Source: Roseococcus pinisoli
Lineage (GTDB): Bacteria > Pseudomonadota > Alphaproteobacteria > Acetobacterales > Acetobacteraceae
Direction of reading: 5' to 3'
Length of the DNA stretch: 64,000 nucleotides
Assembly: GCF_018413645.1 (NCBI RefSeq)
Contig: NZ_JAHCDA010000002.1
Coordinates: forward strand, 620,001 to 684,000
The notes under the pieces: generated by a model
What the model saw: the letters and a program-made list of their open reading frames with translations, nothing else
Databases searched by the model: none
What the model was told of the DNA's origin: nothing
In this document: positions 1 through 64,000 of the stretch, piece after piece
Position numbering within the stretch: position 1 is the first letter of the stretch
Layout of the letters: each line of letters opens with the position of its first letter
Position numbers and translations under genes: made by a program

Positions 1-18
1 GTGGTCCGGATGGACCAC
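1..18. repeat. Short perfect inverted repeat at the window edge
   Basis: Arms GTGGTCC and GGACCAC (7 bp) enclose a GGAT loop. It lies just beyond the stop codon of the TAXI binding protein gene on the minus strand. It could be a small intergenic hairpin before the next, unseen gene of a TRAP operon, but the window ends here and there is no T-tract, so a terminator role is only a guess. Confidence 0.35.
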
Positions 19-45
19 GGCGCCGGTCGTCTTACCCGAAGGCCA

Positions 46-1038
46 TCAGGCCAGGATGAGGTTGTCCGGGATCGTCTGGCCGGCCTCGCGGAGGTAGCGC
101 GCCGCGCCGGGGTGATAGGGCAGGAAGGTGTTCTTGCCCGCATTGGCCGCGACCGTCTCCGACGCGGCGGAGATCGCCTGCCGCAGACGCGGCTGCGTGC
201 CGAGCACCGCCTTCAGCATCTCGTAGACCAGGTCCTCGGGCAGCGAGCGATGGCCGATGGCGAAGTTGTACATGCCCACCACCCGCAGCTCGCGGCCTGC
301 CGTGCGATAGGTGCTGGCCGGCAGGGTGCTGGGCGAGAGCTCGGGGAAGTTGCTCGTCAGCCTCGTCACCTCCTCGGGCGTGAAGTCGAGGAAATTGATC
401 TCACCCGAGGTCTCGGCTTCCGAGAAGGCCGGGACCGGCACACCCGACGCGAAGAGGAAGGCATCCAGCAGGCCGTCCTGCAGCTGGCCCGACATGTCGC
501 TTCCCGAACCGAAGCGGACGGAGCCCGGACGATGGCCGAGGGTGTTCAGGATCAGCGGGAAATAGGTGCCGGGCGTGCCGCCGCGCGGCCCCACGCCGAC
601 ATTCTTGCCCGCGAGCAGCGCCATCGAGGTGATGCCGCTGCGCTTCAGCGCGATGCCGTGGAACGGCGTGTCATACATCGGGAAGAGGGCGCGGATGTCC
701 CGGAAGCGATTGCCCTGCGTCCAGTCCCCCTGCCCGTTCCAGGCCTGCAGCGCGACGCCCATGGTCGTCATGCCGATCTCGACCTCGCGGCGCTGCACCA
801 GGATGATGTTCTGGTTCGGCCCCTGGGTCGTGCGGAAGGAGACGTTGATGCCCGTCGCTTCCTGGACGAGCTGGCCCCAGGCGGGTCCGTATAGGGCATA
901 GGTACCGCCCGGCGCCGCCGTTCCCATATTGAGGGCCCGAGGCCAGGCGGCATTGCGGGGCTGCGCAAAGGCCTGGCTCACGAGGGCGGGCGCGGCGATC
1001 GCCAGCGCCGAGCTGGCAAGAAGAGTGCGGCGTTGCAT
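46..1038 (-). CDS. TAXI family TRAP transporter solute-binding protein
   Basis: 330 aa periplasmic binding protein of the TAXI branch of TRAP transporters, which deliver organic acids or other small anionic solutes to a fused DctQM-type permease. Residues 1-25 form a signal peptide (MQRRTLLASSALAIAAPALV, then an AxA-type cleavage site before QPRNAA). The mature start carries the family signature GTAAPGGTYALYGPAWGQL, followed by an NQNIILVQRREVEIG stretch typical of TAXI proteins. The ORF extends 24 codons upstream, but GGAGGAAAG sits 7-8 nt before this ATG and the signal peptide begins here, so this start is preferred. The matching fused permease would be expected just left of the window. Substrate cannot be told. 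Confidence 0.85.
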   Translation of the reverse strand: MQRRTLLASSALAIAAPALVSQAFAQPRNAAWPRALNMGTAAPGGTYALYGPAWGQLVQEATGINVSFRTTQGPNQNIILVQRREVEIGMTTMGVALQAWNGQGDWTQGNRFRDIRALFPMYDTPFHGIALKRSGITSMALLAGKNVGVGPRGGTPGTYFPLILNTLGHRPGSVRFGSGSDMSGQLQDGLLDAFLFASGVPVPAFSEAETSGEINFLDFTPEEVTRLTSNFPELSPSTLPASTYRTAGRELRVVGMYNFAIGHRSLPEDLVYEMLKAVLGTQPRLRQAISAASETVAANAGKNTFLPYHPGAARYLREAGQTIPDNLILA

Positions 1039-1154
1039 GAGAGCTCTTTCCTCCGGTTTATGGCCGGAAGAATGCCCCACTCGGCCGCCGGAGGAAATCC
1101 GTATTAACACGGCGTAACGCTGGCCGCCCCGGAAAGCTCCTCGGCCGCGACGAG

Positions 1155-1949
1155 TTACCGCCCCTTGAAGACCGGCGCGCGCTTCTCGCGGAAGGCCGTC
1201 AGCCCCTCGCGCAGATCCTCACTCTTCTGGCTGGCCCGCGCGCGCTCGATGGCGCCGGCCTCGTCGAAATCCTGCCGCGCGATTTCGTTGAGGCTGCGCT
1301 TCACGCCCTGCACCGCGAGCGGCGCGAGCGAGGCGATCCGCGTCGCCAGCGCATCCACCCGCGCATCGAGCTGGTCGGCCGAAACCACCTCGGTCAGGTA
1401 GCCGATGGCCAGCATCTCGGACGCGAAGATCTTTTCGGCGGTCAGAAACAGCTTCTTTGCCGCATTAAGGCCAAGCCGGCTGACATAGCGCTTCATGCCG
1501 GCGGGATAGTAATGGAGGCCGATCCGCGCGGCAGGCATGAACATCTCGGCCTGCTCAGTGCCGATCCGGAAATCGCAGCACAGGGCGAAATCCGTCGAGC
1601 CGCCATAGACGCCGCCATTGAGCCGGCAGATCACGGGAACCTTCAGGTTTTCCAGCGCCGTGCCCACGCTTTCGAAGGAAGGGCCGCCGTCCGCCGCGGT
1701 CACCTCGGCATCGGGCCGGTTCGCCATGTCGCCCAGGTGGTAGCCGGACGAGAAGGACTTGCCCGTTCCCGTCAGGATGACCACGCGGATGGCGGGATCG
1801 GCCTCGATGGTCTCGAAATGCTCGAGAAGCTTCAGCAGATCGGGCGGCTCGATGCGGTTATGCACCGCCGGCCGGTTCAGCCGGATGGTGGCGCGCGCGC
1901 CGTCGATCGTGAGCAGCGGCGTCGTGGCCTCGGCCTGCATGCCGTCCAT
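1155..1949 (-). CDS. Enoyl-CoA hydratase/isomerase family protein (atypical active site)
   Basis: 264 aa crotonase-fold protein. The fold is shown by NRPAVHNRI near the N terminus, FSSGYHLGDM (oxyanion region) and NGGVYGGSTDFALCCDFRIG, and by the C-terminal REKRAPVFKGR, a usual crotonase ending. The two glutamates that catalyse hydration in true enoyl-CoA hydratases are not where expected: GGGxE reads GGSTD, and the usual PExxLG reads PAARIG. It may therefore catalyse another crotonase reaction (isomerisation, decarboxylation, thioester hydrolysis) or have lost activity. AGGAGAG lies 6 nt before the ATG. It stands alone between the TAXI gene and the end of the efflux/Mrp operon. Confidence 0.82.
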   Translation of the reverse strand: MDGMQAEATTPLLTIDGARATIRLNRPAVHNRIEPPDLLKLLEHFETIEADPAIRVVILTGTGKSFSSGYHLGDMANRPDAEVTAADGGPSFESVGTALENLKVPVICRLNGGVYGGSTDFALCCDFRIGTEQAEMFMPAARIGLHYYPAGMKRYVSRLGLNAAKKLFLTAEKIFASEMLAIGYLTEVVSADQLDARVDALATRIASLAPLAVQGVKRSLNEIARQDFDEAGAIERARASQKSEDLREGLTAFREKRAPVFKGR

Positions 1950-2030
1950 GGGGGCTCTCCTGGTTCGTTGGCGCGCAAGATACGCGAATCATCCGCTTAA
2001 GATAGGCAAGGCGCCGCATGGCGCAGGCCG

Positions 2031-3632
2031 TCAGGCGAGTGCCCAGCCGAAGGCCAGCAGCAGAAGAACCAGCGCCAGGCCGGCCTGCGGCCAGCAGTTC
2101 AGCACCCGCTCCAACCCATCCGCCGCGCGGCCCAGCGGGCCCGCGGCGCGATGGAAGGCGCGCTCGGCCGGGATCAGCACGTCGCCCTCCGGCACGGCCG
2201 GCAGACGGCCCAACAGTGGCACCAGCGCGGCGCCGATCGCCATGGGCCAGACCGCCTTCCATATGGCGGCCGGGGTCAACGCCTCGGCGAAGCTGCCCAC
2301 CTGCGCGAAGAGCACCCAGGGGATCGCCATGGCGGACAGGGTCAGGCCCAGCCAGGGCAGCCAGAGCCCGGCGGCGGGCCAGGTGCCTCCCTCCTCCATT
2401 CCGGCGGCCAGGCGGCGTGCGAAATGCAGCATGAGCAGCGTCGTGCCGCCGGCCGAAATGGCCGAAAGCGTTCCCAGCAGGCCGTAGCCGAGCTGATCCT
2501 TCACCGCGGCCTTGGCCAGCGCGCCGCCCGTCAGTGGGAATCCGCCGAAGCTCAGGACGAGGAGCAGGACCGGAACCATCACCCAGGCCATCCCTCGCCG
2601 CCCCGCCGCATAACCCACGCCGACGGCGAGGAAGCAGGCCCCCTTCGCCAGCACGTGGTGCGAGGCATAGAAGGCCGCATCCATGGGCGCCGCCGCCTGC
2701 CCCGCCGCGAGCCCGGCGCCGAGGGCTGCCATCACCACGCCCATCTGGCTCACGCTGGAATAGGCGAGCACCGTCTTGGGATTGGCCTGGGTGACGCCGA
2801 TCGCGACGCCGTAGAAGGCCGTGGCGAAGCCCATCACCACCAGCGCCTCCCCCAGGACCGGACCGCCGGCATCCCAGGGGAGAAAGCGGATCAGCCCGAT
2901 GATGCCGGCCTTCACGATGGCGCCGCTGAGCACGGCCGAGGCCGGCATGGGCGCCGCCGGGTGGGCCAACGGCAGCCAGACGTGCAACGGCACCATGCCC
3001 GCCTTCAGCCCGAAGCCCAGGATGAGCAGCGCAATGGTCGCGCCATGCCAGGGCGAGACCGGCAAGGCCGCCGTGACCTCCGCAATGGCGATGCTGTCGC
3101 CGGGCGAAGCCACGGCCAGCACCGCGAAGCCGAGGAGGAGGAAGATCTCTCCCAGCACGGCCAGCAGCAGGTAGATCGAGCCCGCCCGCCAGGCGCGAGC
3201 CGTGCGATCGTGGATCACGAGCCCATAGGCGGAAAGGCTCACCATCGCGAAGGCCAGGTAGAAGGTGACAAGGTCCCCCGCGGCGAAGACGCCGAGGCTC
3301 CCGGCCATGGTCAGCAGCCACCAGCAGGCGAAGCGCTCCGTCGCCAATCCACGATCGAGATAGGCCGCGGCATAGGCCCCCGCGGCGCTCCAAAGCAGCG
3401 CGGCCACACCGAGCAGCAGGGCCGCGGGCCGACCCAGCTCCAGGGTGAAGCGCAGACGATTCGGATCCAGCACCACCGGCGGCATGTCGATGGCGAACAG
3501 CGCCGCCGCGACGCCCGGCAGCGGCGCCAGCCAGAGCAGGCGCGGCATCGCGCGCCGTGCCCCGGCGGAGAGGCAGGCCGCCAGCATCAGCAGCGGCACG
3601 AGCATGGTCGCGAGGAGCAGGACCCCGCTCAC
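2031..3632 (-). CDS. mnhD: Mrp antiporter subunit D paralog (second MnhD/NuoN-like protein)
   Basis: 533 aa polytopic proton-conducting subunit of the MrpA/MrpD/NuoLMN family, about 14 membrane segments. Seen motifs: PLHVWLPLAHPAAPMPASAVLSGAIVKAGIIGLIRF (split here only by the line; the central PLHVWLPLAH and SGAIVKAG are diagnostic) and the ANPKTVLAYSSVSQMG channel helix. The open frame extends upstream, but the GTG at 3632 overlaps the stop of the previous gene as GTGA and opens directly into a hydrophobic helix (SGVLLLATMLVPLL), so it is chosen. It is the last gene of the operon. With the preceding MnhD it gives two large antiporter-like subunits; one probably fills the place of the missing MnhA N-terminal domain (inference). 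Confidence 0.85.
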   Translation of the reverse strand: MSGVLLLATMLVPLLMLAACLSAGARRAMPRLLWLAPLPGVAAALFAIDMPPVVLDPNRLRFTLELGRPAALLLGVAALLWSAAGAYAAAYLDRGLATERFACWWLLTMAGSLGVFAAGDLVTFYLAFAMVSLSAYGLVIHDRTARAWRAGSIYLLLAVLGEIFLLLGFAVLAVASPGDSIAIAEVTAALPVSPWHGATIALLILGFGLKAGMVPLHVWLPLAHPAAPMPASAVLSGAIVKAGIIGLIRFLPWDAGGPVLGEALVVMGFATAFYGVAIGVTQANPKTVLAYSSVSQMGVVMAALGAGLAAGQAAAPMDAAFYASHHVLAKGACFLAVGVGYAAGRRGMAWVMVPVLLLVLSFGGFPLTGGALAKAAVKDQLGYGLLGTLSAISAGGTTLLMLHFARRLAAGMEEGGTWPAAGLWLPWLGLTLSAMAIPWVLFAQVGSFAEALTPAAIWKAVWPMAIGAALVPLLGRLPAVPEGDVLIPAERAFHRAAGPLGRAADGLERVLNCWPQAGLALVLLLLAFGWALA

Positions 3633-5083
3633 GGCTGCCCCACCTGCACGAGGCCGAAGGAATAGAGCGGCAGCAGCCCCATCCCGAGGGAAACCAGGGC
3701 CAGGGCCAGCACCACCTTCTCCTGCACGCCCAGGCGCGGCACGGGAACCGGCGTGGCCCCGCTGCGCATGGCCGCGACCAGGACCCGAAAGACGTAGCCG
3801 CCCGTCAGCAGCCCGCCGGCCAGCATCACCACGGCCCACCACCATTGCCCGGTCTGAAGCGCCGATTGCAGCAGGAGCCACTTCGCCGTGAAGCCGCCGC
3901 TCGGCGGGATGCCCATCAGCGAGAGGCCCGCAAGGCCGAAGGCGATCACCGGCACTGGCATGGCGCGCGCGACGCCCCCGAGATCCGCGATGCGGTCATG
4001 CCCCAGGGCCTTGGAGATCACGCCGGCCGCCAGGAACATCGAGGCCTTGGCGAAGGCGTGGGAGACGGCCTGCAGCACACCGCCCAGCCAGGCGCCCGAG
4101 CCCCCCGCCAGCACGAGGGGAAACATGAAGTAGAGGTAGCCGATCTGCGCGATGGTCGAATAGGCGATCAGCAGCTTCAACCGCGACTGGCGCAGGGCGA
4201 CGAGGCTTCCCAACAGGATCGCCCCCGCCCCCAGCCCGGCCAGGAGCTGCAGCGCCGCCCAGGCGGATTCCGGCGGCATCACCTGCAGCCAGAGCCGCGC
4301 CAGCAGGTAGAAGGAGGCCTTCACGACCAGGGCCGAGAGCACGGCGCTCGCCGCCGCGGGCGCGCCCGCATGGGCCGGCGGCAGCCAGAGATGCAGGGGG
4401 AAAAGTGCGGATTTCGCGATCAGCCCAACCGTGATCAGCGCCACGGCGAGAAGCGTGGGCGCCCCGCCCTGCAGGCCTGTCGAGAGGAGCCCGATATCGA
4501 GCGTGCCGTGGCTGCCATAGAGCAGCGCCACGCCGAGCAGATAGAGGACCGAGCCCAGCAGCGCGAACATCAGGTAGCGCAGCGCGGCCGACAGGGTCTC
4601 GGCCTTGCCGTCGAGGGCCGCCAGCGGCACGGCCGCGAAGGTCAGCAGTTCCAGCCCGACGAAGAGATTGAACAGGTCGTTGCTCAGCAGCACGCAAGCC
4701 ATCGCTGTCCAGATCGACAGCAGGAGGCACCAGAACATCAGCTTGCGGCGTGTCTCCGCCTCGCCAGGCGCCGTACCGAACTCCGCGCGCGCGAAGATCG
4801 CGGTGGCACCGATGATGACCGTGGTGGTGAGCAGAAGGGCGGCCGAGAGCCCGTCCATGCGGAGCGCGAGGCCGAGCGGCGGCGTCCAACCTCCCAGCAT
4901 GTAGGTCAGCGGCTCGCCGCCCCGCAGCAGCGCGGCCGAGATCATGAGGGCGATGACCAGGCCGATCGGCGGCGTCAGGAGCGTCAGCCGCTCGGCCACT
5001 CGCGCTCCGCCGGCGAAGGCGATCGACATGGCCACCACCGGCAGCATCGCCGACAGCGGCAGGAGGAAGGCCGCGTCAGTCAT
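3629..5083 (-). CDS. mnhD: Mrp-type Na+/H+ antiporter subunit D
   Basis: 484 aa membrane protein of the MnhD/NuoN-like family. Key stretches are FPLHLWLPPAHAGAPAAASA, SALVVKASFYLLARL and LIAYSTIAQIGYL, which contain the conserved lysines and helix breaks of proton-translocating subunits; GIPPSGGFTAKWLLLQ near the C terminus is a standard MnhD feature. Start ATG at 5083 overlaps the mnhC stop by 8 nt. It should act in the cytoplasmic membrane as part of the hetero-oligomeric Mrp complex that exchanges Na+ (or K+) for protons. The two D-type genes are adjacent, overlap by 4 nt and are clearly diverged, so the duplication is not recent. Confidence 0.9.
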   Translation of the reverse strand: MTDAAFLLPLSAMLPVVAMSIAFAGGARVAERLTLLTPPIGLVIALMISAALLRGGEPLTYMLGGWTPPLGLALRMDGLSAALLLTTTVIIGATAIFARAEFGTAPGEAETRRKLMFWCLLLSIWTAMACVLLSNDLFNLFVGLELLTFAAVPLAALDGKAETLSAALRYLMFALLGSVLYLLGVALLYGSHGTLDIGLLSTGLQGGAPTLLAVALITVGLIAKSALFPLHLWLPPAHAGAPAAASAVLSALVVKASFYLLARLWLQVMPPESAWAALQLLAGLGAGAILLGSLVALRQSRLKLLIAYSTIAQIGYLYFMFPLVLAGGSGAWLGGVLQAVSHAFAKASMFLAAGVISKALGHDRIADLGGVARAMPVPVIAFGLAGLSLMGIPPSGGFTAKWLLLQSALQTGQWWWAVVMLAGGLLTGGYVFRVLVAAMRSGATPVPVPRLGVQEKVVLALALVSLGMGLLPLYSFGLVQVGQP

Positions 5084-5375
5084 CCGTGCCGTCCTGACGC
5101 AGCTCGGCGATCCGCAGCAGCAGTGCGATGGCGAGCGTGGTGGCCGCGAAGGCGACGACGATGCCCGTGATGATAATGGCCTGCGGCACCGGATCGCCGT
5201 CGAAGCCCGCCCCCGCGCCGCGACGCGCCACGACGCCGAAGACGAGGAACACCCCGCCGCCGAGCAGATTGAAGGACAGGATGCGCCGCAGCGGCGCGGC
5301 ATGGGTCAGCACGCCGTAGAGGCCGAGACCCACCAGCGCCGCGGCCAGCAGGCCGAAGATGGTGACTTCGTTCAT
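5076..5375 (-). CDS. mnhC: Mrp-type Na+/H+ antiporter subunit C (NuoK-like)
   Basis: 99 aa, three membrane helices, the usual size for MnhC/NuoK. It begins MNEVTIFGLLAAALVGLGLY and contains the family motif DPVPQAIIITGIVVAFAATT, with the TGIVV segment found in MnhC and NuoK proteins. It starts at an ATG overlapping the preceding stop by 4 nt (ATGA) and its own stop overlaps mnhD by 8 nt, so translation is likely coupled. It supplies a small proton-pathway subunit of the Mrp complex. The much longer open frame upstream of this ATG is a shadow of the MnhB gene. Confidence 0.9.
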   Translation of the reverse strand: MNEVTIFGLLAAALVGLGLYGVLTHAAPLRRILSFNLLGGGVFLVFGVVARRGAGAGFDGDPVPQAIIITGIVVAFAATTLAIALLLRIAELRQDGTDD

Positions 5376-6313
5376 GGCGCGGCCTTCGGCGGGCCCACCA
5401 GCAGCAGCACCAGCGCCACCGCGATGGAGAAGGTCAGCGCCGCCTCCACCAGCAGGATCAGCGGCTTGGTGAAAGCCGCCGGATAGGCGAGGAAGCCGTC
5501 GGCCAGGAAGCTGCCCAGCAGCCCGATGGCGATGAAGACGATGGGGCCCAGGATCACCCAGACCCGCAGCCGGCGCGAGCTCACAGCCGGCGGGCGGACG
5601 AGCCCGGCCATCCAGGCCAGCACCCACATTGCGGCCAGCACCGTCCCGCCCTGGAAGGCGCCGCCCGGCGCCTCCGCGCCGGTCCAGACGAGATGCACGC
5701 CGATGACCACACCGATGGGCGGGATGATCTGCGCGGCAAGGCGCAGGGCCGGATCGCGGCGTGGCGGCTGAATATCGCCGGGGATGCCGCCCCAGGCGCC
5801 GTCGGGCGCCACCGACCAGACGCCGATCACCGCCAGCACCAGCACCACCGCCTCCAGCAGCGTATCCAGTGCGCGCCAGGCGAGCAGCACGCCGGAGACC
5901 GGGTTGCCGAGCTCGGTCGCCGCGAGGTTGGCCGCGGCCAAGGGGGCGAGGCTCGGCGCGGGATCGCCGAGGTTTAGGAGAGTCCAGCCCAGGGCCACGG
6001 CCAGGAGGGCGCAGAAGAAGCCGGTCGCGATCCGCAGGGCCATGGCGGGCTGGTCGCGGACCTCGGCCAGGGTCTGCGCGCCGAGGCGGGCCGTCGCCCC
6101 CAGCAGCAGCACGCCGCTGGCCCCCGCCCCGACCGCCGCCTCGGTGAGCGCCACATCCACCGTGCCGAGCCTGACCCAGGCCAGGGACAGCACCAGGCCG
6201 AAGGCGACGAAGCCCACCACCGCCTCGAAGGCCCGCCGCGCCGCGACGGTCCAGAGCGCCGCCGCCAGGACCGAAAAGGCCAGCGCCAGGTCGATGAGGA
6301 GCGTCGCGCTCAC
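5372..6313 (-). CDS. mnhB: MbhD (DUF4040)-MnhB fusion subunit of the Mrp antiporter
   Basis: 313 aa. Residues about 1-80 look like the MbhD/DUF4040 module that in standard Mrp operons is the C-terminal part of MnhA (FEAVVGFVAFGLVLSLAWV, then VDVALTEAAVGAG). Residues about 90-165 carry further helices and an LLEAVVLVLAVIGVWS stretch resembling the MbhE/MnhA tail. Residues about 170-313 are MnhB (GVVIGVHLVWTGAEAPGGAF, QGGTVLAAMWVLAWMAG). The GTG at 6313 overlaps the mnhG stop as GTGA and starts a helix (SATLLIDLALAFSVLA); the longer upstream frame is a shadow. So the MnhA C-terminal domains are kept and fused to MnhB, while the large MnhA NuoL-like part is absent. Confidence 0.85.
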   Translation of the reverse strand: MSATLLIDLALAFSVLAAALWTVAARRAFEAVVGFVAFGLVLSLAWVRLGTVDVALTEAAVGAGASGVLLLGATARLGAQTLAEVRDQPAMALRIATGFFCALLAVALGWTLLNLGDPAPSLAPLAAANLAATELGNPVSGVLLAWRALDTLLEAVVLVLAVIGVWSVAPDGAWGGIPGDIQPPRRDPALRLAAQIIPPIGVVIGVHLVWTGAEAPGGAFQGGTVLAAMWVLAWMAGLVRPPAVSSRRLRVWVILGPIVFIAIGLLGSFLADGFLAYPAAFTKPLILLVEAALTFSIAVALVLLLVGPPKAAP

Positions 6314-6597
6314 TGGGATTCCCGCCGAGCGATCCGGGCGATCATCTGGCCTACGGTGGCGCCCGCCAGCATCGCCAGCGCCCAGACGAGCAGGAGCTTG
6401 AGTGCGCCGAGCAGGCTTCCCGCCTGCGGCATCAGGCCCAGGACGATGAGGCCGAGGCCCAGCCCATCTGCCTTGGTCAGCGCGTGCAGGCGGCTCAGCG
6501 TGTCGGGGAAGCGCAGCAGGCCGAGCGTGCCCGCGGCAAGGAAGAACAGCCCCGCCAGCACGGCGAGCACAGTGAAGGCATCGGCCAGCAGGCTCAT
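6310..6597 (-). CDS. mnhG: Mrp-type Na+/H+ antiporter subunit G
   Basis: 95 aa, three predicted helices, normal MnhG length. The signature GTLGLLRFPDTLSRLHALTK (residues about 23-42) followed by a glycine-rich helix is characteristic of MnhG/PhaG. The ATG at 6597 overlaps the mnhF stop (ATGA) and its own stop overlaps the MbhD-MnhB start (GTGA). It is a small structural subunit of the Mrp complex. Nothing unusual is seen in the protein. Confidence 0.9.
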   Translation of the reverse strand: MSLLADAFTVLAVLAGLFFLAAGTLGLLRFPDTLSRLHALTKADGLGLGLIVLGLMPQAGSLLGALKLLLVWALAMLAGATVGQMIARIARRESQ

Positions 6598-6854
6598 CGA
6601 CGTCGGCCCGGCACGGCCAGCGCGAAGGCGACCGAGGCAAAGGCCGCGAGAACCGAGAGCGAGAGCGCCGCATCCACGATGGCGCCATTGCCCATCCCGG
6701 CCGCGAGAAGCAGCAGGGCCGCGATGCCCCCGGTGCCAAGCAGCTGCGCCGCCATCATCCGGTCGGCATCCGTTGGCCCGCGCAGCACGCGCCAGAGACC
6801 GGCCACCACCGTCAGCATCACGCCGCCGGAAGCAAGGAGCAGGAACTCAGCCAC
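6594..6854 (-). CDS. mnhF: Mrp-type Na+/H+ antiporter subunit F
   Basis: 86 aa, three helices. The loop RVLRGPTDADRMMAAQLLGT is the conserved MnhF/PhaF motif (RxxRGPxxxDRxxA), and an acidic residue in the last helix region (IVDAALSLSVLAAFASVAFA) is also typical. Its start overlaps the end of mnhE by 8 nt. Small subunit of the Mrp complex, cytoplasmic membrane. Confidence 0.9.
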   Translation of the reverse strand: MAEFLLLASGGVMLTVVAGLWRVLRGPTDADRMMAAQLLGTGGIAALLLLAAGMGNGAIVDAALSLSVLAAFASVAFALAVPGRRR

Positions 6855-7314
6855 GAAAGATTCGCGCGAAGCGCGCCTCCTCGGCCGCCATGGAGGCCGC
6901 GACCGGCTGCGTCACATCCAGCGCATGGATCGCGACGGCGCCCGAAACCTCGTCCTCCCCGGCCGGCAGCGTGCCCGGCTGCAGGCTCGACCAGGTGAGG
7001 AAGGCGTCGCGCTGCACCGAGGGCGCGGTCACCGGCGCGTAGGGGACGAAGCCGGGCGACAGCCGAAGGTCGAAAGCCCGGCACGCCACCTCGGTCCCGG
7101 CCCGAAGGGCCTGGAGGGGATAGCGCAGCAGCAGGCCCAATAGAGGCAGCGGGCGCAGCTGAAGGACGCCGGCCGGCAGCAATCGCAGGCTGAACCAGGT
7201 GGCGATGGCGGCCGTGGCGGCGCCGACCGCCAGCCCCTTGAGGTCGGCGCCCCCGATCACGACCCAGACCGCCAGCAGCCCCACGAACCTCGGAAGCGCC
7301 GCGAGCGGGGGCAT
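6847..7314 (-). CDS. mnhE: Mrp-type Na+/H+ antiporter subunit E
   Basis: 155 aa, two N-terminal membrane segments followed by a cytoplasmic domain. The segment LLRYPLQALRAGTEVACRAF and the later FVPYAPVTAPSVQRDAFLTW with SSLQPGTLP are the MnhE core (the TPGT-like motif reads SLQPGT). The end, IFRG, matches usual MnhE endings. The ATG at 7314 begins only one base after the stop codon of the RND pump gene, with no room for a separate promoter, so it is almost certainly read through from the pump genes. This places the antiporter under the efflux operon's control. Confidence 0.85.
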   Translation of the reverse strand: MPPLAALPRFVGLLAVWVVIGGADLKGLAVGAATAAIATWFSLRLLPAGVLQLRPLPLLGLLLRYPLQALRAGTEVACRAFDLRLSPGFVPYAPVTAPSVQRDAFLTWSSLQPGTLPAGEDEVSGAVAIHALDVTQPVAASMAAEEARFARIFRG

Positions 7315-7315
7315 C

Positions 7316-10300
7316 TCAGTCCCCCTGCCTCGCCGCCTGCCCTATCGCCTGGGGCTCGCGCGCCCGGAACCAGGCGACATAGAGCGTCGGCAGGAAGACC
7401 AGGGTCAGCAGCGTCGCGACCAGCAGGCCGCCCATGATGGCGAAGGCCATGGGGCCCCAGAACACCGTGGGCGCGATCGGAATCATGCCCAGCACGGTCG
7501 AGATCGCCGTCAGCATCATCGGGCGGAAGCGCGAGGTGCTGGCGGCCACCACAGCCTCCCATATCCCCATGCCTTCCGCGCGGTCCGCCTCGATCTGCAC
7601 GATCAGGATGACCGCGTTCTTCGCGATCATGCCCAGCAGCGCGAGGATGCCGAGGATCGCCACGAAGCCCAGCGGCTGGCGGAAGATCAGCAGCGCCGCA
7701 ACCACGCCGATCATGCCCAGCGGCAGCACCGCCACCACCATGGTCAGGCGCTGGAAGCTCTGCAGCTGGAACATCAGCGCCGTCAGCATCAGCACGATCA
7801 TGAGCGGCACGACGGCGGCGACCGAGGCGCTGGATTCGGCGCTCTCCTCGGCGATGCCGCCCGTGTCCACCCGATAGCCGGCCGGCAGCGTGGCATTCAG
7901 CTCCGCGATGCGCGGCGCGATCTCGTTCACCACCGTCTCCGGCAGCACGCCGATGCGCACATCGGCCTGCACCGTCAGCGTCGGCACACGGTCCCGACGC
8001 CAGACCAGCGGGTATTCCTGCTCGTATTCGAAGGTCACGAACTGGCCGAGCGGCACGGAGCGCCCGCCCGGCAGCGAGACCTGCATGGAGCGCAGGTTGG
8101 AGAGCGACAGCCGCTCATCCGCCGTGGCGCGCGCCACCACGTTGATGAGGTAGATGTCGTCCCGCAGCTGGGTCACGACGGTGCCGGTCACCGCCGCGTT
8201 CAGGGCGGCCGAGACCTGCGCCGAGCTGAGGCCGAGGAGCCGCGCCTGGTCCTGGTCCACCCGCACGCGCAACTGGCGCGAGGGCTCCATCCAGTCGAAG
8301 TTCACGTGCCGGGCGCCGGCGCTGGTCGAGACGACCTGGGCCACACGCAGCGCGATCTCGCGCACCTGCTCGAGGTCGGCGCCGTTCACGCGGTACTGGA
8401 TGGGCCAGCCGACGGGCGGGCCGAGCTCCAGCGGCGAGACGCGGGCGACGACGTTGGGGAATTCCTCCGCGAGCTTGCGCTCCAGCCGGTCCCGCAGGCG
8501 ATCGCGGCCCGGCAGGTCCTTCGCCACGACGACGAGTTGCGCGAAGAAGGGATTGGCCAGCTGCACGTTCAGCGGCAGGTAGAAGCGAATGGCGCCGCGG
8601 CCGACATAGGTGCTCCAGCGCTCCACGTCGGGATCTTCCTTCAGCGCGGCGTCCAGCCGGGCCGAGAGGTCGGCGCTCGCGAAGATCGAGGCGTTCTGCG
8701 GCAGGGTGAGGTCCACCATCAGCTCGGTACGGTCCGAAGCCGGGAAGAACTGCTGCGGTACGAAGCGGATCGCAAAGATCGCCAGCGCGAAGATCGCGAA
8801 GGTGAGCGGGATGGTGAGGAACTTGCGGCGCATCGCCCCTAGCAGCAGCCCGGTATAGAGGCGCATCAGCAGCCCGACCTTCTCCGGCCCCGCATTCAGC
8901 TTGGGCTTCGGCGCCTTCAGGATCGCCATGCCGATCAGCGGTGCGAAGAGCACGGCCACGAACCAGGAGACGATCAGCGCGATGCCCACCACCGCGAAAA
9001 TCGAGAAGGTGTACTCGCCGGCCGAGCTCGCCGCGAAGCCGATGGGGACGAAGCCCGCGATGGTGACCAGCGTGCCGGTGAGCATGGGCGCGGCCAGGGT
9101 GCGATAGGCGAAGGTCGCCGCCTGCTCCTTGCTGTCGCCCTTGCCGAGGCGGCGGATCATGGCGTCCACCGTCGTCATCGCGTCGTCCACCAGCAGCGTC
9201 AGCGCGATGATGAGCGCGCCCAGCGAGATGCGCTGCAGATCGATCCCCGCCAGGGACATCATCGGGAAGACGATGGCCAGCGTCAGCGGGATGGAGAGCG
9301 CCACCACCGAGCCCGGCCGCACGCCGAGGCTCACGAAGCTCGCGACCACGATGATCAGGATTGCCTGCCACAGGCTGTCCGTGAAGTCGTTGATGGCCGT
9401 GTCCACCGTCACCGCCTGGTCGGCGACGAGGTGCGGCTCGATGCCGATGGGCAGCTCGGCCGTGATGCTGCGCATGGCAGCCTGGATGTTGCGCCCGAGC
9501 GCCAGGATGTCACCCGAATCCCGCATCGCAATGGCGACGCCGATGGCCGCCCGGCCGTTCACACGGAACATGGGCTGCGGCGGGTCGGAATAGGCGCGAT
9601 GGACCTCGGCGATGTCGCCGAGCCGGATGATCCGGTCGCCGACCACGAAGTTCACGGCCAGGATGTCGGCCTCGTTCTCGAAGGCGCCGGAGACGCGGAT
9701 GGTCAACCGCTCATCGCCGGTCTGCACCGTGCCCGCGGGCCGCACCACGTTCTGCGCCTGCAGGGCACCGATCAGCGCCTGGAAATTGAGGCCGAGGCCC
9801 GCCAGCCGCTCGGTCGAGAATTCGATGAAGACCTGCTCGTCCTGCGCGCCGAGGATCTCGATCTTGGAGACGTCGGGCACCAGCAGCAGGCGCGAGCGCA
9901 CAGCCTCCACCTGGTCGCGCAGCTCGCGATGAGTGAAGCCGTCCGCGGTGAAGCCGTAGATGATGCCGAAGGTGTCGCCGAAATCATCGTTGAAGCCCGG
10001 CCCCACGACGCCGGCCGGCAGCTGGCTGCGCATGTCGCTGACGCGCTTGCGCACCTCGTACCACATGTCGGGCACGACGGAGGGCGGGGTCGACCCGCGC
10101 AGGTTCACGAAGATCGTGGTGAGGCCGGCACTGGTATAGCTGCGGACGTCGTCGATATTCGGCGTTTCCTGCAGCGTGCGCTCGATGCGCTCGGTCACCT
10201 GCTGCAGCGTTTCTTCCAGCGTCGCCCCCGGCCAGGCTGCCTGAACGATCATGGTGCGGAAGGTGAAGGCCGGGTCCTCGTTACGACCCAGCTTCATGAA

Positions 10301-10393
10301 GACGATGCTGCCCGCGATGACCGCGACTAGCATGAAGTAGACCATCAGCGAGCGACGGCCGATGGACCATTCGGAGAGGTTCGGACCGATCAC
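7316..10393 (-). CDS. RND family efflux pump inner-membrane subunit (AcrB-like)
   Basis: 1025 aa, standard size for HAE-type RND pumps: 12 membrane segments and two large periplasmic loops. The proton-relay residues are present: DD in TM4 (ALTLLVDDAMTTVDAM) and the TM10 lysine (LGMIAKNAVILIVQIE). N terminus NLSEWSIGRRSLMVYF is a typical RND amphipathic start, and PGATLEETLQQVTERIE matches the porter domain. It should export hydrophobic or amphipathic compounds using the proton gradient, with the adaptor gene just upstream (4-nt ATGA overlap). No outer-membrane channel gene is in the operon, so a TolC-like protein encoded elsewhere is needed. Downstream it runs into mnhE with a 1-nt gap. Confidence 0.93.
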   Translation of the reverse strand: MIGPNLSEWSIGRRSLMVYFMLVAVIAGSIVFMKLGRNEDPAFTFRTMIVQAAWPGATLEETLQQVTERIERTLQETPNIDDVRSYTSAGLTTIFVNLRGSTPPSVVPDMWYEVRKRVSDMRSQLPAGVVGPGFNDDFGDTFGIIYGFTADGFTHRELRDQVEAVRSRLLLVPDVSKIEILGAQDEQVFIEFSTERLAGLGLNFQALIGALQAQNVVRPAGTVQTGDERLTIRVSGAFENEADILAVNFVVGDRIIRLGDIAEVHRAYSDPPQPMFRVNGRAAIGVAIAMRDSGDILALGRNIQAAMRSITAELPIGIEPHLVADQAVTVDTAINDFTDSLWQAILIIVVASFVSLGVRPGSVVALSIPLTLAIVFPMMSLAGIDLQRISLGALIIALTLLVDDAMTTVDAMIRRLGKGDSKEQAATFAYRTLAAPMLTGTLVTIAGFVPIGFAASSAGEYTFSIFAVVGIALIVSWFVAVLFAPLIGMAILKAPKPKLNAGPEKVGLLMRLYTGLLLGAMRRKFLTIPLTFAIFALAIFAIRFVPQQFFPASDRTELMVDLTLPQNASIFASADLSARLDAALKEDPDVERWSTYVGRGAIRFYLPLNVQLANPFFAQLVVVAKDLPGRDRLRDRLERKLAEEFPNVVARVSPLELGPPVGWPIQYRVNGADLEQVREIALRVAQVVSTSAGARHVNFDWMEPSRQLRVRVDQDQARLLGLSSAQVSAALNAAVTGTVVTQLRDDIYLINVVARATADERLSLSNLRSMQVSLPGGRSVPLGQFVTFEYEQEYPLVWRRDRVPTLTVQADVRIGVLPETVVNEIAPRIAELNATLPAGYRVDTGGIAEESAESSASVAAVVPLMIVLMLTALMFQLQSFQRLTMVVAVLPLGMIGVVAALLIFRQPLGFVAILGILALLGMIAKNAVILIVQIEADRAEGMGIWEAVVAASTSRFRPMMLTAISTVLGMIPIAPTVFWGPMAFAIMGGLLVATLLTLVFLPTLYVAWFRAREPQAIGQAARQGD

Positions 10394-11472
10394 GACGCGG
10401 CGCCCAGCAGGCGGACCTTCTGGCCCGGGCGCAGCGCCTGCACCCCGGCGGTGACGATCACATCACCCGGAACGAGGCCGCCGGAGACCACGACCCCGGC
10501 CGGATCGAAGCGCGCGACCTCGACGGACCGCAGCGAGACCGTCTGCGTGGCGGTATCGACGATCCAGACCGCGGGATTGCCCTGGATCCGCGTCAGCGCG
10601 CTGGCCGGGATCTCATAACCGTCCCCGCCGCCGATGCGCATGCGCCCGGTCACGGTGGAGCCCAGGCGCAGCCCGGCCGGCGGCTCGGCCAGGCCCACGC
10701 GCACGGCGAAGGTGCCGGTCACGGGATCGGCGCGCGGGGAGACCTCTCGCACGCGCCCGGTGGCGCGGATGGTGGGATCGGTCGTCAGGAAGACGTCGAT
10801 GACCGGATTCTCCGGCGCACGGTCCTTCACGGAGGCCGGCACGCCGAAGACCGCGTCCCGCCCGCCATCCTGGGCGATCTGCAGGATCATGCGGCCGGGC
10901 TGGACCACCTCGCCGGGCTCGGCGCCTCGGGCGGTGACGGTACCGTTGGAATCCGCAACCAGCTCCGTATAGCCGAGGCGGTTTTCGGCGATATTCACCT
11001 GGGCCTGAGCGGAGTCGGCCGTCGAGCGCGCCGATTGCAGCTGCTGCGTCGCCTCGTCGTAGCGGACGCGGGTGGCGAAGCCGCTCGCCAGCAGCTGGCG
11101 CTGGCGGTTGTAGTTGTTGCGCGTCTCGACCACGCGCGCGTTGGCAGCCGCCAGGGCGGCGCGGGCGGCGCGCAGGTTGCTTTCCTCGTTGTCGCGGTTG
11201 AGGCGGGCCACGACCTGGCCGGCCGTCACGCGGTCACCCACATTGACCGAGCGCTCGATCATGCGGCCGTCGATCCGGAAGGCGAGGTTGACGTCCGTCT
11301 CCGCCTGGATGGTGCCGGTGAGGGAGACGAGCTCGCCCCCTGCCCGCCCATCCACCGACATGACCCGGACCGGCCTGATGTCAGGTGCCGCGGCCGGCGC
11401 GCCATCGTCACAGGCGGCCAGCCCCGCGAGGAGCAGCAGTCCGGCGGTCCGGACGCGTGCGGCTGACAGCAT
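10390..11472 (-). CDS. RND efflux periplasmic adaptor (membrane fusion) lipoprotein
   Basis: 360 aa HlyD/AcrA-type adaptor. It has a lipoprotein signal: hydrophobic LLLLAG then LAAC at the cleavage site (lipobox) followed by DD. The order is beta-barrel/lipoyl half (GTIQAETDVNLAFRIDGRM), an alpha-hairpin (about residues 100-170, NARVVETRNNYNRQRQLLAS and the returning helix), the second lipoyl half (VADSNGTVTARGAEPGEVV) and a membrane-proximal domain. Start choice: the ATG at 11472 has GGGGA 7 nt upstream; an ATG two codons earlier (11478) and a far upstream GTG/ATG frame are less likely because the signal peptide starts here. First gene of the efflux/Mrp operon. Confidence 0.88.
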   Translation of the reverse strand: MLSAARVRTAGLLLLAGLAACDDGAPAAAPDIRPVRVMSVDGRAGGELVSLTGTIQAETDVNLAFRIDGRMIERSVNVGDRVTAGQVVARLNRDNEESNLRAARAALAAANARVVETRNNYNRQRQLLASGFATRVRYDEATQQLQSARSTADSAQAQVNIAENRLGYTELVADSNGTVTARGAEPGEVVQPGRMILQIAQDGGRDAVFGVPASVKDRAPENPVIDVFLTTDPTIRATGRVREVSPRADPVTGTFAVRVGLAEPPAGLRLGSTVTGRMRIGGGDGYEIPASALTRIQGNPAVWIVDTATQTVSLRSVEVARFDPAGVVVSGGLVPGDVIVTAGVQALRPGQKVRLLGAAS

Positions 11473-11525
11473 GGGCATTCCCCGAGGATTCAGATTCACA
11501 TCCTCGTTAGCGCCTGGGTGTCCGG

Positions 11526-11548
11526 CTGGGACCGGCACTGTGTCCCAG
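11526..11548. promoter_or_regulatory. Palindrome upstream of the efflux/Mrp operon (candidate operator)
   Basis: Perfect 7-bp inverted repeat CTGGGAC-N9-GTCCCAG, centred about 65 nt upstream of the adaptor start codon in the 115-bp gap between the alpha/beta hydrolase and the operon. Its right arm is also the left part of a 29-bp motif found again near 16.55 kb. Spacing and symmetry fit a dimeric repressor or activator site, but no cognate regulator gene lies in the window. Confidence 0.5.
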
Positions 11549-11569
11549 GTCTGCGCCTGGCGTCCCAAA
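11541..11569 (-). promoter_or_regulatory. 29-bp shared control motif, copy 1
   Basis: On the plus strand it reads TGTCCCAG, 11 variable bases (of which 7 are shared with copy 2), then GCGTCCCAAA. It agrees with 16549-16577 at 25 of 29 positions. Read on the coding (minus) strand it is a direct repeat of TGGGAC with a 20-bp period, close to two helical turns. It sits 69-97 nt upstream of the adaptor gene. Function unknown; a transcription factor site is the simplest reading. Confidence 0.5.
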
Positions 11570-11587
11570 CTCCAATCGTCATGAAAC

Positions 11588-13072
11588 CTAAGGGGCCTGG
11601 GCGGCCCCCGCGGGAATCACCTCGCTGATGCGGCCCATCAGATAGCCATAGAAGGGGTTCCAGGAGATCCGCACCAGGGAATCCAGCGCCAGGATCAGCA
11701 CGCCCACCTCGCCATGGGCCGCGAGCGCCCCAAGGCTGACGCCGAATTCCGGCTCGGGACCGGGCTGGTTGCCATAGAGCGAATCATCCGGCGGAAAGGG
11801 CAGCGCCACGTGCGAGAGCGAATAGACGTTGCGCGGATATAGGAGCCCGAGGCTCTGCTCCTGCTCCTCCGTCGCCCCCGCCGCCACGGTGCGCGCCACC
11901 ACCTCGGCCCGGTCTTCGTTGGCATTGGTGATGAAGGTCAGCCGCCAGTTGCGCGGCGCCGGCGGCACCATGCGCGCCAGCACGGCGTCGAAGGCCGGGC
12001 GCAGCAGCGGGCCCAGCTTGGTATTGCGGTTGCGGTCGAAGAGAACCAGCTCGCTGCCATTCGCGGGCAGGAATTCGTAGAGGGCCGAGATCACCGCCCG
12101 GGTGCTGACGGTGAAGTCCATTACCGACTGGAAGGTGAGCACGGGCGCCAGCTGATCGAGCCGCCCGGCGCGGGACAGGGTGCGGATCTGCTGCTGCAGC
12201 GCCTGGGTCAGCCGGTGGGACTGCCGCGCGCCATTCACAGGAAAAGAGTTGTATTTGAAGGGGTTGAATTCAGGTATGCGGCTCAGCCAGGCTGCCTTGG
12301 CGAAGGACGGCAGCAGGGCGGGCAGCCCGGCCAACCCCGCGAAGCGCGCGAAGGAGGTGATGCCGATCATGGGCGAGATGAGCACCAGGCGGTCCGGCCG
12401 CACGACGCGGGGGTCCTCGATGGCGTCCAGCGCCTGCTTCAGCGCCAAGGCGCCGCCGTTCGAGAAGCCCACGATGTGGATGGGTCCGTCCGGGCCCGCG
12501 CGGCGCCGGGCCTCGCGCATGGCGAGCCGCGTGGCCGCCGCCCAATCCTCCCAGACCGTGTCGGTCAGCGCGGCAGGGACGGTGCCATGCGCCGGGTTCC
12601 GGATGCCGATGGCCACGAAGCCGGCCTCGCGATAGCGGCGGGCGATGTGGCGGAGGCTGTAGGGCGCATCGGTCAGGCCATGCAGCAGGACGACGGCGCC
12701 CCGCGGCGTGCCGCCCTGCGCGACGATGTCCGGCTCCATGACGTAGGAGCGGTTCCAGTCCTGCTCGAAGCGCCCGGGATAGATCGGGGCCCCGGCGAAA
12801 TAGCGGTTGGCGTCCGTCCGGGCCTCGGGCGGCAGGCGATCGGTGACTTCCCGCCGCAGCTCGGCGAAGAGCGCCTCCTCGGCCGCCATATACCCGCCCC
12901 AGTCGAGCTGATCGAGGCGTTCGGCATGCAGGTCGTGCGGCACGTAGCTGTGCCACAGCTCGAGCGGCGGGCCACGCTGGCTGTCCACCGCCCGGATGAC
13001 GATGAAGGCGCAGAAGGCGCCGACGGCCAGCAGCGCCAGCCGCTTCGACCATTTGTAAGTCCAGCGCCCCAT
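11588..13072 (-). CDS. Membrane-anchored alpha/beta hydrolase
   Basis: 494 aa. Residues about 9-27 form one hydrophobic segment (LALLAVGAFCAFIVI), so the protein is probably anchored with the enzyme domain in the periplasm. The hydrolase core shows VVLLHGLTDAPYS (oxyanion HG) and the nucleophile elbow HIVGFSNGGALAL (GxSxG, Ser as nucleophile), about residues 125-205; the His and Asp of the triad cannot be assigned with certainty by eye. The length is greater than a minimal esterase because of a long N-terminal region (residues 30-120) and lid segments. Substrate unknown. It stands alone, convergent or tandem with nothing, and reads toward the efflux operon promoter. Confidence 0.8.
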   Translation of the reverse strand: MGRWTYKWSKRLALLAVGAFCAFIVIRAVDSQRGPPLELWHSYVPHDLHAERLDQLDWGGYMAAEEALFAELRREVTDRLPPEARTDANRYFAGAPIYPGRFEQDWNRSYVMEPDIVAQGGTPRGAVVLLHGLTDAPYSLRHIARRYREAGFVAIGIRNPAHGTVPAALTDTVWEDWAAATRLAMREARRRAGPDGPIHIVGFSNGGALALKQALDAIEDPRVVRPDRLVLISPMIGITSFARFAGLAGLPALLPSFAKAAWLSRIPEFNPFKYNSFPVNGARQSHRLTQALQQQIRTLSRAGRLDQLAPVLTFQSVMDFTVSTRAVISALYEFLPANGSELVLFDRNRNTKLGPLLRPAFDAVLARMVPPAPRNWRLTFITNANEDRAEVVARTVAAGATEEQEQSLGLLYPRNVYSLSHVALPFPPDDSLYGNQPGPEPEFGVSLGALAAHGEVGVLILALDSLVRISWNPFYGYLMGRISEVIPAGAAQAP

Positions 13073-13111
13073 GATCCGCGCGATCCCGCCTGCCTGAAGC
13101 TGTGTGTCCAG

Positions 13112-13148
13112 AGCATTTTCCGCTCACAAAAAGCTTGCGGAAAACGCT
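13112..13148. repeat. Extragenic palindrome with A-rich loop
   Basis: Arms AGCATTTTCCGC and GCGGAAAACGCT (12 bp, 11 pairing exactly plus one G-T) around a 13-nt TCACAAAAAGCTT loop. It lies 40 nt upstream of the alpha/beta hydrolase start in a markedly AT-rich pocket. Its form resembles repeated extragenic palindromes of alphaproteobacteria; only one copy is present in this window, so repetition cannot be shown here. Confidence 0.55.
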
Positions 13149-13174
13149 ACATCATTTTGTTTTTAAAGTATATT

Positions 13175-13206
13175 TACCCGACCAGATGATCGCACCTGAT
13201 CGGGTA
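13175..13206 (-). terminator. Hairpin just after the basic hypothetical gene
   Basis: Arms TACCCGACCA and TGATCGGGTA (10 bp with one mismatch or wobble), 12-nt loop. It begins 6 nt beyond the stop codon of the minus-strand gene at 13212-13736 and is followed on that strand by an A/T-rich run without a clean U-tract. It could end that transcript or belong to the control region of the hydrolase gene downstream. Confidence 0.35.
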
Positions 13207-13211
13207 ACGCC

Positions 13212-13736
13212 CTAGCCGCGCGCGTCGCGCCCGGCCTGGGAGTTCCGGCCCTGCTGCGAGACGCTGCCGATGCGCCCGCCGGTCACGATGCCACGGCGGC
13301 GGTTGCTCGGAAGCGCGCGCATGCCGTCACGGGCCGTCGATCCGGCAGACGGGTGATGGACATCGGCGCCTTCGCGGCGGGCCAGTGCGTCGCGCAGGGC
13401 GGCGCTGGCCTTCGCCCGCTTTTCCTCCGCACGGATCTTGCCGAGCCGGCCGTTCACGCGCTTCAGACCGCGCGCGAAGACCTGCTTCTTCTCCGCCAGC
13501 GACCGCTCGCCCGCGCTTTCCGTCGTGCTGCCGCGCGGGTCTGCCTTGCCGCGATGGATGCGCCGTCGGCCGCGCAGGATGTCGCGCAGCCGGCCATGCT
13601 GCGACCGGAGCCAGCGGGCCAGGGTCACCAGTTCGTCGCGGGGGATCCCCTCGAGCTCCGGATAATGGCTGCGGACCACCTGACCGATCTCATCCTCGGC
13701 CAGCAGGCGGCGTTCGGCCGCAAAGGGAGCACCCAT
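13212..13736 (-). CDS. Conserved-looking basic hypothetical protein
   Basis: 174 aa, not recognised by name. The N-terminal 60 residues (MGAPFAAERRLLAEDEIGQV then VRSHYPELEGIPRDELVTLA) look like a folded, helical domain, followed by a strongly basic RLRDILRGRRRIHRGK segment and a long Arg/Lys/Ala-rich helix. The C-terminal 40 residues are low complexity with Gly, Arg and Ser. The overall basic charge would suit binding to nucleic acid, but this is only inference. The ATG at 13736 has GGAAAGGATA upstream and is preferred to an upstream in-frame ATG. An overlapping plus-strand open frame is taken as a shadow. No clear partner genes. Confidence 0.6.
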   Translation of the reverse strand: MGAPFAAERRLLAEDEIGQVVRSHYPELEGIPRDELVTLARWLRSQHGRLRDILRGRRRIHRGKADPRGSTTESAGERSLAEKKQVFARGLKRVNGRLGKIRAEEKRAKASAALRDALARREGADVHHPSAGSTARDGMRALPSNRRRGIVTGGRIGSVSQQGRNSQAGRDARG

Positions 13737-13835
13737 GACGTATCCTTTCCTTCCAAAAGAGGGATGGCAGAGGACAAACTGCCCTCTTTCCATCCCGAGC
13801 GCGACCCGCCGGGCGCTGAAACAGCCCGGCGCGGC

Positions 13836-15290
13836 CTAGAATGATCCCACCAGACTTCCGAGCAGGATGACCGCCGCGAGCGCGATCAGCGCGCCCACGA
13901 TGCAGGCCATGACGATGTCCAGATAACTCTGGCGATGCGTGCAGCCGCAGACGGCAAGCAGCGTCACCACCGCGCCGTTATGCGGCAGGCTGTCCAGCGT
14001 GCCCGCGCCGATGACGGCCACCCGGTGCAGAAGGCCGGGGTCGATCCCCTGCTCGGCCGCGATCTGCATGTAGGTCGGCCCCAGCGCGTCCAGGGCGATG
14101 GTCAGGCCGCCGGAGGCCGAGCCGGTCAGCGCCGCCAGCACATTGGTCGCGACGGCGAGCGAGACCAGCGGCCCGCCGCCGATGCCCAGCACCCAGCTGC
14201 GCACCAGCTCGAAGGCCGGCATCGCCGCGACGACGGCGCCGAAGCCAACGAGGCTCGCCACGGCGAAGATCGGCAGCACCGCGGCATTGGCACCCGCATC
14301 CATGGTGGCGCGCAGCGAAGGCAGCCGGTGCGCGCTGAGCAGCAGGATCACCAGGATCGCCGCCGCCAGCGCCACGGCCACCGACCAGACGCCGGCCACC
14401 GCCGAAAGGCTGGTGCCACCCCAGCGCGGCTCCGCCAGGAAGGCGGCGTCGAAGCGCGGCAGGACGAAGAAGGACATCGCCAGGTTGGTCAGCACCACCA
14501 CGACCAACGGCAGGGCGGCGATCCAGATCGGCGGCTCGCCGCCCGCATCGGCGCTGCGATGGATCTCGGAGGGGTCAAATTCGCGGGAGACGGTGGCGCG
14601 CTCACGCAGGACGGGGTCGTCGGCCGCCTCGTGGACGGGCGCCGGCGTGGGGTCGCCGAAGCCCTCGCCGGCCGCACGCGCCCTCCCCTCGGCCCGGTTC
14701 AGCCACCACAGGCCAAAGGCCAGCATGATGGCCGAGGCAAGGAGGCCGAGCCCCGGCGCCGCGAAGGGCGTCGTGCCGAAGAAAGGCATGGGGATGGCGT
14801 TCTGGATCGCCGGGGTCCCCGGCAGGGCCGACATCGTGAAGGTGGAGGTGCCGAGCGCGATGGCCGCCGGCATCAGCCGCCTCGGCACGCCGGCCGACTG
14901 GAACAGCGCCTGGGCCATCGGCGTCAGCACGAAGATCGCGACGAAGAGGCTGACGCCGCCATAGGTGACCGCCGCCCCCGCGAGCACGACGGCCAGAACC
15001 GCCCGCCGCGCGCCGAGCTTCTCCGTCATCCAGCGCGCGATGGCGGAAACCGCGCCGCTATCCTCCATCAGCTTCCCGAAGAGCGCGCCCAGGAGGAAGA
15101 GCGGAAAGAACTGTGCGATGAAGGCGGACGCGCTGCCCATGAAGGTCTGCGTCCAATGGGCCAGCAGCGGCTCGCCGGCGAAGATCGCCGCCACAAGCGC
15201 CGCCAGCGGGGCCAGGAGCAGCACGCTCCAGCCCCGGAAGGCCAGAAGGACCAGCAGCGCCAGTCCCGCCAGGATGCCAAGGAGGCCCAT
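13836..15290 (-). CDS. GntP family permease
   Basis: 484 aa, about 12-14 membrane segments. GntP-type features: an opening GLLGILAGLALLVLLAFRGW, the LEDSGAVSAIARW-like segment (here LMEDSGAVSAIARWM, about residues 78-92), GGVSLFVAIFVLTPMA and ALPGTPAIQNAIPM, and late NGAVVTLLAVCG with HRQSYLDI. The family carries gluconate and related hydroxy acids with protons. A hydrophilic loop of about 45 residues around residue 220 is somewhat long. The gene starts 4 nt after the patatin gene stops and is probably in one operon with it. Substrate unknown. Confidence 0.85.
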   Translation of the reverse strand: MGLLGILAGLALLVLLAFRGWSVLLLAPLAALVAAIFAGEPLLAHWTQTFMGSASAFIAQFFPLFLLGALFGKLMEDSGAVSAIARWMTEKLGARRAVLAVVLAGAAVTYGGVSLFVAIFVLTPMAQALFQSAGVPRRLMPAAIALGTSTFTMSALPGTPAIQNAIPMPFFGTTPFAAPGLGLLASAIMLAFGLWWLNRAEGRARAAGEGFGDPTPAPVHEAADDPVLRERATVSREFDPSEIHRSADAGGEPPIWIAALPLVVVVLTNLAMSFFVLPRFDAAFLAEPRWGGTSLSAVAGVWSVAVALAAAILVILLLSAHRLPSLRATMDAGANAAVLPIFAVASLVGFGAVVAAMPAFELVRSWVLGIGGGPLVSLAVATNVLAALTGSASGGLTIALDALGPTYMQIAAEQGIDPGLLHRVAVIGAGTLDSLPHNGAVVTLLAVCGCTHRQSYLDIVMACIVGALIALAAVILLGSLVGSF

Positions 15291-15294
15291 GGCG

Positions 15295-16383
15295 TCAGCC
15301 TCCGGCCAGAAGCTGATCGATATCCAGCGTGGAGCTGATCCCCAGCCGGTCGCCCTTCTCGGCCAGGAAGGCCTCGGCCGCGCGCCGCCCCTCGTCGCGC
15401 AGCATGGTCAGGAAATCCCACTCCGCGTTCAGCTTCGAGGAAGCACCGAGATCGGTCAGGAGGTCGCTGCGCACGAGGTGGACCCGCATCTTGGCCCAAT
15501 GCGCCACCTCGGCATTGCCGGGGTCGGCCACCTTCCGCAGCAGCGCGATCATCCGCAGTTCCTTCAGCAGCACGGCGTTGAAGGAGACCTCGTTGAGCCG
15601 GTTCAGGATGTCGCGCGCCCCCCGGGGCGTTCCCGCCCGCTCAACCGGGTTGATGCCGACGATGATGGTGTCATCGGAGACGCATTCGTCCATCAGCGGC
15701 GTCATCGTCGGATTGCCGGAATAGCCGCCGTCCCAATAGGCCTCGCCGTCGATTTCGACGGCCTGGAACATGGTCGGCAGGCAGGCGGAGGCCAGCAACG
15801 CATCGGGCGAGAGATCCGCGTTGCGGAAGACGCGGCCGCGGCCGGTGCGAACATTGGTCGCCGTGATGAACAGCTTGATCGGCGAGGCCGCCAAGCGTTC
15901 GAAATCCACGCATTGGGCCAGGATGTCGCGCAGCGGATTGGTGTCGCCGAAGGGGAAGTCGTAGGGCGAGAAAAGCCGGCTCATCATGTCCATCGCCACG
16001 TAGCCGGGCGAATGGTCGAGGGTCCAACGGTTAAGCAGCACGTCGATCGGGCCCCGGCGGAAGGGGCTCATCGCCGCGCCCTTGGAGACGGTGTGCCAGA
16101 AACGCTCCAGCGCCGCGCGGGCACCCTGGGCGCCGCCCTGCGCATGGCCATCAACCAGCACGGCCGCATTCATGGCGCCGGCCGAGGTGCCCGAGATGGC
16201 CTCAATCTCCAGCCACTCCTCCTCGAGCAGCCTGTCCAGCACACCCCAGGTGAAGGCGCCGTGCGAGCCGCCGCCCTGCAGGGCGAGGTCGACCAGCAGC
16301 GGCGCGCGGGCGGGCACGGCCCCCTCTGCCTCTGATCCGGAATCGGTCGGTGCCGAAGGGATGGAAGTGCTGCGTTTCGCCAT
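15295..16383 (-). CDS. Patatin-like phospholipase
   Basis: 362 aa serine lipase of the patatin fold. The three defining motifs are present: oxyanion LALQGGGSHGAFTWG, nucleophile EAISGTSAGAMNA (GxSxG) and the Asp of the dyad in YWDGGYSGNP (DGG). The open frame continues 107 codons upstream, but AGGAG precedes this ATG (16383), and the upstream part is a low-quality, unconserved-looking sequence, so the short form is preferred. The first 30 residues are Ser/Pro-rich and disordered-looking. No signal peptide, so it is likely cytoplasmic or inner-face. Cotranscribed with the GntP permease, 4 nt apart. Possibly controlled through the 29-bp motif upstream. Confidence 0.85.
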   Translation of the reverse strand: MAKRSTSIPSAPTDSGSEAEGAVPARAPLLVDLALQGGGSHGAFTWGVLDRLLEEEWLEIEAISGTSAGAMNAAVLVDGHAQGGAQGARAALERFWHTVSKGAAMSPFRRGPIDVLLNRWTLDHSPGYVAMDMMSRLFSPYDFPFGDTNPLRDILAQCVDFERLAASPIKLFITATNVRTGRGRVFRNADLSPDALLASACLPTMFQAVEIDGEAYWDGGYSGNPTMTPLMDECVSDDTIIVGINPVERAGTPRGARDILNRLNEVSFNAVLLKELRMIALLRKVADPGNAEVAHWAKMRVHLVRSDLLTDLGASSKLNAEWDFLTMLRDEGRRAAEAFLAEKGDRLGISSTLDIDQLLAGG

Positions 16384-16548
16384 GGCCGCTGAACTCCTGG
16401 GCGGAAGTGGCGCGCCGTCCACGGATCGAGACGAGGCCGGCCCGGGCGGCGCCATGAGGCGGCATCCGGACACCGGCCGTCGATCCGCCTCGCTCCCAAG
16501 CTTCCAGCGTCCTTCTAGCCCCCGGCGCCTGGAATGCGAGCGGCCTAT

Positions 16549-16577
16549 TGTCCCAGCCCTGCTCATGGCGTCCCAAA
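16549..16577 (-). promoter_or_regulatory. 29-bp shared control motif, copy 2
   Basis: Matches 11541-11569 at 25 of 29 positions, with identical outer parts TGTCCCAG and GCGTCCCAAA and the same 20-bp repeat period. It lies in the 238-bp divergent gap between patatin (166 nt away, in the same orientation relative to the gene as copy 1) and the AI-2E family gene (45 nt away). Either or both may be regulated through it. Confidence 0.5.
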
Positions 16578-16621
16578 ATCCTGGCGGGGAATGGCCCGAG
16601 GTTGCCGGAACGGAGGGGCCC

Positions 16622-17677
16622 ATGCGAGCGTCCGGGGCCCGGAGACGTGGGACCGGGCCAACTGGGAAAAGCCTTCGCATGATGATCGGTCTCTGCGCGG
16701 CCATTCTGGTGGCCGCGGCGCTTCACCTTGCGCAATCCATTGTGGCCCCGGTGGCTTTCGCGCTCTTCCTCATGGCCCTCGTCTGGCCGGTGCAGCGCCG
16801 GCTATCGGCCTTCGTGCCGGCGGGCCTCGCCATGCTGGCCTCGATGCTCGCGGCGCTGCTGACGGTGGTGACACTCGCCTTGCTCATTACCTGGGCCTTC
16901 GGTGGGGTCGGGCAATGGATCCTTACCAATTCGGGACAGATCCAGCTGCTCTATGCGCGCAAGATCGCCTGGTTCGAGGAACAGGGAATCGGCGTCGCCG
17001 CCCTGCTTTCGGACGGCATCAGCTCCCGCTGGCTGATCGTGATCGCGCAGGAGGTGTCCGGGCGGCTGCACAGCATCCTCGCCTTCTCGATCGTGACGGT
17101 GGTCTTCCTGGTCCTGGGGCTGCTGGAGGTGAAGGTCGTGGACCGGCAGCTCCAGCGCATTCCGGGTGACGTGGCCCCGCGACTCCGCCAGGCCGCGATC
17201 GACACCGCCGTGAAGTTTCGTAGCTACATGGCGGTCCGCACGCTGATGAGCGTCGTCACCGGCATCGCCGTCTGGGGATTCGCCCGGCTGATGGGCCTCG
17301 ATCTGGCGGCGGAATGGGGCGTGATCGCCTTCGTCCTGAACTACATCCCCTTCATCGGCCCGCTGATCGCGACGCTCTTTCCCACCATCTTCGCGATTCT
17401 CCAGTTCGAATCGTGGCAGACGGCGGTGGTGGTGTTCCTGTGCCTGAACGTCATCCAGTCGGTCTCGGGCAGCTACATCGAGCCGCTGCTGGCCGGAAAG
17501 CGGCTGGCGGTCTCGCCCTTCATGGTGCTGCTGGCGGTCTTCTTCGGCGGCTTCCTCTGGGGCGCGCCGGGCGCCTTCATCGGCGTGCCCGTGCTCATCG
17601 CCGCGGTGACGATCTGCCTGCAATTCGAGGGCGGCAAATGGGTCGCGGCGCTGCTCTCCGGGCAGGACGGCGACTGA
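16622..17677 (+). CDS. AI-2E family transporter (PerM-like membrane protein)
   Basis: 351 aa, with a pair of N-terminal helices, a central soluble region and a C-terminal block of helices, the arrangement of the AI-2E/PerM family. Diagnostic stretches are FVLNYIPFIGPLIATLFPT, YIEPLLAGKRLAVSPF and FFGGFLWGAPGAFIGVPVL. Members export small signals or ions, and some work as sodium/proton antiporters, so the substrate is open. ATG at 16622 is preferred because GGAGGGG lies 5-6 nt upstream; an in-frame ATG at 16565 lacks a ribosome-binding site. Divergent from patatin. Confidence 0.85.
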   Translation: MRASGARRRGTGPTGKSLRMMIGLCAAILVAAALHLAQSIVAPVAFALFLMALVWPVQRRLSAFVPAGLAMLASMLAALLTVVTLALLITWAFGGVGQWILTNSGQIQLLYARKIAWFEEQGIGVAALLSDGISSRWLIVIAQEVSGRLHSILAFSIVTVVFLVLGLLEVKVVDRQLQRIPGDVAPRLRQAAIDTAVKFRSYMAVRTLMSVVTGIAVWGFARLMGLDLAAEWGVIAFVLNYIPFIGPLIATLFPTIFAILQFESWQTAVVVFLCLNVIQSVSGSYIEPLLAGKRLAVSPFMVLLAVFFGGFLWGAPGAFIGVPVLIAAVTICLQFEGGKWVAALLSGQDGD

Positions 17678-17769
17678 CTATTCGCGCCCTTATCGTCAGG
17701 AATACGTCATACGGGCGGAGGGTGGTGTTGCGCATCTCCCGAACCGCTGCTAGAGGCTCCTCCAGGTGA

Positions 17770-17844
17770 TCCGGCGTGGCGCAGCGGTAGCGCAGCGGAC
17801 TGTTAATCCGTTGGTCGTAGGTTCGAATCCTACCGCCGGAGCCA
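17770..17844 (+). tRNA. tRNA-Asn (GTT)
   Basis: 75 nt including an encoded CCA. Acceptor arms TCCGGCG and CGCCGGA pair fully; the D-arm is GTGGCGCAGCGGTAGCGC; the anticodon stem-loop is GCGGA-CTGTTAA-TCCGT with anticodon GTT at 17802-17804; the T-arm holds GGTTCGAATCC. Complete and normal. Confidence 0.95.
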
Positions 17845-18299
17845 TCATTTCCAGAGAAAATTCAGCATTCAGGGCGGCGCGGCATGCAGCCCGCAAAAAC
17901 GTCCATAAAGGGCTTGGATATAGCGGCTGATCTTAGGCTGCTGGCAAACGGCCTCCCCGGTGTGACGACCTGATTGCAGCTTTCGAAAAGCGCCGGGTCA
18001 GAAGCACCAGCGCCCTTCCCTATTTTGGCGATGATCCGTCTCACCGACGCGGATACTGACCACTCCGCCCGACACCTCAGTGGGGCGCTGCGCCTTGGTC
18101 TGGGACGCATCTTGGATCCCATGGTGGTCGGCTCGGATCTGCGTTCTCAATTTTCTGATCGTTCCCCCCACCCCCAAAAATAGTCGCCCCCCATGTGATC
18201 CGGCCTTTGGCCTCGCAACGCCCGATTTGCCGAGCGTTGGCGCGCCGCCTCGCATGTTTGCGGAGTGCAAAGGGGCGGGTCTTCGCTACAAATGTCGCC
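17845..18299. other. Gene-free stretch after tRNA-Asn
   Basis: 455 bp, less GC-rich than its surroundings, with a C-run near 18165-18190. Several short open frames on both strands overlap here, but none has a ribosome-binding site with a protein-like sequence. It lies directly at the 3' side of a tRNA, a common place for integration scars. A sequence such as GGCGGAGTGGTCAGTATC (minus strand, near 18060) faintly recalls insertion-sequence ends, but no transposase or paired repeat could be found. Confidence 0.4.
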
Positions 18300-19559
18300 A
18301 TGCAAACTGACCGCCTCACTTCGGCGCTTCCCGTCATCGCTGCCCTGCTCGCGGGTTTCGGTCTGCTTCAATTGGGCAACACCCTCCAGGGGACGCTTCT
18401 GGCCGTGCGCGGCGGTATGGAAGGCTTCTCGCCCACCGTCATCGGCATGATCGGCGGCGCCTTCTTCGCGGGTCTGATGGCCGGCTCGCTGGTGACCGGG
18501 CGGCTGATTCGCCGCGTCGGCAAGACGCGCAGCTTTGCGGCCCTTGCTTCCATGGCCTCCATGGTGCCGATCTTGCACCTCCTCTGGATCGATCCTGTGG
18601 TCTGGATCGTCGCCCGGATGCTGACAGGTTTCTGCTTTGCCGGCCTCTTCGTCGTGGTCGAGAGCTGGCTAAACGCCGCCGCCATCAACCAGATGCGGGG
18701 GCAGATTCTGTCGATCTACGGCATGACCGGGCTGGTCGCCGGCGTGATGGGCCAGCTTCTGTTGCCGGTCGCTGATCCCGGCGGATATGTCCTTTTCGCG
18801 GTGGTATCGCTCATCCTGACCGGCGCGGTCCTGCCGCTCACATTGTCACAGGCCGATCCGCCTCCCCTGCCGACCGGAACGCTGCGGATCGATCTGCGCC
18901 GTCTTTACGCACAAGCCCCGTTTGGGCTTGCCGCGGCATTCCTGTGTGGCGTCAGCACCGGCGCCTTCTTCTCGCTGGCCCCTGTCCTGGCGCAGTCCAT
19001 CGGGCTGCAGCATCAGGGGGTCGCGGTCTTCATGGCGACGGGAGCCATCGGGGCCGCCGCCATGATTTGGCCGCTTGGCGCGCTATCCGACCGAATGGAC
19101 CGACGGCTGCTCGTGGTAGCCACAGCGACGGTCGCGGCTATCGCCCTTGCCGGCATGACGCAATTCACACCCTCCGGCGCCTCGACATGGATTTACTTTG
19201 TCCTGGTGTTTCTCTTCGGCGGGCTTGTCGTGCCGATCTACAGCGTGGTGCTGGCTCATGTGAATGATTCCGTTCCTCCTTCGGAGTTCGTCGCGGCCTC
19301 CGGCGGCATGCTGATAGCCCAGGGGGCCGGCGCGGCTTTGGGTCCACTTGTAATCGGCGCGGCCATGACGGCCTTCGGTCCACGAGCCCTGCCTGCACTG
19401 ACAGTCGTGGCGCAGATCCTCATTGTCCTGTTGGGATTCTGGCAGATCAGGCGTCACGCTGCCCCTGCACGGACCGAGGAGTTTCAGCCTCAGCCGCCCA
19501 CGCCTGTGGGCACGGAACTGATCGCGGTGTCTCAGGAGAAGACAGCCCCGCCGCGATAG
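18300..19559 (+). CDS. Major facilitator superfamily transporter
   Basis: 419 aa, 12 membrane segments. MFS loops are seen: GRLIRRVGKTRSFA between TM2 and TM3 and GALSDRMDRRLLVV between TM8 and TM9. The GFCFAGLFVVVESWLN segment in TM4-5 places it with the YcaD-like group found widely in alphaproteobacteria. Export or import of an unknown small molecule. The ATG at 18300 lacks a clear Shine-Dalgarno; it is chosen because the transmembrane part begins about 10 residues later. The tail after residue 395 is hydrophilic (Pro/Gln/Thr). Appears monocistronic. Confidence 0.85.
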   Translation: MQTDRLTSALPVIAALLAGFGLLQLGNTLQGTLLAVRGGMEGFSPTVIGMIGGAFFAGLMAGSLVTGRLIRRVGKTRSFAALASMASMVPILHLLWIDPVVWIVARMLTGFCFAGLFVVVESWLNAAAINQMRGQILSIYGMTGLVAGVMGQLLLPVADPGGYVLFAVVSLILTGAVLPLTLSQADPPPLPTGTLRIDLRRLYAQAPFGLAAAFLCGVSTGAFFSLAPVLAQSIGLQHQGVAVFMATGAIGAAAMIWPLGALSDRMDRRLLVVATATVAAIALAGMTQFTPSGASTWIYFVLVFLFGGLVVPIYSVVLAHVNDSVPPSEFVAASGGMLIAQGAGAALGPLVIGAAMTAFGPRALPALTVVAQILIVLLGFWQIRRHAAPARTEEFQPQPPTPVGTELIAVSQEKTAPPR

Positions 19560-19668
19560 GCGCGAACGGGCCTTGGCGTCGGCTTCGCCGAATGGTCTCG
19601 TCAGCACCGGCCGCTAGGCTGGAGGCCGCGCCATCACAGAAATTCGCGCAGGCCTGTATTCCGCAAAA

Positions 19669-20523
19669 TCAACGAAGAGTCCAAAAATCTTCAGCTGCGA
19701 TCGCGAAGCCGAGCGACCGAACCTCCCGGGCACGGAAAGCGACGACGCCGATCAAATTGCCCCGAGCGTCGAACAACGCGCCTCCACTCGAGCCCAGCGA
19801 CATCGGCGCAGTGGTTTGGATGATGGAGAGCGTTGGGCTGGGATGGAGCGACGAGACCAAGCCTTCGCCCAGAGTGAGCTCACGCCCTGCGGGGGCGCTC
19901 ACCGTATAGACGCGCTCCCCAACTCCGAGTTGCCGAAAGGGCCGCACCGCACGGACGGGCCGCAGGGTCGGCTCAGCGACCGCAAGGATGCATCGATCCG
20001 TCCGTTGATCACGCAGCACGACGGACACGGCTCGCCGGGCCGAGCCCTGAGAGATTTCGGCGGAATCGGTGGTTGAAACGAGATGGCACGTCGTCAGCAG
20101 ATGCCGCGACGAAACTGCGATGGCGGAGCCCTGCAAAACCGTACCTCCGGGCGCCATGGCACGAAGCATCCAGACGCTGGTCCGCGCGCTGGCAAAGACA
20201 TCGCGAGCCGAGATCTCGTTCATCCCGATCGCGGAAGGCATGGTCGCAAACGGTGCCGTTGGCCCAGGGGCTGGGACTGATCTGGAAGAAGAAGGGCCTG
20301 CAGCTGCCCGCATCGCGCCTGGCAGAGAAGAGGTTTGCCCTCCCCCCACAGCCAGGCTTGATGTCGCCAGCCTCCAGGATGGGCCGCGCTGCAAATCTTC
20401 CAGGCAACTCCCGCTAGGGGCGGTCAGGCTTCGTCCATCGGAATTGACGACGTCGACGCACGCTGCCTGTGCTTGTGCCGGCCGAACCAAGCTGAGCAAA
20501 AGAAGCACTACGGCTGTAATCAT
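19669..20523 (-). CDS. Secreted trypsin-like serine protease
   Basis: 284 aa with a signal peptide (MITAVVLLLLSLVRPAQAQA). Residues about 25-100 are a variable Ser/Pro/Ala-rich region with two Cys; the protease domain follows. Catalytic triad candidates: His in SRHLLTTCHLVS, Asp in QRTDRCILAV, Ser in MSLGSSGGALFDARG (GxSGG). The HtrA-like trypsin fold without a PDZ domain would fit a periplasmic protease of the Trypsin_2 group. The start at 20523 is preferred over an ATG 6 codons earlier because GAGAGG precedes it and the signal peptide begins here. Base use is less GC-biased than neighbours. It lies downstream of the 24-codon ORF, beyond that ORF's terminator. Confidence 0.8.
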   Translation of the reverse strand: MITAVVLLLLSLVRPAQAQAACVDVVNSDGRSLTAPSGSCLEDLQRGPSWRLATSSLAVGGGQTSSLPGAMRAAAGPSSSRSVPAPGPTAPFATMPSAIGMNEISARDVFASARTSVWMLRAMAPGGTVLQGSAIAVSSRHLLTTCHLVSTTDSAEISQGSARRAVSVVLRDQRTDRCILAVAEPTLRPVRAVRPFRQLGVGERVYTVSAPAGRELTLGEGLVSSLHPSPTLSIIQTTAPMSLGSSGGALFDARGNLIGVVAFRAREVRSLGFAIAAEDFWTLR

Positions 20524-20820
20524 CCTCTGCACCTCTCCCATCGCGTAGAGAATGCGGAAGTCTCGATCGTCAGTCGACGACTAAGCGCCTCGGGCGAGAT
20601 CGCCCCTAGGGCCTCCAGCTATGGCGTTTCCCTGAAATATGGCGCTTCGCGGCGTCCCACTCTGAGCTTGAAGCGCACGATCGAACGCTTTCAGCTTTGT
20701 ATACGGCGGCGCCGCGCGCTGCCGCCAGAGAAGGCGACGGGCCGGCAGCATCAGCCCCAAAAGTAAAGCGCCGCCCCTTTGACGGGACGGCGCTTCCATT
20801 GTCCTGCCTAGGCGGACAGC
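20524..20820. other. Region between the 24-codon ORF and the protease gene
   Basis: 297 bp holding the terminator at 20766-20795. The rest (20524-20765) has open frames on both strands without credible starts. If transcripts of the small ORF read through the terminator, this would be the long leader of the protease gene; otherwise the protease promoter must lie here. Confidence 0.5.
20766..20795 (-). terminator. Intrinsic terminator after the 24-codon ORF
   Basis: On the minus strand: AAGCGCCGTCCC, loop GTCAAA, GGGGCGGCGCTT (12-bp stem with one G-U), followed by TACTTTTGG. This is the best intrinsic terminator in the window. It starts 25 nt after the stop codon of the small ORF and about 240 nt before the protease start, so it can close a short transcript or act as an attenuator in front of the protease. 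Confidence 0.8.
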
Positions 20821-20895
20821 TCAGCCGAGCTCGATCCCCGTGGCGGGGGTCGGGCTCATGAGATCCGTCATATGCGGCATGTGACAATGAGACAT
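20821..20895 (-). CDS. 24-residue His/Met/Cys-rich peptide, strong Shine-Dalgarno
   Basis: A short ORF that ordinary length cut-offs miss. It begins MSHCHMPHMTDLM and ends TPATGIELG. The first 13 residues hold three His, four Met and one Cys, a composition typical of copper or nickel ligands; the last 11 have none. Met1-Ser2-His3 would form an amino-terminal Cu/Ni (ATCUN) site if Met is kept. Upstream is AAAGGAGGTG at 20901-20910, nine contiguous bases complementary to the 16S rRNA end, with 7 nt between GGAGG and ATG. A strong terminator follows. No known precursor or leader peptide was recognised. It may be a metal-responsive leader, a small metal-binding peptide, or the precursor of a modified peptide; no modifying enzyme is adjacent. 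Confidence 0.7.
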   Translation of the reverse strand: MSHCHMPHMTDLMSPTPATGIELG

Positions 20896-20900
20896 CGGAC

Positions 20901-20910
20901 CACCTCCTTT
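20901..20910 (-). promoter_or_regulatory. Near-perfect Shine-Dalgarno of the 24-codon ORF
   Basis: AAAGGAGGTG on the minus strand, five bases (GTCCG) before the ATG at 20895. It is stronger than the ribosome-binding site of any other gene in the window and is the main evidence that the ORF is translated. A TTGAAA box (minus strand, about 20950) and a TACATA box (about 20930) upstream could form a promoter, but their spacing of 20 nt is too long to be convincing. Confidence 0.7.
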
Positions 20911-20992
20911 CAGTTGTTGAATGAAGATATGTAGGTTGGGCCAGGCGGGCGACTTTCAATCCTTCCGCATGATGATGTCTGCCAGGGCAGCA

Positions 20993-23626
20993 TCATGGCT
21001 TTGGCACCAGCACCACGAAGCGCCGATAAACCCAGCCCAGCGCGATCAGGGCGAGGCCCAGCCCGAAGAAGCTGAGCGCCCGCCACAACCCTACCAGCCC
21101 GCTCATATCCACGAGGAAAGCCTTGCCCACCGTCACCGCCATGACCGCCAGCGCCGCCAGCCGCAATGCCCGAACGCCGTAACGGATGCCGAGCGCCAGC
21201 AGGCAGCCCGCCAGCAGCAGCCAGGCGCCGGTATAGGCGTAGAGCTCAGGCTCGCCAGGTGCGGCCAGCATCAGCGCCATGGTTTCGGGGTTGAAGACGT
21301 GGCGCACCTCCAGCGTCACCCAGGCGAAGACCGCCAGCACCGCATAGGCGCCGAGCGCCTGGCGGAAGCCCGGCATCCAGCCGGCCTCCGGCGCGCGCAT
21401 CGCCAGCCCCGCAAGCAGCGCCGGAAACGCATAGGCCAGCAGGAGCTCGTTCAGCACCGGCGCGCGCATGAGCAACGCACCCGGATCGAGGGCGGGATTG
21501 GCCAGCAGCAGTAGGACGCCGAGGACCAAGGCTGCGATCTGATGCAGTCGCCAGCCCCAGCGCAGCACGGGCCGATCCCCCAGCCGCCGGTTGGCGAGCC
21601 GCAGAAACGTTGCCATCGCCGCTAGGCTGAAGACCTGCAAGGCCTGTTCGCGAAACACCGAGCGGGTCACATCTTCGGCGAGCGCGCCGCCGGTGACCGC
21701 GTGGCGGATCTCCAGCATGAGCAGGGCGGTGGTGAAGGCGATGGCGCCGGCCTCCAGGACCGCGACGGCCAGGTCATCACCGCGCCGCCGGAACATCACG
21801 GCCGCAAGCGCGAAGGCGGCAGCGGGCACGCCATAGGCGGGGATCAGGCCGTTCAGCACTGGCAGGCTGCCGAGATCGTAGCTCGCCACTTCCTCGTTCA
21901 GCAGCAGCCGCGCCAGGACCACGCCGGCCACGGCGATGGCCACCTTGCGCAAGGCCGGCAGCTGCGCCCTCACCTCGACCCAGGCCAGTGCCGGCAGGAA
22001 CAGAGCCACCGCCAGCGTCAGCCATTGATCCGACAGCACCATCGCGACGCCCAGCGCCAGGGCCGCGACGGCGCCTGCCGCATGCACCCCGGCGCGCTGC
22101 AAGGCCCCCTCCCGGCGCGCCAGCGCCGCCAGGCCAACCAGCGCGCCGGCGAGCGCCAGCGCGACCAGTGCCCAGCGGACATCCAGCGCGAAGCCGCGCA
22201 CCCGGGCGAAGGCGATCAGCAGCACCAGCACCGGCACCGCTGCGGGCAGCGCCGCCCAGCGCGTCGGGTTCGGCGCGCGGCGTTCCAGCCAGGCGCCGGC
22301 AGCGGCGTGCATGGCCGCAAGGGCAAGGGCGGCGATCAGGAAGGCCTGCAAGGCCTCCGGCGCCCAGGCCTGGCCCGGCAGAATGGCGACCACCACACCC
22401 GCGGCCGTCACCGCCTCGTCACCGGTGCTCCAGGCGCCGATCGGCCAGGCCAGCAGCAACAGCAGCCCCGCCAGCGCGGCCAGCCATGGCAGCCGGTCCA
22501 ACCGAGGCTCCAGACCGCCCTTGGCCACGGCCACTGGGGTGAGCAGCAGGATCGCCACAGCCGGCGCACTGACGCCCTGGACAAGCAGGAACAGGCCCGT
22601 CGCGGCGAGAACGGCAAAGGGGATCCAGGCGAGCCGGCGGCCGATCGCGCCGTCCAGCGCCACGCCGGGCAGCAGGCCCAGATGCAGCGCCGCCGCCGCG
22701 GGGATGAACAGCGCCGGCGGCCAGAGATCGGCCGGGCCCTGTGCCATGAGCCCGCCCATGACGATCCAGGCCGCAGCCGCCAGAATAGCGAGCCAACCCA
22801 GCCAGACAGCGCCCACCTGCCGGACCACCGCCAGGGCTGCCGCCGTGACGATCAGCAGATAGGCGAAGAGCCCGGGCATCCAGGGAACGTCCGTCTGGAC
22901 CAGGGCCGGCGTCACATAGGCGCCCGCGATGCCGACGGCAGCCACCAGCGGCCCCTGCCGCAATGCCAGCGCCAGTCCGGCCAGGGCCGCCGCCGCCATC
23001 ATCACGAAGCCGATCAGCGGAGGCACCAGCGCGTACATGATGGCCGTCGCATAGGCGGCGCCAAACAGCAGCGCCACGCCACCCGCCGCCAGGGCGGACG
23101 GCGCCTGATCCGGCCATGGGATGCTCGGACGGTCAGGCAGCGGCCGGCGGCGCAGCCACTCCGCCCCGCCGATCAGGACCAGGGCCAGCAGTGCCGCCAG
23201 GGCGCAGCGTGCCTCGGGGCCGAGCCACCCCTCCTCGATCGCGGTGCGCAGCAGGAAGACGCCAGCCAGCAGCAGGACCGCCGCGCCCAGCCAGGTGCCC
23301 CAGCGCAGCGTCAGCAGCTCCTCGAGCCCGGGACGTTGGGGGCGTGGCGGCGGCGGCGGTGGAACTGTGGCAATCGGTTCAATGACGGGCACTACCGTCG
23401 GCTCGGGCGCGATCTGCGGCTGTGGCTGCGGCACCGAATGACCAGGATAAGGAAGACCGGGGCTCAGCCTGTCCGGTATCGAAATACCCGCTGCCTGCAA
23501 GGCGGCCCGCAACAGAGCGATCTCCGCCCGCGCCCGACGCGCCTGGCGCCAGCCCGAAATACCCAGCAGCCAACCGATGAAGAGCCCGAGAGGAACCAGC
23601 GCGAGCAAGGCGAAAAGGTCATCCAT
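20993..23626 (-). CDS. DUF2339 family giant membrane protein
   Basis: 877 aa. One N-terminal helix (FALLALVPLGLFIGWLLG), a short charged helix, a Pro-rich linker with a run of seven prolines (about residues 85-95), then the DUF2339 opening LEELLTLRWGTWLGAAVLLL and more than twenty hydrophobic segments to the C terminus. The function of the family is unknown; its size and layout suggest an envelope scaffold or polymer-related transporter. ATG at 23626 begins the first helix; an upstream TTG (23647) is possible. No ribosome-binding site is clear for either. The 24-codon ORF lies 97 nt downstream on the same strand. Confidence 0.85.
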   Translation of the reverse strand: MDDLFALLALVPLGLFIGWLLGISGWRQARRARAEIALLRAALQAAGISIPDRLSPGLPYPGHSVPQPQPQIAPEPTVVPVIEPIATVPPPPPPRPQRPGLEELLTLRWGTWLGAAVLLLAGVFLLRTAIEEGWLGPEARCALAALLALVLIGGAEWLRRRPLPDRPSIPWPDQAPSALAAGGVALLFGAAYATAIMYALVPPLIGFVMMAAAALAGLALALRQGPLVAAVGIAGAYVTPALVQTDVPWMPGLFAYLLIVTAAALAVVRQVGAVWLGWLAILAAAAWIVMGGLMAQGPADLWPPALFIPAAAALHLGLLPGVALDGAIGRRLAWIPFAVLAATGLFLLVQGVSAPAVAILLLTPVAVAKGGLEPRLDRLPWLAALAGLLLLLAWPIGAWSTGDEAVTAAGVVVAILPGQAWAPEALQAFLIAALALAAMHAAAGAWLERRAPNPTRWAALPAAVPVLVLLIAFARVRGFALDVRWALVALALAGALVGLAALARREGALQRAGVHAAGAVAALALGVAMVLSDQWLTLAVALFLPALAWVEVRAQLPALRKVAIAVAGVVLARLLLNEEVASYDLGSLPVLNGLIPAYGVPAAAFALAAVMFRRRGDDLAVAVLEAGAIAFTTALLMLEIRHAVTGGALAEDVTRSVFREQALQVFSLAAMATFLRLANRRLGDRPVLRWGWRLHQIAALVLGVLLLLANPALDPGALLMRAPVLNELLLAYAFPALLAGLAMRAPEAGWMPGFRQALGAYAVLAVFAWVTLEVRHVFNPETMALMLAAPGEPELYAYTGAWLLLAGCLLALGIRYGVRALRLAALAVMAVTVGKAFLVDMSGLVGLWRALSFFGLGLALIALGWVYRRFVVLVPKP

Positions 23627-23848
23627 AAGAAATGTTGGGTCCCGCAATGCCGACGGTCAATCGCCGTAGCAGGGTGGTTCCTGATCCCAGACGCCTCCAT
23701 CATCCGCTGAGACTCCTGGTCACTCAGGTTATGGGGCTTATTTTGGAGAACACGGCAGATCGCTGCCGGCAGCTGGGCCATTGCGGCTAATGCCGAACCG
23801 CTTCTGATCCGCTATGATCGAGTACAGTCACCTCCGAGGGCGATCAAA

Positions 23849-24955
23849 ATGAGAGTGACGTGGGACGAAGCCGAACGCGTCGAGGCGCTACACAACTATG
23901 GCGTGCTTGATAGCGATCTCGATTTTGATGGCATCGTCAAAATAGCGTCTCATATCTGCAGGACTCCTATCGCCGTCGTGAATTTCGTCGATGCGACGAG
24001 ACAGTGGTTCGGGGCGGAGTGCGGCCTCGGTGTCCGCGAGACTCCGCTCGATGTTTCCATCTGCGCTCACGCGATCCTGCAGCCAGACATCTTCGTGATT
24101 CCCGATCTGGCGAAGGACCCCAGGTTCGGTTGCAACCCCCTGGTCGCTGGCGATCCCAATCTGCGCTTTTACGGTGGCGCCCTCCTGACCTCCTCCAACG
24201 GCTTGCCGCTGGGGACGGTCTGCGTCCTGGACTACCAGCCCCGGCCGATGGGCCTGACCGACGAGGAAGAGGACACGCTGCGGGCCCTCGCCCGGCAGGT
24301 GATGAACCAGCTCGAACTTCGGCTTGCCATCCGGGAGAAGGAAGCCCTGGTCCGGGAGAAGGAATTGCTGGTGGCCGAGGCTCACCACCGGGTCTCCAAC
24401 AGCCTGCAGATGGTGCAGAGCCTGCTCACCCTCCAGTCCCGCCAGACGATCGACCCCGAAGCGTCGCAGCAACTCCAGGCCAGTGCCCAAAGGGTCAATA
24501 CGTTTGGTCTGATGCACGAGCACCTCTACCGATCAGGGGCCGGGATAGAGGTCGATCTGGCTGTCTATCTCGCCACATTGATCGAGGACCAGAACAAGGC
24601 GCTCGCTTCGACGCTGGGGCATCGGCGGATCGCGCTGCATGCCGAAGCGATACAATGGCCGACGAGCGAGGTGGCGACGGTCGGATTGATCGTCTTCGAG
24701 CTGGCCACGAACGCGCTGAAATACGGCGAAGGCCTTGTGACCGTGAGGGTCTCGAAAGTGGAAGGATTGCTGTTCATCGTCGTCGAGGATGAAGGCGCCG
24801 GCATCCCGATCAGCTTTGAACCCGAAGAAAGCAGGGGATTGGGCATGCGCCTGATCCGTGGACTGGTATCCACTCGCGGGGGGCAAGTTGCCGTGGACAG
24901 GAGCAAGCGCCACACCGCCTTCGTCGTGACCATGGAGATGCCGGAGGCTCGCTAG
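23849..24955 (+). CDS. GAF-domain sensor histidine kinase (HisKA_2/HWE type)
   Basis: 368 aa, soluble. Residues about 15-150 are a GAF domain (CRTPIAVVNFVDATRQWFGA, SNGLPLGTVCVLDYQPRP). A coiled linker (residues 150-175) leads to the phosphoacceptor segment EAHHRVSNSLQMVQSLL with His179/His180, typical of HisKA_2 kinases. The catalytic domain shows FELATNALKYGE (N box), VVEDEGAGIP (G1) and GLGMRLIRGL (G2). Such kinases sense light, redox or general stress and often phosphorylate single-domain or PhyR-type regulators; none is adjacent. GAGGG precedes the ATG. Similar proteins carry a haem or bilin in GAF, but no cofactor Cys is obvious. Confidence 0.88.
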   Translation: MRVTWDEAERVEALHNYGVLDSDLDFDGIVKIASHICRTPIAVVNFVDATRQWFGAECGLGVRETPLDVSICAHAILQPDIFVIPDLAKDPRFGCNPLVAGDPNLRFYGGALLTSSNGLPLGTVCVLDYQPRPMGLTDEEEDTLRALARQVMNQLELRLAIREKEALVREKELLVAEAHHRVSNSLQMVQSLLTLQSRQTIDPEASQQLQASAQRVNTFGLMHEHLYRSGAGIEVDLAVYLATLIEDQNKALASTLGHRRIALHAEAIQWPTSEVATVGLIVFELATNALKYGEGLVTVRVSKVEGLLFIVVEDEGAGIPISFEPEESRGLGMRLIRGLVSTRGGQVAVDRSKRHTAFVVTMEMPEAR

Positions 24956-25210
24956 GTAGCGAGATTCCCGACCGTCGGGTATCTTATATGGGGTCCGGTT
25001 TTGATCCTTTCGCGCCACCAGCAAAGGCTCTGCTGCGCCCCGCAACCTTCGCCGATGTGCCAGGCATTGCCCCACTGAAGGCAGCGGATAGCGCCCCTAC
25101 TCCGCAAGAAGCCTGCGCACTCGGACTGCCTTTCCCTCGACGTATGCATCTCTGGCGGTTAGGCAGCCATGTGGTCGCCCAATGCGGGGGGCCGCCAAGG
25201 AGAAACCTGC

Positions 25211-25780
25211 ATGCCCGGCAGTTCGGAAGAGCCGCCACGTCGACCTCGGCATCGGCGATTCCGTCTGCTGTCCTTTCTGCTGCTGGTCGTGGCGGCCCTC
25301 CTCGTCCTCGACGCCACTGGAAATCTGCCGCCCAGCATTCAGCGGGTCTGTGCAGCCGCCCACCTCTGCGGTCACGATCTGCTGCCCGGCCCGGCCCGGA
25401 TGACGCGGCTGGAATTTCCGGTGACGGAAAATCCCTCGTCCCGTCAGCCGACCCATGCCCGGATCCTTGCCCAGCGGTCGGGCGATGATTGGATCATGAC
25501 GCTGCAGATCGACGCCCTTCGCGGCGCGGCGCGCTACTCGCTGATCCAGGTGATCGCCACGCGGGAACCGCCGCTGGCCGGTGCTCGGACGGTCCTCACG
25601 CTCCATGACCAGAACCGCCAGCCCGTCCTGAACGGCCGATGGGAGATGACCGTCAGCGTGCCCAACGAGGTCTTCCGCAACCCGGAATGGGTGCTGCACT
25701 ACCGGGCCGACACGATCGACGCGCTGGCCGTCAGCGAAGACATCGCGCCCTACATCCGCCGCCGCGGGGCCATCCGCTGA
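25211..25780 (+). CDS. Hypothetical membrane-anchored or secreted protein
   Basis: 189 aa, not recognised. The N-terminal 20 residues are basic and Pro-rich (EEPPRRPRHRRFR), followed by one hydrophobic segment (LLSFLLLVVAALLVL), so the remaining 150 residues are probably periplasmic. Two Cys lie close together after the helix (RVCAAAHLCGHD), possibly a disulphide. The soluble part has alternating beta-like stretches (DDWIMTLQIDALR, GRWEMTVSVPNEVF). ATG at 25211 has AAGGAGA 8 nt upstream and is preferred to the longer frame from 25169. Followed by another secreted protein gene 86 nt on. Confidence 0.6.
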   Translation: MPGSSEEPPRRPRHRRFRLLSFLLLVVAALLVLDATGNLPPSIQRVCAAAHLCGHDLLPGPARMTRLEFPVTENPSSRQPTHARILAQRSGDDWIMTLQIDALRGAARYSLIQVIATREPPLAGARTVLTLHDQNRQPVLNGRWEMTVSVPNEVFRNPEWVLHYRADTIDALAVSEDIAPYIRRRGAIR

Positions 25781-25866
25781 GCCCCCTGCCCTCGTTTCGC
25801 CCCGCCCTGGCCGCGACCTTGTCGCAAGGCGCGCGTTAGGCTCCCGACGACGACAAGAGGTTCCGT

Positions 25867-26247
25867 ATGCCGCCCCATTCGACACGCCGTGCGCTTTTCA
25901 TCTTGGCCACGGTCGCCGCCACCATGGCCGCCCCTGCCGCCTTCGCGCAGGATCGGCGCTGGGAAGAGGAGCGCCGCCGCGGCGAGGAAGCACGGCGCCG
26001 GGAAGAAGAGATGCGCCGCCGCCACCGGGAGGAAGCGCGGCGTCGCGAGGAAGAAGCGCGACGACGCCAGGAGGAGGCGCGGCGGCGCCAGGAGGAGGCC
26101 CGGCGCCGCGAGCAGGAAATGCGCCGCCATCAGGCCGAGGACAGCCAGCGCCGGCGCGAGGTCGAGCGGCAGCGCTGGCAGGTCGAGCAGGACCGTCACC
26201 GGGTGGAACAGGAGCGCCGCCGGATCGAAGAGATGCGGCGCTACTGA
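25867..26247 (+). CDS. Secreted all-charged alpha-helical protein
   Basis: 126 aa. A signal peptide (RRALFILATVAATMAAPAAFAQ, cut after AFA) is followed by about 98 residues made almost only of Arg, Glu and Gln in blocks such as ARRREEEARRRQEEARRR. Hydrophobic heptad positions are missing, so a stable single alpha-helix (E-R salt bridges at i to i+4) fits better than a coiled coil. The DNA is accordingly repetitive (gcgacgacgccaggaggag-like units). The ribosome-binding site is AAGAGG. Function unknown; a periplasmic spacer or envelope-linked rod are possibilities. Low-complexity composition makes homology unreliable. Confidence 0.7.
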   Translation: MPPHSTRRALFILATVAATMAAPAAFAQDRRWEEERRRGEEARRREEEMRRRHREEARRREEEARRRQEEARRRQEEARRREQEMRRHQAEDSQRRREVERQRWQVEQDRHRVEQERRRIEEMRRY

Positions 26248-26336
26248 GCCCCTGACCGGCAGCACCGGAGGGCGGGCGGCATCTAGTCGCCGTCTTCGGG
26301 GTGCCGCATGCTCCGCCCCGTAGAGGAGCAGATTCC

Positions 26337-26723
26337 ATGGTCAATTACGTCTTCGATCACATCCACCTGCGGACCCCGGACATCGAGGCGACCGCCGCGT
26401 GGTACGAGAAAATCCTGGGCGCGCAGATCAATCGCTCGATGCAGAATGGCGCCCCGCGGGTCGATATGAAGGTCGGCGGCGCCAACATCTTCCTCATCGC
26501 CACGGACGAGAACTCCGCCCCGGCGCCGGTCGCACCCTATACGGGCATCGATCATTTCGGGATGATCGTCGAGGATCTGGATGCGGCCTATGCCGATCTG
26601 AAGGCCAAGGGCGTGCACTTCACGATGGAGCCGAAGCAGCTCCGCCCCGGTATCCGCATCAGCTTCATTCGCGGGCCGGAGAACGTGTCGATCGAGATTC
26701 TCGAGCGCAAGAAGGTCGCCTGA
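26337..26723 (+). CDS. VOC family protein (glyoxalase/bleomycin-resistance fold)
   Basis: 128 aa, one VOC module pair. The start VNYVFDHIHLRTPDIEATAA holds the first metal-ligand His (FDHIHL), and TGIDHFGMIVEDLDAAYADL holds the second; Glu in VSIEILERK near the end is the usual third ligand. Members act on glutathione hemithioacetals, extradiol substrates or methylmalonyl-CoA; the substrate cannot be told. ATG at 26337 has GAGGAG 8 nt upstream; 12 codons of open frame before it lack a start signal. Convergent with the glycosyltransferase gene. Confidence 0.85.
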   Translation: MVNYVFDHIHLRTPDIEATAAWYEKILGAQINRSMQNGAPRVDMKVGGANIFLIATDENSAPAPVAPYTGIDHFGMIVEDLDAAYADLKAKGVHFTMEPKQLRPGIRISFIRGPENVSIEILERKKVA

Positions 26724-26734
26724 GCGGCGACAAG

Positions 26735-26756
26735 GGATCGCGGGAGACCGCGATCC
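26735..26756. terminator. Hairpin between convergent genes, GNRA loop
   Basis: Perfect 9-bp stem GGATCGCGG / CCGCGATCC closed by a GAGA tetraloop, in the 52-bp gap between the VOC and glycosyltransferase stop codons. No U-tract on either side, so termination would be of the tract-less kind or need Rho. Confidence 0.45.
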
Positions 26757-26775
26757 TCCAAGCCCGCTCCACCGG

Positions 26776-27714
26776 TCAGCGGAGCGGCGGGAGCGCCAGA
26801 TAGGCCAGCCGCTTCAGCTCCCGGCGACTGTGTGTCACCGCCTCCAGCACCAGCCCGACGGCGAAGGACAGCAGCGCGGAGAGCATGACGGCCGCGGAAA
26901 GCACCGCCGTCGGAAGGCGCGGCACCAAGCCCGTCTCCCAGAAATCAAGCACGACCGGCAGACCGAGCAGCAGCGAGAACGCCACCAGCACGAGCGCCGC
27001 GATGCCGAAGAATTCGAGCGGCCGCTCGCGCCGGACGAGCTGGCCGATCATGCGGAGGATGCGGAAGCCGTCGCGCCAGGTCTGCAGCTTGCTCGCCGAA
27101 TCCTCGGGCCGCTCGCCATAGGGCGCCGAGATCTCCCCGATCGGGATGCCGAGCTCCAGCGCGTGGATCATGATCTCCGTCTCGATCTCGAAGCCCGCGC
27201 TCACGGCCGGGAAACTCTTCACGAAACGGCGCGAGAAGATCTTGTAGCCGGAAAGCATGTCGGTCGTGCGCGTGCCGAAGACCCAGCCCACAAGGCCGGT
27301 CAGCAGGCGGTTGCCGAAGCGGTGGCCGGGCCGATAGGCCTTCTCCGCCGTCTCGACGCGCGCGACATTGACCATGTCATAACCGCCATCCATGGCCGTG
27401 GCGATGAGTCGCGGCGCGGCCGCGGCATCGTAGGTCGCGTCGCCATCGACCATGATGTAGAGATCGGCCTCGACGTCCGCGAACATCCGGCGGACGACAT
27501 TGCCTTTCCCCTTTCTCTCCTCACGATGAACCAGGGCACCGGCGGCGCGCGCAATCTCCCCCGTCCCGTCGGTGGAATTATTGTCGAAAACGTGGATCTC
27601 GGCGTCCGGCAACGCGGCGCGGAAATCCTGCACCACCTGCGCGACCGTCGCGGCCTCGTTGTAGCAGGGCACCAAAACGGCGATTCGACGGGCGGTGGAC
27701 GGATGGGGGGTCAT
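26776..27714 (-). CDS. Glycosyltransferase family 2, polyprenyl-phosphate type
   Basis: 312 aa. A GT-A domain (residues about 10-220) begins IAVLVPCYNEAATVAQVV, with HVFDNNSTDGTGEIA (nucleotide-sugar binding) and MVDGDATYDAAA (metal-binding DxD-like). Two C-terminal membrane segments (FFGIAALVLVAFSLLLGLPV and AAVMLSALLSFAVGLVL) are as in enzymes that load sugars onto undecaprenyl or dolichyl phosphate. It would provide the lipid-linked sugar donor for a GT-C enzyme; the divergent neighbour 105 bp away is such a candidate. Sugar unknown. Confidence 0.88.
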   Translation of the reverse strand: MTPHPSTARRIAVLVPCYNEAATVAQVVQDFRAALPDAEIHVFDNNSTDGTGEIARAAGALVHREERKGKGNVVRRMFADVEADLYIMVDGDATYDAAAAPRLIATAMDGGYDMVNVARVETAEKAYRPGHRFGNRLLTGLVGWVFGTRTTDMLSGYKIFSRRFVKSFPAVSAGFEIETEIMIHALELGIPIGEISAPYGERPEDSASKLQTWRDGFRILRMIGQLVRRERPLEFFGIAALVLVAFSLLLGLPVVLDFWETGLVPRLPTAVLSAAVMLSALLSFAVGLVLEAVTHSRRELKRLAYLALPPLR

Positions 27715-27819
27715 TCCGGCGCGCCACTACTGGAGGCCAGCAGACGACGCAAGCTTTGACTTGACGCTCGCCCCTGCCCTGCTAGGCCTCCGGCCGCCGC
27801 AACACCAGGAGATCAAGGC

Positions 27820-29442
27820 ATGAACACGTCGTGGCGTGGCCTTCGCGCCTGGGTTGAACGAGGCGGCTGGGGGCCGCAGACCCTCCTACTTGCAGTGTTG
27901 TGCGGGCTTACCGGTCTCTATTCGGTCCGCCTTGGCACCGATTCCAATTGGGATCTGCGAAATTACCATCTCTACGCGGCCTTCTCCTTCCTGCACGGAA
28001 GGCTCGGTTTCGATGTGGTGCCGGCGCAGTTCCAGACCTTCTTCAATCCGCTGCCGAACCTTCCCTACTATTTCCTCGTCCGGACCCTCAACGACCACCC
28101 GCGACTGATTGCTTTCCTGATGGGCCTGCCTGCCGGGCTCTATGCTTTCGCCCTCGCCCGCATCGCCATGATGATGGCAAGCCGAACGTTGGGACGGGGT
28201 TGGCCGTCGATGTCGGTGGCGGCGGTGGTCACCCTGATGGGCATGACCGGGGCAGCGACCATCACCGCCATCGGGAGCACCACAAACGATGTGTCTGTCG
28301 GCGCCCTGGTGATGGTGGCGCTGTGGCTCACCCTCCGCGCGGCCGACGCGCCGGGGCTCGAGCGACGCGATCTCGCTCTCCAGATGCTGCTCGCGGGCTT
28401 CGTCTGCGGGGCGGCTGTCGGTTTGAAACTCACCAATATCATCTATGCCGCGCCGCTCGGCCTTCTGATCCTGGCGCTGCTTGGCCTTCGTGCCGCGATC
28501 GCCGCCGGTCTCGCGATGGCCATCGGCTTCCTGCTCTTCTGGGCTCCCTTCGCCTGGATGCTGTGGCGCGAATATGCGAGCCCCGTCTTCCCCATGTACA
28601 ACGACCTCTTCCAATCCGCCGACTACCCTTCGGTTCGGATCGGGGACACGCGTTTCCTGCCGCGCGATTGGATGCAGGCGCTCTTCTATCCCTTCTACTG
28701 GCTGCGGCCGAACGCCGGGCTGGTGACGGAACTGATCATGCGCGACCCGCGGGTCGCCATCGCCTATCTCTCCTCCCTCGTGCTGGGCCTGGGCTTTTTG
28801 CTTCGCGGGAGCTGGCGCGAGACCCTCCGCACGCAGCGGTCGACGGTCCTGCTGGTCGTCTTCTGTATCGCCACTTACGCGATCTGGGCCAAGATCTTCG
28901 GGATCTATCGCTACCTGCTGGTGGTGGAGAGTCTTGCCGGCGTGCTGCTGGTGCTGGCCCTCGGGCGGCTAATGCCGCAAGAGGCTTGGCGCAAAGCGGC
29001 GGCCACCGGCATCGTGGCTCTGGCGGCCATGCTCATGACGATCGCGCCCAATTGGGGTCATGTCCGTCATGGCGCACAGGCGGTTCGTCTGGACCCACTG
29101 CCAATCCCGCCCGACGGCCTGTTGCTCATCGCCGGCGATGACGGGCTAGCCTATGTGGCGACGTTCCTGCCCGCCGGCGTCAGGGCCGTCGGCATCTACA
29201 ACAACATTGTCCGCCCCGGGGAGGAGACCGGCATCACGCGCCGTGTCCACGCTACCGTTGCGCAGCATCACGGCCCCTTCCGCCTCCTCCTCGGCGAAGA
29301 CGTCACGGCGGAGCGCGCGGCCGCCCTGCTGGCCCCTTATGATCTCCGCCTCGGAAGCTGCGGCATCATCAGGAGCAATCTGCAGCCGGGCGGCCACGCC
29401 TTCTGCGAGGTGGCGAGGGCGAGTCCCCCCGCCGCCGGCTAG
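27820..29442 (+). CDS. Polytopic GT-C-like membrane glycosyltransferase
   Basis: 540 aa with about 11-12 membrane helices and a C-terminal soluble tail. The first periplasmic loop has the conserved-looking TDSNWDLRNYHLYAAFSFLH, with an acidic residue early after TM1 as in GT-C enzymes (GT87/DUF2029-like); a second loop holds FPMYNDLFQSADYPSVRIGD. It would transfer a sugar from a polyprenyl-phosphate donor on the outer face of the cytoplasmic membrane. The assignment rests on topology and the loop motif, so it is less firm than for its neighbour. Its stop codon abuts the stop of the convergent PhnM-like gene with no gap. Confidence 0.7.
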   Translation: MNTSWRGLRAWVERGGWGPQTLLLAVLCGLTGLYSVRLGTDSNWDLRNYHLYAAFSFLHGRLGFDVVPAQFQTFFNPLPNLPYYFLVRTLNDHPRLIAFLMGLPAGLYAFALARIAMMMASRTLGRGWPSMSVAAVVTLMGMTGAATITAIGSTTNDVSVGALVMVALWLTLRAADAPGLERRDLALQMLLAGFVCGAAVGLKLTNIIYAAPLGLLILALLGLRAAIAAGLAMAIGFLLFWAPFAWMLWREYASPVFPMYNDLFQSADYPSVRIGDTRFLPRDWMQALFYPFYWLRPNAGLVTELIMRDPRVAIAYLSSLVLGLGFLLRGSWRETLRTQRSTVLLVVFCIATYAIWAKIFGIYRYLLVVESLAGVLLVLALGRLMPQEAWRKAAATGIVALAAMLMTIAPNWGHVRHGAQAVRLDPLPIPPDGLLLIAGDDGLAYVATFLPAGVRAVGIYNNIVRPGEETGITRRVHATVAQHHGPFRLLLGEDVTAERAAALLAPYDLRLGSCGIIRSNLQPGGHAFCEVARASPPAAG

Positions 29443-30570
29443 CTACCCCAGACGCCCCGCCGCCTCCGGTGACACCCAGGCCAGCGTCCCGCTCGCGAAG
29501 ACCGCCGCCAGCGCGCCCTCGGGTGTCACCAGCGTCAGGTCGCCACGCAGGCCGGGCGCGATGCGGCCGCGGTCCTTCAGGCCCAGCGCGTCGGCCGGGT
29601 TGGTGGAGACCAGGGCCCAGGCCTGGGCCAGGTTCATCACGCCGCGCGCCGCCATGCGGAAGGGCGCCGCGAGCATCGCCGGCCAGTGATAGTCGCTGGC
29701 CAGCACCGTCACGAGACCGCGCTCGGCGAGCGGTGCGGCACTGGCCCAGCCGAGATGGCTGCCGCCGCGCACCACATTGGGTGAGCCCATGACCACCGCC
29801 TCGCCGGCCGCCCGCGCATTCTCGGCGACGGGTTCGTTCATCGGGAACTCGCAGATGCTGGCGCCGAGCCCGCGGAACAGGGCGCGGTCCTCGAGCTTCG
29901 CATCGTCATGGCTGAGCATGGGAATCCCGGCGGCCTGAGCGGCGCCGGCCATGCGGGCGCGGGATTCGGGGATCTCTCCGCGCCGTGCATAGGCGGCCTC
30001 GGCCAGGGTCTTGAACTGCTCCTCGCTCACGCCCGCCCGGCCGGCATATTTGCCGAGCTCCTTGGAGTTGCCGAGCTTCTTCCGGATGCCCGGCGTGTGA
30101 TCGTTGAAGCCGAGGAGATGGACCTCGCCCGCCTCGATCGCGGCGAGCGCGGCCGGCTCTGCGTCGAAATTATCGGCCTCGAAGCGCAGATGCACCCGGA
30201 AGTCAGGGCCCGGAGGCGGGTTGCGCAGCGCACCGAGCGTGGACTCGAAAGCCTGCAGCGAACGAAGGCCCGGCTCCCAAGAGAGGGTGATGCCGAGATA
30301 GGCCGTGGTGATGCCGGAAGCCAGCAGCTGGGCGGCGGCATCGCGCATCGCGAAGTCGGCGGGGAAGTCCACATTGGGGCGCGGCTGCAGCGCGCGCTCA
30401 TGCGCGTCGCCATGGATGTCGATCAGCCCCGGCATCACCAGCAGCCCGGTCGCATCCAGGTGGCGATCGGCGCCGTTGCCCTCCGCGATCCGGCCCTCGG
30501 CCAGCGTGACGTCGCCCGCCACCAGTTCACCCTCGCGCAGGACCTGCCCGCCCGAAACACTCCACGACAT
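29443..30570 (-). CDS. PhnM-like amidohydrolase, divergent paralog
   Basis: 375 aa metal-dependent amidohydrolase of the PhnM group (canonical enzyme: alpha-D-ribose 1-methylphosphonate 5-triphosphate diphosphatase). The metal site reads PGLIDIHGDAHERAL, where the operon's own PhnM reads [17 protein letters not shown] and MGSPNVVRGGSHLGW are retained. Start ATG 30570 lies 2 nt after phnF, so phnF and this gene form one unit, divergent from phnG. Because it differs at the metal-site loop it may hydrolyse another phosphonate intermediate, or be an older copy. It shares the PhnF-controlled intergenic region. Confidence 0.8.
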   Translation of the reverse strand: MSWSVSGGQVLREGELVAGDVTLAEGRIAEGNGADRHLDATGLLVMPGLIDIHGDAHERALQPRPNVDFPADFAMRDAAAQLLASGITTAYLGITLSWEPGLRSLQAFESTLGALRNPPPGPDFRVHLRFEADNFDAEPAALAAIEAGEVHLLGFNDHTPGIRKKLGNSKELGKYAGRAGVSEEQFKTLAEAAYARRGEIPESRARMAGAAQAAGIPMLSHDDAKLEDRALFRGLGASICEFPMNEPVAENARAAGEAVVMGSPNVVRGGSHLGWASAAPLAERGLVTVLASDYHWPAMLAAPFRMAARGVMNLAQAWALVSTNPADALGLKDRGRIAPGLRGDLTLVTPEGALAAVFASGTLAWVSPEAAGRLG

Positions 30571-30572
30571 GA

Positions 30573-31310
30573 TCAGGACTCCACCACGAGTTGCGCGCGC
30601 CCGGCCGCGTAACGCGTCAGCGTCGCGTCCACGGGTTTTCCATCGGCATCGATATTGACCGCCTCGGCGACAATGACCGGGCGGGATCGTGATTGCTGCA
30701 AGACTTCGGCCTCCTCCGCCGTGGGCATACGGGCGGTGATGCGGGTGATGCGGCGGCGGTAGTCCGGGACACCGGACTCCGCCAACGCGCGGGTGATGGA
30801 CGGATCCTCGCGCAGCAGCGCCAGGATCCGCGGGAAGCGCTGGGCGGGAAAGTGGTGCGAGCCCAGCGCAACGGGTCGGCCATCGGCCATGGCGATACGC
30901 TCCGCCAGGACCACGTGGCGGCCCGAGCGTATCTCCAGCAATTCGGCGATGCGCGCATCGGCCGGGATTTCGGCGAGTCGCAGCAGGCGGCCCGCGGGCT
31001 CGCGGTTCTGGCTGCGTATGATCTCGCTGAAGCGCGTCCGGGGACCGAGCGGATAGTCCAGCACATCCTCGGCGACGAAGCTGCCGCGCCCCTGCTCGAT
31101 GCGCACCATGCCGCGCCCCTCCAGCTCCTCCATGGCGCGGCGGATCGTGTGCCTGTTCACGCGGAAGCGCGCGGACAGCTCGGCTTCGGTGGGCAGGCGC
31201 TCACCTGGGGCGTGCTGGCCGGCCTTGATAGCCGCCTCGATGACGGCGCCGATCTGGCGCCACAGCGCGACGCCCGCCCCCCGATCCAGCATCGGGAGGT
31301 CTGACGTCAT
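30573..31310 (-). CDS. phnF: GntR/HutC family regulator of phosphonate metabolism
   Basis: 245 aa. N-terminal winged helix (residues about 12-75) with APGERLPTEAELSARFRVNR (recognition helix) and HTIRRAMEELEGRGMVRIEQ, then a UTRA ligand domain (about 95-240) with LEIRSGRHVVLAERIAMADG. Position next to phnG, in the opposite direction, is the classic phnF arrangement, and a palindrome between them is a likely operator. It would repress the cluster and respond to a phosphonate or phosphate-related ligand. ATG at 31310 starts the HTH domain; the 27 upstream codons overlap the intergenic region. Confidence 0.9.
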   Translation of the reverse strand: MTSDLPMLDRGAGVALWRQIGAVIEAAIKAGQHAPGERLPTEAELSARFRVNRHTIRRAMEELEGRGMVRIEQGRGSFVAEDVLDYPLGPRTRFSEIIRSQNREPAGRLLRLAEIPADARIAELLEIRSGRHVVLAERIAMADGRPVALGSHHFPAQRFPRILALLREDPSITRALAESGVPDYRRRITRITARMPTAEEAEVLQQSRSRPVIVAEAVNIDADGKPVDATLTRYAAGRAQLVVES

Positions 31311-31381
31311 GGAAGTTTCAACCAACTCGCAACTCCGGACTGGCAGTTTCGGCTTGACCTTACACGGTCGGATGTTTAGTC

Positions 31382-31400
31382 GTCTATACAAATGATAGAC
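31382..31400. promoter_or_regulatory. Candidate PhnF operator overlapping the phnG start codon
   Basis: Inverted repeat GTCTAT-N7-ATAGAC. The N7 spacer contains the phnG ATG (31392-31394). GntR/HutC regulators bind palindromes of this size, and the mycobacterial PhnF site contains a similar TATAGAC core (recalled, not checked). Binding here would block transcription or translation start of phnG and could also affect phnF, whose start is 72 nt away. Confidence 0.65.
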
Positions 31401-31826
31401 CGTTCCGCATGGATGTCTATCCTCGCCCGAGCCTCGGCCGAGGATATGGAAAGCAAGCTCTCAGGGGCCCCGCCCTTGCCAGCGCATCGCATCATTCGTG
31501 GGCCGGAGATCGGCCTTTCGATGCTGCGGGGGCGCGCCGGCGGCGACGGCGCGGCCTTCAACCTCGGCGAGGCCACGGTCACGCGCTGCTCGGTGAGCCT
31601 GCCGGACGGCACGCTCGGCCATTGCTGGCGCCTCGGGCGCGACAAGCGTGCCGCCGAACTGGCCGCCTCGCTCGACGCCGCCCTGCAGCAGGACGCCCTG
31701 CGGCCGACCCTGATCGAAACCGTCATCGAGCCGCTGCGCCAGGCGCAGGCCGAAGCCGCCTCCCTCACCGCGCGGCGTGCCGCCGCCACCGAAGTCCGCT
31801 TCTCAACCCTGGCAGCCATGCGATGA
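31392..31826 (+). CDS. phnG: Phosphonate C-P lyase system protein PhnG
   Basis: 144 aa, usual length for PhnG. The start MIDRSAWMSILARA matches the family W-M-x-x-L-A-R-A opening, so the ATG at 31392 is kept although no Shine-Dalgarno precedes it; the transcript may be leaderless. Further typical parts are IRGPEIGLSMLRGRAGGDGA and FNLGEATVTRCSV. PhnG is part of the PhnGHIJ core complex that, with ATP, forms ribose methylphosphonate triphosphate. Its stop overlaps phnH as ATGA. Confidence 0.92.
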   Translation: MIDRSAWMSILARASAEDMESKLSGAPPLPAHRIIRGPEIGLSMLRGRAGGDGAAFNLGEATVTRCSVSLPDGTLGHCWRLGRDKRAAELAASLDAALQQDALRPTLIETVIEPLRQAQAEAASLTARRAAATEVRFSTLAAMR

Positions 31827-32392
31827 AACCCGCCTTCAACGATCCCGTCTTCGGCGCCCAGGAAACCTTCCGGGCCCTGATGGACGCCATGGCCCGGCCG
31901 GGCCGCCTCCAGCGCTGCGACACGCTGCCCGACCTGCCGGAGGCGCTGGCCCCGGCCGCCGCCGCCGCGCTGCTGGCGCTAGCCGATGCGGAAACGCCCG
32001 TCTGGACCGACGCCACGGGCGAGGCGCGCGAATGGATCGCCTTCCACACCGGCGCACCGCTGGTGGCCGAGGCTGGCAAGGCGCAGTTCCTGCTCGCGAC
32101 CGGCGCCATGCCGCGGCTTTCCACGCTGGATCCCGGCACCGACGAAACGCCGCAGGACAGCGCCACGCTGATCCTTCAGCTCGAAGCCCTGAATGAGGAT
32201 GCCGGCTGGCGCCTCACCGGCCCGGGCATCGAGCACGAGCACCGGCTCGCCGCCTCGGGCCTGCCCGAGAATTTCGCCGCGCAATGGGCGGCCAATCGCA
32301 AGGGCTTCCCCTGCGGCGTGGATCTCGTCCTTTGCGCGGGGGCACGCCTGGCCGCGCTTCCGCGCACCACCCTGATCGAGGAGGCCCGCTGA
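31823..32392 (+). CDS. phnH: Phosphonate C-P lyase system protein PhnH
   Basis: 189 aa. Typical PhnH opening FNDPVFGAQETFRALMDAMA and RPGRLQRCD, with late FPCGVDLVLCAG. PhnH is a PLP-fold-like non-enzymatic subunit of the PhnGHIJ core. Start ATG 31823 overlaps the phnG stop; its stop TGA shares one base with the phnI ATG (TGATG). Length normal, nothing odd. Confidence 0.92.
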   Translation: MKPAFNDPVFGAQETFRALMDAMARPGRLQRCDTLPDLPEALAPAAAAALLALADAETPVWTDATGEAREWIAFHTGAPLVAEAGKAQFLLATGAMPRLSTLDPGTDETPQDSATLILQLEALNEDAGWRLTGPGIEHEHRLAASGLPENFAAQWAANRKGFPCGVDLVLCAGARLAALPRTTLIEEAR

Positions 32393-33495
32393 TGTATGTG
32401 GCCGTGAAAGGCGGCGATGCCGCCATCTCCGCCGCCCATGCCTGGCTCGGCCAGCGTCGCCGCGGCGACGAAGCCCTGCCGGAGCTCTCCGCCGACCAGA
32501 TCGACGAGCAGCTCGGCCTCGCGGTGGACCGCGTGATGGCCGAGGGCTCCTGCCATGACCGGGGCCTCGCCGCGCTGGCCATCAAGCAAGCGCGCGGCGA
32601 CCTGATAGAGGCCGCCTTCCTGCTGCGCGCCTACCGCAACACCCTCTCGCGCTTCGCCGCCTGCGAACCGATCGACACGGGCGCCATGCGCGTTCAGCGC
32701 CGCATCAGCGCCACCTACAAGGACCTGCCCGGCGGCCAGGTGCTGGGCCCGACCTTCGACTATACCCACCGCCTGCTCGACTTCGCCCTCGCCGCCGAGG
32801 GCGTACCGCCGCCCGAGCCGGAGGAGGCCGAGGCCGCGGAAGGCACCATGCCCCGCGTGACGGAGCTGCTGGCCCGCGAGGGGCTGATGGCCCGCGACAT
32901 GCCCGGCGGCGACGAAGCCCCGCCAGACCTGACGCGCGAGCCCCTGCCCTTCCCGACGCCGCGTCCGCTGCGGTTGCAGTCCCTCGCCCGCGGCGACGAG
33001 GGCTTCCTGCTCGGCCTCGGCTATTCCACGCAGCGCGGCTACGGCAACGCGCATCCCTTCGTGGCGGAGCTGCGCATGGGCGAGGTAGAGGTCTTTCTCG
33101 CCCCCTCCGAGCTCGGCTTCGCCATCTCGATCGGCGATATCGCGGTCACCGAATGCCAGATGGTGAACCAGTTCGCCGGCAGCGCGCAGAACCCGCCGCA
33201 ATTCACGCGCGGCTACGGCCTCGCCATGGGCCATGGGGAGCGCCGCGCCATGTCCATGGCGCTGGTGGATCGCGCCCTCATGTCGAAGGAGATGGGCGAG
33301 GAAGCGACCGCCCCCGCGCAGGACGCCGAATTCGTCCTGCTCCATGCCGACAATGTCGAGGCCACCGGCTTCGTCGAGCACCTCAAGCTGCCGCACCACG
33401 TCGACTTCCAGAGCGAGCTCGAAAAGCTCCGCAGCATCCGCGCGCGCTGGCAGGCCGATCGCGAAGCCGCCCCCGTTCAGGAAGCCGCCGAATGA
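32392..33495 (+). CDS. phnI: C-P lyase complex nucleosidase PhnI
   Basis: 367 aa. Recognised by MYVAVKGGDAAISAAHAWL, AEGSCHDRGLAALAIKQARG and GYSTQRGYGNAHPFVAELR; the family displaces adenine from ATP with a phosphonate at C1 of ribose. RGYGLAMGHGERRAMSMALV and the end-region ADNVEATGFVEHLKLPHHVD are also usual PhnI features. ATG shares its A with the phnH stop; ends overlapping phnJ by 4 nt. Confidence 0.95.
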   Translation: MYVAVKGGDAAISAAHAWLGQRRRGDEALPELSADQIDEQLGLAVDRVMAEGSCHDRGLAALAIKQARGDLIEAAFLLRAYRNTLSRFAACEPIDTGAMRVQRRISATYKDLPGGQVLGPTFDYTHRLLDFALAAEGVPPPEPEEAEAAEGTMPRVTELLAREGLMARDMPGGDEAPPDLTREPLPFPTPRPLRLQSLARGDEGFLLGLGYSTQRGYGNAHPFVAELRMGEVEVFLAPSELGFAISIGDIAVTECQMVNQFAGSAQNPPQFTRGYGLAMGHGERRAMSMALVDRALMSKEMGEEATAPAQDAEFVLLHADNVEATGFVEHLKLPHHVDFQSELEKLRSIRARWQADREAAPVQEAAE

Positions 33496-34349
33496 ACGCC
33501 ATCACGCCCCGGAACGCGCCGGAGAACGCCTACAACTTCGCCTATCTGGACGAGGCGACGAAGCGGATGATCCGCCGCGCCATCCTCAAGGCCATCGCTA
33601 TCCCCGGCCACCAGATCCCCTTCGGCGCACGCGAGATGCCGCTGCCCTATGGCTGGGGCACGGGCGGCATCCAGGTGACGGCGGCCATCCTTGGACCCCG
33701 CGACGTGCTCAAGGTCATCGACCAGGGCGCGGACGACACGACCAATGCCGTGTCCATCCGCCGCTTCTTCGCCCGTGTCGCGAATGTGCAGACCACGACG
33801 CGCACGGGCGAGGCCACCATCATCCAGACCCGCCACCGCATCCCCGAGCGCCCGCTGACGGAGGGTCAGGTGATGGTCTTCCAGGTGCCGATGCCCGAGC
33901 CGCTCTTCCGGCTGGAGCCGCGCCTGGCGGAGACGCGCCGCCTGCATGCGCTGGGCGACTATTCGCTCGCCCAGGTGAAGCTCTACGAGGACATCGCGAA
34001 GCAGGGCGAGAGCGGCAGCAGCTACAACCATCCCGTGATGGTGGGCGGCCGCTACCTCATGTCGCCCTCGCCCATCCCGGGCTTCGACAACCCGAAGCTG
34101 CACAATTCGCCCGCGCTGATGCTCTTCGGCGCGGGGCGCGAGAAGAAGATCTACGCCGTGCCGCCCTACACCACGGTGGAGAGCCTCGATTTCGAGGATC
34201 ATCCCTTCCGGCCCGTGCGCGCACCGCAGCGCTGCTCGGCCTGCGGGAGCGCCACGAGCTACCTCGACGAGATCATCGCCGACGACAAGGGCGGACGCAT
34301 CTTCGTCTGCTCCGACACCGACCATTGCGCGGAGACCCAGGGGTTATGA
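33492..34349 (+). CDS. phnJ: C-P lyase PhnJ (radical SAM, C-P bond cleavage)
   Basis: 285 aa. Splits the C-P bond of ribose methylphosphonate phosphate by radical chemistry, giving methane or another alkane and the 1,2-cyclic phosphate. The C-terminal cysteines are Cys248, Cys251, Cys273 and Cys279 (CSAC ... VCSDTDHC). Their spacing of 3, 22 and 6 equals that of E. coli PhnJ Cys241/244/266/272, the iron-sulphur ligands and the catalytic thiol, so the enzyme should be active. The start NAITPRNAPENAYNFAYLDE is typical. Overlaps phnI and phnK by 4 nt each. Confidence 0.96.
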   Translation: MNAITPRNAPENAYNFAYLDEATKRMIRRAILKAIAIPGHQIPFGAREMPLPYGWGTGGIQVTAAILGPRDVLKVIDQGADDTTNAVSIRRFFARVANVQTTTRTGEATIIQTRHRIPERPLTEGQVMVFQVPMPEPLFRLEPRLAETRRLHALGDYSLAQVKLYEDIAKQGESGSSYNHPVMVGGRYLMSPSPIPGFDNPKLHNSPALMLFGAGREKKIYAVPPYTTVESLDFEDHPFRPVRAPQRCSACGSATSYLDEIIADDKGGRIFVCSDTDHCAETQGL

Positions 34350-35134
34350 GCATGGAACCTATGGGCGCGCCCCTTCTGGAAGCCGCCAACCTGCAGCTGC
34401 GCTTCGGCGCGGTGCGCGCGCTGGACGGCGTCGATGTCGAGATCTTCCCGGGCGAGGTCGTCGCCATCGTGGGCGAGAGCGGCTCGGGCAAGTCCACCCT
34501 GCTGCGCGTGCTCGCGGGCGCCATGGAGCCCGATGCCGGCCGCGTGCTCTACCGCGATGCCGCGGGCGAGGCGCATGACGTACAGGCGCTGTCTGAGGCC
34601 GGCCGCCGCCGGCTGATGCGCAGCGACTGGGGCTTCGTGCACCAGAATGCGCGCGACGGGCTGCGCATGGGCATCTCCGCCGGCGGCAATATCGGCGAGC
34701 GGCTGATGGCCGCCGGGGACCGCAACTACGCGCATATCCGCGCCGAGGCCGCCGATTGGATGGGCCGCGTGGAGATGAACCCCGAGCGCATCGACGAGCC
34801 GCCGAAGAACTTCTCCGGCGGCATGCAGCAGCGCCTGCAGATCGCGCGCTGCCTGGTGACCAACCCGCGGCTGGTCTTCATGGACGAACCGACGGGCGGC
34901 CTCGACGTCAGCGTGCAGGCGCGCCTGCTCGACCTGATCCGCGGGCTGGTCGCGCAGCTCGGCCTCGCCGTCTTCTTCGTCACGCATGACATCGGCGCCG
35001 CGCGGCTGCTCGCGCACCGCATCGTGGTGATGCGCCATGGCCGCATCGTGGAGGAAGGCCTCGCCGACCGCGTGCTGGACGATCCGCGCCACGCCTATAC
35101 CCAGCTCCTCGTTTCCTCGGTGCTTGCCGCATGA
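34346..35134 (+). CDS. phnK: C-P lyase system ABC-type protein PhnK
   Basis: 262 aa ABC ATPase: Walker [10 protein letters not shown], signature [15 protein letters not shown], Walker [13 protein letters not shown] and switch [12 protein letters not shown]. PhnK docks on the PhnGHIJ core rather than acting in transport. Start ATG 34346 overlaps the phnJ stop (ATGA); a second ATG lies 2 codons on. The [16 protein letters not shown] region is typical of PhnK. Confidence 0.95.
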
Positions 35135-35829
35135 ACGCCGCCCTCGAAGTCCAGGCCCTGAACAAGGGCTTCACCCTCCACCTCCAGGGCGGCATCGGCT
35201 TTCAGGTGCTGCGCGGCGAGGCGCTGACCGTGATGCCGGGCGAATGCGTCGCCCTCACCGGCCCCTCGGGCGCCGGCAAGTCGACGCTGATGCGCTGCCT
35301 GCAGGGCAATTACGGTGCCGATGCCGGGCGGATCATGGTGGCCCATCGCGGCGGCCTGGCCGATCTCGCCGCCGCCGATGCGCGGCTGGTCCGCGAGATC
35401 CGGCGCGAGACATTGGGCTATGTCTCGCAGTTCCTGCGGGTCATCCCCCGCGTTTCCGCCCGCGACGTCGTGGCCGAACCGCTGATCGACCGCGGCATGG
35501 ATCCCGAGGCGGCCCGCGAGCACGCCACCACCCTGCTCACCCGGCTCAACCTGCCGCCGCGCCTGCATGGCCTGCCGCCCGCCACCTTCTCGGGCGGCGA
35601 GCAGCAGCGCGTGAACCTCGCCCGGGGCTTCGCGCCGGATTACCCGATCCTGCTGCTGGACGAGCCCACGGCCAGCCTGGATGCCGGCAACCGGGAGGTG
35701 GTCATCGGCCTGATCCACGAAGCCAAGGCACGCGGGGCGGCGCTTGTGGGAATCTTCCATGACATCGAGGTGCGCGACCGCGTCGCGGATCGCCTGCACG
35801 AAATCCTTCCCGTAGAAGATGCCGCATGA
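35131..35829 (+). CDS. phnL: C-P lyase system ABC-type protein PhnL
   Basis: 232 aa ABC ATPase: Walker [10 protein letters not shown], signature [15 protein letters not shown], Walker [13 protein letters not shown], switch [12 protein letters not shown]. PhnL is needed for the first step with PhnGHI and associates with the core complex. The [18 protein letters not shown] opening is typical of PhnL. Overlaps both neighbours by 4 nt. Confidence 0.95.
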
Positions 35830-36959
35830 CTGAAATCATCTGGACCAATGCCCGCCTCGTCCTGCCCGAGGCGGTGATCGACGGAACCCTCACGCTCCGC
35901 GACGGGCGCATCGCCGAGATCCAGCCCGGGAATTGCGCGCATCCCTCCGCCATCGACTGCGGCGGCGACATCGTGATCCCCGGCGTGGTGGACGTGCACA
36001 CGGACAATCTGGAGCGCCAGGTCCTGCCGCGCGCCAATGCGCGCTGGCCTTCGCGCTCGGCCTTCGTCTCGCATGACGCGCAATGCGCGGCCGCCGGCGT
36101 GACCACGGTGCTGGATGCCCTCTGCCTGGGCGACCTCGGCTTCGACCAGGGCCGGGATCAGACCTTCCGGGACGGCGTCGACGACCTGACCGCCATGGCG
36201 GATTCCGGCCTCATGAAGTCGGAGCACCTGCTGCACCTGCGCTGCGAGCTGCCGGCCCGCGACATGCCGGGTGCGCTGGAGCCCGTCGCCCATCACCCGC
36301 TGATCGCGATGGTGAGCCTGATGGACCACTCGCCGGGCGTGGGCCAGTACCGGGACCTTCAGCGCTACCGCGCCATGCGCATCCGCCAGACGCGCATGAC
36401 CGAGGACGAGGTGGAGCGCCGCATCCAGGCGCTCCACGCGCAGCGCGACGAACTGCGCGAGAAGCAGCGCGCCTGGGTGCTTTCGCTCTTTGCCGGGCGC
36501 GACATCCCGCTTGCCAGCCATGACGACGAGGAGCCTGAGCAGGTCCGCCGCAACGCCGAGGACGGCATCCGCGTCGCCGAGTTCCCGGTGACGATGGAAG
36601 CGGCCATCGAGGCCGGGCGCATCGGCGTCGGCGTGATCGGCGGCGCGCCCAATATCGTCCGGGGCGGCAGCCATTCGGGCAACGTCTCCATCATGGAGCT
36701 GGTGCGGGCGGGCGCGATGGACGTGCTGGCCAGCGACTACGTGCCGCCGGCCATGATCGAGGCCGCCTTCATGGTCGCCAAGGAGGTCGGGCTGCCGAAG
36801 GCGATCGCGATGATCACCTCCGCGCCCGCCGCCATGTGCCGGCTGGACGACCGCGGCGCGCTGGTGCCGAGCCTGCGCGCAGACCTCGTGCGGGTGACGC
36901 AGCGCGACGACATGGCGGTGGTGCGCCAGGTCTGGCGCGGCGGCGAGCGAGTAGCGTGA
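35826..36959 (+). CDS. phnM: Ribose 1-methylphosphonate 5-triphosphate diphosphatase PhnM
   Basis: 377 aa, canonical PhnM. It removes pyrophosphate from the phosphonate-ribose triphosphate. Metal ligands lie in [18 protein letters not shown] and [33 protein letters not shown] and [12 protein letters not shown] are diagnostic. The [19 protein letters not shown] loop is usual. It is the operon copy; a divergent copy lies beside phnF. Its stop overlaps the next gene (GTGA). Confidence 0.95.
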
Positions 36960-37630
36960 ATCCCCACCGCGCGGCGATCTACTACGCACCGGAGCTGGAC
37001 GACCCGCTGCATGATGCAGCGAGCGCCTGGCTCGGGCGCGACGCCGTTTCCGGCAAGGCACGGGCCCAACCCGGGCTGCCCGAGGTGGAGGCGATCACCG
37101 CCGAACCGCGCGGCTACGGCTTCCATGCGACGCTGAAGCCGCCCTTCCGGCTGGCGCAGGGCTATGAAGCCTTGCTGGCGGAAACCCGTCGCTGGGCCTC
37201 CACCATGGCGCCCTTTGAGCTGCCGCCGCTCTCGGTGCAGGACCTCAAGGGCTTTCTCGCCCTGCGGGAGACGGAGACCTGCCCGCCCCTGCACGCCTTG
37301 GCGGATTCGGCCGTGGAGGCGCTCGACGCCCATCGCACGCCGCCCACCGAGGAGGAGCTGGCCCGCCGCCGCAAGGCGAAGCTCAGCGCGGCGCATGAGG
37401 AACTGCTGGGCCGCTGGGGCTATCCCTATGTCATGGGCGAGTGGCAGTTCCACATGACGCTGACCCGCCGACTGACGCCGGAGGAGCGGGACATCTACCG
37501 GCCGGCGGCCGAGGCGCATTTCGCGGGGATCGCGGGCGTGCCGCGCAAGGTCGAGGCGGTCTGCGTCTACACGCAGGCCGCCCCAGGCGCGCCCTTCCTG
37601 ATCGGGGAGAGGATCAGGCTGGGCGGCTAG
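36956..37630 (+). CDS. Phn-operon 2H phosphoesterase (DUF1045, TIGR03223-like)
   Basis: 224 aa, GTG start overlapping the phnM stop by 4 nt; the open frame runs on upstream but is a shadow of phnM. Two HxT motifs of the 2H phosphoesterase fold are seen: His57 in YGFHATLKPPF and His166 in WQFHMTLTRRL, about 110 residues apart. The family (DUF1045) is known as a companion of phosphonate operons but has no proven role. Since the C-P lyase product is a 1,2-cyclic ribose phosphate and no phnP is in the operon, hydrolysis of that cyclic phosphate is an attractive inference. Last gene of the operon. Confidence 0.88.
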   Translation: MNPHRAAIYYAPELDDPLHDAASAWLGRDAVSGKARAQPGLPEVEAITAEPRGYGFHATLKPPFRLAQGYEALLAETRRWASTMAPFELPPLSVQDLKGFLALRETETCPPLHALADSAVEALDAHRTPPTEEELARRRKAKLSAAHEELLGRWGYPYVMGEWQFHMTLTRRLTPEERDIYRPAAEAHFAGIAGVPRKVEAVCVYTQAAPGAPFLIGERIRLGG

Positions 37631-37638
37631 TGGTGGAA

Positions 37639-37674
37639 GCCGCGGGGCCCGCCGAAGTGGCGATGCCCCGCGGC
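37639..37674. terminator. Hairpin at the end of the phn operon
   Basis: 10-bp perfect stem GCCGCGGGGC / GCCCCGCGGC with a 16-nt loop, in the 51-bp gap between the convergent phn operon and the EF-hand gene. No U-tract; a candidate two-way terminator. Confidence 0.4.
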
Positions 37675-37681
37675 CCCGTCG

Positions 37682-38296
37682 TCAGCGGGCCGGAGCCGGC
37701 GTGGCTGGCGTTGCCGGCGTGGCGGGCGTCGCAGGCTCGCCATGGCGGCGATGGTGGCCGCGGTGGTCATGATCGCGGCCCTCCCGCCCACGCCACTGCG
37801 GCAGTTCGTCGCGCGTGATCGCGTTGTCGCCATTCGCGTCCAGCGCACGGAAGCGCGCCTCGGCGAAGGGCCGGATCTCGTCCAGCGTCACGACGCCGTC
37901 GCGATTGGCGTCGAGGCTGCGGAACATGGCCGCCCGCATGCGATCCATGCGCTCGGCCCGCTCCGGCCGCGCCGCGCGGCGTGCCCCGTCGGTGCCGTCC
38001 CGCAGGCGCAGCGTCGCGAATTCCTGCAAGGTCAGGCCGCCGCTGCGATCGGCATCCGCGGCGTTGAAGCGCGTGGTCGCGAAGGCCCAGGCCTCGTCCC
38101 AGGTCACGCGCCCATCGTGGTTCGCGTCCATCTGCTCGAAAATCCGCAGCATGGGCGACGGCCGTTCCGCTGCCTGGGCCGCGGGGCGAGCCGCCGCGGG
38201 GGGCGCCGCTGCCGGGGCCGGGGCGGCAGTCTGAGCCAGCACTGCACCGCTGCCGAGCAGCACCGCACCGAACACCAGGGTCTGAGCCAGTTTCAT
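37682..38296 (-). CDS. Secreted four-EF-hand calcium-binding protein
   Basis: 204 aa. Signal peptide (MKLAQTLVFGAVLLGSGAVL, AQ cut), an Ala/Pro-rich stalk (residues 22-45), then two EF-hand pairs: DANHDGRVTWDE, DADRSGGLTLQE, DANRDGVVTLDE and DANGDNAITRDE. All have the Asp/Asn ligands at positions 1, 3, 5 and the Glu at 12. A His/Arg-rich stretch (RDHDHRGHHRRH) follows, which may bind metal, and the end is a PAT tandem repeat encoded by 9-bp units. Likely a periplasmic Ca2+ buffer or sensor. Monocistronic, with an AT-rich upstream region. Confidence 0.88.
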   Translation of the reverse strand: MKLAQTLVFGAVLLGSGAVLAQTAAPAPAAAPPAAARPAAQAAERPSPMLRIFEQMDANHDGRVTWDEAWAFATTRFNAADADRSGGLTLQEFATLRLRDGTDGARRAARPERAERMDRMRAAMFRSLDANRDGVVTLDEIRPFAEARFRALDANGDNAITRDELPQWRGREGRDHDHRGHHRRHGEPATPATPATPATPAPAR

Positions 38297-38623
38297 GGGT
38301 TTCTCCGTCGGCGGTGACGCGGGATGCGCCTCCGTTAATCAGCAAGGTGACAGGTCGATGTAACGGGCGCGTGCCGATCCGAGACCATTCTCGTGAGAAA
38401 ATGTGACGGGATTTCCGTGCCTTAATTCCGCCTTCTCGGCGCGTTGATTCGAGTTCGATATGAAGTTGGCTGTGGTTGGTTAGCATCGTTCAAATCTGAC
38501 GTGGAAAAATTCCGCAGAAGTTAAATGACGGATCTAAGGTAATTTCTAAGGATAGAATTTTAACGATAGGATGCGTCTTATCTCCTCCAGCCTGCCGATC
38601 CGACTGCGCCCGGAGTTACTCTG
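38297..38623. other. AT-rich divergent control region
   Basis: 327 bp between the EF-hand gene (minus) and the hybrid kinase (plus), clearly richer in A and T than any coding region nearby, especially 38460-38580 (runs such as GGAAAAATTCCG and AGAATTTTAACGATAG). No ORF or strong palindrome was seen. It presumably holds promoters for both genes; the kinase ATG at 38624 has CGGAG 9 nt upstream. Confidence 0.6.
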
Positions 38624-41600
38624 ATGCTGTTCAGCCTAGCGATCTCCCCGGAGACCCTCGAAGGGTGGCAGCCGAGCCTGGACACTCTGGCGGAATGGAT
38701 GGAGGCGCGCGTCACACGCCTCGTGCAGGCCCATCCGGATGGGCACCGAGTTCTGCTCACGAGCACCGCTCCGGTGGGCGAGTTCGGTGACATTCGGGCC
38801 GATCACCTTGCCTCTGCCGTCATGCGCGACCGGCGGCCGCTTCATTCGTCCATGACTTTGACAGACCTCGAGAAGCCGGGGCCGGCGGAAGGCTCGGACG
38901 GTTACACGGGTCATCCCCTCGCTTGGCCCGATGGCTCCCTCTTCGGCGTTCTCGACGCGATCGGCGGCGGTTCATCCCTGAACGAAGGGCGATGCCTGCG
39001 CCTCATGGCCCAATTCGCCCGCGCTATCGAGGACCAGCTCTCCCTGCTCTGGAGCCAGAGCGAGGTCGCCCGACTGGAGACGGAGCTCAATGCTCAGGAG
39101 GAGCGCATTGCCCTCGCCAACGAGGTCAGCGGCGTCGGCGTCTGGGACTACAATATCGATACCGATTTCCTCCACTGCGACCGGACCTGCCACGAGATCT
39201 ATGGCGTGCCCCATGAGCCCGGGCGCATGGCCAGCATCGCCGATTTCAGGGCCCTGGTGCATCCGCAGGACGTCAACAGGATCACCTTCGAGCGCATCTC
39301 CGACCTGTCGGTGCGCGGACAGGACCGCCAGATCGAGTTCCGCCTGATCCGGCCATCGGGCGAGGAACGCTGGATCACCTCCGCCGCCTGCATGCTGCCG
39401 GCGACGCCGCGGACGCCCAACCGCCTGCTGGGCGTCGTCGTGGATATCACGGAGGCACGACGGGCGGCCGAGACGCTTCAGGCGAGCTACGACGCGCTAC
39501 GCCGGGCGGAACGCGTCGCGAAGATGGGAAGCTGGACGCTGGACCTCGCGACGGGCGCCTTCACGACCTCCGACATGCTCTTCGAAATCAACGGCGCCGA
39601 TCCCAACGGGCCGCCCCTGACGCCCGATGACCTCAAGCGGATGCTGGCGCCCGAGAGCTTCCAGAAGGTATCCGACGCCATCGCCCGCTGCGCGGCGACA
39701 GGCGAAGCCTATGGGCTGGACGTGATCCATTACCGGCCGGACGGAATGCCCTTCGCGGCCTATATCCGGGGCGAGGCCCAGCGCGATGCGACGGGCAAGA
39801 TCGTGGCGCTAAGCGGCACCGTCCAGGACATCTCCGATCGGGAGGAGCCGCGGGCCCAGCTCCTCGCTCTGGCGGACAATCTGCCGAATGGCGCAATCTA
39901 TCGCCTCGAGCTCGACGCGGTCGCCGAATATCGCCTGACCTATATCAGCGCCGGGATCGAGAAACTGATCGGCGTGCCGCCCGAGAAGGTCGTGGCCAAT
40001 CGCGGCGCCTTTCTCAACGCCATCCACCGCGACGACGTCGCGCGATATCTGCTGGAGGTCGAGCGGTCCCGCACTTCGGGTGCCGTGTTCGATTGCGAGT
40101 TCCGGGCCTGCAAGCCCGACGGCTCCGTCATCTGGATGCGCTGCCGTTCCGCGCCTCGTTCGGCGGAGGCCGGCACGGTCTGGGACGGCATCATGCTGGA
40201 CATCACCCGCGAGCGGGATGTCGCGCAGCAGCTACAGCTCGCGAAGGAGGCCGCCGAGGCCGGTGAGCGGGCGAAATCCGACTTCCTGGCGACGATGAGC
40301 CACGAGATCCGCACCCCCATGAACACCGTGATCGGCATGGCGCGGCTGGTTCAGCAGACCGACCTTTCCCCGAAGCAGCGCAACTACCTCGAGAAGATCG
40401 ACGTCTCGGCCAAGGCGCTGCTCGGCATCATCAACGACGTCCTGGACTACTCCAAGATCGAGGCCGGGATGCTGGCGCTCGACTTCAGCGATTTCGACCT
40501 GGATGAGGTCCTGCAGACCGTTTCCGCCGTCACCTCCACCCGGGCAGAAGAAAAGGGCATCGAGATCGCCTATGCGATCGCGCCCGACGTGCCGCGGCGC
40601 TTGCGCGGCGATCCTTTCCGGCTTGGTCAGGTGCTGACCAACCTGGTCGGCAACGCCGTGAAGTTCACGAATATCGGCGAGATCGTCATCAGCGCCGACC
40701 TCGTGCCGCCTTCCCCGCAGACGCAGGAAGGGGAGATGGTCGCCTTCTCGGTGCGCGATACCGGGATCGGCATCCAGCCCGAACAGATCGGCTATCTTTT
40801 CCGCCCCTTTTCCCAGGCCGAGGCCCGGACCTCGCGGCGCTATGGGGGCACCGGGCTTGGCCTCGCGATCTGCCACCGCCTCGTTACCCTGATGGGCGGG
40901 CGCATCAGCGTGGAAAGCGTCCCTGGCGAGGGGAGCACCTTCCGCTTCCTCCTGCCCAACAGGCTTGCCCTGCTGCGTGACCATGCGACGGCCCAGGCGT
41001 TGCGGCATTCGGCCCTCGTCGGGGCGCGGGTGCTCATCGTCGACGACAATGCCAGCGCCCGGGAAATCCTGTCCGATATCCTGCGGGAGTTCGGCATGCA
41101 GGTGAATGCGGCCGCCTCCGGGATCGAGGGCCTCCATGCCCTTCGGGAAGGATGCCGATTGGGCAGGCCCTATGAGATCGTCCTCATGGATTGGCGCATG
41201 CCGGGCATGGACGGCCTCGAGGTCGCGCGGCGCATCCGCGAGGAGGAGCACCTCGCCCAGATGCCGGCGGTGCTGATGGTGACCGCCTATGGCCGCGAGG
41301 AGGTGCTGAAACGCGCCGAGGAGCTCAGCCTCCAGGGGCTGCTGATCAAGCCCATCACCGAATCCGTGATGTTCAATACCCTGATCCAGATCCTGCGCCC
41401 CCTCGCGCCGCCGGCTGGCGCGGAGACCGCGCCGATGCCCCGGATCGCCACGGGGGGCGGCCATGTCCTGTCCGGGCGGCGCGTGCTGGTCGTGGACGAC
41501 AATGCCCTCAACCGCGAGGTCGCGACGGATTTCCTCGAGCTCGCCGGGGTGATCGTCTCCACCGCGAATAACGGCCGGGAAGCCCTGGAAAGTCTGGAGC

Positions 41601-42508
41601 AAAGCACCTTCGACGCCGTGCTGATGGACGTCCACATGCCGGAGATGGACGGGCTGGAAGCCACGCGCGCCATCCGCCGGCGGCCCGAATGGGCGGGCCT
41701 GCCGATCATAGCCCTCACGGCACAGGCCCGGGCGGAGGACCGCTCGATCGTCTCGGATGCCGGGATGAATGCCCATCTGGCCAAGCCCATCGACGAGGAG
41801 GCCCTCTATAACGTCCTCGCCCATGCGATCGCGGCACGCCCGGCCCCTGCACCGGTTTCCCTTGTCGAGAGCCCGGAAGCCATTCTGGAGCAACCCGCCG
41901 CGGCCACATCGCGGATCGACCTCTCCGCCATCGAGGCGCGCTTCGGCATCCGCTCCCGGCGCATGGTCCGGCTGCTGGACGGCTTTCTGCGCGACTTCTC
42001 CGGCGCGCCGGCGCAATGCGAAGCCCTGGCCATCGGAAGCGACCTGACCGAAGCCGCCATGCTGACCCACATGCTCAAAGGGTCGCTCGGCTATCTCGGC
42101 GCGGACCGCCTCGGCACGGAGGCCGAGAGGATCGAGCACGCCGCGCGCTTCGGCGAGACGGAGACGGTCCGGCAGGCCCTTCCCGTCTTCGCCCAGGAGC
42201 TGCGCCTGCTTCTCGACGAAGTGCGGGCAACCCGGGCAGGCATCCCGGAAGAGGACGGCCTCTTCGAGCCGCTTCCCGCCGCGGTACTGGACCTCCTTCC
42301 CGATCTTCACGCCCTGATTTCAACCGGCGACTACGCGGCCGTGGCCATCCTGGAGCGTCTCGCCGGCCATCTGCGCCACCCGGTGCAGGCATCCTTGCTG
42401 GCCCGTATCCGCGAGGAAGTCGACGACCTCCGCCTCGACGAGGCGTTGGTCTCGCTCGCGCGGCTATCCGCCACCCTTCCCCGCCAGGGTTCGAGCGCCG
42501 CGCGATGA
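38624..42508 (+). CDS. Hybrid sensor histidine kinase (GAF-PAS3-HK-REC2-HPt)
   Basis: 1294 aa, without clear membrane helices, so cytoplasmic. Residues about 10-140 look like a GAF domain (HPLAWPDGSLFGVLDAI); PAS domains about 160-280, 290-405 and 410-530; HisKA with His560 in MSHEIRTPMNTVIGMARL; HATPase about 640-780 (GNAVKFTN, DTGIGI, GTGLGLAICHRL); REC1 about 803-925 with Asp856; REC2 about 953-1070 with Asp1002 (LMDVHMPEMDG); HPt with His1149 (HMLKGSLGYLG); then about 110 extra residues. All phosphorelay residues are present. Overlaps the diguanylate cyclase gene by 4 nt (ATGA), so the relay probably ends in its receiver domain and controls c-di-GMP. Confidence 0.93.
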   Translation: MLFSLAISPETLEGWQPSLDTLAEWMEARVTRLVQAHPDGHRVLLTSTAPVGEFGDIRADHLASAVMRDRRPLHSSMTLTDLEKPGPAEGSDGYTGHPLAWPDGSLFGVLDAIGGGSSLNEGRCLRLMAQFARAIEDQLSLLWSQSEVARLETELNAQEERIALANEVSGVGVWDYNIDTDFLHCDRTCHEIYGVPHEPGRMASIADFRALVHPQDVNRITFERISDLSVRGQDRQIEFRLIRPSGEERWITSAACMLPATPRTPNRLLGVVVDITEARRAAETLQASYDALRRAERVAKMGSWTLDLATGAFTTSDMLFEINGADPNGPPLTPDDLKRMLAPESFQKVSDAIARCAATGEAYGLDVIHYRPDGMPFAAYIRGEAQRDATGKIVALSGTVQDISDREEPRAQLLALADNLPNGAIYRLELDAVAEYRLTYISAGIEKLIGVPPEKVVANRGAFLNAIHRDDVARYLLEVERSRTSGAVFDCEFRACKPDGSVIWMRCRSAPRSAEAGTVWDGIMLDITRERDVAQQLQLAKEAAEAGERAKSDFLATMSHEIRTPMNTVIGMARLVQQTDLSPKQRNYLEKIDVSAKALLGIINDVLDYSKIEAGMLALDFSDFDLDEVLQTVSAVTSTRAEEKGIEIAYAIAPDVPRRLRGDPFRLGQVLTNLVGNAVKFTNIGEIVISADLVPPSPQTQEGEMVAFSVRDTGIGIQPEQIGYLFRPFSQAEARTSRRYGGTGLGLAICHRLVTLMGGRISVESVPGEGSTFRFLLPNRLALLRDHATAQALRHSALVGARVLIVDDNASAREILSDILREFGMQVNAAASGIEGLHALREGCRLGRPYEIVLMDWRMPGMDGLEVARRIREEEHLAQMPAVLMVTAYGREEVLKRAEELSLQGLLIKPITESVMFNTLIQILRPLAPPAGAETAPMPRIATGGGHVLSGRRVLVVDDNALNREVATDFLELAGVIVSTANNGREALESLEQSTFDAVLMDVHMPEMDGLEATRAIRRRPEWAGLPIIALTAQARAEDRSIVSDAGMNAHLAKPIDEEALYNVLAHAIAARPAPAPVSLVESPEAILEQPAAATSRIDLSAIEARFGIRSRRMVRLLDGFLRDFSGAPAQCEALAIGSDLTEAAMLTHMLKGSLGYLGADRLGTEAERIEHAARFGETETVRQALPVFAQELRLLLDEVRATRAGIPEEDGLFEPLPAAVLDLLPDLHALISTGDYAAVAILERLAGHLRHPVQASLLARIREEVDDLRLDEALVSLARLSATLPRQGSSAAR

Positions 42509-43452
42509 GCAACGATGACCGCCCCACGATCCTCATCGCGGATGACGAGCGCCTGAACCGCAACATGCTCGCGGAGCTGCTGCAGAACGACTACCGGATC
42601 CTGCTGGCCCGGGACGGCGCGGATACCCTGGAGCGCGCGAGGCAGGATGCGGATCGCATCGCGCTCATCCTCCTCGACGTCTCGATGCCGGGGGTGAGCG
42701 GCTACGAGGTCCTGGCAGCGCTGCGTTCGCAGGAGCAGACCGCCGGGATCTCCGTCATCTTCATCACCGGCCAGAATTCGGAGGCCGATGAGGAGTTCGG
42801 CCTGCGTCTCGGCGCGGCGGACTACATCCATAAGCCCATCCGCCCCGCCATCCTGATCGCCCGCGTCCGGAATCTCGTGAATCTGGCGCTGCAGAAGCGC
42901 GAGCTGGAGCGGGTCGCGCAGCGTGATGGGCTGACCGGCATCGCCAATCGCCGCCATTTCGACGAGGCGTTGGATCGTGCCTGCCGCCATGCGGCGCGGT
43001 CCTTCACCACGATCGGCCTTGCCCTCATCGATATCGACCATTTCAAGCTCTACAATGACCGCTACGGCCATGTCGTCGGCGACCAGGCGTTGCGCCAGGT
43101 GGCCCAGTTGCTGGCTCGGCATGCCCGGCGGCCTTACGACGTCGCGGCGCGCTACGGCGGCGAGGAATTCGCGCTGCTGGCCCCGGAGGGGCACGGCATC
43201 ACCGAACTCGCGGAACAGTTCCGGCGCAGCGTTGTCGATCTGCGCATCCCGCATGCGGCTTCGACGACGGCGCCCGTCCTGACCGTCAGCATCGGCGCTG
43301 CCATGATCGCCGGAACCAGCCACGACGACTTCAGGCTGACGCTTCTCGAACAGGCTGATCGCCTGCTTTACGAGGCAAAGCTACGGGGAAGAAATCAGCT
43401 CGCGCACAGTGCCTTCGCCCTGGCTGGGGAGCGTGGCAAGCAGGGTGTCTGA
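42505..43452 (+). CDS. Response regulator diguanylate cyclase (REC-GGDEF)
   Basis: 315 aa. REC domain residues 8-125, phosphoacceptor Asp58 (LILLDVSMPG), conserved Lys in YIHKPIRP. GGDEF domain about 150-300 with the intact active site GGEEF at 218-222 and an inhibitory I-site RPYD nine residues before it, so it should make c-di-GMP with product inhibition. LIDIDHFKLYNDRYGHVVGD is the substrate-binding part. Same layout as WspR-type enzymes. Translation is coupled to the hybrid kinase, its probable phosphodonor. Confidence 0.93.
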   Translation: MSNDDRPTILIADDERLNRNMLAELLQNDYRILLARDGADTLERARQDADRIALILLDVSMPGVSGYEVLAALRSQEQTAGISVIFITGQNSEADEEFGLRLGAADYIHKPIRPAILIARVRNLVNLALQKRELERVAQRDGLTGIANRRHFDEALDRACRHAARSFTTIGLALIDIDHFKLYNDRYGHVVGDQALRQVAQLLARHARRPYDVAARYGGEEFALLAPEGHGITELAEQFRRSVVDLRIPHAASTTAPVLTVSIGAAMIAGTSHDDFRLTLLEQADRLLYEAKLRGRNQLAHSAFALAGERGKQGV

Positions 43453-43487
43453 TGCGCGAAGTGTTGCCCCTCGGCCAAGGTTGGGCC

Positions 43488-43982
43488 TCAGGCGACGATC
43501 CTTCGCAGAATAGCGATCCGTAGCTCTTCGAGCGTCGCCGCAAAATCCGCCTTGTCGGTATCCAGGATGAGATCACTGAAGGGCCGCTCGCCGTAGCCCT
43601 CGGCGATCATGACCCTTATTCGCCGGCGCTCGTCCTCGTCGAAGGCCCGGCCGCGCCGATCCGAGATGATCGAGGCATAGGATGCCCGCAGGCTCACGAA
43701 ATGAGGCCGGATACCGGCATCACCGAATTTTCGGCGGAAGTAGATCCAGTTGGCGCAACTCAGCGGATAGGCGACCACCAGCAAGGGCCTTTCCTCGAGG
43801 CGCTCCAGGCCGGTCCGGATGATCGCGCGACTGGTCTGCAGGATGGAGCAGTACCAGGGGCGCGAAGGATCCGCATGATCGTCGCCATCGATGAAATGGC
43901 CTTGCAGTTGTTCGGCGAGGGCCTGTCCGAGGGTGGTCTTCCCCGTTCCGATCGGGCCGCTCAGGAATACGACGTGCTTCAT
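43488..43982 (-). CDS. Small P-loop kinase-like ATPase
   Basis: 164 aa. Walker A FLSGPIGTGKTTLGQALAEQ at the N terminus, then FIDGDDHADPSRPWY (acidic acceptor-site motif as in gluconate/shikimate/adenylylsulphate kinases) and RIRVMIAEGYGERPFSDLIL with an Arg-rich lid (RRGRAFDEDERRRIR). Probably phosphorylates a small metabolite or nucleotide; substrate unknown. It is too unlike PhnN (ribose bisphosphokinase) to be called so, though it is the only kinase of this type near the phn cluster. Convergent with the cyclase gene. Confidence 0.7.
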   Translation of the reverse strand: MKHVVFLSGPIGTGKTTLGQALAEQLQGHFIDGDDHADPSRPWYCSILQTSRAIIRTGLERLEERPLLVVAYPLSCANWIYFRRKFGDAGIRPHFVSLRASYASIISDRRGRAFDEDERRRIRVMIAEGYGERPFSDLILDTDKADFAATLEELRIAILRRIVA

Positions 43983-44150
43983 CAGGCTCCGACCTTACTT
44001 CATTCCCCATAGGCTTTCGGAACTTCCCGCATGGCGTTGGCCGACCTGCATCGAGGCCTCCCCTGAACAGCCAGCGGGTGTGGTGACCTTCGAAAGCCGC
44101 GGACCACCGGCCTCTGGATCACTGCCCGGCATGAGGTCTAAAGGACAGAA

Positions 44151-44732
44151 ATGAAGCGTATTTGCGTGTTTTCCGGCTCCAGCCCGGGACAGGTCCCTGA
44201 ATACCGGGAGGCGGCTCAGGCCCTTGGTACCCTCCTGGCCCAACAGAATATCGGCCTGGTCTATGGCGGCGCCGCCGTCGGCCTGATGGGTGCGGTGGCC
44301 GATGCGGCGCAAGCCGCGGGCGGCGAGGTGATCGGCGTCATCCCGCACGCCCTTGTCGACCGGGAGGTGGCGCATACCGGCCTGAAGGACCTGCGGATCG
44401 TGAGCTCGATGCATGAGCGCAAAGCGCTGATGGCCGAGCTGTCCGATGCCTTCATCGCCCTGCCCGGGGGCATCGGAACCTTCGAGGAAATCTTCGAGGT
44501 CTGGACGTGGACGAAGCTCGGCAGCCACGCGAAACCCTGCGCGCTGCTGAACGTCCACGGCTTCTATGATTCGCTCCTGACCTTTCTCGATCATGTCGTC
44601 GCGGAGGGTTTCCTGGCGCCGGTGCATCGGGAGATGCTGCTTGTCGCCGACCGCGCCGACACGCTGCTCGACCGGCTTTCCACCTATCGCGTTCCGAGCC
44701 AGCCGAAGTGGATCGGCCGGGATGAGCGCTGA
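44151..44732 (+). CDS. LOG family protein (TIGR00730 type)
   Basis: 193 aa Rossmann-fold protein. Signature LPGGIGTFEEIFEVWTW (PGGxGTxxE) with the upstream Arg in SSMHERKALM; the start RICVFSGSSPG and GLVYGGAAVGLMGAVAD are also typical. Family members release cytokinin bases or ribose 5-phosphate from nucleoside monophosphates; the bacterial role is often nucleotide salvage. Overlaps the NUDIX gene by 11 nt, so both may act on nucleotides. AAAGGAC lies before the ATG. Confidence 0.9.
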   Translation: MKRICVFSGSSPGQVPEYREAAQALGTLLAQQNIGLVYGGAAVGLMGAVADAAQAAGGEVIGVIPHALVDREVAHTGLKDLRIVSSMHERKALMAELSDAFIALPGGIGTFEEIFEVWTWTKLGSHAKPCALLNVHGFYDSLLTFLDHVVAEGFLAPVHREMLLVADRADTLLDRLSTYRVPSQPKWIGRDER

Positions 44733-45135
44733 GCCGATCCTTCCACGGGTCGGTTGCGGGGCGGCCATCCTGGTGGATGGCAAGCTCCTCCTCGTGCGGC
44801 GCCGGCGCGATCCGGAGGCCGGTCATTGGGGGCTTCCCGGCGGCAAGGTCGACGCGTTCGAGACCGTTCCCGAAGCCGTTGCCCGGGAAATATCGGAGGA
44901 GCTCGGCATCAGGATCACGCCTGAGACCCTGCTTTGCGTCGTCGACCAGATCGATCGCGAAGGGCATCAGCACTGGGTCGCGCCCGTCTATCTGATCGAG
45001 GCTTATGAAGGGCACGCGAGGGTCATGGAGCCCGAAGCCTTGTCGGATCTGGGCTGGTTCCCGCTGCACGCCCTGCCCGCCCCGCTGACGGAGGCGACCA
45101 GGCAGGCCGTTCGGATGCTCGCGCGGCGCCCGTAA
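44722..45135 (+). CDS. NUDIX hydrolase
   Basis: 137 aa. Complete Nudix box GGKVDAFETVPEAVAREIS-EELGI (GX5EX7REXXEEXGX, about residues 41-64). GHWGLPGG precedes it as usual. It cleaves a nucleoside diphosphate-X or damaged nucleotide; substrate unknown. Starts inside the end of the LOG gene, in another frame. Confidence 0.9.
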   Translation: MSAEPILPRVGCGAAILVDGKLLLVRRRRDPEAGHWGLPGGKVDAFETVPEAVAREISEELGIRITPETLLCVVDQIDREGHQHWVAPVYLIEAYEGHARVMEPEALSDLGWFPLHALPAPLTEATRQAVRMLARRP

Positions 45136-45263
45136 CCGGAAACCAACGCCGATAGGCCGGAGAGCAGCGCGGAATAGTTCGCCCTGTCCGGGTGGCACCC
45201 CGGCGCCTTCTCCAGGCGGTCTCCCGGGAATATGCTCCCGGCCGCAGAGCGGAGCAGAAATCA

Positions 45264-45767
45264 TTGTGCGCAGATCAGCCCTGGCGTGCCGCGACGCCGC
45301 TGGACCTCCCCGTCATCGTCGCCATGGCCGAGCAGGTACATCCCTCATTTCCTGAGGACCCGGCCGTCTTCACCGAGAGAATGCAGCTTTATCCGGACGG
45401 GATGCACCTGTTGGAGCGCGATGGCCGCGCCTGCGGCTACCTCGTCAGCCATCCCTGGCACTCGGGTACGGCGCCGGCGCTCAACGCCCTGCTCCAGCGC
45501 ATGCCGCCGGAGGCTGATACCTTTTATCTCCACGACCTCGCGCTGCTTCCCGCGGCGCGAGGCCTCGGTGCGGCACGTCTGATCGTGGAAGCGATGGCGG
45601 AACACGCGCGCAGCCGCGGCCTTGCCTCCATGAGCCTCGTCGCGGTGAACGGCTCGATCCCGTTCTGGGAACGCCTGGGTTTCGCCGTCGAGAACAATCC
45701 GGCGCTGACGGAAAAGCTCAACAGCTACGAGCAGGCCGCCCGCTTCATGGTCCGCAAGCTGGCGTGA
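45264..45767 (+). CDS. GNAT family N-acetyltransferase (probable TTG start)
   Basis: 167 aa GNAT fold. Acetyl-CoA site in FYLHDLALLPAARGLGAARL (motif A, here RGLGAA) and SLVAVNGSIPFWERLGF (motif B). The start is uncertain: no ATG precedes the domain; TTG at 45264 has GGAG 9 nt upstream and gives CADQPWRAATPLDLP, a normal GNAT opening, while a GTG at 45192 would add 24 residues of poor quality. Substrate unknown. Convergent with another GNAT gene of a different subfamily. Confidence 0.78.
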   Translation: MCADQPWRAATPLDLPVIVAMAEQVHPSFPEDPAVFTERMQLYPDGMHLLERDGRACGYLVSHPWHSGTAPALNALLQRMPPEADTFYLHDLALLPAARGLGAARLIVEAMAEHARSRGLASMSLVAVNGSIPFWERLGFAVENNPALTEKLNSYEQAARFMVRKLA

Positions 45768-45807
45768 GGCTGATGCGCCCCGGGGTTACGAGACGCGACC
45801 GGTCGTC

Positions 45808-46272
45808 TCAGATCCGGCCCAGATCACGCCGCATCAACACAACCGGCTTCCCATGGTCCTGCTCGGTGCCGACCCTCTCCCAACCCAGGCGCCCGTAGAG
45901 CCCCTCCGCTGCCGCCGTGTGGAGCCAAAGGACGGGAACCGAAGCCGCCGCCGCGAAGCCCTCGGCGTGCCGGACCAGTTCGCTCGCGCAGTTCTGGCCA
46001 CGAAAGGCGGGATCGACAAACACCCAGGCGAGCCACGGCCCGAGGTCCGGTCGGGCGTCCAGGTCATCCCCCACGATGGCGGCCGTCCCCGCCGGTCGGC
46101 CGTCCCGGAACACCACGAAGGTTTCCTCGAGACCCTGAGGGGGCGACAAGATAGAGGCCGTCATCTCCTCCACCGTCGGGCCACCGGGCCGGCCGAAGGC
46201 CTCCATTCGCCATCCCGCCACCAAGGGAGCGAGTTCCGGATGGGCCGACACGGCGGCGATCTGCGTCTGCAT
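45808..46272 (-). CDS. GNAT family N-acetyltransferase
   Basis: 154 aa. Motif A in WLAWVFVDPAFRGQNCASEL (R/Q-G-x-x-A variant: RGQNCA) and VLWLHTAAAEGLYGRLGWE. Acts on an unknown amine. ATG at 46272 has GGAAG 8-9 nt upstream; a TTG two codons earlier is possible. Not closely related to the convergent GNAT at 45264-45767. Confidence 0.85.
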   Translation of the reverse strand: MQTQIAAVSAHPELAPLVAGWRMEAFGRPGGPTVEEMTASILSPPQGLEETFVVFRDGRPAGTAAIVGDDLDARPDLGPWLAWVFVDPAFRGQNCASELVRHAEGFAAAASVPVLWLHTAAAEGLYGRLGWERVGTEQDHGKPVVLMRRDLGRI

Positions 46273-46357
46273 GGGCAAGTTCTTCCGGTGATGTCGAGCC
46301 AGCGTCTAACAGACAGGTTCCTGCGTGGTCTTGCCTCCCGTGTCGGACGGGTCTGGC

Positions 46358-46666
46358 TCAGATAGCGAGATATGGATTGGTTCGGGCGAGGCGTTCCTCC
46401 ACGAGGAAGCTCAATACGGCGTCACACAAGGGCTGCTTTAGCTCCTCGGGAAGCTCGATGGCGGGCTGCGGCATGCCCCCAGCGTCCTTGTAGGTCGGCA
46501 GATGGATCGAGGTGCCGCCGGAAGGCAAATGCCTTGCCTGGACGCCGCGGATCATGAAGCAAACCCCATCCACATCCAGATGCACGTCTACCAGGGCGAA
46601 GACGTGTTTGCTGGCGCAAGGCTGCGCGTTGCTCACGGTGCAGGTGATGATGGCCGAGTCACTCAT
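46358..46666 (-). CDS. Small hypothetical protein, faintly SpoVG-like
   Basis: 102 aa, not recognised with confidence. The order of its segments recalls SpoVG-type small nucleic-acid-binding proteins: VDGVCFMIRGVQARHLPSGG, then SIHLPTYKDAGGMPQPAIEL, and KQPLCDAVLSFLVEERL. No ribosome-binding site is clear before the ATG at 46666. The codon use looks like a real gene. It stands alone in a looser region with other small orphan genes. SpoVG-like is an eye-level resemblance only. Confidence 0.6.
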   Translation of the reverse strand: MSDSAIITCTVSNAQPCASKHVFALVDVHLDVDGVCFMIRGVQARHLPSGGTSIHLPTYKDAGGMPQPAIELPEELKQPLCDAVLSFLVEERLARTNPYLAI

Positions 46667-46927
46667 TCAGCTTAGGTTAAGCTTTCGGCATGAGATGCCA
46701 AGGGGTTTCTGCCGCCTCACCTGAGATGCGCGAGGCACGGCAGGTGCCCAAATCCTTTTGGCGGCAAGGCTTCCGCTATCGGGCGATGGGCGTGATCGTC
46801 GGATCACCCGCTGAAGGCCGCGACGGCGCCGGCGAGCATGTTCCCGGCCCACGATGATGCTTAATCGGGGCAATGCGAGATATGGATGAGACACCTTCGC
46901 CGCAGGCATTCCGTGGACAGGGCGTAT

Positions 46928-47275
46928 TTAGTCCGAGGCAAGATCGCGCCCGCGCCTTGGTAAGCCCCCTACGAACCGGATCTCAAACGCGACCTTCTCG
47001 TCGTCGCCCCATTCCCGCCAAGGCGGCAGGCCTTTTTCGCCGATCCATGCATGGACTTTGTCGGTGATATCTTGGCCCCATAGCCACCACCACTCGGCAC
47101 CATCCGAATGGATGACGGCAGGACCGTCGACGCGATGCAGCTTGTTGCGCTGCCACCATTCCTGCGAGCCATTCGGGTGGTGGGCCGCCGGACCGTCATC
47201 GCGGTGAAGCTCGCCGTTCCGGTCGAACCACAACTGAGTACCATCGGGGAGTGTCGTGAGAGTGCTGCTCGTCAT
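46928..47275 (-). CDS. Hypothetical protein with HRxDGPA repeats
   Basis: 115 aa. It is built of imperfect repeats of about 24 residues: PDGTQLWFDRNGELHRDDGPA, PNGSQEWWQRNKLHRVDGPA and SDGAEWWWLWGQDI (three copies, the third partial), rich in Trp. The pattern, polar x-G-x-x-x-W-x-x-x-G-x-L-H-R-x-D-G-P-A, is known from MORN/YwqK-like repeat proteins in phages, giant viruses and some bacteria (family knowledge, not searched). Function unknown. Near tRNA-Thr, with other small genes, it may be mobile cargo. Confidence 0.65.
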   Translation of the reverse strand: MTSSTLTTLPDGTQLWFDRNGELHRDDGPAAHHPNGSQEWWQRNKLHRVDGPAVIHSDGAEWWWLWGQDITDKVHAWIGEKGLPPWREWGDDEKVAFEIRFVGGLPRRGRDLASD

Positions 47276-47345
47276 CGTCCGGCTCCGAACCGCGGTTTGA
47301 AAGCCCCTGCTGGTGATCGCGGCATCCCGACCAAGGTGGGTGATC

Positions 47346-47744
47346 TCACTGCACCGGATGCAGAAAGGGCGTGCCTGGATCAGCGACGTAGAAGATGACG
47401 ACCCGGGCTGGCTCGGTCACGCTGCGGTTGTGCCCGGTCATCGGCACGTTCGGAGGCTCGATCATCGACTGCCCGGCCGGAACCACCGCCGTCCCGCGCC
47501 CCTGCAAATCCAGCGTGAAGGTGCCTTCCAGCACGAACACGGTCACCGGAAAGGAATGGGTGTGGAACACGGTACTCTGGCCAGGAGCGATGGTCGCGGT
47601 GAGCACCTGGACTTCCTGCCGCTCGCCCCGCGGCATGCCGGCGATGGTTTCACGCAGAAGCAGCGTCGGCCTGGCCGGTTCCTGCGCTCCCGCCGGGACC
47701 GAGGCGATCAGGAGCGGCGCAGCGAGGTATGGCAGGAGGCGCAT
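47346..47744 (-). CDS. Secreted cupin-domain protein
   Basis: 132 aa. Signal peptide MRLLPYLAAPLLIASVPAGA; then a single small cupin: PGQSTVFHTHSFPVTVFVLE (metal ligands HTH and, later, Glu) with GTFTLDLQGRGTAVVPAGQS and the second motif around PPNVPMTGHNRS. A His-Thr-His metal site is clear. Extracytoplasmic single-domain cupins often bind small metabolites; enzyme role unknown. ATG at 47744 has GGAGAG upstream; the longer frame is a shadow over the region before it. Confidence 0.8.
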   Translation of the reverse strand: MRLLPYLAAPLLIASVPAGAQEPARPTLLLRETIAGMPRGERQEVQVLTATIAPGQSTVFHTHSFPVTVFVLEGTFTLDLQGRGTAVVPAGQSMIEPPNVPMTGHNRSVTEPARVVIFYVADPGTPFLHPVQ

Positions 47745-47966
47745 TGGCTCACTCTCCGAGCGGGCGGAGAAGCTATGGCCAGTGGCGTCACGCCACCTAC
47801 GGAATTTTCGCGCGAAGGGATAAGGTGCTCCCTTCCGGGTCCCTTTTCCCAGCATCCAATTGCGACATGGGCGAGGACTGCCCAGGCCGTGTGTACCACC
47901 GGACGCCATGTAAGCCGTTGATTTGGCTGAAACCCTTGGAATAACCCAGGGTTCCTGGTATGCACA

Positions 47967-48038
47967 TGCCGGGTGTCGGGATTGAACCGACGACCTACCG
48001 CTTACAAGGCGGTTGCTCTACCGCTGAGCTAACCCGGC
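47967..48038 (-). tRNA. tRNA-Thr (TGT)
   Basis: 72 nt without encoded CCA. Minus-strand acceptor arms GCCGGGT / ACCCGGC with discriminator A; D-arm GCTCAGCGGTAGAGC; anticodon loop CTTGTAA (anticodon TGT); T-arm with GGTTCGAATCC. Complete. Its 3' end faces the run of small orphan genes at 46.3-47.7 kb. Confidence 0.95.
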
Positions 48039-48105
48039 GCGCCGGAGCCTTCTAAAGCAGGCCGCGACCGCTTGCCAGCTTGGCCCGCCCGCGCTTCATG
48101 ACGGA

Positions 48106-48876
48106 ATGCGCCAACACCGCCGCCCCCGCCATCGCTCCACGCCGGATGCCGCTTCCAATGCCGAAGTCGGAACCTGGCTCTACGGCCTGCACGCCGTTTC
48201 CGCGGCGCTCGCCAATCCGGAACGGCGGCTGCGCCGGCTTCTCGTGACGCGCGGCGCCGAGCAGGAATTGGCCGAGCGCTTTTCGCCGCCCTGGCGCGTG
48301 GTGCCCGAGATCGTGGAGCGGCCCCGGCTCGATGGCCTTCTGCCGCCCGATTCCATCCATCAGGGCGCGGCGCTTCTGGCCGATCCGCTGGAGCCCCCCT
48401 CCATGGAGCAGGTGCTCGAGCAATCGACCGGCCCGGTCCTGGTGCTCGACCAGGTGACGGATGCCCGCAACGTGGGCGCCATCCTGCGCTCGGCTGCCGC
48501 CTTCGGCGCGGCAGCGATCGTCGTGCAGGACCGCCATGCGCCGCATGAGACTGGCCTGCTGGCCCGCGCCGCCTCCGGCGCGATCGAGACCGTGCCCGTC
48601 CTGCGCGAGGTGAACCTCGCCCGCGCGCTCGACCTCCTCAAGAAGGCCGGCCTTTGGGTGGTGGGGCTGGAAGCCGCCGGCCCGGTGACGCTGGCGCAGT
48701 CCGGCCTGAAGGGCCGCCGCGTGGCCCTCGTGCTCGGGGCCGAGGGCGAGGGCATGCGCCGCTTGACGCGCGAAAACTGCGACGAGTTGGTGCGGCTGCC
48801 GATCCGCCCCGCCATGGAGAGCCTGAACGTCTCCGCCGCCGCCGCCGTCGCCCTCTACGAACTGGCAAGGGAGTAA
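48106..48876 (+). CDS. rlmB: 23S rRNA 2'-O-methyltransferase RlmB (TrmH family)
   Basis: 256 aa SPOUT enzyme that methylates G2251 of 23S rRNA. Motif 1 TDARNVGAILRSAAAFGAAA, motif 2 ALVLGAEGEGMRRLTRENCD and motif 3 RPAMESLNVSAAAAVALYEL give the knotted SAM site. The N-terminal substrate-binding domain (LYGLHAVSAALANPERRL) is present. The ATG at 48106 gives a 20-residue basic leader before the domain; the real start could be slightly downstream. Upstream, tRNA-Thr is on the other strand. Confidence 0.9.
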   Translation: MRQHRRPRHRSTPDAASNAEVGTWLYGLHAVSAALANPERRLRRLLVTRGAEQELAERFSPPWRVVPEIVERPRLDGLLPPDSIHQGAALLADPLEPPSMEQVLEQSTGPVLVLDQVTDARNVGAILRSAAAFGAAAIVVQDRHAPHETGLLARAASGAIETVPVLREVNLARALDLLKKAGLWVVGLEAAGPVTLAQSGLKGRRVALVLGAEGEGMRRLTRENCDELVRLPIRPAMESLNVSAAAAVALYELARE

Positions 48877-48880
48877 TCGC

Positions 48881-49645
48881 ATGAGTGAAGCGGCAAACCT
48901 CATCGTCAAGGCGAGGACGTCGAAGCAGATCCTGGCGCCGCTCGAGGCCCGGGCCCCGAAAAGCCTAGCCGAGGGCTACGCCCTCCAGCGGCAGGTCGCG
49001 GAGCTGCTGGGTGCGGAGGCACCCGCCGGCTTCAAGATCGGCGCCACCACCAAGCAGATGCAGGACTATCTCGGCCTTCCGCATCCGGCCGCGGGCTTCG
49101 TGCCCGCCAGCAGTCTCAAGGCCAACGGGGTCACCCTGCCCTTCCAGGACTTCCTGAACGTGGGCGTCGAATGCGAGGTGGGCGTGCGCCTGGGCGCCGA
49201 TCTGCCCTTCGGCCCCACCACCCGGGAGCAGGCCACGGCGGCCGTCGCCGAGGTCTTTCCCGCCATCGAGATCGTCGAGAAGCGTTATGGCGACCTCGCC
49301 ATTCTCGGCACGCCCACGCTCATCGCCGACCAGGTGTTCCATGCCGCAGGCGTCCTGGGCACGCCGCATGCCGACTGGCGGAGTCTGGACCTGGGCGCCA
49401 TGCGCGGCGAGCTGACGGTGGACGGGGTCTCCAAGGGCGCCGGCCATGGGCGCGACCTGCTGGGCCACCCGATGGAGGCGCTGGCCTGGCTGGCCAATTC
49501 GGGCGCAGCCGAGGTCTTCGGCGGGCTACGCAAGGGCCAGGTCGTCTGGCTCGGCTCCGTCACGCCGCCGATCTGGCTCGATGGCCCCTGCGAGGTCGTC
49601 GTGGCTTTCGAAGGACTTGGGAAGGTCTTGGTCCGCTTTTCCTGA
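48881..49645 (+). CDS. 2-keto-4-pentenoate hydratase family protein (MhpD-like)
   Basis: 254 aa FAH-fold protein. AGFKIGATTKQMQDYLGLPH, GVECEVGVRLGADLP (metal Glu pair) and IEIVEKRYGD are typical of the MhpD/hydratase group. The family hydrates 2-oxopent-4-enoate from aromatic meta-cleavage, or decarboxylates related oxo acids. ATG 4 nt after rlmB with GGGAG before it, so cotranscribed with rlmB, an odd pairing. No other aromatic catabolism genes are near, so the substrate is unclear. Confidence 0.85.
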   Translation: MSEAANLIVKARTSKQILAPLEARAPKSLAEGYALQRQVAELLGAEAPAGFKIGATTKQMQDYLGLPHPAAGFVPASSLKANGVTLPFQDFLNVGVECEVGVRLGADLPFGPTTREQATAAVAEVFPAIEIVEKRYGDLAILGTPTLIADQVFHAAGVLGTPHADWRSLDLGAMRGELTVDGVSKGAGHGRDLLGHPMEALAWLANSGAAEVFGGLRKGQVVWLGSVTPPIWLDGPCEVVVAFEGLGKVLVRFS

Positions 49646-49733
49646 AAGCCTTTGTTAAGGCCAGCCAGCTAGGCCTACGGCGTCCGACGCGCCGTTGGGC
49701 TTGGTGACCACCGCCAGAAGGGCGGGCAAAGCG

Positions 49734-49970
49734 ATGGAACATCCGATGCCGCCCGACTGGAAGCAGATGCCGGACGATCTGCAGCTCGTCCTCGCCCGGG
49801 AGGCGTTGCGCCGCGCGGCCGAGATGCTGGCCGAGCATGCCGAGCTCCTGGCCCTGGAAATGGAAGACGGCGCCCTGCGGGACCGCGGCGGGCCCGATGC
49901 CTTGCGGCTCTTCGCGTCGGTCGTCCGGGCCACGAATCTCGAGAGCCTGGGCCCCGTCGGCCACGCCTGA
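49734..49970 (+). CDS. Small acidic helical hypothetical protein
   Basis: 78 aa, not recognised. Opens MEHPMPPDWKQMPDDLQLVL and continues as one amphipathic helix (LRRAAEMLAEHAELLALEMED), with a short polar end. An AAGGGCGGG-like sequence precedes the ATG at weak spacing. A competing minus-strand frame exists but looks less protein-like. It lies 36 nt before glpD on the same strand. Confidence 0.5.
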   Translation: MEHPMPPDWKQMPDDLQLVLAREALRRAAEMLAEHAELLALEMEDGALRDRGGPDALRLFASVVRATNLESLGPVGHA

Positions 49971-50006
49971 CTTCCCATTCCGCACGCCCGCCCTCATCCT
50001 CCGGGA

Positions 50007-51467
50007 ATGCGGAGCTTCGACATCCTGGTGGTCGGCGGCGGCGTCAATGGCGCGGGGATCGCCCGCGACCTGAGCGGACGCGGCCATACCGTCCTCCTCG
50101 CTGAGCAGGGGGACCTGGCCCAGGCTACCTCCTCCGCCTCCTCCAAGCTGATCCATGGTGGGCTGCGCTACCTCGAGCATTACGAGTTCCGGCTCGTGCG
50201 CGAGGCGCTGGGGGAGCGCGAGGTGCTGATGCGCATGGCGCCCCATATCATGTGGCCCCTGCGCTTCGTCCTGCCGCACCGGCCGGAGATGCGGCCGCGC
50301 TGGATGATCCGGGCGGGCCTTTTCCTCTACGACCACCTCGCCCGGCGGACCTCGCTGCCTGGCGCTGAATCCTTCCGTACGGCCAGCAATCCGATGGGCA
50401 CGGCGCTGAAGCCCGCGATCACCCACGCCTTCGCCTATTCGGACGGCTGGGTGGAGGACAGCCGGCTTGTCCTCCTGAACGCCCGGGACGCGGCTTCGCG
50501 CGGGGCCGATATCCGCCCGCGCACGCGCTTCGAGGGCGCGACCCGCCATGCCGACCATTGGGAGGTCACGCTTCGGGGCCCTGACGGATCGGAGGAGCAT
50601 GTCCGCGCGCGCGGCCTCGTGAACGCCGCCGGGCCCTGGGTACAGCAGGCGCTGGACCTGGCGCATGCGCGCAAGCCCGGCGCGGTTCGGCTGATCCGGG
50701 GCAGCCACATCATCTTGCCTCGCCTTTATGACGGCGAGCACGCCTTCATCCTGCAGAATGACGACCGGCGGGTGGTCTTCGTCATCCCCTATGAGGACCA
50801 GTTCAGCCTCGTCGGCACAACCGACGTGCCGCACCAAGGCGACCCCGCCCATCCGCTCTGCACGCCGGAGGAGGCCGCCTATCTCTGTGCCGCCGTCTCG
50901 GCGCAGTTCAGGCGGACGATCACGCCGGCCGAGATCGTGTGGACCTATTCCGGCGTCCGCCCCCTCTTCGACGACGGCGCGGCAGATCCCTCCTCCGTGA
51001 CCCGCGACTATGTCCTGAAGCTCGACGAGGAGGCCGCGCCGCTGCTGAGCGTCTATGGCGGCAAGATCACCACCTACCGCCGACTGGCCGAGGAGGCCGC
51101 GGGCAAGATCGGCCATGCCCTCGGCCATGCTGGCGCAGGCTGGACGGCCGGCGCCGTGCTGCCGGGCGGCGATCTGGGCGGCCTCGGCCGCGCGGAATTC
51201 GCCCGCGAGATGGCGCGGGCCCTGCCCCTCCTCGACCCCGCCACCCTGCCCCGCCTGGTGCGGACCCATGGCAGCGATCTGCCCCGTGTCTTCGCCCAAG
51301 GGCCGGGCGAGACCCTGGCCGCCGGCCTCACCGAGGCGGAGCTGGACTGGATGCGGCGCGAGGAGTGGGCCTTCACCGCCGAGGATGTGCTCTGGCGCCG
51401 CACCAAGCTCGGGCTGCACATGACGCGAGGCGAACGGGATCTCGTCGGCACCGCCATGGGCGGCTGA
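50007..51467 (+). CDS. glpD: Aerobic glycerol-3-phosphate dehydrogenase
   Basis: 486 aa FAD enzyme of the inner-membrane face that oxidises sn-glycerol 3-phosphate to dihydroxyacetone phosphate and feeds electrons to ubiquinone. FAD site FDILVVGGGVNGAGIARDLS (residues 4-23); SSKLIHGGLRYLEHYEFRLV and VDDSRLV-like segment (VEDSRLVLLNARDA) are diagnostic; TDVPHQGDP and YGGKITTYRRLAEEA near the C terminus belong to the GlpD core. Length is a little short of E. coli GlpD. No clear ribosome-binding site at this ATG. The HAD phosphatase gene follows after 7 nt. Confidence 0.93.
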   Translation: MRSFDILVVGGGVNGAGIARDLSGRGHTVLLAEQGDLAQATSSASSKLIHGGLRYLEHYEFRLVREALGEREVLMRMAPHIMWPLRFVLPHRPEMRPRWMIRAGLFLYDHLARRTSLPGAESFRTASNPMGTALKPAITHAFAYSDGWVEDSRLVLLNARDAASRGADIRPRTRFEGATRHADHWEVTLRGPDGSEEHVRARGLVNAAGPWVQQALDLAHARKPGAVRLIRGSHIILPRLYDGEHAFILQNDDRRVVFVIPYEDQFSLVGTTDVPHQGDPAHPLCTPEEAAYLCAAVSAQFRRTITPAEIVWTYSGVRPLFDDGAADPSSVTRDYVLKLDEEAAPLLSVYGGKITTYRRLAEEAAGKIGHALGHAGAGWTAGAVLPGGDLGGLGRAEFAREMARALPLLDPATLPRLVRTHGSDLPRVFAQGPGETLAAGLTEAELDWMRREEWAFTAEDVLWRRTKLGLHMTRGERDLVGTAMGG

Positions 51468-51474
51468 CGCCCGC

Positions 51475-52110
51475 ATGCCCGACCTTTCCGCGTTTCGCCC
51501 GAGCCTCGTCATTCTCGATTTCGACGGGACGCTCGCGGATAGCGCGCCGTGGTTCGCCCAGGAGCTCAACCAGGTCGCGCGGCGCTTCGAGTTCCGCGAG
51601 GTCGATGAGGCTGAAATGGAGCGGCTGCGGCGGATGGATACGGCCTCCATCCTGCGCTTCCTGGGCGTCGCGCGCTGGAAGCTTCCCTTCATCGCCCGGC
51701 ACCTGCGCCGGCGCGTGGCGGAGGATGCGGCGCTCATCCCGCTCTTCCCCGGCACCCCGGCGCTGCTCCGGCGGATGGCCGCACGGGCGCCGCTGGCCGT
51801 CGCGAGCTCCAATTCCGAGGCGAATATCCGCCGCATCCTCGGCGAAAGCGCGATGCATGTTCGCCACTTCGAGGGCGGCGCCGCGCTCTTCGGCAAGGCG
51901 CGCAAGCTTCGGCGACTGATCCGGCAGGCCGGCGCGGAGCCGGGCCGGACGCTCTGCGTGGGCGACGAATTACGGGATATCGAGGCCGCCCGCGCCGTGG
52001 GCGCGCGCGCTGTCGCCGTCACCTGGGGCTATGCCGCACGGGAAACCCTCGCCGCGGCGCAGCCGGACTTCCTGGTCGATCGCATGGAAGACCTGCTGAG
52101 CGAGCCTTGA
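51475..52110 (+). CDS. HAD-superfamily phosphatase
   Basis: 211 aa. Motif I VILDFDGTLADSAPWF (nucleophile Asp), motif II AVASSNSEANIRRIL, motif III Lys in FGKARKLRRLI, motif IV CVGDELRDIEAARAVGA. The cap is helical (C1), as in phosphoglycolate phosphatases. It probably hydrolyses a small phosphometabolite; being 7 nt behind glpD suggests glycerol phosphate or a related compound, but this is inference. Confidence 0.87.
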   Translation: MPDLSAFRPSLVILDFDGTLADSAPWFAQELNQVARRFEFREVDEAEMERLRRMDTASILRFLGVARWKLPFIARHLRRRVAEDAALIPLFPGTPALLRRMAARAPLAVASSNSEANIRRILGESAMHVRHFEGGAALFGKARKLRRLIRQAGAEPGRTLCVGDELRDIEAARAVGARAVAVTWGYAARETLAAAQPDFLVDRMEDLLSEP

Positions 52111-52120
52111 GGCAGGCGAT

Positions 52121-52144
52121 CCCGGGGCCTCACGCGGCCCCGGG
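52121..52144. terminator. GC hairpin between convergent genes
   Basis: 9-bp perfect stem CCCGGGGCC / GGCCCCGGG with a 6-nt loop TCACGC, in the 43-bp gap between the HAD gene and hyuB. No U-tract; candidate two-way terminator. Confidence 0.45.
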
Positions 52145-52153
52145 GGAACGCCG

Positions 52154-53812
52154 TCAGGCGCCGTAGAGGCGCTTCGCCTCGGCCGGGCTGATCAACCCGT
52201 CCGCCACGTCGCGCGCCACAAGTGCCGGGTCGCGCTGCTTCGGATCACCCATGCCGCCGCCGCCCGGCAGCAGGAGCAGCAGGTGCCGCCCCTTCGGGAC
52301 CACCTGGAAGCCCTTGGAACGAAGGACGGTACCGTTGTCATCGTCCAGCCCGACCCAGCCATTGGCACCCACCCCGCCGCCGAAGCGGCCCTTGGGCGGA
52401 TTGGCCACGCGGTCGAAGATCGCGTTCACGGCGAATTCCGCGTTCTTCTTCGCGCCGATCTCCATGATCTGGCCGAAGCCGCCCCGCGTCTTGCCAGCGC
52501 CGGCGCTGTCGGGCCGCAGCTCCTTCTTCCAGAAGATCACGGGCGCGACATTCTCCGTCGCCTCGACCGGCATGGTCCGCACGCCCGAGGGGAAGGCGAT
52601 GCCGTCGAGGCCGTCCTTCGTCGGGCGCGCACCGGTGCCGCCCGAATTGAAGGTGATGATCTCGAAGTCCTCGACCTCGGCGTCCTGCCCGCTGACCTGC
52701 GCACCGCCACGCAGCGGCGGGTTCCACAGGGCCGAGCTGCCCTCGGCATTCACGCGATCGGGCACCGCCTGGGCGAGGCAGCCCATCATGAGGTCGGGCA
52801 GCAGCTGGCCCACCACATGCCGCACGCTGACCGGATAGGGGCGCGGCGCGTTCAGGATGGTGCCCTCGGGGATCTCCATCACGAAGGGCGAAAGGCTGGC
52901 CCAGTTGTTCGGGATCTCGGGCGCCACGACGCACTTGATGCCGAAGCAGGAATAGGCGCGGCAATAGGCCGGCGGCACGTTGATGCCGCGCGTCGAAAGG
53001 CCCGATGTGCCGGCATAGTCGACGATGATCTTGTCGCCCTCGACGCGCATGGCCGCCTTGAGGGTGACCGGCGCCTCGTAGCCGTCCGACCGGATCTCCG
53101 CCTGCCAGACCTGGCCCTTAGGGAGCTTCGCGATCTCCGCCTCGGTGGCGGCGAGGCTGCTGTCGAAGATGAAGCCGGCCAGGTCGTCCAGGCCCTCCAT
53201 CTGATACTCGTCCATCATCTCGACGAGCCGCTTGGCGCCGGCGTCGTTGCAGGCGCAGAGCGAATAGATGTCGCCCTCGAGCTCCACCGGCGTACGCGAG
53301 CCGACGCGGATAAAGTCGAAGAAGGTCTCGTTGGGCTGCCCCTGGTCGAAGCACTTCACGATGGGGATGTAGAGGCCTTCCTCGAAGACCGAGCGCCCCT
53401 CCGGCCCCATGCCGAGACCGCCGATATCGATGATATGGGCGGTATTGGCGAAGAGGCCGACGATCTTGCCGTTGCGGAAGGCTGGGGTGACGACGGTGAG
53501 ATCGTGCAGGTGCCCGGTGCCGAGCCAGGGATCGTTGGTGATGTAGTGGTCGCCCGGCTTCATGCCGGCCGCCGGGAACTTCTTCAGGAAGTGCCCGACG
53601 CTCTCCATCATGGAGTTGACGTGGCCCGGCGTGCCGGTGACGGCCTGTGCCAGCATCCGCGCCTCAAGATCGAAGATGCCGGCCGAAAGATCGCCCGCCT
53701 CACGCACCGTGGTGCTGAAGGCGGTGCGGATCATCGTCTGCGCCTGTTCCTCGACCACCGCGATGAGGCGGTTCCACTGGATCTGGCGCTGGATCTTTTC
53801 GAGGGCATTCAT
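52154..53812 (-). CDS. hyuB: Hydantoinase B/oxoprolinase family subunit
   Basis: 552 aa, normal length. Typical stretches: FSTTVREAGDLSAGIFDLEA, THDPWLGTGH-like (TNDPWLGTGHLHDLTVV), YCRAYSCFGIKCVVAPEIPN and GGAQVSGQD, with a C-terminal GGGGMGDPKQRDP. Partners with HyuA to hydrolyse a cyclic imide or oxoproline using ATP. ATG at 53812 shares one base with the hyuA stop (TGATG); a GTG one codon earlier is also possible. Substrate specificity cannot be read. Confidence 0.92.
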   Translation of the reverse strand: MNALEKIQRQIQWNRLIAVVEEQAQTMIRTAFSTTVREAGDLSAGIFDLEARMLAQAVTGTPGHVNSMMESVGHFLKKFPAAGMKPGDHYITNDPWLGTGHLHDLTVVTPAFRNGKIVGLFANTAHIIDIGGLGMGPEGRSVFEEGLYIPIVKCFDQGQPNETFFDFIRVGSRTPVELEGDIYSLCACNDAGAKRLVEMMDEYQMEGLDDLAGFIFDSSLAATEAEIAKLPKGQVWQAEIRSDGYEAPVTLKAAMRVEGDKIIVDYAGTSGLSTRGINVPPAYCRAYSCFGIKCVVAPEIPNNWASLSPFVMEIPEGTILNAPRPYPVSVRHVVGQLLPDLMMGCLAQAVPDRVNAEGSSALWNPPLRGGAQVSGQDAEVEDFEIITFNSGGTGARPTKDGLDGIAFPSGVRTMPVEATENVAPVIFWKKELRPDSAGAGKTRGGFGQIMEIGAKKNAEFAVNAIFDRVANPPKGRFGGGVGANGWVGLDDDNGTVLRSKGFQVVPKGRHLLLLLPGGGGMGDPKQRDPALVARDVADGLISPAEAKRLYGA

Positions 53813-55905
53813 CACGCATCTCCCCGCGTCAGTTCCAGGTATCCCAGGCCGTCCATCCGGCAGCTCCAGCCGGGGCCGACCAGCGTGCTCGTCTCGTCCT
53901 CGGCCACGATGCAGGGGCCAGGCACGGTGGCGCCCGGGTTCATCGCCGTCCGGTCGTAGACATTCCAGGGCGCGACGATACCCGTCGCCGTGTCGCGCAC
54001 CTGCTGCACCCGGATGGGCGCGGGGGCGGGCGCATCGGCGACCTCGGCCGCGGGCTCGACCCCCTCCAGCACCGTCGCGACCGTGACCGCGAAGCTGAGC
54101 ACCTCGACATCCGAGCCGGGGACCGGGCGGTCGTAGAAGCGCGTGTACTCCGCGTCATAGGCCGCGCGGATCTCCGCGACATCGGCGTCGGTAAGCGGGC
54201 GCACGGGCAGGACGACGGCGATCTCATGTCCCTGCCCCACATAGCGCATGTAGCCGATGCGATGCTCGGCCGTGGGAGCGCCGAAGCTGCCCTCGGCCAC
54301 GACCCTCGACGCTTCCTCGCTCATGGAGGCCAGCAGCGCGTTCACGCCCACCACATCGAAGCTGCCGAAGCGGGTGTAGAGGCTCTTCACCACCTCGTAG
54401 CCGACGGGGGCGCGGAGGAAGCCGATGGCCGAGCCCACGCCGGCGCCGCTCGGCACCAGCAGGCGCTTCACGCCGATCTTCTCCGCCACGCGATAGCCAT
54501 GCACCGGCCCGCCGCCGCCAAAGGCGATGACGGCACGGCCGTCATAGGACTTGGCGCTCTCGATGGCATGGACGCGGGCCGCATTGGCCATGTTCTCGTC
54601 CACCATCTCGACCACGCCGAGCGCGGCCATGCCGGCCTCGAGGCCCAGCCCCTTGCCGACATGCTCGACCAGTGCCGCCTCGGCGGGCGCGGTCTTCAGG
54701 GCGAGCGAGCCGCCCGCGAAGGCCGCCGCGTCATAGCGCCCGAGGGTGAGGTTCGCGTCCGTCACCGCCGGATGGGTGCCGCCGCGGCCGTAGCAGGCCG
54801 GGCCCGGATCGGCGCCGGCGGATTCCGGCCCCACCTGGATGCGCCCCATGCTGTCGAGATGCGCGAGCGAGCCGCCGCCGGCGCCGATCTCCACCATCTC
54901 GATGACGGGGATGCGCAGCGGCAGGCCCGAGCCCTTGCGGAAGCGGCCGACGCGCGCGACTTCGAAGGTACGGCTCGCCTGGGGGGCGAAGTCGTCGATG
55001 AGGCAGACCTTGGCGGTGGTGCCGCCCATGTCGAAGCTCAACACCTTCTCGAAGCCACGCTGGCGCGCGACATAGGCCGAGAAGATGGCGCCGCCCGCCG
55101 GGCCGCTTTCCACCAGACGGATCGGGAAGCGCGAGGCCGTCTCGATCGTGGTCAGCCCGCCGCCCGAGAGCATCAGGAAGATGGGTGCCGCCAGACCGCC
55201 AGCGCGCAGCCCCTTCTCCAGCCGCGCGAGATAGCTCGCCATCAGCGGCTGCACATAGGCATTGGCGACGGTGGTGCTGAAGCGCTCCCACTCGCGCATC
55301 TCGGGGCTCACCTCGGAGCTCAGCGAGATGGGCAGGTCGGCCCATTCCGAACGGATGATCTCCGCCGCGCGCTTCTCATGAGCGGGGTTCACGAAGCCGT
55401 GCAGGAAGCCGATGGCGAGGCTCTCGATCCCCTCGGCCTTCAGGAAGGGCACATGCGCACGGACCGCCGCCTCGTCGAGAGGCAGCAGGACCTTGCCGGT
55501 GTTGTCCAGGCGCTCGGGCACCGGCAGGCGCCAGCGGCGCGGAACCAGGGGCTGCGGCAGCTCGATGTTGAGGTCGTACTGGTCGTATCGGCTCTCGTTG
55601 CCCAGGGCGAGGACGTCGCGGAAGCCCTCGGTGGTCAGCAGCGCCGTCTTCGCGCCCTTGCGCTCGATGAGCGCATTGGTCGCCAGCGTGGTGCCATGGA
55701 TGAGCAGCACGATGTCCGAGGGCTGCAGGCCGGCCTTGGCCAGCACGGTCCGCACGCCCTCCAGCACGCCGAGTTCCGGCGCGTGCGGCGTGGTCAGGAC
55801 CTTCGCAGTCCAGCGGGAGACATGATCCTCGTCGGTGACGGCCTCGACGGCGACGTCGGTGAAGGTGCCGCCGATGTCGACGGCCAGGCGGGCGTTGCTT
55901 ACCAT
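53812..55905 (-). CDS. hyuA: Hydantoinase/oxoprolinase family ATP-binding subunit
   Basis: 697 aa. ASKHA-type ATP site: RLAVDIGGTFTDVAVEAVTD at residues 6-25 and later SFDMGGTTAKVCLIDDF; LLIHGTTLATNALIERKGAK and RVGPESAGADPGPACYG-like segment (VGPESAGADPGPACYG) are diagnostic. ATG at 55905 starts the domain; the longer frame overlaps the SDR gene. It overlaps the SDR end by 7 nt, so SDR-hyuA-hyuB form one operon. The combined operon could degrade a cyclic amide or ketone derivative. Confidence 0.92.
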   Translation of the reverse strand: MVSNARLAVDIGGTFTDVAVEAVTDEDHVSRWTAKVLTTPHAPELGVLEGVRTVLAKAGLQPSDIVLLIHGTTLATNALIERKGAKTALLTTEGFRDVLALGNESRYDQYDLNIELPQPLVPRRWRLPVPERLDNTGKVLLPLDEAAVRAHVPFLKAEGIESLAIGFLHGFVNPAHEKRAAEIIRSEWADLPISLSSEVSPEMREWERFSTTVANAYVQPLMASYLARLEKGLRAGGLAAPIFLMLSGGGLTTIETASRFPIRLVESGPAGGAIFSAYVARQRGFEKVLSFDMGGTTAKVCLIDDFAPQASRTFEVARVGRFRKGSGLPLRIPVIEMVEIGAGGGSLAHLDSMGRIQVGPESAGADPGPACYGRGGTHPAVTDANLTLGRYDAAAFAGGSLALKTAPAEAALVEHVGKGLGLEAGMAALGVVEMVDENMANAARVHAIESAKSYDGRAVIAFGGGGPVHGYRVAEKIGVKRLLVPSGAGVGSAIGFLRAPVGYEVVKSLYTRFGSFDVVGVNALLASMSEEASRVVAEGSFGAPTAEHRIGYMRYVGQGHEIAVVLPVRPLTDADVAEIRAAYDAEYTRFYDRPVPGSDVEVLSFAVTVATVLEGVEPAAEVADAPAPAPIRVQQVRDTATGIVAPWNVYDRTAMNPGATVPGPCIVAEDETSTLVGPGWSCRMDGLGYLELTRGDA

Positions 55906-56687
55906 CCGCGCACCATGCCGCCGTCGATGCGGAAGATCTCGCCCGTGATGTAGGCGGCCTGCGCGCTGCACAGGAAGGCGACCAGCGGGCCGTATTCGCT
56001 CGGCAGGCCGTAGCGGCCCGCGGGGATGGTCTTGCTGCGCTCGGCGATCACGTCGTCCACCGTCTTGCCCGCGCGCTTGGCGAGGCCGGCCGCCGTCTCG
56101 AGGCTGCGGTCGGTGCGGATCGCGCCGGGGGCCACGATGTTGCAGGTGATCCCCTCATGCGCGACCTCGGCCGAGAGGGTCTTCATCCAGCCCATCACGC
56201 TCGCCCGCAGCGCGTTGCTGAGCACGAGGTTGGGAATCGGCTGGAACATGCCCGTGCTGCCGACATTGATGATGCGGCCGAACTTCTGCTCGCGCATGCC
56301 GGGGAGCAGGCGGTTCGTGATGCGCAGCGGGGCCAGCACGATGCGCGGGAACCAGGTGGCCATCGCCTCCTCGGTCAGCTCCAGCGCGGGGCCCGGCGGC
56401 GGGCCGCCGTGGTTCTGGACCAGGATGTCCACGCCGCCCATCGCCTTCACCGCGCCATCGGCCAGCGCGTCGATCTGCGCGCCCTCGGCCACGTCGGCCG
56501 GAATGCCCACGCAGGAGGCCGCGCCGAGCGACACCAGCTCGCGCGCCGCGACGTCGAGGCTCGCCTGGTCGCGCCCGCTGATGACCAGGGCCGCGCCTTC
56601 CGCCGCCAGCGCATTCGCGATCGATCGCCCGAGGCCCTTCGAGGCCCCCATCACCAGTGCGCGCTTGCCCTTGAGACCGAGATCCAT
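55899..56687 (-). CDS. SDR family oxidoreductase-like protein (non-canonical active site)
   Basis: 262 aa. Rossmann NAD(P) site VMGASKGLGRSIANALAAEG (GxxxGxG), NHGG in place of NNAG (LVQNHGGPPPG), and GRIINVGSTG with the catalytic-position Ser. The Tyr-x3-Lys of classical SDRs is not seen: the region reads LVLSNALRASVMGWMKTL. Such SNALR variants exist in an SDR subgroup, where the catalytic mechanism is unproven. C terminus SAQAAYITGEIFRIDGGMV is standard. First gene of the hyu operon. Confidence 0.82.
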   Translation of the reverse strand: MDLGLKGKRALVMGASKGLGRSIANALAAEGAALVISGRDQASLDVAARELVSLGAASCVGIPADVAEGAQIDALADGAVKAMGGVDILVQNHGGPPPGPALELTEEAMATWFPRIVLAPLRITNRLLPGMREQKFGRIINVGSTGMFQPIPNLVLSNALRASVMGWMKTLSAEVAHEGITCNIVAPGAIRTDRSLETAAGLAKRAGKTVDDVIAERSKTIPAGRYGLPSEYGPLVAFLCSAQAAYITGEIFRIDGGMVRGW

Positions 56688-56803
56688 ACCGCCAACACCC
56701 TTCGAAGAAATCGTTCCGGACCCTGCCGCGACCGATCCCCCCTGGCAAGCCGGCCTATGGACGTTATGCTGACGTTGAATTTCAGAATGACCAGGAAAAC
56801 GTC

Positions 56804-57781
56804 ATGCCAAAGCCCGTTCTGCTCATCACGCGCAAGCTTCCCGAAGCCATCGAGGCCCGGGCCGCCCAGGATTTCGATGCGCGGCTGAACACGAAGGACG
56901 ATCCCTGGTTCCGCAGCGGGGCCGAGATCGCCAAGCGCGCCAATGAGGCGAAGGCCGAGGGCGTGCTGATCGCCGCCGGCGACCCGATGAACGCCGAGGC
57001 CATCGCGGCCCTGCCCGCCTCGGTGAAGATCATCACGACCTTCAGCGTGGGTTACGACCACATCGACGTGAAGGCGGCCAAGGCGCGCGGCATCACGGTG
57101 ACCAACACGCCGGACGTGCTGAGCTTCGCCACCGCCGAGACGGCCATGACGCTCATGCTGATGGCGGCGCGCCGCGCCGGTGAGGGCGAGCGCCTTGTCC
57201 GCGCCGGCAAGTGGGAAGGTTGGGCGCCGACCCAGCTCATGGGCGTGACGCTCGAGAAGAAGAAGCTGGGCATCCTCGGCATGGGCCGCATCGGGCGCGA
57301 GCTGGCGCAGATGGCGCGCGGCTTCTCGATGGAGATCCACTATCGCGACATCAACAAGCTGCCGCCGGAGCTGGAGCTCGGCGCCGTCTATCACGACGAC
57401 GACGACAAGTTCCTTTCCACGATCGACGTGATCTCCATGCACGTCCCGGGCGGCGATGCGACGCGCAAGTGGCTGAACGCGGAGCGGCTGGCCAAGATGA
57501 AGAAGGGCAGCCTGGTCGTGAATTCCGGCCGCGGCGGCAGCGTGGATGACGAGGCGCTGATCGCGGCCCTCGCCTCCGGCCATATCCGCGCCGCGGGCCT
57601 CGACGTCTATGACGGCGAGCCGGTCGTGAACCCCGGCTATTTCAAGCTGGAGAACGTGGCCCTGCTGCCGCATCTGGGCAGCGCCACCATCGAGACGCGC
57701 GACGCCATGGGCCGCCGCGCGCTGGACAACCTCTTCGCGCTGCTGGTCGAGGGCAAGGAGCCCCCGCACGCCGTCAAGTAA
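56804..57781 (+). CDS. D-2-hydroxyacid dehydrogenase (glyoxylate/hydroxypyruvate reductase type)
   Basis: 325 aa. Complete catalytic set: Arg in VVNSGRGGSVDDEAL, Glu in DVYDGEPVV, His in LLPHLGSAT. NAD(P) loop LGILGMGRIGRELAQMARGF; TTFSVGYDHIDVKAAKARGI and VTNTPDVLSFATAETAM are typical of GhrB/glycerate dehydrogenases. It would reduce glyoxylate or hydroxypyruvate. CCAGGA precedes the ATG. A strong terminator follows directly. Confidence 0.9.
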   Translation: MPKPVLLITRKLPEAIEARAAQDFDARLNTKDDPWFRSGAEIAKRANEAKAEGVLIAAGDPMNAEAIAALPASVKIITTFSVGYDHIDVKAAKARGITVTNTPDVLSFATAETAMTLMLMAARRAGEGERLVRAGKWEGWAPTQLMGVTLEKKKLGILGMGRIGRELAQMARGFSMEIHYRDINKLPPELELGAVYHDDDDKFLSTIDVISMHVPGGDATRKWLNAERLAKMKKGSLVVNSGRGGSVDDEALIAALASGHIRAAGLDVYDGEPVVNPGYFKLENVALLPHLGSATIETRDAMGRRALDNLFALLVEGKEPPHAVK

Positions 57782-57790
57782 GCGACCGGG

Positions 57791-57820
57791 AAGGCCGGCC
57801 CACGCAGGGGCCGGCCTTTT
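57791..57820 (+). terminator. Intrinsic terminator after the hydroxyacid dehydrogenase
   Basis: 11-bp perfect stem AAGGCCGGCCC / GGGCCGGCCTT, loop ACGCAG, followed by TT (four T in total with the stem end). It starts 10 nt after the stop codon and can also serve the convergent Bug gene. Confidence 0.8.
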
Positions 57821-57823
57821 CCA

Positions 57824-58810
57824 TCATTGCTGCCGGGCGCCCGAGCGCCGGACCACCTCGGCCCAATGCGGGATATCGGCGGCGAGACGCGCGCGCATCT
57901 CCTCCGGGCCACCCAGCATCATCGTAAAGCCCATGCCTTCCAGGCGCGCCCGTATCTCGGGCGTGTCCGTCACCTTGCGGATGGCGGCGTGCAGGCGGTC
58001 GATGATGGGACGAGGCGTCGCGGCGGCCACCACCACGCCGTACCAGGTGGTGCTGACGAAGCCCGGCATGTCGCAGGCCTCCGCGATGGTCGGAATCTCG
58101 GGAAGGCTCGGCATCCGCTGGGCGGAGGTGATGCCCAGCAGCCGCACCCGGCCGTTCCGCCAGTCATCCAGCACGGGGCCGGACTGGTAGAAGAAGAGGT
58201 CCGCATCGCCCTGGTAGAGCGCGGTCATCGCGAAGGGGCCGCCCCGATAGGGCACATGCGTGACGTCGATATTGGCGGCGGTCGCGAACTGCGCGGCGGC
58301 GAGATGCGTCGAGGCGCCGATGCCGCTGCTGGCATAGTTCAGGCGGCCGGGCGCCGCCCGCGCGGCGGAAATCAACGCCTGGCAATTGGTGAACTGCGGC
58401 CGCTTCTCGGCGCTCACCACCAGCACGTTCGGGGCCTCGAAGAGCGTCATGACCGGCGCCAGATCCGTCTGGGTGTCGATCGGCATCGAGGGCATCACGG
58501 CCCGGTTGATGGCCAGCATGGCCGAGGTCGCGGCCAGGACCACCGTGCCGTCGGGTGCCGCCCTCGCCGTCGCCTCGAGGGCGATGTTGCCCGAAGCGCC
58601 GGTGCGCGCCTCGACCGCCGTGGGCGACCCCAGCTCGGCGGCAAGGGGCTGCTGGATCAGCCGCCAGTAGATGTCGGCCTGCGTTCCGGCAGGAAAGCCG
58701 CCCATCAGCAGGATGGGCCGCCCGCCAGTCATGGAGGGCTGAGGCTGCGCCAGAGCGGCGTGACCGGCCATGAGGCCGGCCATCGTGGCAACAAGAAGTG
58801 GAATTCGCAT
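57824..58810 (-). CDS. Tripartite tricarboxylate transporter substrate-binding protein (Bug family)
   Basis: 328 aa. Signal peptide MRIPLLVATMAGLMAGHAAL, then the Bug core: LMGGFPAGTQADIYWRLIQQ, EARTGASGNIALEATARAAP, DLAPVMTLFEAPNVLVV, LNYASSGIGASTHLAAAQFA and VTHVPYRGGPFAMTALYQGD. TctA/TctB membrane genes are not nearby, so it is one of the orphan Bug proteins common in these bacteria. Ligand unknown. Convergent with the dehydrogenase. Confidence 0.9.
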   Translation of the reverse strand: MRIPLLVATMAGLMAGHAALAQPQPSMTGGRPILLMGGFPAGTQADIYWRLIQQPLAAELGSPTAVEARTGASGNIALEATARAAPDGTVVLAATSAMLAINRAVMPSMPIDTQTDLAPVMTLFEAPNVLVVSAEKRPQFTNCQALISAARAAPGRLNYASSGIGASTHLAAAQFATAANIDVTHVPYRGGPFAMTALYQGDADLFFYQSGPVLDDWRNGRVRLLGITSAQRMPSLPEIPTIAEACDMPGFVSTTWYGVVVAAATPRPIIDRLHAAIRKVTDTPEIRARLEGMGFTMMLGGPEEMRARLAADIPHWAEVVRRSGARQQ

Positions 58811-58919
58811 CGACCTAAGGCTCCCAGACCGTTTCTTCGCCGGTTATGAAAGTCGTTTCCCGCTTCTTTCTACACGAAGACTGCCGCCGCGCTCTTCCTT
58901 TCTTCCTGGTCGGCCCGCC

Positions 58920-59240
58920 TCAGTTGCCGGGATGACTTTCGCCATCGCCGGGCAGCCCGGCCGTCGTGGCCGCCGACGCGGCGCCCTTCAGCGTGGCGAT
59001 CTCCGCCTCCAGGGCCGCGACGCGGATTTCCAGCGCCTCGGCCTGGGTCCGTGCCCGCCGCGCCACTTCCATCACCGCTTCGAGATCCTCGGCGCGCGCC
59101 AGCTCCAGCTTGCGAACGATCGCCTCGGTCTGGGCCTTGGCCATGGCCTCCATCTCCGCGCGCAGGCCGCTCAGCAGGGAAAAGGCGCCCCCGGCGACCC
59201 CTGCCAGATCGTCCAGCCGCTGCCTGCCATCCTTGAACAT
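58920..59240 (-). CDS. ubiK: Ubiquinone biosynthesis accessory factor UbiK
   Basis: 106 aa. Helical, ending in a coiled coil: LEAVMEVARRARTQAEALEI then RVAALEAEIATLKG, the UbiK/YqiC (BMFP) pattern. UbiK helps the ubiquinone-synthesis complex in aerobic growth, on the inner-membrane face. ATG at 59240 has GGAGAG 8 nt upstream; the longer open frame is a shadow of hldD. The tail is Gly/Ala-rich. Divergent from hldD with 46 bp between the starts. Confidence 0.85.
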   Translation of the reverse strand: MFKDGRQRLDDLAGVAGGAFSLLSGLRAEMEAMAKAQTEAIVRKLELARAEDLEAVMEVARRARTQAEALEIRVAALEAEIATLKGAASAATTAGLPGDGESHPGN

Positions 59241-59286
59241 CTGAACTCTCCTTGCTGCATGCGCCCCGGCGATATAACGGGCACAT

Positions 59287-60249
59287 ATGATCCTCGTCAC
59301 CGGCGGCGCCGGATTCATCGGCTCGAACCTTGTCGCAGCTCTCACCGCCCGTGGCGATGAGGTGGTGGTTCTGGACGAGCTCGGCAACGAGGAGAAGTGG
59401 CGCAACCTCTCCGAAGCCGTGCTGGCCGGGCTGCTGCCGCCCTCTGGCCTCGACGCGGCACTCGCGATGCGCCCGCGGGCGATCGTGCATATGGGCGCCA
59501 TCAGCGCGACCACCGTCCGAGACGGCGACCTCGTGGCCGAGACCAACTTCACCCTCTCGCTGAAGCTCTGGGACTGGTGCGCGGCGCAGGGTGTCCCCTT
59601 CATCTACGCCTCCTCGGCCGCCACCTATGGCGACGGCGACAAGGGCTTCGTGGACGAGGAGACGCCCGAGGAGCTCGCGCGGCTGCAACCGCTGAACCTC
59701 TATGGCTGGTCCAAGCACCTCTTCGACCGCCGGGTGGCGCAGATGCTCCAGCTCGGCCGGCCGCGCCCGCCGCAATGGGCCGGGCTGAAGTTCTTCAACG
59801 TCTACGGGCCCCGCGAAGGCCATAAGGGCCGCATGGCGAGCGTCGCCCTGCACAAGTATCGCGAGATCCTGTCCGGCCAACCCGCCCGCCTCTTCGCCTC
59901 CGACCGCGAGGGCGTGGCCGATGGCATGCAGTCGCGCGATTTCGTGAACGTGAACGACTGCGTGAACGTGATGCTCTGGCTGCTGGACAATCCCGGTGTC
60001 TCGGGCCTGTTCAACTGCGGCAGCGGCCAGGCGCGCAGCTTCCTGGACCTGACCAAGGCGGTCTACGCCGCGCTCGAGGTGCCCGAGCGCATCGAATTCA
60101 TGCCCATGCCCGAGGATCTGCGCGGCAAGTACCAGTACTTCACCGAGGCACCGATGGCGAAGCTGCGCCAGGCCGGCTACCCCCACCCGCCGACGCCGCT
60201 CGAAAAGGGCGTCGGCGACTACGTGGCCTGGCTGCGCGCGAATGCCTGA
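59287..60249 (+). CDS. hldD: ADP-L-glycero-D-manno-heptose 6-epimerase
   Basis: 320 aa extended SDR. NADP loop MILVTGGAGFIGSNLVAAL; the catalytic region YGWSKHLFDRRV (YxxxK) with SSAATYGDGDKGF; FNVYGPREGHKGRMASVALH and FNCGSGQARSFLDL are HldD (RfaD) features. It makes the L,D-heptose donor for lipopolysaccharide inner core. Starts at an ATG with no strong ribosome-binding site; the frame agrees with the family start. Confidence 0.93.
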   Translation: MILVTGGAGFIGSNLVAALTARGDEVVVLDELGNEEKWRNLSEAVLAGLLPPSGLDAALAMRPRAIVHMGAISATTVRDGDLVAETNFTLSLKLWDWCAAQGVPFIYASSAATYGDGDKGFVDEETPEELARLQPLNLYGWSKHLFDRRVAQMLQLGRPRPPQWAGLKFFNVYGPREGHKGRMASVALHKYREILSGQPARLFASDREGVADGMQSRDFVNVNDCVNVMLWLLDNPGVSGLFNCGSGQARSFLDLTKAVYAALEVPERIEFMPMPEDLRGKYQYFTEAPMAKLRQAGYPHPPTPLEKGVGDYVAWLRANA

Positions 60250-60307
60250 TCGGCATCGTTGACCGGCCGATTCACGCCTCCGGGCTACGCCCTGTGGCGA
60301 TCGGTCG

Positions 60308-61108
60308 TTACCGTCCTTTGAAGACCGGCTTCCGCTTCTCGTTGAAGCTGCGGATGCCCTCGATCCGGTCTTCCGTCGGCACCATGCGGTTATAGGCCTC
60401 GATCTCGAAGCGCATGCCGCTGCGCAGGTCCATCTGCAGCCCGTAATGGATGCTGCGCTTGGCCTGCCGCACCGAGATGGGGGCGTTGCCGGCGATGCGC
60501 TCGGCCGTGGCGAGCGCGGCCGGCAGCAGTTCCTCGGCCGAGTAGACGGCGTTCAGGATGCCCCAGTCCAGCGCCTGCTGGGCGTTGAAGGGCGTGCCGG
60601 TCAGGATGATCTCCTTCGCGCGCCGCTCGCCCACGATGCGCGGCAGGGTCTGGGTGCCGCCGGCGCCGGGCATGATGCCGATCGTCACCTCGGTCAGCGC
60701 GAAGCGGGCCGTGTCCACGCCATAGGCGAAGTCCGAAGACAGGACCATTTCCAGCCCGCCCGCATAGGCATGGCCGTTCACGGCGGCGATCACCGGCACC
60801 GGGCAGTCCAGCAACGCCTGGAAGGCCCGCTCGAAGATCTCATGCTGGGCGACCCATTGCGCATCGGTCATGCCGTTGCGCTCCTTCAGGTCGCCACCAG
60901 CGCAGAAGACGCGCCCGCCGGTGGCGGTGAAGACGACGCAGCGGATGTCGCCGGGCTCGGCGGTCAGCGTGGTCCAGAGCGCCAGCAGGTCGCGCCCCAT
61001 CTGCGTGTTCAGCGCATTCGCGACCTCAGGGCGATTGAGCCGCGCCACCAGCACATGCGGCGAAGGGGTTTCGAGGGCGATGGTCTCGAAGCTCGGAAGC
61101 GGGTTCAT
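60308..61108 (-). CDS. Enoyl-CoA hydratase/isomerase family protein
   Basis: 266 aa crotonase with both catalytic glutamates: GHAYAGGLEMVLSSDFAYG (first Glu) and FALTEVTIGIMPGAGGTQTL (second Glu). Oxyanion CAGGDLKERNGM. The end EKRKPVFKGR equals that of the crotonase at 1155-1949, but this one keeps the hydratase residues. Probably a beta-oxidation-type or methylglutaconyl-CoA hydratase. No ribosome-binding site of note. Divergent from the Bug gene. Confidence 0.88.
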   Translation of the reverse strand: MNPLPSFETIALETPSPHVLVARLNRPEVANALNTQMGRDLLALWTTLTAEPGDIRCVVFTATGGRVFCAGGDLKERNGMTDAQWVAQHEIFERAFQALLDCPVPVIAAVNGHAYAGGLEMVLSSDFAYGVDTARFALTEVTIGIMPGAGGTQTLPRIVGERRAKEIILTGTPFNAQQALDWGILNAVYSAEELLPAALATAERIAGNAPISVRQAKRSIHYGLQMDLRSGMRFEIEAYNRMVPTEDRIEGIRSFNEKRKPVFKGR

Positions 61109-61220
61109 CGAGGATTATTCTCTCCCATAGGTAGATATGACCGGTTGGCGAACGAGCGCCGATCCCGCAATCTCCCCCGCAAGGCCGTGGCTCACAATCC
61201 ATGGCATCGGGAGAGAGACC

Positions 61221-62198
61221 ATGTTCCAACGTCGTGGCCTGCTGGCCGCCCCCTTCCTTCTTGGCGCGGCGCCGGCCGCGCTGGCGCAGAGCGGTGCCTT
61301 CCCGCAGCGCCCCGTCCGGGTCGTGATCCCCTGGCCGCCGGGCCAGGCCACCGACCTCGCCGCGCGAATCGTCATGCAGCGCCTGTCGGAGACGATGGGC
61401 CAGGCCTTCGTCGCCGAGAACCGGGCCGGTGCCGGCGGCATGATCGGCACCGACGTCGCCGCCAAATCCCCGCCCGACGGATATACCCTGCTGGCCGGCT
61501 CGACGGGCCCGATCGTCACCTCCCCGCTCGTCCAGCGCACGCCCTATGACACCACCCGGGACTTCACCTATCTCGGCATCACCGGGCTTTCTTCCTACCT
61601 GCTGGTCGTCGAGCCGAACTTCCCGGCCCGGACGGCGGCGGAATTCGTCGCGCTGGTGCGCGCCAATCCCGGCAAATACACCTTCTCCTCCTCCGGCACC
61701 GGGGCAACGGCCCATGTCATCGCCGCCTGGTTCAACGCCCTCGCGGGCCTCGACGTGGTGCATGTCCCCTTCGCCGGCAGCGGCCCGGCGCTGACGGCGG
61801 TGGCCGGCGGCCATGTGAACTTCTCGGTCGAGACCCTGGCCGGGACCGGCCCGCTGATCCGCAACGGCCAGCTTCGCGCGCTGGGCATTTCGCTCAAGGA
61901 CGGCTCGGTGCTCGCGCCGGACGTGCCGCCGCTGGCCCGCCTGCCGGGCTGCGAGAACTTCGATGCCGGCGCCTGGATCGGACTGATGGGCCCGGCCGGC
62001 CTTCCACGGCCCGTCATCGAGCGGATCGACACCGAGATCGGCAACGCGATGCGGCAGCAGGAAGTGCGCGACCGGATGGCCGCGGCCGGCCTGGAGCCGC
62101 AGCACCACAGCGCGGCAGCGATGGACCAGTACGTCCTTCGCCAGCAGGCCGCCTTCAGGGACGCGATCCAGCGCGCCAATATCCGCATCGAGGGCTGA
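61221..62198 (+). CDS. Tripartite tricarboxylate transporter substrate-binding protein (Bug family)
   Basis: 325 aa. Signal peptide MFQRRGLLAAPFLLGAAPAA (Tat-like RRGLLAA start). Bug core: VRVVIPWPPGQATDLAARIV, ENRAGAGGMIGTDVAAKSPP, DGYTLLAGSTGPIV, YTFSSSGTGATAHVIAAWF and VVHVPFAGSGPALTAVAGGH. ATG at 61221 with GGGAGAG upstream; the earlier ATG at 61137 gives a poor extension. No TctAB genes nearby. Ligand unknown. Confidence 0.9.
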   Translation: MFQRRGLLAAPFLLGAAPAALAQSGAFPQRPVRVVIPWPPGQATDLAARIVMQRLSETMGQAFVAENRAGAGGMIGTDVAAKSPPDGYTLLAGSTGPIVTSPLVQRTPYDTTRDFTYLGITGLSSYLLVVEPNFPARTAAEFVALVRANPGKYTFSSSGTGATAHVIAAWFNALAGLDVVHVPFAGSGPALTAVAGGHVNFSVETLAGTGPLIRNGQLRALGISLKDGSVLAPDVPPLARLPGCENFDAGAWIGLMGPAGLPRPVIERIDTEIGNAMRQQEVRDRMAAAGLEPQHHSAAAMDQYVLRQQAAFRDAIQRANIRIEG

Positions 62199-62245
62199 GA
62201 CGGGTTCCCCGGGGCGCCTCGCCTCGGGCCCGAAGGGAGGAAACG

Positions 62246-63034
62246 ATGCTTCGCCGCCATTTCCTGGTCGCCGGGGGGCTGCTGGCCGCCCCGCGCTTCG
62301 CCCATGCCGCCGGCGTCTCCCTCCATGTCATGACTTCGGGCGCCTTCACGGCGCCCTATCGGCTTCTCGGGCCGAGCTTCGAGGCGGCTTCGGGAAACAA
62401 GCTCGAATCCGCCTATGGCGCCTCCATGGGCAATGCGCCCGACGCCATCCCGCAGCGCCTTTCGCGCGGCGAGCCGGCCGACGTGGTCATCCTCGCCCGC
62501 GAGGCGCTGGATGCGCTGGTGCGGAACGGCCAGGTCCGGCCGGGCAGCGAGGTGGATCTCGTGGAATCGCGCATCGCCCTGGCCGTGCGTGCCGGCACGC
62601 CGCATCCGCGCATCGGCACCGTCGAGGAGTTTCGCCAAGCGATGCTGAACGCGCGCAGCATCGGCTATTCGGCCAGCGCCAGCGGCGTCTACTTCGCGAC
62701 CGAGCTGCTGCAGCGCCTCGGCATCGCCGACCAGGTCCTGCCAAAGACCCGCCGCATCCTGAGCGAGCGCGTGGGCAGCGTCGTGGCCCGCGGCGAGCTG
62801 GAGCTCGGCCTGCAGCAGGTGAGCGAGCTGCTGCCCATCCCCGGCATCGAGATGGTGGGGCCCCTGCCCGACCCGATCCAGCGCGTGACCACCTTCTCGG
62901 CCGGGATCGGCGCGCGCTCGGCCCAGCCCGAGGCAGCGCGGGCGCTGATCGCCTTCTTCGCCTCGCCCGCCGCGCACGACGTCATCCGGCGAACGGGGCT
63001 GGACCCGGTGCGCCAGCCCGCCCTCGCCAACTGA
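62246..63034 (+). CDS. Periplasmic substrate-binding protein, ModA-like type
   Basis: 262 aa. Signal peptide MLRRHFLVAGGLLAAPRFAH (Tat-like). PBP2 fold of the molybdate/sulphate-binding sort: HVMTSGAFTAPYRLLGPSFE, RGEPADVVILAREALDALVR and YSASASGVYFATELLQRLGI, with GLQQVSELLPIPGIEMVGPL. True ModA-type anion residues cannot be assigned. No ABC permease or ATPase is adjacent, so it may be an orphan sensor or receptor. GGGAGGAAACG precedes the ATG. Convergent with fabI. Confidence 0.82.
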   Translation: MLRRHFLVAGGLLAAPRFAHAAGVSLHVMTSGAFTAPYRLLGPSFEAASGNKLESAYGASMGNAPDAIPQRLSRGEPADVVILAREALDALVRNGQVRPGSEVDLVESRIALAVRAGTPHPRIGTVEEFRQAMLNARSIGYSASASGVYFATELLQRLGIADQVLPKTRRILSERVGSVVARGELELGLQQVSELLPIPGIEMVGPLPDPIQRVTTFSAGIGARSAQPEAARALIAFFASPAAHDVIRRTGLDPVRQPALAN

Positions 63035-63037
63035 TCC

Positions 63038-63853
63038 TCAGCCCATATGGTGCAGGCCGCCATCGACATAGATGGTGTCGCCCGTCATGCCCGAGGCCGC
63101 GCCGCTGACCAGGAAGGCGACGACCCGCCCGACCTCGGCGATGTCCACCAGCCGCTGCGCCGGGGCGCGGGCGATGGCGCTATCCACCAGCTCGTCGAAC
63201 TGGGCGATCCCGCTCGCCGCCCGCGTGCGCAGCGGGCCCGGAGAGACGGCGTAGACGCGGATATTCCGCGGCGCGAGCTCGTTCGCCGCATACCGCGTCG
63301 CGGCCTCCAGCGCCGCCTTCACCGGCCCCATCAGGTTGTAGTTGTCCACGACCTTGTCGGCGCCGTGATAACTCATGGTGATGAGCGACCCGCCCTCGGT
63401 CATCAGCGGCTCGGCCAGCTTCGCCATCCGCAGGAACGACCAGCAGGAGACCTGCATCGCCTGCGCGAAGCCTGGCCAGGAGCAGTCCACGACGCGGCCA
63501 TGCAGGTCGTCGCGAGGCGCGTAGGCGATGGAATGCACGAGGAAGTCCAGCTTGCCCCATTTGTCTGCGATCGTGGCGAAGACCTCCTCCATCGCCCCTT
63601 CCCGCTCGACGTCGAGTGGAAGAAAAAGCGAGGCCTCGAGCGTCTCGGCCAGCGGGCGGACATAGGGCTCCGCCTTCTCGTTCAGGTAGGTGACGGCGAG
63701 TTCCGCGCCCAGGTTGCGCAGCGTGGCGGCGCAGCCATGGGCGATGCTGTGCCGGTTCGCGATGCCGACGACGAGGCCGCGCTTGCCCTTCAGCATGTCC
63801 CCCACGCGGTCTTCCGGCCGCCAGATGGTCGAAGGCGGGGTGGTCGGGCTCAT
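63038..63853 (-). CDS. fabI: Enoyl-ACP reductase (FabI)
   Basis: 271 aa. The NADH-dependent last step of fatty-acid elongation. GLVVGIANRHSIAHGCAATL is the FabI dinucleotide site (GxxxxxSIAxG), LDFLVHSIAYAPRDDL and VDNYNLMGPVKAALEAATRY give the Tyr-x6-Lys pair. C terminus TGDTIYVDGGLHHMG matches FabI. ATG 63853 has GAGGAG 8 nt upstream; a second ATG 19 codons on begins the core, so the first 19 residues are an N-terminal extension typical of alphaproteobacterial FabI. Confidence 0.93.
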   Translation of the reverse strand: MSPTTPPSTIWRPEDRVGDMLKGKRGLVVGIANRHSIAHGCAATLRNLGAELAVTYLNEKAEPYVRPLAETLEASLFLPLDVEREGAMEEVFATIADKWGKLDFLVHSIAYAPRDDLHGRVVDCSWPGFAQAMQVSCWSFLRMAKLAEPLMTEGGSLITMSYHGADKVVDNYNLMGPVKAALEAATRYAANELAPRNIRVYAVSPGPLRTRAASGIAQFDELVDSAIARAPAQRLVDIAEVGRVVAFLVSGAASGMTGDTIYVDGGLHHMG

Positions 63854-63928
63854 GGCAAAGGCTCCTCGAAGAGAATGTGCAGATATCGCAGCGACGGCAG
63901 CGCGGGGATGATGTTGCGGTGACGCGGC

Positions 63929-64000
63929 TTAGCCCGGCCAGTCGGCCTCCAATACGGCGCCGGTCGAGGATTCGGTGATGAAGGCCTTGCCGTCGCGCAG
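63929..64000 (-). CDS. C-terminal end of an unidentified protein (truncated by window edge)
   Basis: The last 23 codons and TAA of a minus-strand gene: LRDGKAFITESSTGAVLEAD, then WPG. It reads without stops to the window edge and lies 75 nt upstream of fabI in the same direction, so it may be in the fabI operon. Too short to name. Confidence 0.5.
   Translation of the reverse strand: MRDGKAFITESSTGAVLEADWPG

Follow-up and report, generated by a model that had tools for sequence, protein, structure and literature searches.

The closest described system is the CC2171 family of Rfam (RF01867), whose consensus is GAAAGGAGGUGAUCCAGUGUCUCAU and whose Rfam type, 'Gene; sRNA', does not include an open reading frame (ORF). 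The founding paper on CC2171 of Caulobacter is said to be Landt's, of 2008. In the literature searched, seen partly in excerpts and with this founding paper outside the search, neither a function for RF01867 nor a description of an ORF or of 16S complementarity in CC2171/RF01867 turned up. The RNA family is already in Rfam. The stress-induced 'cuckoo'/CcsR small RNAs of alphaproteobacteria carry CCUCC motifs, the complement of the motif in the RNA treated here, which likewise comes from an alphaproteobacterium and lies in a 64,000-nucleotide stretch of the Roseococcus pinisoli genome (the window). The sole expression evidence seen for an RF01867 RNA is that for MH_s33 of Mesorhizobium huakuii, a 215-nt sequenced transcript annotated as RF01867 (PMC5596092). 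MH_s33 is placed in the same Rfam family as the window RNA by this annotation, and the passages available from that source give no function. Another short alphaproteobacterial RNA with a translated mini-ORF, rnTrpL/peTrpL, is described in excerpts of PMC10117765 as a trpE attenuator with a functional peptide, whereas the window RNA has neither an attached operon nor a conserved peptide.

The explanation preferred here, to which about an even chance is given, is that the RNA, of about 155 nt, both folds as a structured RNA and serves as a miniature mRNA, in which selection would act on ribosome loading and not on the peptide; regulation by this RNA in times of stress would be its likeliest role.

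Anatomy and identity of the minus-strand unit

The whole unit is carried by the minus strand, a point absent from the preliminary description, whose account of a strong Shine-Dalgarno (SD) sequence, followed by a 24-codon ORF and then by a 12-bp terminator, is accurate (Table 1). The ORF is translated as MSHCHMPHMTDLMSPTPATGIELG, with three His, four Met and one Cys in residues 1-13, as had been counted, and the distance from GGAGG to the ATG is 7 nt. The terminator stem, AAGCGCCGTCCC/GGGGCGGCGCTT, includes one G-U among its 12 bp and starts 25 nt past the ORF stop. With at most one mismatch, the 15-mer GAAAGGAGGTGRTCC has a single occurrence in the entire 4.79-Mb genome, at the window locus (the reversed pattern, used as control, gave three matches), and copies of the complete unit are present in further genomes, which bears out the earlier view that such a unit is unlikely to arise by chance.

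Table 1. Features of the CC2171-like locus, in window coordinates
Feature	Position	Strand	Evidence
CC2171-like (RF01867) structured RNA, model 1-159	20767..20919	-	cmscan 72.5 bits, E=2.4e-15, gathering 75
-35-like element ATTGAA of predicted RpoH-type promoter; family consensus CTTGAA	20955..20960	-	PWM of 61 relatives; window score 15.0
-10-like element CCAACCT, N15 from -35; family consensus CCCAnnT	20933..20939	-	predicted
Extended Shine-Dalgarno GAAAGGAGGTGGTCC	20897..20911	-	15/15 positions pairable with 16S 3' end GGATCACCTCCTTTC, one G-U
ORF, 24 codons, ATG 20895-20893, stop TGA 20823-20821	20821..20895	-	start, frame and stop kept in relatives
Closing stem P1, 5' arm CATTGTC, codons 3-5 (letters of the supposed metal-ligand head)	20883..20889	-	folds, Rfam structure line, own-versus-swapped test
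Closing stem P1, 3' arm GACAATG	20797..20803	-	folds, Rfam structure line, own-versus-swapped test
Intrinsic terminator hairpin, 12 bp, then short T-rich stretch	20766..20795	-	sequence and folds

The statement that no described family matches the unit has to be withdrawn. In a cmscan search at relaxed threshold, the unit aligns to RF01867 'CC2171' untruncated and over the full length of the model, including the closing stem and the terminator. As its score of 72.5 bits is 2.5 below the gathering cut-off of 75, the unit was missed by a default-threshold scan, and the RNA is therefore named CC2171-like, or homologous, and not a thresholded member. Relatives of the window locus bridge to RF01867 members above the cut-off: two of the nine loci scanned at the gathering threshold are window-subtype relatives that exceed it (L078, 83.2; L059, 76.5), and L097 scores 90.5. 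The window RNA shares with RF01867 the 5' element GAAAGGAGGUG(A/G)UCC, the start codon, the closing stem and the terminator, and differs from the consensus in having ATG for GUG and GGUC for GAUC.

Relatives and genomic contexts

A tblastn search of 60 genomes with the 24 residues gave matches of 23-24 residues (E<0.002) in three congeners, one of which has two copies, and weaker matches of nearly full length, with E about 2, in unannotated regions of two plasmid records from Sphingobium; these two matches likewise come with the SD, stem and terminator. The exact DNA pattern SD+ATG+CAYTGYCAY matched 67 genomic stretches, mostly from Sphingomonas, Sphingopyxis and other sphingomonads, and also from Roseococcus/Rubritepida, Xanthobacter, Brevundimonas and Rhodospirillaceae. 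RF01867 itself was found at E<=0.001 in 46 of 193 alphaproteobacterial genomes, six of these 46 being above the gathering cut-off; in the control for this search, one of 14 genomes matched, that of Caulobacter vibrioides. In the near set, made up of the own genome and its relatives, 26 of 41 genomes have RF01867, and within the genus, own genome included, 17 of 21.

Two copies of the RNA at separate places are seen in the Rubritepida MAG G007 (L004, L017), Sphingomonas natans, Rhodospirillaceae R-7 and G047 (the other loci being L036 with L086 and L055 with L066). On the Sphingobium plasmids pTomTYG74a and pTomTYG72a, of about 1 Mb (L024, L025), the RNA lies unannotated between arylsulfatase and exodeoxyribonuclease III genes. 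Two subtypes, GGTC/ATG, to which the window RNA belongs, and GATCC/GTG, coexist within the window's genus (among L128-L144), some genomes having the sphingomonad-like one and others the subtype common elsewhere; such mixing within one genus hints at replacement or horizontal transfer.

Among 20 loci of relatives, which represent 16 distinct places within the genus and family and mostly have 1.5-kb flanks, none has a gene in common with window 10-32 kb, and in eight of the 20 the RNA itself is the sole match to this region. This speaks against the proposed partnership with the DUF2339 protein or the protease next to the unit. With its own terminator and without common neighbours in the genus and family loci compared, the RNA is read here as a stand-alone gene. 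A leader peptide or attenuator was rejected, since the unit has its own terminator and no downstream gene is conserved in the 20 loci; a modified-peptide (RiPP) precursor was also rejected, as no modification enzymes are among the four nearby proteins scanned (DUF2339, Trypsin_2-domain, MFS_1 and histidine kinase).

Reading frame, start signal and RNA structure

Both genome surveys together gave 73 distinct RF01867 places, all of which were inspected. An SD is present in 67 of these, each time followed by ATG, GTG or TTG, and is missing from six, all with E>4e-4. The six (L181, L183, L185, L186, L187 and L191; 6 of 25 weak CM hits) were left out and are read here as false hits; as true-looking hits occur at similar E, they could be diverged members. 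ORF length was never a ground for dropping CM hits that contain an SD. Three loci of the pattern-found set (L065, L073 and L088, the last truncated) were left out before counting, and 141 members were reduced to a non-redundant set of 72 representatives, 49 of them from CM searches.

In these 72 relatives the start codon is ATG (41), GTG (25) or TTG (6), and GGAGG is followed by the start at a spacing of 7 in 71 and of 6 in the remaining one. A frame-0 stop falls within 14-35 codons in 72/72, at worst 72/74 because L065 and L073 had been removed before the count, compared with 20/72 and 21/72 in frames +1 and +2 and with an expectation of 17.6 under dinucleotide shuffling. The second residue is Ser in 69/72, six times by the synonymous codons TCA, TCC or TCG. 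Of 138 distinct gap contexts inside the ORF, 43 have a length divisible by 3; past the ORF the figure is 17 of 292, and the contexts are non-independent. The ORF is genuine as an ORF and, judged from its translation signals and the comparison of relatives, probably translated. In L065 (Allosphingosinicella MAG; 165 codons) and L073 (Sphingopyxis MAG; 13 codons), the SD and start are intact and the usual stop position is lost, through either real loss or assembly errors.

Past Met-Ser, the peptides have nothing in common across subtypes (e.g., MSNEIIWIF, VSHRCVSRP, LSSERSNLR and MSSDSEHCR). For codons 6-24 of the window subtype, pN/pS is 1.49 in frame, compared with 0.67 and 0.82 when the two alternative frames are read (186 pairs from 35 relatives with a 24-codon ORF). 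As to the preliminary description, its translated small protein is upheld in the translation signals and not in a peptide sequence, which drifts, and its check on relatives is answered in two ways: start, frame and stop are kept, and synonymous changes are no commoner than non-synonymous ones.

As the in-frame ratio is unlike protein conservation, folding was tried and an RNA reading adopted. In most single-sequence folds among those listed, CAUUGUCA, in codons 3-5, pairs with the downstream UGACAAUG, and the terminator hairpin follows. When the arms of this closing stem, P1, were compared with swapped arms by RNAduplex, own arms paired better, with z values of -8.9 (all 72), -6.9 (GATCC subtype, 44) and -4.2 (GGTC subtype, 27), which, like those for helix P0 below, are indicative only because swaps leave phylogeny in. 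In the window subtype, the distance from the stop to the P1 3' arm is 15-24 nt in 20 of the 21 representatives with a motif-located arm (27 in total) and 35 nt in the other. Across the family, the stop-to-stem distance ranges from 1 to 65 nt over 70 representatives, two of the 72 being too weak-stemmed to place, and a tight spacing rule is disfavoured by this looseness.

These findings bear on the possibility that the RNA is a small mRNA for a functional peptide of 14-35 residues, of which the length or general character matters and not the sequence. Complete translation signals, a length-limited frame and the conserved Ser2 fit such a peptide, and in Sinorhizobium annotated sRNAs host 33% of the 54 translated sORFs newly discovered there, according to the part of PMC10117765 available. 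Yet past Met-Ser no residue is common to all subtypes and RNA structure is the stronger constraint, and a functional peptide is considered unlikely.

The start signal is longer than an ordinary SD. In two congeners the 16S 3' end is CGGCTGGATCACCTCCTTTC, and therefore the 5' element of the family is the complement of the last 15 nt of 16S, which we take to be its entire single-stranded 3' tail. With G-U allowed, pairing to the 16S end is complete (15/15 positions) in 51 representatives and covers 14 or 15 positions in 70/72, counts on which it bears that the SD was partly imposed by the pattern search and favoured by the CM. The exact 15-mer is present in four of eight genomes searched, at two places each in G003 and G004 (the 16S end and the CC2171-like RNA) and at the RNA only in G015 and G047. 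The 16S 3' end was not found in the window's own genome, a draft that seems to be without it.

Could the RNA be purely non-coding? It would then act in trans as an sRNA, with GGAGGUGAUCC as a seed that pairs with C-rich stretches of mRNAs or of other sRNAs; its ORF would be an accidental product of the SD-like seed. The catalogued sRNA type of RF01867, the strong structural covariation and the unconserved peptide with its pN/pS of 1.49 are in line with this; however, variation of the start among ATG, GTG and TTG only, at near-fixed spacing, a stop in range in every representative, retention of Ser2 through synonymous codons and a 15-nt match to the 16S end that exceeds the needs of a seed argue for translation, making a non-coding sRNA rather improbable.

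A second helix, P0, would pair the flank of the SD and start with a copy of the 16S-end sequence that lies inside the ORF. In the GATCC subtype its arms covary (z -7.4, p<=0.0002, n=44; own -11.82 versus swapped -10.38 kcal/mol), with partners such as GATCCAG/CTGGATC, GATCCTG/CAGGATC and GATCCCG/CGGGATC; in the GGTC subtype of the window, covariation of P0 was not found (z +1.0, n=27) and a matching element is present in 14/27 only. P0 would cross P1 as a pseudoknot, thereby hiding the start. A universal SD-sequestering pseudoknot was considered and is supported in the GATCC subtype only; it is not claimed for the window locus. In single-sequence folds of 30 relatives, the probability that GGAGG is unpaired ranges from 0.00 to 0.65, and because this pairing varies so much among relatives, an RNA thermometer can be argued neither way from such folds.

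An SD-sequestration switch, sensing temperature or a metabolite, was also weighed. In such a switch, the 16S-end mimic within the ORF would pair with the SD and start in the pseudoknot across P1 until a signal frees the SD. The covariation of flank and ORF partner in the GATCC subtype favours it, but the window's own subtype lends no support and no downstream gene is known as a target, so that a switch of this kind appears quite unlikely.

Promoter and proposed mode of action

Upstream of the RNA, 61 relatives, the window locus included, have CTTGAA-N15-CCCAnnT at a near-fixed distance, which resembles the RpoH1 consensus CTTGAA-N15-16-CCTATAT given in an excerpt of PMC4843759. The PWM score at the window locus is 15.0; the background levels are 10.7 (95%) and 16.6 (99%). 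Scores above the 95% level are obtained for 21/27 of the window subtype versus 3/43 of the other subtype (among the 44 GATCC-type representatives, one had too little upstream sequence for scoring), a test that is partly circular as the PWM was trained on the same subtype. Among heat-shock genes, four of five Hsp20 genes in two g57 genomes, of another genus, score 17.6-20.7 and the fifth 2.9; of the GroES genes there, three score 7.7, 1.4 and 1.3, and two were unscored (short loci). In the window genome, the Hsp20 genes (3.0 and 9.9) and GroES genes (3.1 and 7.0) are all under the 95% background, and in the congener G008 the Hsp20 genes score 6.8, 5.6, 14.2 and -3.6 and GroES 5.4. Support from GroES promoters was not obtained: the six scorable of eight genes are all under the 95% background. 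As neither the Hsp20 nor the GroES genes of the window genome score high, it is the family and the published consensus, and not this genome, that support the RpoH reading. Overall, an RpoH-like promoter, of the type used in heat and oxidative stress, would drive the RNA in the window's clade and in sphingomonads.

The RNA consists of a 5' element complementary to 16S, an adjoining start, a stem from codon 3, a stop within the stem-enclosed domain and a terminator. If it is both structured and translated, as preferred here, 30S subunits would dock very tightly through the 5' element complementary to the 16S end, and ribosomes would translate 14-35 codons and then release. Ribosome loading would open P1, and ribosomes would leave inside the domain, ahead of the terminator. 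The peptide would be a by-product, and loading, stem opening and exit would be what selection keeps. Under stress, the folding or fate of the RNA might report, or use up, free 30S subunits, and we infer for it a possible role as sensor or decoy. Translation could be weak because the stable stem from codon 3 should hinder initiation.

If selection acts on the start signal, the frame and the stop, as the comparison indicates, RF01867 is mis-typed and represents a translated RNA with a drifting peptide, and its function must therefore be ribosome engagement; this would be an unusual case of translation being selected without selection of protein sequence. Wider still, and doubtful at present, is the proposal that CC2171-like RNAs form a class of natural ribosome-engaging RNAs that is widespread in alphaproteobacteria. 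They would capture 30S subunits by pairing with the whole single-stranded 16S tail, let the ribosome run across a folded domain and leave it by means of a disposable ORF of 14-35 codons, and in this way sense or buffer translation capacity in stress, the peptide being irrelevant.

A copper/nickel peptide, a metal-responsive leader or a modified-peptide precursor partnered with a neighbour is very improbable: MSHCH is invariant in 64 subtype relatives, but for nearly all of them His3, Cys4 and His5 had been fixed beforehand by the pattern used in the search, the His/Cys codons form the covarying P1 arm and are lost in other relatives (VSHRCVS, MSSDSE, MSNEII and LSSERS), and the unit has its own terminator and, among the loci compared, no common neighbours, those in the window encoding DUF2339, Trypsin_2, MFS and histidine kinase proteins. 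The metal-binding peptide was accordingly rejected, its ligands not being conserved as protein residues. Small ORFs with 'motif-rich' heads may, as a caution, be RNA stems in disguise.

Other RNA genes were noted in passing. The window has a tRNA-Asn(gtt) at 17770-17844 (+) and a tRNA-Thr(tgt) at 47967-48038 (-), and the Sphingomonas deserti locus L078 has a terC RNA (RF03067) above the gathering score at 6879-6940.
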